Source of the DNA: Candidatus Ruminimicrobiellum bubulum
GTDB lineage: Bacteria; Elusimicrobiota; Endomicrobiia; Endomicrobiales; Endomicrobiaceae
Direction of reading: 5' to 3'
NCBI GenBank assembly: GCA_017651625.1
Contig: JAGCCP010000034.1
Span: 1-32,951, forward strand
DNA: 32,951 bases
The notes under the pieces were generated by a model, which was not told where the DNA came from, did not search any database, and worked only from the letters and a program-made list of their open reading frames with translations. Positions 1-32,951 of the stretch are shown here, piece after piece. A program made the position numbers and the translations under genes. Within the stretch, counting starts at the first letter, position 1, and each line of letters begins with the position of its first letter.

Positions 1-640
1 CTCTTGAAACCATTATCTCTTCACTTTGACGAGGTATTCCTCTAAGTCCGAAAATCATTGAATTTTTACCGGCATTCATTGAACCGTTTTTTGAAAGTTC
101 AACATCTTCACAATGTGATACAACCGGCAAATTGAACATTTTTGTATATTCCAAAGCTCTTCTCATAACCTGCGAGTTTGATACTGGAACGCCATCGTCG
201 GACACGGCAACAATTCCGGCTTTTTTTAATATTCCTATTTCTGCCAATTCTTGCCCTTGTGAGCCTTTTGTAATGCAACCTATAGGGAACACATTTACTT
301 TACCTTCTTTTTGTGCTTTCATAAGAATATATTCTACTGAAGGTGCATTGTCGGTAACGGGTTTTGTGTTAGGCATACAAAAAACTGTTGTTATACCGCC
401 TTTTGCGGCAGCCATAGTTCCGGTTTTAATGGTTTCTTTTTCTTCTTGTCCGGGTTCTCTTAAATGTGAATGAACATCTATTAATCCCGGAACGGCAACT
501 TTATTTTTACCGTCTATTGTTTTTTCCGGTTTATCAGAAAGTTTTTCAACTATCTTTCCGTTTTCAATAAATATATCACCGATTTTATCAACTTTACATG
601 TAGGATCAACTATTCTTATGTTTTTAATTTGAATTAACAT
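1..640 (-). CDS. pyrC: Dihydroorotase, N-terminal part (runs off left edge)
   Basis: Cyclises carbamoyl aspartate to dihydroorotate, the third step of pyrimidine synthesis, in the cytoplasm. The reading frame is open from the ATG at 638-640 to the window edge, giving about 213 residues of a family usually near 425. The metal-binding motif DVHSHLREPG (residues 55-64) is intact. Downstream are MPNTKPVTDN, VAVSDDG and VVSHCED, typical of class I dihydroorotases, in which an Asp replaces the carboxylated lysine bridge. A GGGGAG ribosome site lies ten bases before the ATG. The start overlaps the end of pyrB by seven bases, so translation is probably coupled. In some bacteria class I dihydroorotase forms a complex with PyrB; the adjacency fits but does not prove this. 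The identification is firm; only the C-terminus is unseen. Confidence 0.95.
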   Translation of the reverse strand, partial: MLIQIKNIRIVDPTCKVDKIGDIFIENGKIVEKLSDKPEKTIDGKNKVAVPGLIDVHSHLREPGQEEKETIKTGTMAAAKGGITTVFCMPNTKPVTDNAPSVEYILMKAQKEGKVNVFPIGCITKGSQGQELAEIGILKKAGIVAVSDDGVPVSNSQVMRRALEYTKMFNLPVVSHCEDVELSKNGSMNAGKNSMIFGLRGIPRQSEEIMVSR

Positions 641-1581
641 GTATGTTTTCTCCCCTGTTTATTTCTTGCCAATGCCAACAAGTGTAACACTGCCATTCTG
701 ATGGCAATACCGTTTGTTACTTGCTCGTTAATAACCGATGCCGGACTATCAGCAACTTCGGAATCAATTTCTATTCCTCTGTTCATCGGTCCCGGATGCA
801 TAATTAAAACGTCCGGTTTGGCTTTTGCAAGCCTTTTTTCTGTAACTTGGTACAATTCATTATATTCATGAATAGACGGGAAAAATCCACCCTGCTGTCT
901 TTCCATTTGTATTCTTAAAATATTTACAACATCTACATCTTTTATTGCTTCATCCAAATCATAAAAAACTTCAACACCTAACTCGGATATTCTTTTCGGT
1001 ATTAAGGTTGGTGGTCCAACAACTCTAACCTTTGCACCAAACTTTGTTAATGCCCAAATATTTGATCTTGCAACTCTGCTGTGTAAAATATCACCGACCA
1101 ACAAAACTTTTAGTCCTTCGATTTTTTTCTTTTTATCGTACATTGTGTAAAGATCTAAAAGACCTTGTGTAGGATGTTCATGAAATCCGTCACCCGCGTT
1201 TATAATTGAAGCTTTTAAATTTTTAGCAAGAAGTTCCGGAGCTCCGGCACAAGTATGTCTTATTATTATTATATCAGCCTTCATTGCTTCAAGAGTTTTA
1301 GCCGTATCCACCAAACTTTCACCCTTAACAAAACTCGATGTTTTCGGTGCAATACTTACAACATCCGCCGACAATCTTTTTGCCGCAACTTCAAACGATG
1401 TTCTCGTTCTAGTAGACGGTTCGCAAAATAAAGTTACTACAGTTTTTCCGATAAGAGCAGGAGCCTTTTTGATTGACCTGGTAAACATATTTTTGAAAGG
1501 TTTCGCCGCATCAATAATTGTTTGAATCTCTTTTTTGTCCAAATGTTCCAAACCGAGAAGATCTTTTCTGTTAAAAGACAT
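634..1581 (-). CDS. pyrB: Aspartate carbamoyltransferase catalytic subunit
   Basis: Joins carbamoyl phosphate and aspartate to make carbamoyl aspartate, the committed step of pyrimidine synthesis. At 315 residues it has the full family length. The carbamoyl-phosphate site STRTR is at 56-60, followed by the loop SFVKGES with its lysine near 86, HPTQ at 136-139, an arginine in the NILRIQ(M)ERQ stretch, and HPGP at 262-265. All expected catalytic residues are visible. No regulatory subunit gene (pyrI) is next to it, so this resembles the unregulated or PyrC-associated enzymes. It lies 13 bases after the TPR gene and overlaps pyrC, and it carries an AGAGGA ribosome site. Confidence 0.97.
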   Translation of the reverse strand: MSFNRKDLLGLEHLDKKEIQTIIDAAKPFKNMFTRSIKKAPALIGKTVVTLFCEPSTRTRTSFEVAAKRLSADVVSIAPKTSSFVKGESLVDTAKTLEAMKADIIIIRHTCAGAPELLAKNLKASIINAGDGFHEHPTQGLLDLYTMYDKKKKIEGLKVLLVGDILHSRVARSNIWALTKFGAKVRVVGPPTLIPKRISELGVEVFYDLDEAIKDVDVVNILRIQMERQQGGFFPSIHEYNELYQVTEKRLAKAKPDVLIMHPGPMNRGIEIDSEVADSPASVINEQVTNGIAIRMAVLHLLALARNKQGRKHTC

Positions 1582-1594
1582 TTTGTCCTCTTTT

Positions 1595-2563
1595 CTATTT
1601 ATTATTAATTTTCTCTTCTAAGAATTTTATTTTATATCCCAAAACTCCTTTGTTTTCTGCAAATTCTAATGATTTTTTATATGCTTCTACCGCTTCTTTA
1701 TACTCTTTTTGAGATTCTAAAATTTTCCCTTTAAGAGAATAAGCCCAATACAAATTATTCGTATTAAGTTTTTCTCCGTCTATAACAACATCTATATCTT
1801 TCAAGATATCTTTTAAATCCAAACCTAATTCATATTTTAATTCTGCTCTACGCCTTATATACACACAGTAATTAGGATCATCTTCTCCACTAATTTCAAT
1901 TGCTTTTTCGATATCAGCTAAAGCTTCATTCTTTTTCCCTATTAATTTTTCATAATAACTCTTATAAGAATAATATTCAGGCTTTTCCTCTATTTTCAAT
2001 GCAGACGATAAATCATTAATTGCATCTTCATTTTTTTTGATTAAATATTTACATACCGCTCTTTCATAAAAACACTTTGAGTTGTTAGGATTTAATTCTA
2101 TTGCTTTATCATAAAAAGTTATAGCATTTTGAAAATCTTTTTTATTTCTATAAATTTCTGCCTTTTGTTCATAATATTTTGCTTGTTTTTTATTTAAAGA
2201 TATTGCTTTATCTATATTCTCCATAGCACCTTGTAAATCACAAACTTCAGGAGAAATTCTTGTTTTAGTTTTATCTTTAAATTCATCAAGTACTGTCCAT
2301 TCTTTTATTGTAGAAACAAAATAATATATTTCCGCCTTAGTGGATTTTTTTGTAGATAAACTTATTGCTTCTTTTGCAAATTCATTTTTTTTATTGTTAT
2401 CACTATTGTTTTGTACAAATAATAACAATTGTTTTATTTTAACATAATTTTTTTCGGAAGAATCTATATCAAGATTATCTATATTAACATAAGCGGCATT
2501 TAAACAAGAAAAAGATACTAAAAAAAACATAAGAACTAATAAACCTGTTACGATTTTTTTCAT
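1595..2563 (-). CDS. Exported TPR-repeat protein of unknown role
   Basis: A 322-residue protein that starts with a clear signal peptide: MKK, then a hydrophobic stretch to about residue 22, with likely signal peptidase I cleavage after LNA. The Cys in the stretch lacks a good lipobox (the preceding residues are VSFS), so a lipoprotein is less likely. The rest is helical, with at least three to four tetratricopeptide repeats from about 110 to 310. Recognisable units contain AITFYDKAIELNPNN and AVEAYKKSLEFAENKG. TPR arrays bind partner proteins; the partner is unknown. A strong AAGGAGG ribosome site sits five bases before the ATG. It is placed between pyrR and pyrB with short gaps and so is probably co-transcribed with the pyrimidine genes, although no link to pyrimidines is evident. 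Confidence 0.8.
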   Translation of the reverse strand: MKKIVTGLLVLMFFLVSFSCLNAAYVNIDNLDIDSSEKNYVKIKQLLLFVQNNSDNNKKNEFAKEAISLSTKKSTKAEIYYFVSTIKEWTVLDEFKDKTKTRISPEVCDLQGAMENIDKAISLNKKQAKYYEQKAEIYRNKKDFQNAITFYDKAIELNPNNSKCFYERAVCKYLIKKNEDAINDLSSALKIEEKPEYYSYKSYYEKLIGKKNEALADIEKAIEISGEDDPNYCVYIRRRAELKYELGLDLKDILKDIDVVIDGEKLNTNNLYWAYSLKGKILESQKEYKEAVEAYKKSLEFAENKGVLGYKIKFLEEKINNK

Positions 2564-2595
2564 TTGTTCCTCCTTTTCTTACCAATTGTTTGCTT

Positions 2596-3120
2596 TTATT
2601 TATCATCTATCACGACTTTATCATCACCGGCAACATCATCATTCATATCGACACAAATTCTGTTTTTCGTATGATGAACAAGCCCTACAAAATCGGGTTG
2701 TATAGGAAGTTCTCTATGCCCTCTGTCAACCAAAACCGCTAATTTTATGGATTTCGGTCTCCCGAAATCTTTTAAGACATCCAAAGCTGAACGGATTGTT
2801 CTACCCGTATATAAAACATCGTCTACTAAAATTATATTTTTGTTATTTATATCACATGGAATATTAGTATCTTTTATTGTAGGGATATCGGCACCTGCTT
2901 CCTGTAAATCATCTCTGTAAAGAGTTATATCCAATATTCCAAAAGGAATCTGCTCTTTCATTTTTTTTATACTTTCTATTTTTCTAGATAATCTCTTAGC
3001 AACTGTAACGCCCTTTGTTTGAATACCTACAACAACAATATCGTCAATATTTTGTTTTATAATTTCGTTGGCTAATTTTTCGATAGTAGAATCTATCTGT
3101 TTTGAATTTAAAATTTCCAT
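2596..3120 (-). CDS. pyrR: PyrR bifunctional pyrimidine regulator / uracil phosphoribosyltransferase
   Basis: PyrR proteins bind pyr mRNA leaders in response to UMP/UTP, and many also make UMP from uracil and PRPP. This 174-residue protein has the full family length. The PRPP-binding motif VDDVLYTGRT is at 99-108, and the characteristic ITLYRDDL stretch is near 65-72. It is the first gene of the pyrimidine operon (pyrR, TPR, pyrB, pyrC). A GAGGA ribosome site precedes the ATG. I looked for the classic PyrR-regulated attenuator (anti-antiterminator loop plus terminator) in 3121-3260 and saw none. Control may therefore act elsewhere in the operon, or this copy may act mainly as an enzyme. Confidence 0.93.
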   Translation of the reverse strand: MEILNSKQIDSTIEKLANEIIKQNIDDIVVVGIQTKGVTVAKRLSRKIESIKKMKEQIPFGILDITLYRDDLQEAGADIPTIKDTNIPCDINNKNIILVDDVLYTGRTIRSALDVLKDFGRPKSIKLAVLVDRGHRELPIQPDFVGLVHHTKNRICVDMNDDVAGDDKVVIDDK

Positions 3121-3134
3121 AACACCATTTCCTC

Positions 3135-3154
3135 AATATATATTGTTATATATT
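3135..3154. repeat. 20-bp palindrome in the divergent pyrR / HTH intergenic region
   Basis: The sequence AATATATATTGTTATATATT is a perfect 8-bp inverted repeat (AATATATA / TATATATT) around TTGT. It lies just upstream of the pyrR ribosome site. It could be an operator for the neighbouring HTH protein, but such palindromes arise easily in a region this AT-rich. Confidence 0.3.
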
Positions 3155-3192
3155 ATATAAAAAAAATAATTATTTATAAATATTTTTTATTG

Positions 3193-3219
3193 TTGACATA
3201 ATGTTAATTTTATTATACA
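3193..3219 (+). promoter_or_regulatory. Candidate sigma-70-type promoter for the HTH/GGDEF operon
   Basis: A perfect TTGACA lies at 3193-3198, followed by TATACA at 3214-3219 (15-bp spacing, shorter than the usual 17). TACATT at 3216-3221 gives 17 bp as an alternative. It lies about 45 bases before the HTH start and faces the plus-strand genes. No other plus-strand gene lies upstream. Confidence 0.5.
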
Positions 3220-3260
3220 TTAAATTATAGTATATCGGGCATAGAGGTGTATGTTAAACT

Positions 3261-3590
3261 ATGAAAAGAAAAAAATTATTACCTATACAATCCCAAGAAG
3301 CTTTGACACAAATCGGACAAAATATAAAAGAAGCACGACTTAAAAGAAGAATATCCACGGTTCTTATGGCTCAAAAAACGGGTATTACAAGAATTACTAT
3401 AGGAAAAATAGAAAAAGGAAACCCGAATGTATCAATAGGTGCATACGCTTTGGTAATATTTGTTTTGGGATTAACAGATAAACTAAAAAATTTATTTGAT
3501 CCTTTTCAGGATAAAGAAGGTATTAATCTTGATAGGCAAAGATATCCGAAAAGAATAAGATATAAAAAGAATGAAGGTTGTCTGTTTTAA
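3261..3590 (+). CDS. Small HTH (Xre/HipB-like) transcriptional regulator without a HipA partner
   Basis: A 109-residue protein. An Xre-type helix-turn-helix spans about 17-75: IGQNIKEARLKRRIS, then AQKTGITRITIGKIEKG. The tail, GINLDRQRYPKRIRYKK, resembles the C-terminus of the HTH antitoxins encoded next to HipA kinase toxins, which ends in an LxRxRLPKRxR-type motif. No hipA follows; instead comes an exported protein whose frame starts close to this stop. The protein may be a solitary transcriptional regulator, or an antitoxin left behind after toxin loss. An AGAGGTG ribosome site precedes the ATG by about eleven bases. An earlier ATG at 3251 is out of frame. A TTGACA promoter and an AT-rich palindrome lie upstream, so self-regulation is plausible but unproven. 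Confidence 0.75.
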   Translation: MKRKKLLPIQSQEALTQIGQNIKEARLKRRISTVLMAQKTGITRITIGKIEKGNPNVSIGAYALVIFVLGLTDKLKNLFDPFQDKEGINLDRQRYPKRIRYKKNEGCLF

Positions 3591-3616
3591 TTACTTATGT
3601 TAGAATTTTTATTATT

Positions 3617-4189
3617 ATGTATATAAAACAATTTTCACTTATATCATTACTTTTTTTATTTTGTGTTACAGCTTATGCTTTAGATTTAAATTTAACGAAA
3701 ATAACGAACAAAAACGACAAAATAAATATCGAGTATAATAACACCTTACAATTACACGATTTTGTATTAGTCGATGGTAATTTAATATCTCCTTTTTACG
3801 AAAGTAAAGGAACAAAATATTACTTTTTTTATTTTCTAAACAGAAAACTAAAACAAGAAATCATTGATAATGTAAGCAATAAACAAAAAGTTATAAATAC
3901 TAATGCTAGAGGAAAAACGGAATACAAGATAAACAAATGTAATATAGTAAAAAACCCCAAAACAATTTTGGCTTTTATGTCTGTCATATTCAACGATAAC
4001 ATTGAAATAAATTGTAATATAATGAACGGCAAATACGGATTATGGGTTTCTTGGCCATCACTAAAAGAAAATAATGGTTGGAGAAAAATTTTCGATATAA
4101 AAGATAAAAGTTTAAAAGATAAGATCGAAACAGAATTACTAAAATACTATAAGCAGAAAAGAAACGATGATAAACTTAAAAAAGAATAG
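3617..4189 (+). CDS. Exported protein with two SpoVG-like domains (putative)
   Basis: I chose the ATG at 3617, giving 190 residues, because it opens directly into a good signal peptide: MYIKQF, a hydrophobic core, and likely cleavage after AYA. A TTG at 3578 would add 13 residues but has a GAAGG touching it, which is too close for a ribosome site. The mature part looks like a duplication. The first half has LQLHDFVLVDG, close to the FVVHDIRVIDG of SpoVG. The second half has LAFMSVIFNDN and then YGLWVSWPS, matching the SpoVG pattern GLFVAMPS, followed by a terminal helix ending in ELLKYY. SpoVG is normally a cytoplasmic DNA/RNA-binding protein of about 95 residues, so an exported tandem form is odd. 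The similarity was judged by eye; function is unknown. Confidence 0.6.
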   Translation: MYIKQFSLISLLFLFCVTAYALDLNLTKITNKNDKINIEYNNTLQLHDFVLVDGNLISPFYESKGTKYYFFYFLNRKLKQEIIDNVSNKQKVINTNARGKTEYKINKCNIVKNPKTILAFMSVIFNDNIEINCNIMNGKYGLWVSWPSLKENNGWRKIFDIKDKSLKDKIETELLKYYKQKRNDDKLKKE

Positions 4190-5546
4190 AGTTTTCTTAT
4201 TAGATATTTTTAAAACTGTAATTATCCCCGTATTTTCGGGAATATGTTTTATTATTTGGTTATTCTTTCTATTTCAATACCCGGTATTGGTGTTTCCCTC
4301 CATATTTCTTATTTTTATGATAATGTACATGTTTTCCGGAAATGTTTTCGGCGGCGTATTGATAGCCTTTGCGGTATCTGCAGGCGTTTTTACTATTGCA
4401 ACAACCGGTATTATAAATAAAATTTTGTTGGTTGTTGAAATTTTATGGATAATATTTGTATTTTGCGAACTGGACAAATACAGACAATTATGGATATCCG
4501 AAAAAATAAAATTAAAAGTGGAACATGAAGTTCTGGATAGAGATTTAACTTTAATACAATCGTCAATAACAAACAACGAAAATAAAATAAATGCAATAAA
4601 TCAAAGAATGCAAATATTCCAATCTTTCGAACAGATGATAAATTCCATAGAAAATACCATGAACGAGAAAGACCTTATAAAATTATTGGAAACATTAACA
4701 AAAAAATTCATTGCAAAAGGTAAATGGAATATTAAAAGGCACTCCAGCAAAGATATATTTGTAAATTATTCAAAATTTAATAAAGTACCTTTGTTAATAA
4801 CCAACACGAGCGAAGACAGAAGATTTACGGAAACGGATTATAAAAATGTTTCTTCTTTAATCGTCGTTCCGATAGAAATAGAAAATACCTATTGGGGAGC
4901 AATAAAAGGATATTGCACGGATAAAAAAGAATTTTTTGATGATTACGATTTAAGATTACTATCAATTTTAGCCAGTTTAATAGGACTTATTTTAAACAAC
5001 GCAATAATGTTTAAAAAGGTTGAGGCATTAGCAATAACAGACGGGCTTACGGGATTATATACAAGGGCTTATTTCATAGAAAGATTGCAAGAAGAAATAG
5101 AAAGAGCAAAAACAAATAGTATTCCGATCACTGTTGCAATGATAGATATAGATTATTTCAAAAAAGTTAATGATACTTACGGACATTTGGCCGGAGATAC
5201 ATTTTTAAAACAATTATCAAATATTTTGAGAAGAAGATTTAGAGCTGTAGATGTGTTATCGAGATACGGTGGCGAGGAATTTGCGGTATTGATGTATCAT
5301 ACAACTATTAACGAAAGTTATAAAATACTTGAAGAAGTACGTAAAATGGTAGAAGAAGAAAAGTTTTTTATGCCAATAGAAAGTTACCATCCGATACAAA
5401 TAAAAAAAACAATAAGTATAGGTATAGCTGAACTGAAAGAAGAACAAAATCCGGATGAAATTATAAAAAAAGCAGATGATGCCTTATATATGGCAAAAAA
5501 ACAAGGTCGAAACCAAACTTGTATTTATAAAGAGCACCAGAAATGA
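4167..5546 (+). CDS. Membrane-bound GAF-GGDEF diguanylate cyclase
   Basis: Makes cyclic-di-GMP from two GTP. In 459 residues it has about four N-terminal membrane segments (roughly 10-100), a coiled stretch (about 110-150), a GAF-like sensor region (about 150-285) and a GGDEF domain (about 290-455). The catalytic motif is GGEEF, preceded by ITDGLTGLYTRAYF and IDIDYFKKVNDTYGH. The product-inhibition I-site RxxD is present as RAVD, exactly five residues before GGEEF, so an active, feedback-inhibited enzyme is expected. The ATG at 4167 overlaps the previous gene by 23 bases, and no strong ribosome site is seen, which suggests translational coupling. The input ligand is unknown. Confidence 0.93.
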   Translation: MINLKKNRVFLLDIFKTVIIPVFSGICFIIWLFFLFQYPVLVFPSIFLIFMIMYMFSGNVFGGVLIAFAVSAGVFTIATTGIINKILLVVEILWIIFVFCELDKYRQLWISEKIKLKVEHEVLDRDLTLIQSSITNNENKINAINQRMQIFQSFEQMINSIENTMNEKDLIKLLETLTKKFIAKGKWNIKRHSSKDIFVNYSKFNKVPLLITNTSEDRRFTETDYKNVSSLIVVPIEIENTYWGAIKGYCTDKKEFFDDYDLRLLSILASLIGLILNNAIMFKKVEALAITDGLTGLYTRAYFIERLQEEIERAKTNSIPITVAMIDIDYFKKVNDTYGHLAGDTFLKQLSNILRRRFRAVDVLSRYGGEEFAVLMYHTTINESYKILEEVRKMVEEEKFFMPIESYHPIQIKKTISIGIAELKEEQNPDEIIKKADDALYMAKKQGRNQTCIYKEHQK

Positions 5547-6907
5547 AAAAAGTATTATTTTATTTTAAATTATTTATTCTTTTGGTATGTTTTTTTATTA
5601 TCTACAATAAAGTTAATGCCGATTATATAAAATACATACTGATACTTTTTTTAATGCCTCTATCTATGCTTTCAAAAAAAGTAAACATTACTTACTATGT
5701 AGCTTTTTGTGTAACGGCAATACTTACATCTTTTTTTACCTTTGGATTTTCATACGAAACATTAATAATTTCATTTATTTTTATTCCAATGGTTCCTGTT
5801 TTACTTTTATTTTCAAATAGAAAAATAATGCAATATCCCAACTTGAAAAGAAGAAACAATGAATTAAGATTTTATAAAGAAGAACTCATTAACGAAGAAA
5901 AAAGTCTCTCAAACAAAAGAGAAATACTTGAGAAGAAACTTGAAAGAATTACACACTTTTATATAATTTCAAAAGATTTAACAAAAAACATGGATGTACC
6001 TGAAGACTTAGCAAACGGATTACTTAATATTTTGGAAACAAGAATCGGAGTTTGTTATGTAGTTATTACAACAAAAAATAATAGTGAAGCAGGAAAAGAC
6101 GGAAAAAAGAATTTAAAAATTTTATCGAGATTAAACGAACAAAAAAAAGAGCAATGGTTTTCTTTAATAAATAACAATGAAGAAATCGTTTCGCTAAAAG
6201 GTCCGGCAATAATAAAGTCTTTATTTGATATTGAAAAAAAACCTGTAATTGCTTGGCCGATGATAATAGATAATCAATTAAATTCCTGCACATTTTTGGT
6301 AGTAGAACCGGAATATTCTCAGATATATTTGGAAGAAGGTGAGTTTTTTATTCCTCATTTAAAATTAGGAACAAAAAGAATAATGTTATTTTCGGAACTT
6401 AAAGAAAAAGCAAGAATTGACGGTTTAACTGGATTATACTTAAAAAGATTTTTTCTTGGAAAATTATATTCCGAGATAGAAATAGCTAAAAGATACAACA
6501 CAATGTTTTATTTAATGATGTTGGATATAGATCATTTTAAAAATATAAATGATACTTACGGACATTTGGTAGGTGATGAAGTTTTAAAAGCAACAGCCTC
6601 AACAATTTCATCTTCTGTAAGACGCGGAGATATTGTAGGAAGATACGGAGGAGAAGAGTTTATAGTAATGTTACCATCTATAACACAGGCCAAAGTTGTT
6701 GATATTGCCGAAAAAATAAGAAAAAGCATAAAAAATATAAATTTTAAAGACGGCAAAAAGACTTTTTCCGTTACAATAAGTATAGGTATTTCAAAATACG
6801 ATAAAAGTACCGACATAGATACTTTAATAGGAAAGGCCGATAAGGCTCTTTATAAAGCAAAAAATTCAGGAAGAGACAACATAATAATCTATGACAACAA
6901 TGATTAA
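5543..6907 (+). CDS. Second membrane-bound GGDEF diguanylate cyclase
   Basis: A 454-residue paralogue of the preceding gene, with the same plan. Three to four membrane segments lie in the first ~95 residues, followed by a Lys/Glu-rich coil (about 100-135), a poorly conserved GAF-like region (about 140-285) and a GGDEF domain. The active motif is GGEEF, within GRYGGEEFIVML. The I-site RxxD is present as RRGD, five residues before it. The ATG overlaps the upstream stop by four bases (ATGA), so the two cyclases are co-translated. The sensor halves have diverged more than the catalytic halves, which suggests two different inputs to one output. No phosphodiesterase or PilZ receptor is encoded in the window. 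Confidence 0.92.
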   Translation: MKKVLFYFKLFILLVCFFIIYNKVNADYIKYILILFLMPLSMLSKKVNITYYVAFCVTAILTSFFTFGFSYETLIISFIFIPMVPVLLLFSNRKIMQYPNLKRRNNELRFYKEELINEEKSLSNKREILEKKLERITHFYIISKDLTKNMDVPEDLANGLLNILETRIGVCYVVITTKNNSEAGKDGKKNLKILSRLNEQKKEQWFSLINNNEEIVSLKGPAIIKSLFDIEKKPVIAWPMIIDNQLNSCTFLVVEPEYSQIYLEEGEFFIPHLKLGTKRIMLFSELKEKARIDGLTGLYLKRFFLGKLYSEIEIAKRYNTMFYLMMLDIDHFKNINDTYGHLVGDEVLKATASTISSSVRRGDIVGRYGGEEFIVMLPSITQAKVVDIAEKIRKSIKNINFKDGKKTFSVTISIGISKYDKSTDIDTLIGKADKALYKAKNSGRDNIIIYDNND

Positions 6908-6954
6908 ATATAAAAAAATTACTAAAAGAAATTTTGTTTATATTTAAATTTTTT
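6904..6954. terminator. Possible weak bidirectional terminator between convergent operons
   Basis: An 11-bp inverted repeat, TTAAATATAAA (6904-6914) and TTTATATTTAA (6937-6947), with a T run after it at 6949-6954 lies where the GGDEF operon meets the 3' end of ptsI. The stem is all A-T with a 22-base loop, so it would be weak; no better candidate exists in the 14-base gap. Confidence 0.25.
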
Positions 6955-8670
6955 CATCGTTATATCGATTTCGTGCATATTCGAGCACTTTAACAATTGT
7001 TCAACTAAAGTTTTAGCAGCTGATTTAGAAACACTTCTTATAATTTTTTTAACTTTTGGTATTTGAACTGCAGACATACTGAACTCGTCAAGTCCTAAAC
7101 CCAATAAAACAACGGTATATGCCGGATCTCCCGCCATTTCTCCGCACATACCTACATTTTTCCCCGCAGCATGAGCAGAATCTATTATTATCTTCAATAA
7201 TCTTAAAATCGCAGGATGCATAGGAGAATATAAATGTGCAACATCTGCATTTACTCTGTCTACAGCCATTGTATATTGTATTAAGTCATTTGTACCGATT
7301 GATAAGAAATCCACTTCTTTTGCTATTACATCTGAAATTATGGCTGCAGAAGGAACTTCTATCATAACACCGACTTCTATATCTTCTTTAAATTTTTTCC
7401 CTTCTTTTCTCAATTCTTCTTTTGCCTGTTCCAATATTCTGTTGGCTTCTTTTATTTCGGAAATTCTTGAAATCATAGGATACATTATCTTTATATTTCC
7501 ATGAACAGAAGCTCTTAATATTCCCTTCAATTGTGCCTTAAATATTTCCGGATATTTTAAACAAAATCTTATTGCTCTAAGCCCCATAAAAGGATTTGCT
7601 TCACGGCCTATATTCATAAGTCCCAATCTTGCAATTTTATCCCCACCTAAATCTATGGTTCTTATTATAACTTCATAAGGCATCATCATCTTAGCTACTT
7701 TACTGTAATTTTGATAATGTTCTTCTTCCGTAGGCATTGTTTTTCTCGACAGATACATAAATTCGCTTCTATACAGACCTATGGCATTGGCTCCGTGTCT
7801 GAGAGCAGACCTTGATTCTTCGGGATTTTCTATATTTGCTCCTAAAATAACTTCCCTGCCATCGGTAGTTACTGCCGGTAAATCTTTAAATTTTTCAAGT
7901 TCTTTTTTATTTGAAATTTGTATTTCATATTCTCGCTTATAATTGTCTATCGTTTCTTCGGACGGATCTAAAATAACTAATCCTAAATTTCCATCGACGA
8001 TAATAGTCATTCCCTGCTTAACTTGGTGAGTTATATCTTTTAAACCTACAACAGCCGGAATTTCAAGACTTTGTGCAACAAGTGCAGTATGAGAAGTTTT
8101 GCCTCCGATTTCAGTTACAAAACCTTTTATTAAAACTTCTTTCATTGTAACCGTATCGGCCGGTGTAAGTGTTTTTGCGACAACAATAGAATCTTCTTCT
8201 AAAGAATCCAAACTTTTCTTTGTTTTTCCGAAAAGATTTCTCATAACCTTTTTTGCAACATCCAAAAGATCATGTTTTCTTTCTCTGAAATAATCATTAT
8301 CTATTGAATCAAATGTTTTAGAAAATTGTTCAACAACTGTATGTACAGCATATTCGGCATTAACACCTTCTTTTATCATTTTGATAATTTCGCCTTTCAC
8401 CATCGGATCATTTAAAATAAGAAGATGAGCCGAAGCAATTTTAGCATAATTACCACCCAAAACTTTACTCAATTCTTTCTTATTATCTTCGAGTTCTATT
8501 TTGGTTTTATCCATAGCATCTTTTAAACGATTGAGTTCTTGTTTTATTTGAATACCGGAAACTTCTTTCTTTTCTACAAGAAATTCATCTTCTTCCAAAA
8601 CAAAAACTTTACCTATCGCAACACCCGACGATGCGGCAATACCGTTTAAAATAATGTTATTTTGTTTCAT
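6922..8670 (-). CDS. ptsI: PTS enzyme I (phosphoenolpyruvate-protein phosphotransferase)
   Basis: Takes phosphate from phosphoenolpyruvate onto a histidine and passes it to HPr. Its 582 residues match the usual 570-590. The phospho-histidine is H194 in GGKTSHTALVAQ. The C-terminal PEP-binding barrel shows GVMIEVPSAA, GTNDLIQYTMAVDRVN and the cysteine motif GMCGEMAGDP. There is no extra N-terminal GAF domain, so this is the sugar-type rather than the nitrogen-type (PtsP) enzyme. The ATG overlaps the ptsH stop by one base. It is the last gene of the long PTS operon. It is the only enzyme I in view and probably feeds both the mannose-type permease and PtsN. Confidence 0.97.
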   Translation of the reverse strand: MKQNNIILNGIAASSGVAIGKVFVLEEDEFLVEKKEVSGIQIKQELNRLKDAMDKTKIELEDNKKELSKVLGGNYAKIASAHLLILNDPMVKGEIIKMIKEGVNAEYAVHTVVEQFSKTFDSIDNDYFRERKHDLLDVAKKVMRNLFGKTKKSLDSLEEDSIVVAKTLTPADTVTMKEVLIKGFVTEIGGKTSHTALVAQSLEIPAVVGLKDITHQVKQGMTIIVDGNLGLVILDPSEETIDNYKREYEIQISNKKELEKFKDLPAVTTDGREVILGANIENPEESRSALRHGANAIGLYRSEFMYLSRKTMPTEEEHYQNYSKVAKMMMPYEVIIRTIDLGGDKIARLGLMNIGREANPFMGLRAIRFCLKYPEIFKAQLKGILRASVHGNIKIMYPMISRISEIKEANRILEQAKEELRKEGKKFKEDIEVGVMIEVPSAAIISDVIAKEVDFLSIGTNDLIQYTMAVDRVNADVAHLYSPMHPAILRLLKIIIDSAHAAGKNVGMCGEMAGDPAYTVVLLGLGLDEFSMSAVQIPKVKKIIRSVSKSAAKTLVEQLLKCSNMHEIDITMKKFKYKQNFF

Positions 8671-8939
8671 TATATTTCCTCTCCGAAACCGTTATTAAAT
8701 ATTTCCACCATCTTTTCCAATGCTTGTTCCTCGTCGGTACCTTCTGTTCGAAGTTTAAGTTCCGTTCCGCAAGCAGCGGCAAGCATCAAAATTCCCATAA
8801 TACTTTTAGCATCAACTTTTATTTCATCTTTAATTATATATATATTGGAAGAAAAAGCCATTGCTGTCTGAACAATTAAAGATGCAGGTCGTGCATGTAA
8901 ACCTAACTTGTTAACAATTTTTACATTTTGTTCTTTCAT
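8670..8939 (-). CDS. ptsH: HPr phosphocarrier protein
   Basis: Small 89-residue carrier that moves phosphate from enzyme I to the EIIA proteins. The catalytic histidine is H15 in GLHARPA. The regulatory serine is S46 in AKSIMGIL, at exactly the standard position, so HprK (encoded upstream at 15165-16124) has its normal target. Ser46 phosphorylation usually slows phosphotransfer and, in Firmicutes, creates a co-repressor for CcpA; no CcpA is seen here. Two bases separate it from the EIID gene and it overlaps ptsI by one base. Confidence 0.97.
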   Translation of the reverse strand: MKEQNVKIVNKLGLHARPASLIVQTAMAFSSNIYIIKDEIKVDAKSIMGILMLAAACGTELKLRTEGTDEEQALEKMVEIFNNGFGEEI

Positions 8940-8941
8940 TT

Positions 8942-9718
8942 TTATATCCCCAAATAACCTAATATAAAACTAAAAATCAGCGCAAAATAAAACATTATAA
9001 CAGGTCTTATTTTGCCCAATAAAAAACTTACCAAAAATACTGCTCCATATATTAACACATCCGGATAAACTAATTTATGTAATTCGGAATCAATAACGGG
9101 AACAAAGCCAAAAGTTTTAAAATAAAAGAATATTGCAAGTGTAATTATTACAAGACCTATTATTCTAAAAATATCAACTATAAATTTTATTTCTAATTTT
9201 GAAATCAACTTTATCATCTTGTCGTTTAATCTAAAACTTATAATTAAAGACCAATATCTAAATGCCAAATGAACTATATTGTATACAACAATGAATATTA
9301 CCGGAGCTATCCACAGAAAATTAATACTGAACATATTCATAGAAAGAATTATCATTAATATCGATATAAACGAAACAAAAGGTCTCCATGTTCCCCAAAA
9401 GAAATAATCCCCTATTGCAGCTGTCGGTCCTGCCATAACGGATTTAATCATTTCCGGTTTTTTTATATTTTGTTCTTGTCCGGAAGCGATATTATTTTCA
9501 GAATTAATAACCATAGCAATTATTATATTTACCATATACGGATTGGTATTAAAAAATCCTATATGTCTTAATAATGCCTGTTTTCTTTTTTCTTTATCCT
9601 TATATAAACTTTTGAATACCGGATACAAAATATATAAAAAACCTATATTTTGTAATCTCTCGAAATTCCATAAAGCCTGTAAAAAGAATGTCCTCAAAAA
9701 AATAAAATTTTTAATCAT
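8942..9718 (-). CDS. PTS mannose-family EIID permease subunit
   Basis: Membrane subunit that forms the sugar channel with EIIC in mannose-family phosphotransferase systems. At 258 residues it is slightly shorter than the usual 270-300. The family features are visible: the N-terminal stretch LQNIGFLYILYPVFKSLY, then HIGFFNTNPY, and the motif GPTAAIGDYFFWGTWRPF, with hydrophobic C-terminal segments from about 180. Its start overlaps the EIIC stop by eight bases. The substrate cannot be read from sequence; family members carry mannose, glucose, fructose and amino sugars. In Gram-positive bacteria the EIIC/EIID pair is also a bacteriocin receptor. Confidence 0.92.
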   Translation of the reverse strand: MIKNFIFLRTFFLQALWNFERLQNIGFLYILYPVFKSLYKDKEKRKQALLRHIGFFNTNPYMVNIIIAMVINSENNIASGQEQNIKKPEMIKSVMAGPTAAIGDYFFWGTWRPFVSFISILMIILSMNMFSINFLWIAPVIFIVVYNIVHLAFRYWSLIISFRLNDKMIKLISKLEIKFIVDIFRIIGLVIITLAIFFYFKTFGFVPVIDSELHKLVYPDVLIYGAVFLVSFLLGKIRPVIMFYFALIFSFILGYLGI

Positions 9719-10355
9719 TTTGTTTCTTTATAAACGGTATTTTTATATTTTTAAAATTATACAACACAGCACCAAATCCGAAAACAGGCAAATAATACCA
9801 TGCTTTCTTAAATGCCATTATTACCTGAACCGGTAGATAAGAGTACATTTCTTTATATAACAATCCACCCAAAAATATTAACAAACCATACATTAAGGCC
9901 GTTCTTATAAAGAAGAACAATAGCCCCAAATATATTCCTTTTGATATTCTTCCTTCATATCCTTTTTCAAGTCCTCTTTCAACCCAATGCATTATCTTTG
10001 TATTAAAAAGTCTACCGGCCAAATCAACTTCTTTATACAAGTATGCAAACGGAATAGACATTGCCAATGCAAAAATAGCTGCTTCTTGACTACCCTGGAA
10101 GAAAGAACATGCCCAAATAACAGCCAAACTTGTCATCATTGTTAAATCTACAGGAACAGATACGCCCATAGGAATGGCATTTATCCACATCATTTCTACA
10201 ATCATACCTATCCATAGTCCGGTATGAATATCGCCCAAAATATAGCCGAATAAAGGACCGCAGAATATCGGTCTTGAAATCATAAACTGACCGAACATTG
10301 TTATATCGGCACTTAAAATTGCACCTATGATTGAAAAAATTACTATGTGTTCCAT
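9711..10355 (-). CDS. PTS mannose-family EIIC permease subunit
   Basis: A 214-residue integral membrane protein, nearly all hydrophobic, somewhat shorter than the classical ~265-residue EIIC. The N-terminal part has MFGQFMISRPIFCGPLFGYI, followed by GDIHTGLWIGMIVEMMWINA and IPMGVSVPVDLTM, the conserved pattern of mannose-family EIIC. It pairs with EIID next door. Three bases separate it from the GH57 gene upstream, an unusual neighbour inside a permease cluster. Short EIIC and EIID forms are also found in diderm bacteria with partial mannose systems, so transport activity is likely but not certain. Confidence 0.88.
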   Translation of the reverse strand: MEHIVIFSIIGAILSADITMFGQFMISRPIFCGPLFGYILGDIHTGLWIGMIVEMMWINAIPMGVSVPVDLTMMTSLAVIWACSFFQGSQEAAIFALAMSIPFAYLYKEVDLAGRLFNTKIMHWVERGLEKGYEGRISKGIYLGLLFFFIRTALMYGLLIFLGGLLYKEMYSYLPVQVIMAFKKAWYYLPVFGFGAVLYNFKNIKIPFIKKQND

Positions 10356-10358
10356 ATA

Positions 10359-12416
10359 TTATTTTTTGTTTAATACTTCAGTTTTTATTTTAAAAGAAAA
10401 AGTATTATTCTTGTTTAAAGCAAATTTATATACATTAACAACTGTTGTTCCCTGATAAGTTTTTTCATAACCGTTTTCCGATGTAGAAACCGTATTTATC
10501 GGGACAACCCAATAATCACATGCTTTTGAACTTGTTAATTTTATATTCATGCCCAAATTTTTATCTTTTCTTTCCCAAACTTTTTTATTTTTAATTTCTT
10601 TCATATCACCCGGTACCATTTCCGAAAAAGCAAAGACTTGCTCCACACCGAATGTAAACTTTATTTCTCTATCGGAAATATTTTTTATTTTATATTCAGT
10701 TTCATATCCGTTTTTCTTCAAAGGTTTTATCACTTTCTTTACTTCTACCGGCAAATGAGAACCGTCGTACCAAACATGACCTTGTCTTATAAGTTCCAAA
10801 CTTCCCGAAATAACTTTTGCTTTATATTCTCCTAAAACGAAATCCCCTTCTTCTCTAAAGAACATACCGTATAATTGATCATATTTGGTATCATTATTAA
10901 AAAAATGATCGAGTAATGACGATTTTCTATACCAATCATATACCAAATGTTTTTCCAATCCTATTTCTTTAACCTTAACAGCATCCGTGTGAATAGAAGT
11001 AAGCTCCTGAGAATCCGTTACATTGTTATTTTCTATAGCTTCTTTTAATTTTTTATGATAACCTTCATATTTTCTTGTTAACACATTGGAAAAATTATAT
11101 TTTTTGTCTAATACATCGAATTCAAAAATACTCCCTCCGTTTTGTACATCCACATAAATATCTTGTTGTGAACTTTCATATAAATATTCATCACTACCAT
11201 CACAATCAAAATCGTTTTTATTCCACGAATTTTTAACTCCGAATTCCTTATTGTATAAACCTTCGGCCTTCAACAAAGAGTCATATATTGCATTTCTTAA
11301 ATGAGGCAAATATAGTCCTCCGAAAACGCCATGCCAATATGCACAATTACATTGTCCGGCATATAATGCCTTCTGTAATTCCGAATTTAATGAAGCTTTT
11401 TTGTCTTGTATTTTATTACTTATTCTAAGCATTTTTTTATGCATATTGTTGGATTCGTCATATTTATTTAAAAAATTTCTCCAAAATCCACCTCTTATAA
11501 AAGGTTTTACATCATTATTATTTTCATTTTGTTTAACAAAATTATCAAAATTGCTTTGAACCGTTGACGGCAAAGTCCATTCGGACATCTCAAAATAAGA
11601 ATTTGTCGGCAAATAAATTCTTCCCGAAGGCTTCATTGTCTTTAAGACTTCAGAAAACGTTGCTGTTTCGACAATATCGGAATTTTCTTCTATTGCGGTT
11701 AAAAATTTATCTAGCCATCCGTTTTCATAAACATGTTTATTCGTTCCGGGCCACATACCGAACTTTTCTCCATCATCGGCCATAACAACTACAATATCTT
11801 TATCTTCGTTTGCAAGTTGTCTGAAATAATCAATACAAACAGACACATCCTGAAACGGAATTAGATATCTCAATTTTTGACTTATAGGAAAAACAGTTAA
11901 TACTTTACCTTGATCTTCCGTTGTATAAAAGCCCTTCAAATCATTTTCTTTTAACCCTGCAGCCATAAAATGAACATCGTCGAGAATTGTATATTCTATT
12001 CCCGTATCGACAAGAGATTTCACTAATGAAGGCTCCCAAACTCTTTCCGCTACCCATGCACCTTTACAATTATATCCTAACGTATTTTTTATAAAATCCG
12101 ACAATTGTTTTATTTGACCCTTCCTGTCAGAATCCGGAATTACGGATAAAATCGGTTCGTAATATCCTCCGGAAATAATTTCCAATGTTCCTTTTGAAAT
12201 TAAGCTTTTAACATTCTTTATATATTCCGGATGCTCTTTCAGCATAAATTCCCATAACATACCGCTCGAATGTAAATTCCATTTTATATCTTTATGCTTT
12301 AACATTACTTCCAAAAAAGGTTTATATGCAATATCATATCCTTTTTGAAAAACCCATTCGAAATTACCTACGGGTTGATGATTGTGTATTCCTAATACAA
12401 ATTTAATCTTTTTCAT
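10359..12416 (-). CDS. GH57 alpha-glucan enzyme (4-alpha-glucanotransferase / alpha-amylase type)
   Basis: A 685-residue member of glycoside hydrolase family 57 without a signal peptide, so it acts in the cytoplasm on glycogen or maltodextrins. The family regions are in order: HNHQP (11-15), SGGYYEP (82-88), WVAERVWEP with nucleophile E124, ADDGEKFGMWPGT with acid/base D214, and YLPTNSYFEMSEWTLP (starting near 270). The spacing closely matches the Thermococcus litoralis 4-alpha-glucanotransferase (about 659 residues, E123 and D214). The C-terminal half matches the accessory DUF1925/DUF1926 region of that subgroup. Transferase versus amylase activity cannot be separated by eye. It sits between EIIC and EIIB, 13 bases after the latter, so it is made together with the transporter. 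Confidence 0.9.
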   Translation of the reverse strand: MKKIKFVLGIHNHQPVGNFEWVFQKGYDIAYKPFLEVMLKHKDIKWNLHSSGMLWEFMLKEHPEYIKNVKSLISKGTLEIISGGYYEPILSVIPDSDRKGQIKQLSDFIKNTLGYNCKGAWVAERVWEPSLVKSLVDTGIEYTILDDVHFMAAGLKENDLKGFYTTEDQGKVLTVFPISQKLRYLIPFQDVSVCIDYFRQLANEDKDIVVVMADDGEKFGMWPGTNKHVYENGWLDKFLTAIEENSDIVETATFSEVLKTMKPSGRIYLPTNSYFEMSEWTLPSTVQSNFDNFVKQNENNNDVKPFIRGGFWRNFLNKYDESNNMHKKMLRISNKIQDKKASLNSELQKALYAGQCNCAYWHGVFGGLYLPHLRNAIYDSLLKAEGLYNKEFGVKNSWNKNDFDCDGSDEYLYESSQQDIYVDVQNGGSIFEFDVLDKKYNFSNVLTRKYEGYHKKLKEAIENNNVTDSQELTSIHTDAVKVKEIGLEKHLVYDWYRKSSLLDHFFNNDTKYDQLYGMFFREEGDFVLGEYKAKVISGSLELIRQGHVWYDGSHLPVEVKKVIKPLKKNGYETEYKIKNISDREIKFTFGVEQVFAFSEMVPGDMKEIKNKKVWERKDKNLGMNIKLTSSKACDYWVVPINTVSTSENGYEKTYQGTTVVNVYKFALNKNNTFSFKIKTEVLNKK

Positions 12417-12429
12417 TTTATAATATTCC

Positions 12430-12936
12430 TTATCTGTTTATTCCTAAAATTTCAGCCTCTTTTTGTATATCGTTAACGGCATTATATCTCTCGTCTTGCG
12501 GTAATGCTCTTGTTTCCAATTCTATTCCACAATCTATAAGTTTTAAAAAAGATACAACATCATTTTTATCAACAGAAAGATTCGGTAACAATTGCTTTTT
12601 CCCGTGAGAATAGTGCATTCCGCCTATATTTATCGATTGAAATTTTATTCCGTTATCTATCATTCTTACTATATCCTGAGGATTTGAAAAAAGAACCATC
12701 AATTTATCATTTTCATATACTTCATTTGAAATTTCGTAAGTTGCATCTTTTATATTTTTTATTACAAGTTTTACCGAACTCGGAACTGCCATAGACAATA
12801 AAATCTGTTGCATTTCATCACCTGCTACTTCGTCGGAAATAATAAGAATTTTATCCACATCAACTGTTTTAAGCCAACCCTGAACTATTTGTCCGTGAAT
12901 AAGCCTATCATCTATTCTTACAATTTTAATAGTCAC
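12430..12936 (-). CDS. PTS mannose-family EIIB
   Basis: Cytoplasmic 168-residue subunit that takes phosphate from EIIA and gives it to the sugar. The phosphorylated histidine is H14 in RIDDRLIHGQIVQGW, the signature of mannose-family EIIB. The length is normal for a free-standing EIIB. It is separated by 13 bases from EIIA upstream and by 13 bases from GH57 downstream. Having the full EIIA/B/C/D set argues for a working sugar transporter, in contrast to many proteobacteria whose similar operon keeps only a regulatory EIIA. Confidence 0.94.
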   Translation of the reverse strand: MTIKIVRIDDRLIHGQIVQGWLKTVDVDKILIISDEVAGDEMQQILLSMAVPSSVKLVIKNIKDATYEISNEVYENDKLMVLFSNPQDIVRMIDNGIKFQSINIGGMHYSHGKKQLLPNLSVDKNDVVSFLKLIDCGIELETRALPQDERYNAVNDIQKEAEILGINR

Positions 12937-12949
12937 AATTTAACTCCTT

Positions 12950-13363
12950 TTATTTCATTCTTTCCAATAATAATTGTTTTGCATTTACAATACTCTTTTT
13001 TCCGTCGGATAAAACCTTATCTGCCAAATCTTTTGCAGTATTAACTGTTTTACTTGCAAAAACAGCGGACAAAATCATCGGTAGGTTTACACCGGTTAAA
13101 ACTTCTATATTAAAATTTTTAGTAAGTAATACGGACGCATTGCAAGGTGTTCCTCCAAGCATGTCTGTTAAAATAAGAGTACCTTTTTCACTATCTACTT
13201 TTTTGAGGATTTCACTTATCTTCTCTTGTAAACTTGCAAGATTTTCATTTTTTATATCTTGATCGATATAAAATAAATTTTCTTGCTTTCCTGCAATAAC
13301 CTCGGCCGTTTTTATCAACTCCTTGGTTAATTCACAATGAGAAAGTACCAAGATGTTTATCAT
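12950..13363 (-). CDS. PTS mannose-family EIIA
   Basis: A 137-residue cytoplasmic subunit that accepts phosphate from HPr. The likely phosphorylation site is H9 in VLSHCELTKEL, at the position of His10 in the family. The hallmark loop TDMLGGTP is at about 66-73. Its ATG overlaps the yvcK stop by four bases (ATGA), tying the permease genes to the regulatory genes. In proteobacteria the equivalent gene after rapZ is a lone manX-like EIIA; here it is followed by its EIIB, EIIC and EIID. Confidence 0.93.
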   Translation of the reverse strand: MINILVLSHCELTKELIKTAEVIAGKQENLFYIDQDIKNENLASLQEKISEILKKVDSEKGTLILTDMLGGTPCNASVLLTKNFNIEVLTGVNLPMILSAVFASKTVNTAKDLADKVLSDGKKSIVNAKQLLLERMK

Positions 13364-14325
13364 TTTAGTTCACCTCTCAAAAAATTAAATATTGCTCTGG
13401 ATAATTTTATAAAATCATGATGAGCATACTGACTTTTTGATACAAAATTTTTCTTTATTATTTTTATATTTTTATGTTTTAACTTATCTATTTTTACCGG
13501 AATTGAATTAAGCTTGGCATAACGACTTACAATATTTTCAGGAATTTTTCCGTTATTTACAAATACGGCATTCAATATTTCCGGGTAAGAATGCTGTATT
13601 ATTGCATTTATATGATTGCTAAGTGTAAAATTAGATGTTTCTCCGACCTGTGTCATTATATTTGCAATATAAAGTTTTATAGCCTTGGATTTTTTCAAAG
13701 CAGGAATAACCCCATCAAACAACAAATTAACTATAACCGATGTATATAACGAGCCGGGTCCTAAAATAACACAATCCGCACTTAATATAGCATCTATAAC
13801 ACTTTGAGAAACTTTTGCATTTTTAGGTTCTATTTCAACTGTTTTTATGGCACTCTTACTTTTTGATATTTTCGATTCACCGATTATTCTTTCACCGTCA
13901 ATAAGAGTTGCTTTCATTTTAACATTATCTAAAGATACGGGAAGAACCCTACCTTTTATAGCCAAAACGTCGCTTGCATTCAATATTGCTTTATCAAAAC
14001 CGCCCGAAATTGATGTTAATGCGGTTAAAAATAAATTTCCGAACGAATGATTTGATAAACCACCTTTCCTCGGAAATCTGTACTGAAACAATTTTGTTAT
14101 TAGATTTTCTTCTTCCGCTAAAGCAACCAAACAGTTTCTTATATCACCGGGAGGAAGTACACCCAATTCTTTTCTTAATTTTCCGGAACTTCCGCCGTCA
14201 TCAGACACCGTAACAACAGCCGTAATATCAACATCATAAGCTTTTAATCCTCTTAATAATGTCGAAAGTCCGGTTCCTCCGCCAATTGCAACTATTTTAT
14301 ATTTTGAATTTTTTTTATCCTGCAC
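13360..14325 (-). CDS. yvcK: YvcK/GlmR-family (CofD-like) regulator
   Basis: A 321-residue cytoplasmic protein of the CofD-like fold. The nucleotide-binding loop GGGTGL is at 15-20, followed by VVTVSDDGGSSGKLRKELG and GVLPPGDIRNCLVAL; LGPGSLYTS lies near 190. In Bacillus subtilis the homologue (YvcK/GlmR) binds UDP-GlcNAc and supports cell-wall precursor supply during growth on gluconeogenic carbon. It overlaps rapZ by eleven bases and EIIA by four. The Firmicutes order rapZ-yvcK-whiA is kept here only for the first two genes; no whiA is present. Confidence 0.94.
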   Translation of the reverse strand: MQDKKNSKYKIVAIGGGTGLSTLLRGLKAYDVDITAVVTVSDDGGSSGKLRKELGVLPPGDIRNCLVALAEEENLITKLFQYRFPRKGGLSNHSFGNLFLTALTSISGGFDKAILNASDVLAIKGRVLPVSLDNVKMKATLIDGERIIGESKISKSKSAIKTVEIEPKNAKVSQSVIDAILSADCVILGPGSLYTSVIVNLLFDGVIPALKKSKAIKLYIANIMTQVGETSNFTLSNHINAIIQHSYPEILNAVFVNNGKIPENIVSRYAKLNSIPVKIDKLKHKNIKIIKKNFVSKSQYAHHDFIKLSRAIFNFLRGELK

Positions 14326-15175
14326 GAAGAATATCCCTATGATACAATTTTACTTTATACTTATTTTTAGCAAAAAACTTTGCCAATTTTTCGGCAGTTG
14401 CAACAGATCTGTGTCTGCCGCCGGTACAACCTATTGCAATCGTCAATTGACTTTTTCCTTCTTTTATATAACCGGGCATTAAAGATAATAATAAACTTGA
14501 TATTTTATTAAAAAACCCTTTATACTCTTTCTGTTTTTCAATATATTTTACAACTTCGGGATCTTTGCCGGTTTTTGTTTTAAGTCCGGTAACATAATTA
14601 GGATTAGGAATAAATCTTGCATCAAAAACGATATCCGCTTCCGTAGCTATTCCATATTTAAAGCCAAAAGACATTATCGATAATAATAATTGCCTGTTGG
14701 TTGAAGAAAGACCTATCAATTGTGCAAGAATATTTTTTAGTTCACCTATAGTTAAATTAGTTGTATCTATTTCCTGATCTGCAACTTTCCTTACAGTTTC
14801 CATCATTTTTCTTTCTGCAATAATACCTTCTTTAACTATCATCCCCAACGGATGTTTTCTTCTTGTTTCCGAATATCTTTTCAATAATGTTGCATTATCG
14901 GCATTCAGGAAAAAAACTTTGCTTTGTATTTTTTCTTTCTTCAATGCTGCAAGTATTTGAGATATTTTATTGATATTCTTACCGGCTCTTACATCGATAC
15001 TTAATGCTATATTTTTATATTGTTTTCTGTTTTTTTTGCATAATTGTATAAATTCAAAAACAAATTCCAACGGCATATTGTCAACACAAATAAAGCCAAA
15101 GTCTTCTAAGATATTTAAGACTTGGCTCTTACCTGCTCCCGATATACCTGAAACAATTAAAAAATTATTTTTCAT
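14315..15175 (-). CDS. rapZ: RapZ/YvcJ nucleotide-binding regulator
   Basis: A 286-residue P-loop protein. The Walker A motif GISGAGKS is at 10-17, with FGFICVDNMP just after, typical of the family. The C-terminal domain carries AIGCTGGRHRSVATAEKLA, the part that binds RNA and glucosamine-6-phosphate in E. coli RapZ. E. coli RapZ controls GlmS through a small RNA; whether an equivalent RNA exists here is unknown and none was seen. It overlaps hprK upstream and yvcK downstream by eleven bases each, showing tight translational coupling. The neighbourhood matches both proteobacterial (hprK-rapZ) and Firmicutes (rapZ-yvcK) patterns. Confidence 0.95.
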   Translation of the reverse strand: MKNNFLIVSGISGAGKSQVLNILEDFGFICVDNMPLEFVFEFIQLCKKNRKQYKNIALSIDVRAGKNINKISQILAALKKEKIQSKVFFLNADNATLLKRYSETRRKHPLGMIVKEGIIAERKMMETVRKVADQEIDTTNLTIGELKNILAQLIGLSSTNRQLLLSIMSFGFKYGIATEADIVFDARFIPNPNYVTGLKTKTGKDPEVVKYIEKQKEYKGFFNKISSLLLSLMPGYIKEGKSQLTIAIGCTGGRHRSVATAEKLAKFFAKNKYKVKLYHRDILRAG

Positions 15176-16124
15176 TTTTCGTACTATTCATATGTTCCAT
15201 CAATTTTTTACTCATTTCTAAAGCAGTGAAACATCCTTTATTTTTTAATCTTTGATTTAAACTGGCGGTTTCGACGATAATAGCTAAATTTCTTCCCGGA
15301 GCAACCGGAATGGTAAGTTCCGGGACTCTAACACCCAAAATATTTGCATAATATTCATCTATTCCCAATCTCTCATATTTTTTAACTTCCATCCAATCAA
15401 CAAGATTTATAACGAGCTCTATCTTGGATTCGTCAAGAATATTTGCAATACCGAACATATTTCTTATATCTATTATTCCGACACCTCTCAATTCCATATG
15501 GTGTTTTACTATTCCCGTACTTTTTCCCATCAAAATTCTTCCGGACCTTTTTGTTATCTCAACAGTATCGTCAGAAACAAGCATATGTCCTCTTTTTACA
15601 AGTTCCAAAGCACATTCCGATTTTCCAACACCGGATTTTCCTCTAATAAAAACACCTAATCCGTAAACATTACACAATACACCGTGAACTCTTTCCATGG
15701 GTGCCAATTTTTCATCTAAATAAAACAACAAATCTCCCAATAATTGTGCGGAAGATAACGGAGTACTTATTAGAGGAACATTTAGTCTATTGAATATTTC
15801 AACCATCGATTTTGACGGTTCAAATGATCTTGTGATAATACAACACGGAACCTGCGGCGGAGAAAAAATTTTCGTCAACAATTCACATTGTTTTTCGTAG
15901 GATAAATTTGTAAGGTAAGTATGTTCGGCAATACCTATTATTTGAACTCTTTCATAAGGTAAATGCTCAAAATATCCCGTGAAAGCAAGTCCCGGTCTGT
16001 TTGTGTCAGGTACGGTAATGTGCCTTTCCAAACCATTCGAACCTGCAATCACGGTTAATGATAAATCTTTTGACTTTTCTTCAACTAAAGTGCCAACTGT
16101 TAGCACCGGCATTTTAATAGGCAT
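15165..16124 (-). CDS. hprK: HPr kinase/phosphorylase
   Basis: Phosphorylates HPr on Ser46 when energy is plentiful and removes the phosphate when it is not. In 319 residues it has an N-terminal regulatory domain (to ~130) and the kinase domain. The conserved HGVLCNVYGLGVFI starts at H147, Walker A GKSGVGKS is at 162-169, SDDTVE at about 184-189, and the family signature ELRGVGIIDI at 211-220. All expected elements are present, unlike the truncated kinase-only forms of some alphaproteobacteria. Its target serine is intact in the HPr of the same operon. It overlaps both neighbours by eleven bases. Confidence 0.97.
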   Translation of the reverse strand: MPIKMPVLTVGTLVEEKSKDLSLTVIAGSNGLERHITVPDTNRPGLAFTGYFEHLPYERVQIIGIAEHTYLTNLSYEKQCELLTKIFSPPQVPCCIITRSFEPSKSMVEIFNRLNVPLISTPLSSAQLLGDLLFYLDEKLAPMERVHGVLCNVYGLGVFIRGKSGVGKSECALELVKRGHMLVSDDTVEITKRSGRILMGKSTGIVKHHMELRGVGIIDIRNMFGIANILDESKIELVINLVDWMEVKKYERLGIDEYYANILGVRVPELTIPVAPGRNLAIIVETASLNQRLKNKGCFTALEMSKKLMEHMNSTKNEK

Positions 16125-16572
16125 CCTCTTGCTGAATAATTTTTATAACATCTTCTTTTGTTTCTGCATCTTTTATAGCTTGTCTCAAGAATTTATCTTT
16201 GAACAATCTTGATATTCTCGATAAAGCTTTTAAATGTTGTCCTGTAACTTCAACCGGACCAACTAAAAGGAATATTATATAAACAGGTTCACCGTCTAAA
16301 GAATTAAACTCTATACCTTTTTTTGATATACCTAAAACACCAACTTGTTCGGAAAGAACATCTGTTTTTCCGTGAGGTATAGCAACACCTTGACCGATAC
16401 CGGTAGAACCGAGTTTTTCTCTTTCCAAAACAACATCGATAATTTCGTCTGTCTTTTTGATTTTTTTAGCATCTTTTAAAAGTTCTATTAACTCAATAAT
16501 AGCATCTTTTTTGTTTTGTGCTTTCAAATCTACTGTAATAGCATCTTGACATAAGAAGTCCATAATATTCAT
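16114..16572 (-). CDS. ptsN: Nitrogen-type PTS EIIA (PtsN-like, fructose-family fold)
   Basis: A 152-residue EIIA of the fructose/nitrogen family. The phosphorylated histidine is H67 in GQGVAIPHGKTD, within the family block EREKLGSTGIGQGVAIPHGK. No EIIB or EIIC domain is attached, so it is regulatory. In proteobacteria PtsN controls potassium transport, stress kinases and other targets according to its phosphate state; its target here is unknown. An AGGAGGC ribosome site lies 11 bases before the chosen ATG at 16572. A second in-frame ATG three codons later is a possible alternative. It follows hpf by about 50 bases and overlaps hprK. Confidence 0.93.
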   Translation of the reverse strand: MNIMDFLCQDAITVDLKAQNKKDAIIELIELLKDAKKIKKTDEIIDVVLEREKLGSTGIGQGVAIPHGKTDVLSEQVGVLGISKKGIEFNSLDGEPVYIIFLLVGPVEVTGQHLKALSRISRLFKDKFLRQAIKDAETKEDVIKIIQQEDAY

Positions 16573-16623
16573 TTTTTTCTAAAGCCTCCTAATTTATTTG
16601 GCATTTTTATTTTTTATTTATTA

Positions 16624-17172
16624 TTACATCTCCGGCTCTAACATTACTAAAGAACCGCTATCTTTTCTATACAAAACATTTATTTTTTCTGTAGAAGAAT
16701 TTAAAAACATATAAACTCTATAGTTTAAAGAATCCATTTCTTCTATAGCTTCTTCTATTGAAATAGGATGAATATCAAATCTCTTTATTTCAGAAATTTT
16801 AGTTCTGGAATCTTGCATTGTGTCATAAGAAAACACTTCCGTTTTTATTTTTTTAGATTTTGATACTTTTAAATTTGCTTTTCTGTGGATTTTTGATATT
16901 TCTTTTTCTTTTCTGAGTTGTTTGGATAGTTTATCTATAGTCAAATCAATTGATGCATATAAATCTTCAGATTCCTCTTTTGCTCTAAAAACTTTTCCTG
17001 CGATATAAAAAGTTACTTCCGTTATTTGTCTGTTTTTCTCGACGGACAAAATTACATGTGCCCAAACATTGTCTCCGTCAAAATACTTACCTGCTTTTGA
17101 AATCTTTTGTCTAACATAAGAATCAATAGCATCCGTCAACTTCAAATGTCTTGCCGTAATATTAATTTGCAT
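16624..17172 (-). CDS. hpf: Long-form ribosome hibernation promoting factor
   Basis: Binds idle 30S subunits and pairs ribosomes into inactive 100S dimers. The N-terminal domain (about 1-100) begins MQINITARHLKLTDAIDSYV. The C-terminal domain (about 130-182), with KRFDIHPISIEEAIEEMD and YRKDSGSLVMLEPE, is the dimerisation tail of the long form, which lets one protein do the work of RMF and short HPF. Length 182 fits. A strong AAGGAG ribosome site (17180-17185) lies seven bases before the ATG, and a probable promoter lies upstream, so hpf appears to lead the PTS operon. The hpf-ptsN link is conserved in many diderms, usually after rpoN, which is absent here. Confidence 0.94.
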   Translation of the reverse strand: MQINITARHLKLTDAIDSYVRQKISKAGKYFDGDNVWAHVILSVEKNRQITEVTFYIAGKVFRAKEESEDLYASIDLTIDKLSKQLRKEKEISKIHRKANLKVSKSKKIKTEVFSYDTMQDSRTKISEIKRFDIHPISIEEAIEEMDSLNYRVYMFLNSSTEKINVLYRKDSGSLVMLEPEM

Positions 17173-17261
17173 AAGCTATCTCCTTTGATTATCTTATTTT
17201 TATATCATATTTTTATAAACAAAAGCAATTAAAATAGACAACACTTTTATGACTTAAATAA

Positions 17262-17290
17262 ATTATAAATTAAAAATATTTAATTTACAA
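17262..17290 (-). promoter_or_regulatory. Probable promoter for the hpf-PTS operon
   Basis: On the minus strand, TTGTAA (17285-17290) and a perfect TATAAT (17262-17267) are separated by 17 bp. A second candidate, TTGTCT (17236-17241) and TATAAA (17212-17217) with 18 bp, lies nearer the start. Both sit in the only sizeable gap (121 bp) between lpxL and hpf. No terminator for lpxL is evident, so read-through from upstream genes is also possible. Confidence 0.55.
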
Positions 17291-17293
17291 CCT

Positions 17294-18184
17294 TTATTTT
17301 GTTTTTTGAGATTTCCATCTTCTGTGAAACCAAAACCAAAAAGACGGATTTTCTTCAACATGTCTCTGCAATATTCTGTTATATTCCGTCATTATTATTT
17401 CTATATTTTTTTCGTCATCACCTGTATCCGGTAAAATAATTTCTTCAAAAGTTACAACATATCTACCATTCGATTGCCTTGCACAAAAACCGGTATATAA
17501 AGGACATTTTGCTCTCAATGCAAAAACTGCAGGGCCTTTAGGTGTAGAAACTTCTCTGTAAAAAAACGGAGTATAAACTCCCTGAACACCTGCATGCTGA
17601 TCCGCCAAGATGGCAACAAACTCATTTCTTTTTAACGCTTTCAAAACACCCAACGGCGCAAATTCCTTATAAATGGTTTTGTACCCACGGGTGGATCTTA
17701 TGCCGTTTATAATCTTATCGAAATAAGGATTTTCCTGTTTTGCAACAATAACAGATAACGGATATCTTTTAGCAAAAGATAACGCCAACATTTCCCAATT
17801 ACCGAAATGTGCAGACATTATAACTCCGCCTTTGCCTTTTTTTAATGCTTGTTCTATAAGATATATATTTTGAAAACAAACTGCATCTTTTATCTGTTCA
17901 TCGGACATTTTGCTTACAAAAATAATTTCAACTACCGTACAAACAAATTGTTTATAAACGTCTTTTGCTATTTTTTTTATTTCCTGTTCCGATTTTAACG
18001 GAAAAGATTTTGTTAATGAATCAATAATATGTTTTTTCCTTATCGGAACAAAAACAAAAGCAATGTCCGCCAAGAAGAAACCTATTTTTTTTGCAGTATT
18101 CATCGAAAACAAATGCAAAAATGAAACCAATATTTTTAAAGATATGTATTCTATATAATGTTGTATTTTTTTATTTTTTTTCAT
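17294..18184 (-). CDS. Lipid A late acyltransferase (LpxL/HtrB family)
   Basis: Adds a secondary acyl chain to lipid A at the inner membrane. In 296 residues it has a hydrophobic N-terminal anchor, the catalytic HX4E motif as HFGNWE (H126, E131), ILADQHAG near 190, and the C-terminal FWFHRRWK typical of the family. Its presence implies a lipopolysaccharide-type outer membrane, the best evidence in the window for a diderm cell. Its start overlaps the DUF362 gene by 14 bases. The specific acyl donor and position (LpxL versus LpxM) cannot be told from the sequence. Confidence 0.92.
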   Translation of the reverse strand: MKKNKKIQHYIEYISLKILVSFLHLFSMNTAKKIGFFLADIAFVFVPIRKKHIIDSLTKSFPLKSEQEIKKIAKDVYKQFVCTVVEIIFVSKMSDEQIKDAVCFQNIYLIEQALKKGKGGVIMSAHFGNWEMLALSFAKRYPLSVIVAKQENPYFDKIINGIRSTRGYKTIYKEFAPLGVLKALKRNEFVAILADQHAGVQGVYTPFFYREVSTPKGPAVFALRAKCPLYTGFCARQSNGRYVVTFEEIILPDTGDDEKNIEIIMTEYNRILQRHVEENPSFWFWFHRRWKSQKTK

Positions 18185-19349
18185 TTTTATTTATAAATAA
18201 TTTTGCTACAAAACTTTCCTTTATCTCCACAGCTTTATGGAGACATAATTCATGACAACAAAAACAGCCTATACATTTTTCTTTTTGTATAACCGGCTTT
18301 GTTTTATTTTTATTTTTTATTATTGCTTTTACCGGACAAGATTTCATACATTGCAAACATCCGATACATTTACTTTCAATTATATTTGGTTTTACCCAAA
18401 ATAATCTGCCTGCATATTTAGTAATAAATCTTGCAAACCATGACGGCAATAAAGTTAAAAATTTAGTAACCGGAAGTTTTATTCTATCAAAATTAAACTC
18501 GGAAACATCATCACCGATATAAATCATATTTTGCAAATTAGTATCACCCAATTTCTTTTCTTTTAAAGGCTTTAACAAAACATTGCTTTTTGACTTTATT
18601 CCCATTTTATCAAGAATAAAAGTATCTAACATAACAGTATCCTGGCTACCGGCAATTATATTATATTTTCTTTTTTGACCACTTAAACTCGGACCGTTTC
18701 CCTCTAATCCGTAAACTCCATCGACTATGGTAAACAACAGTTTTTCTTTCACCATTCTATAAATTTCAGATAACAAGTAGGAAAAATCTTTTGGAGTAGG
18801 GGCAAGTTTATGATATTCCGCTTTTCTTACTCCGGGAATAACGCCATAAAAATTTTTTACTCCACAAGTAAATCCCATAAAAGTATGGGTTTTTAATTTG
18901 GGTATATTTATTATTGCATCGCAATCCGTTATAGCTTTTGTTACATATATTTGTTTGATGGTAGGATGTTGAATTGAAACTTCTATGCAACCACACGCCT
19001 CAAAATTTATAAGCTCGACATTTTCCTCTTTTGCAAGTTGCATCATACCTGTTTGTTTCCAAATATGTTCAATACCTTGAGTTAAATTTCCCGGACTATC
19101 TCCCATTACAGGAACAGCACCGGCTTTTTTAATTATTTTTATAATAGCTCTAACCACTTCGGGATGTGTTGTTATTGCCTGTTCGGGAGTGTATGCACTT
19201 AACAAATTAAGTTTTATTAAAATTTTTGAATTAGGTTTTATAATATCGGTAATATTACCGAAAGACTTTACAATTTTTTCAACGACATTGTAAACATTAT
19301 CTGTATCATAATTATCACAACGATAAGCCGAAACTATTGTTTTTAACAT
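18171..19349 (-). CDS. DUF362 protein with C-terminal 2x[4Fe-4S] ferredoxin domain
   Basis: A 392-residue cytoplasmic protein. Residues about 1-300 form a DUF362 domain (KILIKLNLL, then VMGDSPG, INIPKLKTHTFMGFTCGVKN, VDGVYGLEGNGP). The C-terminal ~70 residues hold two four-cysteine clusters: CIGCLQCMKSCP and CIGCFCCHELC. Each would bind a 4Fe-4S centre in the bacterial ferredoxin pattern. The family is widespread in anaerobes, but its biochemical role is not settled; electron transfer is inferred from the clusters. It lies two bases after smc and overlaps the acyltransferase, so it is in one transcription unit with them without an obvious functional link. Confidence 0.88.
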   Translation of the reverse strand: MLKTIVSAYRCDNYDTDNVYNVVEKIVKSFGNITDIIKPNSKILIKLNLLSAYTPEQAITTHPEVVRAIIKIIKKAGAVPVMGDSPGNLTQGIEHIWKQTGMMQLAKEENVELINFEACGCIEVSIQHPTIKQIYVTKAITDCDAIINIPKLKTHTFMGFTCGVKNFYGVIPGVRKAEYHKLAPTPKDFSYLLSEIYRMVKEKLLFTIVDGVYGLEGNGPSLSGQKRKYNIIAGSQDTVMLDTFILDKMGIKSKSNVLLKPLKEKKLGDTNLQNMIYIGDDVSEFNFDRIKLPVTKFLTLLPSWFARFITKYAGRLFWVKPNIIESKCIGCLQCMKSCPVKAIIKNKNKTKPVIQKEKCIGCFCCHELCLHKAVEIKESFVAKLFINKNEKK

Positions 19350-19351
19350 TT

Positions 19352-22300
19352 TTACCCATTATTTTTTGATAAAATTTCGTCTATCTCTTTTTCGCTGTCT
19401 TTATTCATTCTAACAGATATTATTTTGGAAACTCCTTGCTGTTCCATAGTAACACCATATAATGTATCTGCCATTTCCATTGTTCTTTTGTTATGTGTAA
19501 CAACCATAAACTGAGTTTTTTGAGCAAACTCTCTTATGATATTATTATATCTTCCGACATTTGCATCATCAAAAGGCGCATCTACCTCATCGAGTATACA
19601 AAACGGTGAAGGCTTTACCATAAAGAAAGAAAATAAAAGTGCAACAGCAGTAAAAGCTTTTTCTCCTCCGGAACATTGCATAATGTTTTTCACATTTTTC
19701 CCCGGAGGTTGAGCTTTGATATCAACACCGCTTTCCAGCAAATTGTTTTCATCCGTTAAAATAAGATCCGCATCTCCGCCGCCAAAAACTTTTTTATATA
19801 ATGTTCTGAAATTTTCTCTTACGGCATCAAAAGTTTTCTTAAAATTAACAATCGTGGTTTCGTTTATTTTCTTAATGGTTTCTTCCAAATCTTGTTTTGC
19901 TTTCAACAAATCTTTTTGTTGACTTTGTATAAAATCGTATCTTTGAGATAAACTCTCATATTCCTCTTCAGCACTCCAGTTAATCGCTCCGAAACTTTCT
20001 ATTTTTTTCTTAAGTCTTGCAATTTCTTCTTTATCAACTTCAACACCGATATATTGATCTTTTATTTCTTCATAGGTTTTACCGTAAGTTTCTTTTATTT
20101 GAGCTTCCAAAATATCTTTTTGTGTATTGTAACTTCTTTGATCTGATTGCAACGAATTTACTTCATCATTTAGTTGAGCAACTTTTGTTCTGGTTTCGGA
20201 AATAACAGCTTCTTTTGCATCTATTTCCCCTTGAATTCTGTCTCTGTCTCCGATAACAATTTGAAGTTCCGTTTCCTTTTGAGTCATTGCTTCACTGTAT
20301 TTTTGAATATTCGATGTTTCTGTTTCTTGATTTGATTGAATATTCTGAAGTTCTGTTTCAATTTCAGCGGTTCTGTTTGTTTTTTGCTCTATTTGAGATT
20401 TTAAGTTATCTATATTGTCGGTAATATATTTTTGTCCCGTAGCTCTATGTTCCAAATCACTTTTTCTTCTTTCATAGTTGTTTGAAATGTCTATATATTC
20501 TTGATTTGCTTGTTCTTCTTGATTTCTTAATGCATCTATCTCTTGTTCAACTTTAGCCAATGTTTCGTTCAAAGTTACATTTTCAGTCTCTATATCGGAA
20601 AGTTGTTGATCGATATCAGCAATTTTTTCATTAACCGTATCAAGAATTTGTTGCTTTTCAATTTTTTCTTTTTGTAAATTTTCTATTTCGGTTGCAGTAT
20701 CGGAAATATCTGCTTTTCTTTGCTTTATCGTTTCTTGTAAATTTTCTATCTGTGCACCTATTCTGATTTTCAAATTGGAGTTATTTTGGTTATCAAAACT
20801 GATATTTAATTTAGTATCTTCTTTGTTATCTATCTCTTTACTTAAATTTTCCAATTCTTGTTTTGTGTTCTCTATTTCTTTTTGTATTTTCTTTATTTGT
20901 TCTTCAACAAGAACCGGTTTATCGGATACATTTTTTGCTCCGCCGGAAACTACGGCTTTTGAATATATCTTATCATTATTTATAAATATGCCGTCGGAAA
21001 TAAATTTTCCAACATTTTCATATTCGGGTAAACAATTAAGCATCTTAAATAATTCTATGGCACTATCGGTACTTTTTTGAATATTAATATCGTTTGGAAT
21101 TTCTTTAGATACCAAGAATGATAATTTACATAAATTATTATCCAACAAATATTTTATCGCATCTTCAGCTTGTTGCATTGTATCACAAATCAAATAATCT
21201 ATTTTGTCGCCCAATGCATTTGCAACAATATCTATTCTGTCCAAATCCGGAGAAATTATTTCCCCTACACTATATTTAATATAACCTAAACTTTTCACCG
21301 CATTTATTGCTACTTTTATAGGATTTTCGGCATCCATTTCTTTAATGGTACTTATTTTGGCTTCCAATCCCGCAATTTTTTTGTTATATTCAATTTCTTT
21401 ATCTTTTAAGTTATCTATTTCCGTATCTATATTTAAAACAACTTGTTTACTTGCTTCAACTTTAGATTCTAATTCCTTCAAAGAATTTTGAGCTTCTTGT
21501 AACTTTTGTTCAAAGGAAGCGATCTCTTGATTTGCCGGAGCAACATCATTATTTAATCTTTCAATGTTTCTATCTATTGAAGCTACCGTTGCACCTGCAT
21601 CTGCCTGTTCTTGAATTATTGATGTTTTTGAATTTATAAGTGTATTTCTTTTTTGATCAATATCATCGAGTTTTGTTCTTGCTTGATCTTCTTGTGTTTC
21701 CAAATCAATAGTTTGTTGTTTTATCGAATTATATTTTGCAAGTTTGGTTTCTGTTTCTTGTTTTAAGTTTGCTACTTCTGCTTCTATACCATCATCTGCG
21801 GTATTTACTTTTTTTAAATCTTCTTCATACTTCAATATTTTTGCTTGAGCATCTTCTATTTCGACTCTTAACCTGTCTTGTTCTTGAATCAAATCAGCAT
21901 CTTTCTGTCTTAAATTTGCAATCTGTTGATCTGCCAATGCCGATTCTGTTTTTAAATCGGAAAATTCGGAATTTAATGAGATATATTTCTCGTTATTTTC
22001 CGTTTGGGCAAGTCTTAAATCCTGTTGTTCGGCTTCAAGTTGATGTAATGTAACATTTGTTGATTCATACTCCCTTATCTTAGGTTCAACTTGAGCTTTT
22101 AATTTTTCTAATTCTTGATAACCTCTTGCTAGATTATTAACAACTTCAGCTATTTCATATTTAGCGAGATCTTCTTTATATTTTTTACACTGTTTTGCTT
22201 TTTTTGCTTGTTGATCTAATTGTTTTATTTGTCCTTCGAATATTTTCAAAGAATCTTCCAATCTGGATAAATCAATTTCTATATTTTTTAATCTGTGTAA

Positions 22301-22831
22301 AGTATCTTCTCTTCTAACTTTATATTTTGCAACACCTGCAGCTTCTTCAAAAAATTCTCTTCTTGTTTCGGGGTTAGCCATAACAAGTTCTTCAACCTTG
22401 TTCTGTTCTATAATAGAATAACCACCGGTACCTATACCGGTATCCAAAAACAAGTCTATTATATCTTTAAGTCTGCATTGTGTTTTATTTATAAAATATT
22501 CACTTTCCCCGCTTCTAAACAATTTTCTTGTGATTGCAACTTCGGAAAAATCTATAGGAATCATATTTTGCGAATTATCAAAAGTCAAAGTAACCTCTGC
22601 CATGCCGGAAGCGGATCTTGTTTTTGTTCCGCCGAAAATAACATCCTGCATTGCTTTAGTTCTCATGGATTTTGTTCTTTTTTCACCAAGACACCAACGG
22701 ATAGAATCGGATATATTTGATTTCCCGCACCCGTTAGGGCCTATGATAGCAGACACACCTTTTTCAAATGTCAAAACAGTTTTGTCCGCAAAAGATTTAA
22801 AACCGCAAAGTTCCAATTTTTTTAAATACAT
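19352..22831 (-). CDS. smc: Chromosome segregation protein SMC
   Basis: ATP-driven DNA-organising protein, 1159 residues (family about 1150-1200). The N-terminal head has Walker A as GPNGCGKSN near residue 32-40. Coiled coils follow to about 490. The hinge spans about 497-640, including VKSLGYIKYSVGEII and VVSGGAKNVSDKP. The second coil runs to about 1000, and the C-terminal head has the ABC signature CSGGEKAFTAVALL near 1055 and Walker B FCILDEVDAPFDD near 1080. All head motifs are intact. No scpA/scpB is in view. The start codon has only a weak ribosome site; a long inverted repeat lies just upstream. First gene of the smc-DUF362-lpxL unit. Confidence 0.97.
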   Translation of the reverse strand: MYLKKLELCGFKSFADKTVLTFEKGVSAIIGPNGCGKSNISDSIRWCLGEKRTKSMRTKAMQDVIFGGTKTRSASGMAEVTLTFDNSQNMIPIDFSEVAITRKLFRSGESEYFINKTQCRLKDIIDLFLDTGIGTGGYSIIEQNKVEELVMANPETRREFFEEAAGVAKYKVRREDTLHRLKNIEIDLSRLEDSLKIFEGQIKQLDQQAKKAKQCKKYKEDLAKYEIAEVVNNLARGYQELEKLKAQVEPKIREYESTNVTLHQLEAEQQDLRLAQTENNEKYISLNSEFSDLKTESALADQQIANLRQKDADLIQEQDRLRVEIEDAQAKILKYEEDLKKVNTADDGIEAEVANLKQETETKLAKYNSIKQQTIDLETQEDQARTKLDDIDQKRNTLINSKTSIIQEQADAGATVASIDRNIERLNNDVAPANQEIASFEQKLQEAQNSLKELESKVEASKQVVLNIDTEIDNLKDKEIEYNKKIAGLEAKISTIKEMDAENPIKVAINAVKSLGYIKYSVGEIISPDLDRIDIVANALGDKIDYLICDTMQQAEDAIKYLLDNNLCKLSFLVSKEIPNDINIQKSTDSAIELFKMLNCLPEYENVGKFISDGIFINNDKIYSKAVVSGGAKNVSDKPVLVEEQIKKIQKEIENTKQELENLSKEIDNKEDTKLNISFDNQNNSNLKIRIGAQIENLQETIKQRKADISDTATEIENLQKEKIEKQQILDTVNEKIADIDQQLSDIETENVTLNETLAKVEQEIDALRNQEEQANQEYIDISNNYERRKSDLEHRATGQKYITDNIDNLKSQIEQKTNRTAEIETELQNIQSNQETETSNIQKYSEAMTQKETELQIVIGDRDRIQGEIDAKEAVISETRTKVAQLNDEVNSLQSDQRSYNTQKDILEAQIKETYGKTYEEIKDQYIGVEVDKEEIARLKKKIESFGAINWSAEEEYESLSQRYDFIQSQQKDLLKAKQDLEETIKKINETTIVNFKKTFDAVRENFRTLYKKVFGGGDADLILTDENNLLESGVDIKAQPPGKNVKNIMQCSGGEKAFTAVALLFSFFMVKPSPFCILDEVDAPFDDANVGRYNNIIREFAQKTQFMVVTHNKRTMEMADTLYGVTMEQQGVSKIISVRMNKDSEKEIDEILSKNNG

Positions 22832-22876
22832 TATTTGTTTTCCCGAATTTGTTTTTTATCTGTTGGTAACATCTTG

Positions 22877-22952
22877 AAGATAATGCATCATAATCATAAG
22901 GTCGTCTTATTAAACAGAATAAAACAACCGCCGAAAATGATGCAATTATCTT
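22877..22952. repeat. Long inverted repeat upstream of smc
   Basis: AAGATAATGCATCAT (22877-22891) pairs with ATGATGCAATTATCTT (22937-22952). All 15 bases match apart from one extra base in the right arm. The arms are 45 bases apart, and inside lies a smaller hairpin, TTATT/AATAA (22907-22922). No T run follows on either strand, so it is not a classic terminator. It could be an mRNA structure in the smc leader or a protein-binding site. Confidence 0.6.
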
Positions 22953-22992
22953 AACAAGAGTATATTATAGGTTTGCTATTTTTTCTCAAAGA

Positions 22993-23427
22993 TTAAGAAA
23001 CTTTGCACTTTCTTATATCTGAAAGTTTTACAACTTTTCCATCGCTTCCAACTATTCTTGCTGCAATTGTTACATTTCCCGATTTGAAATAATTCCAATC
23101 AAACCACCAATATCCCGATGCAAATCTGCAAGGTAACCATTCACCTGAATTAAAAGATACTTCAACATAACCATCTGTTGATGCACCGATTCTTAATACG
23201 TAATTATTACCTGCAATTGTTTCATTTTCAACAGGATAATCAACTATAACATAAGAATTCTTCTTTGCTTCCAATTCTTTACTCTTTGCTGAAGAATTTA
23301 CCTTTTTTGTCGAAGCTGCTTTAGAAACTGAACTTTTTTTCTTTGCAACAACTTTCTTTTTTGAAACAGGTTTTGCTGCTGCTGAACTTTCTGCTTTTAC
23401 AACTTTTTTTACTTTTTTTGTGGCCAT
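22993..23427 (-). CDS. Basic-tail protein with Ig-like domain, unknown function
   Basis: A 144-residue protein in two parts. Residues 1-55 are Lys/Ala/Ser-rich with repeats of KKVVAKKK type, like the tail of histone H1 or bacterial histone-like proteins. Residues about 57-144 look like a compact beta-sandwich of the bacterial Ig type: VDYPVENETIAGNNYVLRI, then VEVSFNSGEWLPCRF, YWWFDWNYF, and VTIAARIVGSDGK. There is no signal peptide, so it is probably cytoplasmic, where the tail could bind nucleic acid. Ig-like domains are usually extracellular, which makes the combination odd. An AGGAGTG ribosome site is seven bases before the ATG. It is likely a single-gene unit, divergent from rimP. I do not recognise a named family. 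Confidence 0.8.
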   Translation of the reverse strand: MATKKVKKVVKAESSAAAKPVSKKKVVAKKKSSVSKAASTKKVNSSAKSKELEAKKNSYVIVDYPVENETIAGNNYVLRIGASTDGYVEVSFNSGEWLPCRFASGYWWFDWNYFKSGNVTIAARIVGSDGKVVKLSDIRKCKVS

Positions 23428-23555
23428 TTTGCTACACTCCTAAATAATTTTTGTTTACTTTAAATAAACAATAATATTTTTAACTTTCATTGATTTTACA
23501 AAAATTGCAACATTAAAATCAATATCAAACAAAGTGTTAATAAAAATTTATTCAT

Positions 23556-23585
23556 TTGCAATATTTTATTTTAATTTAGTATAAT
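23556..23585 (+). promoter_or_regulatory. Probable promoter of the rimP-nusA-infB operon
   Basis: TTGCAA (23556-23561) and a perfect TATAAT (23580-23585) are separated by 18 bp. Transcription would start near 23592, only about 47 bases before rimP and about five bases before a terminator-like hairpin. It lies in the divergent gap with the basic-tail gene. Confidence 0.55.
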
Positions 23586-23596
23586 TAACGAAGTTC

Positions 23597-23626
23597 AAAG
23601 GTGGCCGATGTTGGTCACCTTTTTTT
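23597..23626 (+). terminator. Terminator-like hairpin in the rimP-nusA leader (possible attenuator)
   Basis: AAAGGTGGCC (23597-23606) pairs with GGTCACCTTT (23613-23622) over ten bases including one G-U pair, around a six-base loop, and the T run continues to 23626. This is the form of an intrinsic terminator. The gene upstream is divergent, so no plus-strand gene needs terminating here. The hairpin stands between the apparent promoter and the AGGGAG ribosome site of rimP, which suggests attenuation, or a 5' stabilising stem. Confidence 0.7.
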
Positions 23627-23638
23627 ATAGGGAGTTTT

Positions 23639-24094
23639 ATGAATATATCTGAGCAAATAGAAAAAATCATTTCGCCTTTGGCGGAAAAAGAAAACGTTGA
23701 AATAGTGGATATTGAATATGTTAGAGAAAACGGAGAAAACATATTAAGAATATATATTGATAGTCCAAAAGGTGTAAATCTTGATTTGTGTACAAAAATG
23801 AGCCATCTTTTCGGGAATGAAATTGATAAAAACGATCCGATAAAAGATCATTATATTTTGGAAATATCTTCCCCGGGAATAGATAGAATTTTGAAAAAAG
23901 AAAAAGATTTTTTAAGATTTAAAGGTTTTTGTGTAAAAGTAACGACTGCATCGGCAATAAATAATCAAAAACATTTTAAAGGGCATTTGGTTGCAGTTGC
24001 AAACAATAAGATAGTAATTGATGATGTAACAAAAGGAATTGTGGAAATAGAAATATTAAATATAGTAAGAGCACAAGTAGATTCAGAAAATTAA
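23639..24094 (+). CDS. rimP: Ribosome maturation factor RimP
   Basis: Helps assemble the 30S subunit. Its 151 residues match the family. The N-terminal domain includes NVEIVDIEYVRENGENILRI and DLCTKMSHLF, then YILEISSPGIDRILKKEKDF, the strongest family signature; a small beta-rich C-terminal domain follows. An AGGGAG ribosome site lies four bases before the ATG. It opens the conserved rimP-nusA-infB-rbfA-truB operon, ten bases before nusA, immediately after the leader hairpin. Confidence 0.95.
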   Translation: MNISEQIEKIISPLAEKENVEIVDIEYVRENGENILRIYIDSPKGVNLDLCTKMSHLFGNEIDKNDPIKDHYILEISSPGIDRILKKEKDFLRFKGFCVKVTTASAINNQKHFKGHLVAVANNKIVIDDVTKGIVEIEILNIVRAQVDSEN

Positions 24095-24104
24095 TGGAGG
24101 AAGT

Positions 24105-25352
24105 ATGTCTAGTGAACTTATAAATGCACTCGAAACAATACAAAAAGAGAAAAAAATTTCAAAGGAAGAGATTTTGCATGTTATAGAAAATGCTTTAGTA
24201 TCCGCATATAAAAAACATGTCGGTAAAGCCGTTAATGTAGAGGCAAAAGTTGATCCGGAAACCGGAGCTATGTCCGCATGTGTAATAAAAAAAGTTGTCG
24301 AAGAAGTTTCCAATCCTTTATTGGAAGTAAGTCTTCAAGATGCAAAAAAAGTTTTAAAATCAGCAAAAATCGATGAAGAAATAAAAATTCCTTTAGACAC
24401 TGATGATTTCTCGAGAATAGCAGCGCAAACGGCAAAGCAAGTTATTGTACAAAAAATAAGAGAATCCGAAAGAGATTCTTTGTATGAAGAGATGAAAGGC
24501 AAAATAGGAGAGATGATAAACGGTTCTATTTATAAAATAGCAAACAGAAATATAATAGTAGATTTAGGCAGAACAGAAGCTATTCTTCCTGTATCTGAAC
24601 AGGCACCTAAAGAAACTTTTTCTGTAGGACAACACATTAGAGCATTGATAATTAAAGCAGAAAAAAATGCTAAGGGACCTAATATAGTTTTATCAAGAAC
24701 ACATCCTGATTTAGTTAAAGTTTTATTTGAACTTGAAGTTCCCGAGATATATGAAAAGGTAGTAGATATAGTAAATATAGTAAGAGAACCCGGATTAAGA
24801 ACAAAAATTTCCGTTATTTCACATAATTCAAAAGTTGATCCTGTAGGAGCTTGTGTAGGAGTAAAAGGTGCGAGAATAAAACCTATAATAGATGAACTTA
24901 GAGGAGAAAGAATAGATTTGATACCTTTTTCAAATGATCCTGTAAAATATATTACAGCTGCTCTTTCCCCCGCAAAAGTTTTAACAGTTGCAATTATTTC
25001 AGAAGAAGAGAAGAAAGCCGAAGTTATTGTTGCAAACGATATGTTATCTTTGGCAATAGGAAAGTCCGGACACAATGTAAGACTTGCCGCAAGACTTACC
25101 GGTTGGCATATAGATGTAAAATCCGAAGAACAGAAAAAGCAAGAAACAGAGCAAAAAATTGCTAATAAAACATCTGTTTTAGAACAATTAAAAGGCGTAA
25201 GCGATAAAACTATAGAATTATTGGTTCAAGCTGGATTCACAAACATAAATAAAATAGCTGAATTAAAAATTGAAGACTTAACAACTTTACCGGGAATAGG
25301 TGAAAAAACCGCAGAAAAAATTATTGAAGCAGCAAAAGAAGCACTTAAGTAG
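24105..25352 (+). CDS. nusA: Transcription termination/antitermination factor NusA
   Basis: Binds RNA polymerase and nascent RNA and strengthens pausing and hairpin-dependent termination. In 415 residues: N-terminal polymerase-binding domain (1-130), S1 domain (about 135-200, with IVDLGRTEAILP), two KH domains (about 200-345, with DPVGACVGVKGARI and LAIGKSGHNVRLAARLTGW), and one C-terminal helix-hairpin-helix acidic-repeat-like domain (about 360-415, with LTTLPGIGEKTAEKI). A GGAGG ribosome site precedes the ATG. As a termination enhancer encoded behind a terminator-like leader, it is a candidate to regulate its own operon. The ylxR and L7Ae-type genes often found between nusA and infB are absent. 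Confidence 0.97.
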   Translation: MSSELINALETIQKEKKISKEEILHVIENALVSAYKKHVGKAVNVEAKVDPETGAMSACVIKKVVEEVSNPLLEVSLQDAKKVLKSAKIDEEIKIPLDTDDFSRIAAQTAKQVIVQKIRESERDSLYEEMKGKIGEMINGSIYKIANRNIIVDLGRTEAILPVSEQAPKETFSVGQHIRALIIKAEKNAKGPNIVLSRTHPDLVKVLFELEVPEIYEKVVDIVNIVREPGLRTKISVISHNSKVDPVGACVGVKGARIKPIIDELRGERIDLIPFSNDPVKYITAALSPAKVLTVAIISEEEKKAEVIVANDMLSLAIGKSGHNVRLAARLTGWHIDVKSEEQKKQETEQKIANKTSVLEQLKGVSDKTIELLVQAGFTNINKIAELKIEDLTTLPGIGEKTAEKIIEAAKEALK

Positions 25353-25388
25353 TTTTAGAAGATTTTAGAAGAAGGAGTTGATGATTAT

Positions 25389-27680
25389 ATGGCCACAACA
25401 ACAAAAAAAACAACAAAAAAAGAAAGCACAGAAGAAACAAAAGTAAAAAAGACAAAGAAATCGGCAACCACTAGTAGCGGTTCCAAGACAACCACAAAGA
25501 AAGCAAAAGTTTCCGGTTCATCTTCTACAACTGTGTCCAAAACAGAAAAAAAAGCTCCAAAATCTTCTAAAACAAAAGAAAAAACGGAAAAGAAAGCAAC
25601 TCACAAAACAAAAACAGCATCTTCAGATACAAAAAAAGCTGCTCCGGTAAAAAAAGTATCCGGTACAAAAAAGGTTAATGTTCCAAAAAAAGTTTCAGAT
25701 ACAAAAAAAGCAGAAGAACAAAAACAAAATGAACAAGAAAACGAAAAACAAAAAATATTAGAAGAACAGAAAAAAATCGAAGAAGAAAAAAGAAGAGTCG
25801 AAGAAGAAGCAAGAAGAAAAGCTGCAGAAGAGGAAGCAAGAAGAAAAGCCGAAGAAGAAGCGAAAAGAAAAGCTGCAGAAGAGGAAGCAAGAAGAAAAGC
25901 CGAAGAAGAAGCAAAAAAACCAAAGTTACCTTCAATAACAATAAATGAACTTATAACGGTAAAAGATCTTGCCGAAAAAATGAATTTAAAAGTCGGAGAC
26001 ATCTTAAGAAAATTGATGGCATTAGGAACTCTTGCCACAATTAATCAAAGATTAGATACCGATACTGCAATTTTACTTGCAAACGAATTCGGATTTGATG
26101 CAAAGTTATCTTCATTATATGAGGAAGAAAATATCAAAGAAGACTCTTCCGAAAATGACAAAGCAAATCTTCAACCAAGATCTCCGATAGTTACAATTAT
26201 GGGACACGTTGATCACGGTAAAACTTCTTTGCTCGATGCAATAAGACATAGTAATGTTATAGCCGGTGAAGCCGGTGGAATAACACAACATATAGGAGCT
26301 TACAGAGTAAAAACTTCTACCGGAGAAATAACATTTTTAGATACTCCGGGACATGAAGCTTTTACTGCAATGAGATCAAGAGGTGCACAAGCAACAGATA
26401 TTGTTATATTGGTTGTTTCGGCAGCCGATGGTGTTATGCCTCAAACAATAGAAGCAATAAACCATGCAAAAGCAGCAAATGTGCCCATAATAGTTGCAGT
26501 AAATAAGATTGATTTACCTACAGCAAATCCTGAAAAAATAAGACAAGAAATAAGCAATTATGGTTTACTTCCTGAAGAATGGGGTGGTGATACCATAATG
26601 GTTGATATATCCGCAAAACAAAAATTAAATATAGACTCTTTGTTAGAATTGGTCCAACTTAAAGCAGAAATGATGGAACTAAAAGCAAATCCTAACAAAC
26701 ATGCAGAAGGTATAGTTATAGAAGCAAAATTAGATCCTAAAAGAGGAGCTGTTGCTACCGTACTTGTTCAAAGCGGAACTCTTCATGTAGGAGATAATTT
26801 AGTTGTAGGAACAACTTTCGGTAAGGTAAGAGCCATGATTGATGAATACGGAAAGAGATTCGACAAAGCCATACCAAGTATGCCTGTAGAGATATTGGGA
26901 TTAAACGAACCTCCTCAAGCCGGTGATAAATTTATTGTATTGGAACATGAATCTCAAGTAAGAGAAATAGCTAATGCAAGAAAAGAAAAAGCTAAAGCCG
27001 ATGCATTAAGGCCGAAACAACATGTTTCCTTATTAGATTTAAATGCAGGTAAAGCAAAACATCTTAAGATTATTTTAAAAACCGATGTTCAAGGTTCCTT
27101 GGGCGCATTGTGTGATGCTCTTGAAAGAATGTCTAACTCGGAAATAAATTTGGAAATTATACATAAAGGTGCAGGGTCCATTACAGAATCCGATGTGGTT
27201 TTGGCTGCAGCTTCCGATGCCTTGATTGTAGGCTTTAATATAAGACCTGATGCGGCAGTAGAAAAATTAGCAGAGACAGAAGGTGTAAGCATAAATGTTT
27301 ATAGAATCATTTATGACCTTATTGCCGATATTAAAGCTGCTATGGAAGGTTTGCTTGATCCTGACACACAAGAGAAAATTACGGGAAAAGCTGTTGTTAA
27401 ACAAGTATTTAAATTATCTTCAGCAGGGACAGTTGCCGGTTGTACCGTAACGGAAGGTAAAGCTCAAAGAAATGTTAAAGTAAGACTTTTAAGAGATAAT
27501 GTTATTATATTTGAAGGCAGTACTTCCGCAATAAAAAGATTCAAAGATGATGTTAAGGAAGTTGAAAAAGGATATGAGTGCGGTATTTCTCTTGAAAACT
27601 TTTCTGATATAAAAGTTTCCGATGTCATGGAATTCTTTACCATAGAAAAAATTGCAAGAAAGTTAGTAAGTGAAAACTAG
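25389..27680 (+). CDS. infB: Translation initiation factor IF-2
   Basis: GTPase that places initiator tRNA on the ribosome. In 763 residues, a long low-complexity N-terminus (1-180) is rich in Lys, Thr and Ser and then in Glu/Ala/Arg coil repeats. An IF2-N domain follows (about 180-240, [18 protein letters not shown]). The GTPase domain has G1 GHVDHGKT near 271-278, G3 DTPGHEAF, G4 NKID and G5 SAK, followed by domains II-IV ending about 760. An AAGGAG ribosome site lies 11 bases before the ATG. The lysine-rich start resembles the tail of the basic protein at 22993-23427, probably through shared composition rather than descent. Confidence 0.98.
25821..25912 (+). repeat. 51-bp tandem repeat inside infB
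   Basis: A 51-bp unit beginning GCTGCAGAAGAGGAAGCAAG occurs at 25821-25871 and again from 25872, identical over the first 41 bases. It encodes a 17-residue Glu/Ala/Arg/Lys helix unit. The near identity suggests recent slippage duplication, so repeat number may vary between strains. Confidence 0.85.
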
Positions 27681-27724
27681 ACTACAATTAGTAATTAGCA
27701 ATAAGAAAAAAAGCGGAGTAAAAA

Positions 27725-28081
27725 TTGAAAGCATACAAAAGAGCAACAAGAGTTGCGGAATTAATACAAAAAAATATAGCTGAAATTTTGAGAGATATCA
27801 AAGAATTAAATAAAGGGTTAGTAACGGTAACAAGCGTAAGACTTACCGATGATTTACAAACCTGCAGAATATTTTATTCCGTTATCGGAACGGAAGATGA
27901 TAAAAAGAATGCGGAAAAAGTGTTAAATGAAAATCTTAAACAGATAAGATATCAACTCGCACAAAACATGGAATTAAGAAGAACACCTACGATAGATTTT
28001 AAGTATGATGATTCCGGGGAAAAAGCGGAGAAAATATTTGAAATTTTAGATAAAATAGAACATGAAAAAGATAATAAATAA
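27725..28081 (+). CDS. rbfA: Ribosome-binding factor A
   Basis: Cold-adaptation and 16S maturation factor acting on the 30S subunit. The 118-residue length is typical. The KH-like fold shows YKRATRVAELIQKNIAEILR at the start, VTVTSVRLTDDLQTCRIFYS in the middle and RRTPTIDFKYDDS near the end. The start codon is TTG at 27725, supported by a GCGGAG ribosome site six bases upstream (27713-27718) and by the conserved N-terminus. It overlaps nrnA by 20 bases. Confidence 0.94.
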   Translation: MKAYKRATRVAELIQKNIAEILRDIKELNKGLVTVTSVRLTDDLQTCRIFYSVIGTEDDKKNAEKVLNENLKQIRYQLAQNMELRRTPTIDFKYDDSGEKAEKIFEILDKIEHEKDNK

Positions 28082-29066
28082 TAACTTAACACTACAAAAC
28101 AGCTCAAAGAAAGAAATTCTTGACGCTATATCAAAAATCATTAAACAATCGAAAACTTTTTTTATAGCCGGTCATACAAAACCTGACGGAGATGCTCTCG
28201 GTTCAGGACTCGCACTTTCATCTTTATTGAGAAGAATGGGCAAAAAAGTTACTCATTGTTCATTGGACCCTGTTCCTCAAGATATGGTTTTTATGAACGG
28301 TTCAAAAACCATAAAAATAACAAATAAAATATCAAAAAAGTTTGATTGTGCAATTATTTTAGAGTGCATAAGTTTTGAAAGAATGGGAAACATTATTTCC
28401 CCTTCTCAAGCAAAAAAAATAATAAACATCGATCATCATCTTGCTCATACAAATTTCGGAAATGTCAATTATATTGTGCCTACTTCATCGTCAGTTTCAG
28501 AATTGATTTATGATATTTTTATAAATCTAAAAAAGCTACCTACAAAACAAGAAGCTGAAAATTTGTATGTGGGCATTGTAACCGATACCGGAAGATTTCA
28601 GCAATTGAACACAAATGCAAATTCTCATTTAGTTGTTGCAGACTTATTAAAACTCGGTGTTAATTCTAACAAGCTTTGTAAAAAATTATTTTTGACAATG
28701 GAAATTTCAAAAATGAGGCTATATGGTTTTGCCTTATCAAATATTGAAACTGCTTATGATGAGAAATTAGTATATATAAAATTAACGAAAGAAATGTTTA
28801 ATAAAGCTAAAGCTTCCGACACAGATACCGATGGTATAATAAACTATTGTATTTCCGCACCTAAAGCCGTTGTAGGTTGTTTACTTAAAGAAGCTGATAA
28901 AAATTCAACTAAATTAAGTTTTCGTTCAATAGAAAAATTTAATCTATTAAATATTGTTAAACTGTTTAACGGCGGCGGTCATAAAAATGCCGCAGGATGC
29001 ACTATAAATGCAGATATAAATACTGCAACAAAAAAAATCATTCAAGCTTTTAAAGGTAAATTATAA
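28062..29066 (+). CDS. nrnA: DHH/DHHA1 phosphoesterase, NrnA-like (nanoRNase/pAp phosphatase)
   Basis: NrnA degrades very short RNAs, including pGpG, and dephosphorylates pAp. At 334 residues it has the family length. Motif I is GHTKPDGDALGS, motif III NIDHHLAH, motif IV GIVTDTGRF, and the DHHA1 substrate motif GGGHKNAAGC. The usual Asp of motif II is Glu here (AIILECISFERMG), a conservative change at a metal ligand. The position between rbfA and truB is conserved in many bacteria. Since two diguanylate cyclases are encoded nearby, degradation of the c-di-GMP product pGpG is a plausible cellular role. Confidence 0.92.
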   Translation: MKKIINNNLTLQNSSKKEILDAISKIIKQSKTFFIAGHTKPDGDALGSGLALSSLLRRMGKKVTHCSLDPVPQDMVFMNGSKTIKITNKISKKFDCAIILECISFERMGNIISPSQAKKIINIDHHLAHTNFGNVNYIVPTSSSVSELIYDIFINLKKLPTKQEAENLYVGIVTDTGRFQQLNTNANSHLVVADLLKLGVNSNKLCKKLFLTMEISKMRLYGFALSNIETAYDEKLVYIKLTKEMFNKAKASDTDTDGIINYCISAPKAVVGCLLKEADKNSTKLSFRSIEKFNLLNIVKLFNGGGHKNAAGCTINADINTATKKIIQAFKGKL

Positions 29067-29753
29067 GTGCAATATAACGACTTTTCCGGACTTCTATTAG
29101 TAAATAAACCTATAGGAATTACCTCTTTTAAGCTTGTTCATATTATCAAAAAAATTTTCAATGTAAAAAAAGCAGGACACTGCGGAACGTTAGATCCGTT
29201 AGCAAGCGGTCTAATGATTGTTTTATTAGGCAAATACACAAAACTTCAAGACAGATTCATGAAACAGGATAAAGTTTATTACACTGAAATAAAATTAGGT
29301 TTAAAAACGGACAGCGGAGATCTTGACGGTAAAGTAATTTCACAATCCGATTATTCGCATGTAACAAAGGATTTAATAGAACAAGCATGTGAAAGTTTCA
29401 TCGGCAAAATCAGTCAAATTCCCCCCATGTATTCTGCATTAAAAGTTAATGGTAAAAAATTATATGAACTTGCACGCAAAGGAATTACTATTGAGAGAAA
29501 ACCGAGAGAAATAACAATTTATAATATAGATTTAATCGATTATCAAAAAGATTTTTTTTCAATAAGAATAAAATGTTCAAGCGGAACATATATTAGAACA
29601 TTGGCAGAAGATATTGGAACAAAGTTAAACACAGACACGGTCATAACCAAATTAATACGAGAAGAAATCGGTAACTACAAGCTTTCAGATGCGACAGATA
29701 TTGAAAAGATAAAGGAAACCGGTTCCGAATATTTGCAAAAAATTGATTTTTAA
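29067..29753 (+). CDS. truB: tRNA pseudouridine-55 synthase
   Basis: Converts U55 of the tRNA T-loop to pseudouridine. The catalytic aspartate is D43 in GHCGTLDPLASG. Other family blocks are GLLLVNKPIGITS at the start, QIPPMYSALKVNGKKLYELAR, and KCSSGTYIRTLAEDIG. At 228 residues it lacks a full C-terminal PUA domain, like many short bacterial TruB proteins. The start is GTG at 29067, directly after the nrnA stop, giving a seamless translational junction. Confidence 0.95.
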   Translation: MQYNDFSGLLLVNKPIGITSFKLVHIIKKIFNVKKAGHCGTLDPLASGLMIVLLGKYTKLQDRFMKQDKVYYTEIKLGLKTDSGDLDGKVISQSDYSHVTKDLIEQACESFIGKISQIPPMYSALKVNGKKLYELARKGITIERKPREITIYNIDLIDYQKDFFSIRIKCSSGTYIRTLAEDIGTKLNTDTVITKLIREEIGNYKLSDATDIEKIKETGSEYLQKIDF

Positions 29754-29811
29754 AACAACAAATTTATATAATGTTTTCCGATATAAGACTTTTATTAAAA
29801 CGGAGGTTATA

Positions 29812-30324
29812 ATGGAAGAAGGTTTACAGGAAACAAGTTCAAGCAATAATAAAAAAACTTCATTTTTAAGCATGTCTATAAGTAAAAAAACATTAATTAT
29901 TGTAGTTTGTTCAGTTGTATGTTTCTTAGCAGTACTTTTATTGTTTTTTGTCATGAGTAGTAACAACAGAAAAACACATGCACAATCTTTTTCAAGACCC
30001 TCCATCAATGGTCCCAAAAGACCTTCCGGAAGAAATGTTGAAAAACAAAATCCCGAACAAAGGCCACAAGCGAAACCACCGATGCAAAATTCTGAAGGAA
30101 TACGTCGAAGTGCCCCTGATAATCCTCAAAGAAGGATTCCTAGAGGTATATTTCAAGGAGAAACTCCGGAACAAGAAAGCCAAAGACACTTGAGGGAAAT
30201 GGAAAGACGAAAAGATCCTAATTACAGACCTCAAGAACGGATTCGATCAAACGAACGTAGGCATAGAAGAGATCAACAGAAAAAAAGCTCCTCCGAGAGA
30301 GAGAGGCCAAAATTAAATTCTTAA
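29812..30324 (+). CDS. Single-pass membrane protein with Arg/Pro-rich disordered tail
   Basis: I place the start at ATG 29812, because an ideal CGGAGG ribosome site (29801-29806) lies five bases before it. An in-frame TTG at 29743 would overlap truB and lacks such a site. The 170-residue protein has a short polar N-terminus, one membrane helix (about 27-50), and then about 115 residues rich in Arg, Pro, Gln and Glu with no predicted fold. The N-terminus lacks a clean signal peptidase site, so it is probably an anchor. The Arg-rich tail could contact nucleic acid, phospholipid or cell wall, depending on which side it faces. It ends the rimP operon. No family recognised. Confidence 0.75.
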   Translation: MEEGLQETSSSNNKKTSFLSMSISKKTLIIVVCSVVCFLAVLLLFFVMSSNNRKTHAQSFSRPSINGPKRPSGRNVEKQNPEQRPQAKPPMQNSEGIRRSAPDNPQRRIPRGIFQGETPEQESQRHLREMERRKDPNYRPQERIRSNERRHRRDQQKKSSSERERPKLNS

Positions 30325-30353
30325 GAAACCTTGAATAAATATTAATTTAAAAT

Positions 30354-30389
30354 AAAAAAAGCAGATGACGAAATTCATCTGCTTTTTTT
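30354..30389. terminator. Strong bidirectional intrinsic terminator
   Basis: AAAAAAAGCAGATGA (30354-30368) and TCATCTGCTTTTTTT (30375-30389) form a perfect 15-bp inverted repeat with a six-base loop. It is flanked by A and T runs, so it works on both strands. It lies between the convergent ends of the membrane-protein gene and the large HExxH gene. Confidence 0.95.
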
Positions 30390-30407
30390 ATAAAATTATA
30401 TACTTCA

Positions 30408-32951
30408 TCAGAATCGTGCAAAGTTAAACATTTTTAATATATTTTGACACAACTCCATTGTCTCATTTTTTGTAGAAACTATAACCGCAGACGGATTACC
30501 TGTAGTAACTGCAATATATTGAGTCAAAAGTTGTGACATAGCTTGGCTATAATCATTATCATCCAAATTATCCACAAAGCCTTCTGTTTGCAAACATTGT
30601 GCAACCGCACTCATCATACCATCCCAATCCATACTGATTTCCAAATCTATAGAAGCTTCCATAAGCAAGCCTATTACTCCTCTTGCCATATAATGTTCTT
30701 CTATAGGCGTAGCACCTACTCTCATATAGCCTGCATCTTCCTTATACTCATCTTTTACGTCCTGTGTAAGATCAACACCCAATTGTTCACAAAGAACTAA
30801 TCTCGCGATATCCGACGAGAATTCTCCAAAAGCTCTTTCCGACATATTCTTATCTTCACCCAAATACACATTGGTAATATTATGCATTATTTCATGTGCC
30901 ATAATGTCCGGCATCATCGCTTCGACTTGGAAAGAAAAATTTGAATTTGCAAAACCTGACTGAAGAATATATACTTCGGTATTATTATAAATATTACTCC
31001 AAATTTCATTAATGGTATCCTCATCAATATCAAATTCATTGATATAAGACTCTAACATAATATCGTAAACCATTGCTAAAGAAGATTTTAATCTGTCCGT
31101 TGCGGTTTCATAATTTTTATTATCTTTTTCTTCCTCTGTAATTAAAGAGTTTTCTCCTTTCATTACACTTGCAAGATAATCTTTTGCCTGATCTTTCATA
31201 TCTTGAGGTATATCTACAACTACCCCTTCTTCTCTTAATTTTAAATAAGCCAAATATCTTGCCGTTATATCGAAATTAGAATCACTCACTACTTGTTGCA
31301 AATCTGTAGTCGATAAATCATAAACATATCCATAGTCAGATACTGGAGCAGGTCCGGAAGAAGAAACAGACATACTGATACCATGACTACCACCGGTTTT
31401 TGTTCCACCGGAAGAAGATTGTTCCGGAACAAATGGTTTTGAAAAATTTTCTCTGGCATTCCAAATCATTTCACCATTTGCAACATCACTTACTTGAACA
31501 ATTCCCATATCTTTTTTTACATCGACAGAGTATGTTTTATTTGTTTCCTCATCCACCAAATAAAATCTTATAACATCACCTTTTTCTGCATAAGCGCTGT
31601 CTGTAGGGAAATCATAACAAACATACTTCAAAGAATCCATAGTAAAGCCAAAGTCTCTACCGCAAGCATCTATTAAAGTGCTCGAAACCGTTACCAATTC
31701 AAAAGACTCAACAATATCATCACGGGTAAATGTTTTATTTGTATAGTATCCCATAGTCGTTTCTATTATATCTTTATCGGCAACAAGATCTAAAAGCTCA
31801 ACTCTGTGAGATACTTCACCATCCACGGAAATATTTCCATATGTTCCGGTAACATCCATTCCTGTATCTGTAATATAAAGAATTTTTATTCCATCATACT
31901 CCAATGTAATTCCAACTTCCGTTAACGACAAACTGTTTTCACTGGGAATATCAAATTTATTTTCTTTTGAATATAAAACATCGCAGTAATATATATCACT
32001 AAATTGTATGTTTTCATTCCCTGTCAATTGTTTAAATTTATCCACAATTTCATCTTGGTTATTCACAATTGAATAGAAACATGATAATTCCATCCCGGCC
32101 ACAAAATTAACTTTCTGTTCTCCGTTATACATAGTTTGTATTGTAAGATTTTTTGGATGTTCAGGATCTGTATCTGCAATAATCCCCCTCTCCGTAGCCA
32201 TAATTTCATCTTCCATGGCAGTCATTTCACCACTTTGAACTTTAGGGTGATTTAATATATGAGTGTACTCATGTGCAATTTTGGTAAAAATATATCCGGC
32301 ATCAGGAATACTATCAAAATCTTCAACCGGAATAATTATCGTATTTAACTCCGCACATGCACAAGCTGAAGCTCCGGATACTTCTGTTCCGGACATAAAT
32401 ACAATTTTAGTGTCAGGATCAACGTTAGTACCAAAAGTTTCATTATAAATTTCCACTGCCTGTTGAACTTGTTCCAAAACTTCAGGATTATTTGAAAAAT
32501 CTATTGACTGTTGACATTCTTGAACAGTACCAGGTGAGTATTTCATATTTGTATGTTGTAAATAATCATATAATGTCTGTGTATCTTCTTGTATTTGGAT
32601 ATTTTCATTTAAAGACACAGAATTTTCTGTATCTGTTCTTTTGGCAAACATAGACAATATCAAATCCGTAGTTTTTGCCAAATATGTTCCGGTTGTGCCG
32701 GTTACCTCAGGCATTACGACATCTGAAACTGTTTTTTGAATATATAAAGTTTGTTGTCCTCCGGGATTGTTTCCCTGCAACAAATCATCAGTCTTCTTAT
32801 AAGCTTGTGTCATATCCATATATTGGCTTTCTACTTCATTATCACTATAACCCAATATGTATAAACTTTGATCAACAAGATTTTCTACTATTCCTCTATC
32901 TATTCCTAATGTCTGTAATGCTGTATCTATTATACCGGGACTATAATTTCC
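30408..32951 (-). CDS. Large protein with two HExxH metallopeptidase-like motifs (N-terminus outside window)
   Basis: The frame is open to the window edge, giving 847 residues with the N-terminus missing. A TTG at 32855 is not a convincing start because coding sequence continues upstream of it. Two zinc-peptidase-type motifs are present: HEYTHIL (codons from 32273 down to 32259) and HEIMHNI (codons 30896-30882). Each is followed 20-30 residues later by acidic residues (ATERGIIAD; GEFSSDIARL) that could supply the third ligand, as in gluzincins. Between them lie beta-rich sequence and a Ser/Gly-rich linker (SSSGGTKTGGSHGIS). The protein is acidic and probably exported or secreted, but the signal region is not visible. 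The family is unknown; whether both sites are active is unproven. Confidence 0.75.
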   Translation of the reverse strand, partial: GNYSPGIIDTALQTLGIDRGIVENLVDQSLYILGYSDNEVESQYMDMTQAYKKTDDLLQGNNPGGQQTLYIQKTVSDVVMPEVTGTTGTYLAKTTDLILSMFAKRTDTENSVSLNENIQIQEDTQTLYDYLQHTNMKYSPGTVQECQQSIDFSNNPEVLEQVQQAVEIYNETFGTNVDPDTKIVFMSGTEVSGASACACAELNTIIIPVEDFDSIPDAGYIFTKIAHEYTHILNHPKVQSGEMTAMEDEIMATERGIIADTDPEHPKNLTIQTMYNGEQKVNFVAGMELSCFYSIVNNQDEIVDKFKQLTGNENIQFSDIYYCDVLYSKENKFDIPSENSLSLTEVGITLEYDGIKILYITDTGMDVTGTYGNISVDGEVSHRVELLDLVADKDIIETTMGYYTNKTFTRDDIVESFELVTVSSTLIDACGRDFGFTMDSLKYVCYDFPTDSAYAEKGDVIRFYLVDEETNKTYSVDVKKDMGIVQVSDVANGEMIWNARENFSKPFVPEQSSSGGTKTGGSHGISMSVSSSGPAPVSDYGYVYDLSTTDLQQVVSDSNFDITARYLAYLKLREEGVVVDIPQDMKDQAKDYLASVMKGENSLITEEEKDNKNYETATDRLKSSLAMVYDIMLESYINEFDIDEDTINEIWSNIYNNTEVYILQSGFANSNFSFQVEAMMPDIMAHEIMHNITNVYLGEDKNMSERAFGEFSSDIARLVLCEQLGVDLTQDVKDEYKEDAGYMRVGATPIEEHYMARGVIGLLMEASIDLEISMDWDGMMSAVAQCLQTEGFVDNLDDNDYSQAMSQLLTQYIAVTTGNPSAVIVSTKNETMELCQNILKMFNFARF

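Follow-up and report, generated by a model that had tools for sequence, protein, structure and literature searches.

On the forward strand of the window, the whole 32,951-nt stretch of Candidatus Ruminimicrobiellum bubulum DNA analysed here, lies a gene cluster headed by rimP (23639–24094, with its ATG at 23639), identified by Pfam matches to RimP_N (4.6e-23) and DUF150_C. Following it are nusA (24105–25352), with NusA_N (1.8e-37), S1, KH and HHH domains, and infB (25389–27680), assigned by Pfam and encoding IF2; open reading frames and Pfam matches place rbfA, a DHH phosphoesterase gene and truB in the putative remainder of the operon (27725–29753). The rimP stop codon and the nusA start are 10 nt apart on the same strand, and the two genes are probably co-transcribed. 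Close relatives of RimP among named genomes are those of Candidatus Ruminimicrobiellum ovillum and other ruminal Elusimicrobiota, followed by Candidatus Praeruminimicrobium and Candidatus Proruminimicrobium, which makes Endomicrobiaceae the most likely family of this DNA.

Divergent from rimP, on the minus strand, are a gene for a 144-residue protein (22993–23427) and smc. The preliminary description of this DNA had pointed out that, with a divergent gene upstream, only the operon's own transcript could be stopped ahead of rimP, and the orientation of the 22993–23427 reading frame agrees with it. The N-terminus of the 144-residue protein is histone-like and rich in Lys and Ala, its C-terminal part (SYVIVDYPVENETIAGNNYVLRIGAS...) is well conserved, and a Pfam search with it returned no match. 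Three further congeneric genomes keep the gene, and a radical-SAM-like gene occupies the position in a fourth.

Packed into 83 bases from 23556 are, in order, a promoter, a hairpin, a run of seven T residues and a ribosome site, leading into rimP. The promoter, called from sequence and conservation, is of sigma-70 type (23556–23585), composed of TTGCAA (23556–23561), an 18-nt spacer and TATAAT (23580–23585). Judged from the promoter position (6–8 nt 3′ of the −10 hexamer), transcription would start at 23591–23593. The gap between TATAAT and the stem is 11 nt, and beyond it is the terminator-like stem-loop AAAGGTGGCCG-ATGT-TGGTCACCTTT (23597–23622), which has a 4-nt loop and a stem of 11 pairs counting the G–U closing pair, or 10 without it; sequence, folding, covariation and covariance-model matches (R2 and R3, below) all support it. 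Overlapping the end of the stem is the U tract (T7, 23620–23626), where the sequence and a terminator score of d = 39 predict a termination zone about 30–36 nt from the start. The ribosome-binding site AGGGAG (23629–23634) completes the leader, which, counted from a start near 23592, would be about 47 nt of untranslated RNA with the U tract ending at about position 35. Both elements of the preliminary description, a promoter-like pair ending in TATAAT at 23585 and a ten-bp stem with a T run at 23597–23626, are thus present, the former conserved in the genus and the latter one G–U closing pair longer.

The rimP-leader hairpin is the best-scoring terminator-like match of a 7-kb scan, and no other terminator-like element in the window's second half has as many G–C pairs. 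Its terminator score d, computed with a d'Aubenton-Carafa formula, is 39. As a yardstick, an apparently genuine bidirectional terminator at 30345–30398 scores 31 and 40 on its two strands; this strong element lies between convergent genes and has a 17-pair stem in the scan, with a T run on either strand. An equal or better hairpin with a T run arose in 1 of 1,000 dinucleotide shuffles of the rimP intergenic region, and the fold of the predicted 35-nt transcript (−15.2 kcal/mol, z = −4.3) was matched by none of 200 shuffles. Terminator-like matches as a class are not enriched in the 7-kb scan (5 seen, against 4.0 ± 2.0 in shuffles), and promoter-like matches are equally frequent in its shuffles; because chance matches are common in this AT-rich region, the promoter call rests on conservation in relatives.

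That conservation is complete within the genus, where TATAAT is found in all nine rimP-holding genomes, 11–12 nt 5′ of the stem and preceded by a −35 element of TTGCAA or TTGCAT, and where genus-wide conservation climbs at 23574–23588. The wider family sample consists of rimP leaders from 64 Endomicrobiaceae genomes, 58 of them distinct. The preliminary reading hinged on conservation of the stem in related genomes, and a terminator-grade hairpin (d > 0) is indeed found close 5′ of the start codon in 61 of the 64 family leaders. The leader of one relative has TTTAGTTTTT. Upstream neighbours, named by eye from sequence, vary by genus and include the divergent Lys-rich gene, radical-SAM-like and GAPDH-like genes, co-directional rplA and others, and the hairpin is retained in family genomes whether the neighbour is divergent or co-directional; read from this sequence context, it goes with rimP, not with the gene upstream. 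Genera g1, g2, g4, g5, g7 and g10 repeatedly show a −10 hexamer 9–17 nt 5′ of the stem. No −10 hexamer was found near the stem in many members of g3, which have co-directional rplA upstream and in which the hairpin is still there, and some family leaders keep the stem though their closest −10-like hexamer is 25–43 nt upstream. In two g3 leaders (L026 and L022), a ribosomal protein L1-like gene precedes rimP in the same direction.

The stem is preserved as a structure. Compensatory changes, which the preliminary description had proposed looking for in the rimP leaders of relatives, are found in a MAFFT alignment of the 58 distinct family leaders (A1), with both sides changed in 7 of the 10 stem pairs. 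Standard pairs make up 93.4% of cells in this alignment and 27.6–62.6% in slid controls, a comparison that favours the true register since the structure was drawn from the same sequences; the change counts are less exposed to that bias. Pairs 12–33, 15–30 and 17–28 of A1 are near-invariant, and pairs 13–32, 14–31 and 16–29 swap. Conserved as well in the family alignment is the U tract immediately 3′ of the stem. In a separate alignment of 29 leaders from outside the family, both sides changed in 6 of 9 pairs; these leaders were picked for having a hairpin, so that the covariation counts as evidence and the percentage paired does not.

Covariance models extend the comparison to greater depth. 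With the family model, in which the window itself is included, the rimP site ranks first in its own genome (E = 2.3e-4). It also ranks first there, by modest margins, with a model built without the genus (R2; E = 0.049, runner-up 0.18) and with one built without the whole of Endomicrobiaceae (R3; E = 0.019, runner-up 0.23), and the specificity claimed for R2 and R3 is confined to this genome. R3 does not detect rimP leaders alone, other terminators scoring equally well or better in some family genomes (for example, G058).

Among 45 Elusimicrobiota leaders from outside the family, 38 have some terminator-grade hairpin, and the strict pattern GYGGC...GCCRC followed by T is present in 27, against 0.05 in shuffles. 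As a measure of conservation this strict pattern was set aside, as it fails in the window's own genus owing to a G–U pair (GGTGGCC/GGTCACC) and other swaps; pattern counts therefore understate conservation there, and covariance models took the place of the pattern. Not every member of the phylum has the element, since four rimP leaders of family f8 in the same class (L119, L123, L126 and L161) lack a terminator-grade hairpin. In f13, another Elusimicrobiota family, the rimP leaders L141, L145, L150, L156, L157 and L160 have a distinct stem in common, near-identical among them, AAGCGACTTG...CAAGTCGCTT.

Other phyla were sampled through a few named loci. The best R3 match of the locus is the rimP leader in Negativicutes (L079 and L082) and in a Myxococcaceae genome (L083), and in Escherichia coli (L162) it is the last rimP hairpin, a weak match (11.6 bits, E = 0.76) with a close runner-up. 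It is conceivable, and in our view doubtful, that GYGG...CCRC is an ancient signal of the rimP-nusA-infB operon common to Elusimicrobiota, Negativicutes and Myxococcota, whose individual letters a protein such as NusA would recognise, and not simply one terminator hairpin among others; on the weak E. coli match, such sharing might perhaps extend to Gammaproteobacteria.

Attenuation of this operon by NusA is not a new idea, having been published as a hypothesis for other bacteria. Naville and Gautheret (2010) named the rimP-leader, the most ubiquitous attenuator of their survey, noted no antiterminator and proposed NusA as the effector, mentioning RimP feedback as also possible (PMC2965389). 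Its general form is a terminator 4–130 nt from the gene start with the stem signature GGGc...gCCC (PMC2965389). The element described here shares with it a hairpin and T stretch directly 5′ of rimP-nusA-infB (16 nt from the gene start in the window), conserved stem letters and the lack of a visible antiterminator, the inferred transcript having about five nt 5′ of the stem. The GGGc...gCCC signature itself was found in none of the 64 family leaders and none of the 45 other Elusimicrobiota leaders, which have the GYGGC...GCCRC core instead. The window gave no match to the Rfam family RF01770 'rimP' at the gathering score or up to E = 10 (E. coli control, 102 bits), and across Rfam up to E = 10 the leader gave chance-level matches only. 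The gammaproteobacterial leaders of RF01770 likewise end in a terminator hairpin just 5′ of rimP, but carry tandem hairpins across about 100 nt, unlike the leader here. Most likely, as far as the tested signature and arrangement tell, the window element works like a rimP-leader, of which it would be a variant particular to this lineage and not a member in the strict sense.

Closest in arrangement is the same operon of Streptococcus agalactiae (gbs0413–gbs0418), in which RNA-seq mapped termination to 31 nt from the operon start at an intrinsic terminator and NusA feedback was suggested (PMC4448216); termination is mapped there and predicted here, and the likeness is one of arrangement. In Bacillus subtilis, NusA-stimulated intrinsic termination in its own leader is reported to set nusA expression (Mondal et al. 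2016, as cited in PMC12288461). The B. subtilis nusA operon leader is about 180 nt long (PMC2965389), compared with about 47 nt here.

Distal interruptions of the U tract are a reported trait of NusA-dependent terminators (PMC8060035). The tract is interrupted in 53 of the 58 distinct family leaders, at positions that lie mid-tract and are not clearly distal; an uninterrupted T7 is seen in the window species and in only four other distinct family leaders. With its uninterrupted T7, the window species may have a strong terminator that relies less on NusA than those of its relatives do.

The explanation that best accommodates these observations, and which we hold with moderate confidence, is a promoter-proximal intrinsic terminator acting as an attenuator of the rimP-leader type with feedback from NusA. 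RNA polymerase would start near 23592, and the first 31 nt of RNA would already contain the hairpin. A fraction of polymerases would then release an RNA of about 30–36 nt at the U tract, and the rest would continue into rimP-nusA-infB-rbfA, with release or read-through depending on the stem-loop, its U tract and the factors bound. NusA, the product of the second gene of the operon, would strengthen hairpin formation and pausing, such that high NusA gives less read-through. That the hairpin terminates transcription, and does so leakily, is highly probable from its sequence features. Less certain is the identity of the main effector, for which NusA is the favoured candidate by analogy with other bacteria. 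A search for an antiterminator found no sequence long enough 5′ of the stem, where the inferred transcript has about five nt. On paper, early rimP sequence could pair with the 5′ arm, but this candidate was dropped, the rimP partner being downstream of the terminator. With no room for an antiterminator and no sensor, the choice points to a protein or to an intrinsic leak.

An intrinsic leak without feedback from NusA or any other factor, fixing operon expression at a low level, is the foremost of the competing explanations and has a modest chance of being correct. The very short leader, with neither sensor domain nor antiterminator, is compatible with it, as is the optimal T7 of the window copy; however, the promoter alone could set a fixed level, and deep conservation at this operon, together with the published effects of NusA elsewhere, argues for regulation. 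Regulation might also come from another reader of the hairpin among the operon products or the ribosome-assembly machinery (RimP, IF2 or a 30S component), affecting termination or translation. Constraint on the letters of the stem seems to exceed what pairing demands, some A1 pairs being near-invariant where others swap, and RimP feedback was itself raised by Naville and Gautheret (PMC2965389), but the published cases are explained by NusA alone and we regard such a reader as improbable.

Two further explanations dispense with termination of the operon's transcript as the hairpin's purpose. A 5′-terminal stem that shields the mRNA from decay, the alternative offered in the preliminary description, would suit the window, where about 5 nt would separate the stem from the inferred 5′ end; it is disfavoured, and about as improbable as a reader other than NusA, because hairpin and U tract persist in leaders with the −10-like hexamer 25–43 nt away or, as in many g3 members, with no promoter found close upstream, and because a stabiliser has no need of the conserved U tract. 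Least probable of all, and very unlikely indeed, is an ordinary terminator or insulator against transcripts arriving from upstream. Co-directional rplA in g3 could use the hairpin in this manner, yet the upstream gene is divergent in the window and in other genomes of the genus, and the operon has its own conserved promoter ahead of the hairpin, which would also stop the operon unless transcription started in the interval from 23626 to 23639, too short to leave much room. The preliminary description is confirmed in what it observed and partly supported in how it read it, and the NusA-responsive attenuator stays the reading we prefer.

The present analysis extends the published hypothesis to Elusimicrobiota, where the stem signature differs and covariation lends support. 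At about 47 nt between inferred start and start codon, the leader is close to a minimal attenuator. A published control mechanism, so far little tested, for a core operon of gene expression would thereby be carried into a deep, mostly uncultured phylum, in which about a hundred leaders, with their covariation and natural strong and weak U-tract variants, make the NusA-feedback hypothesis directly testable.
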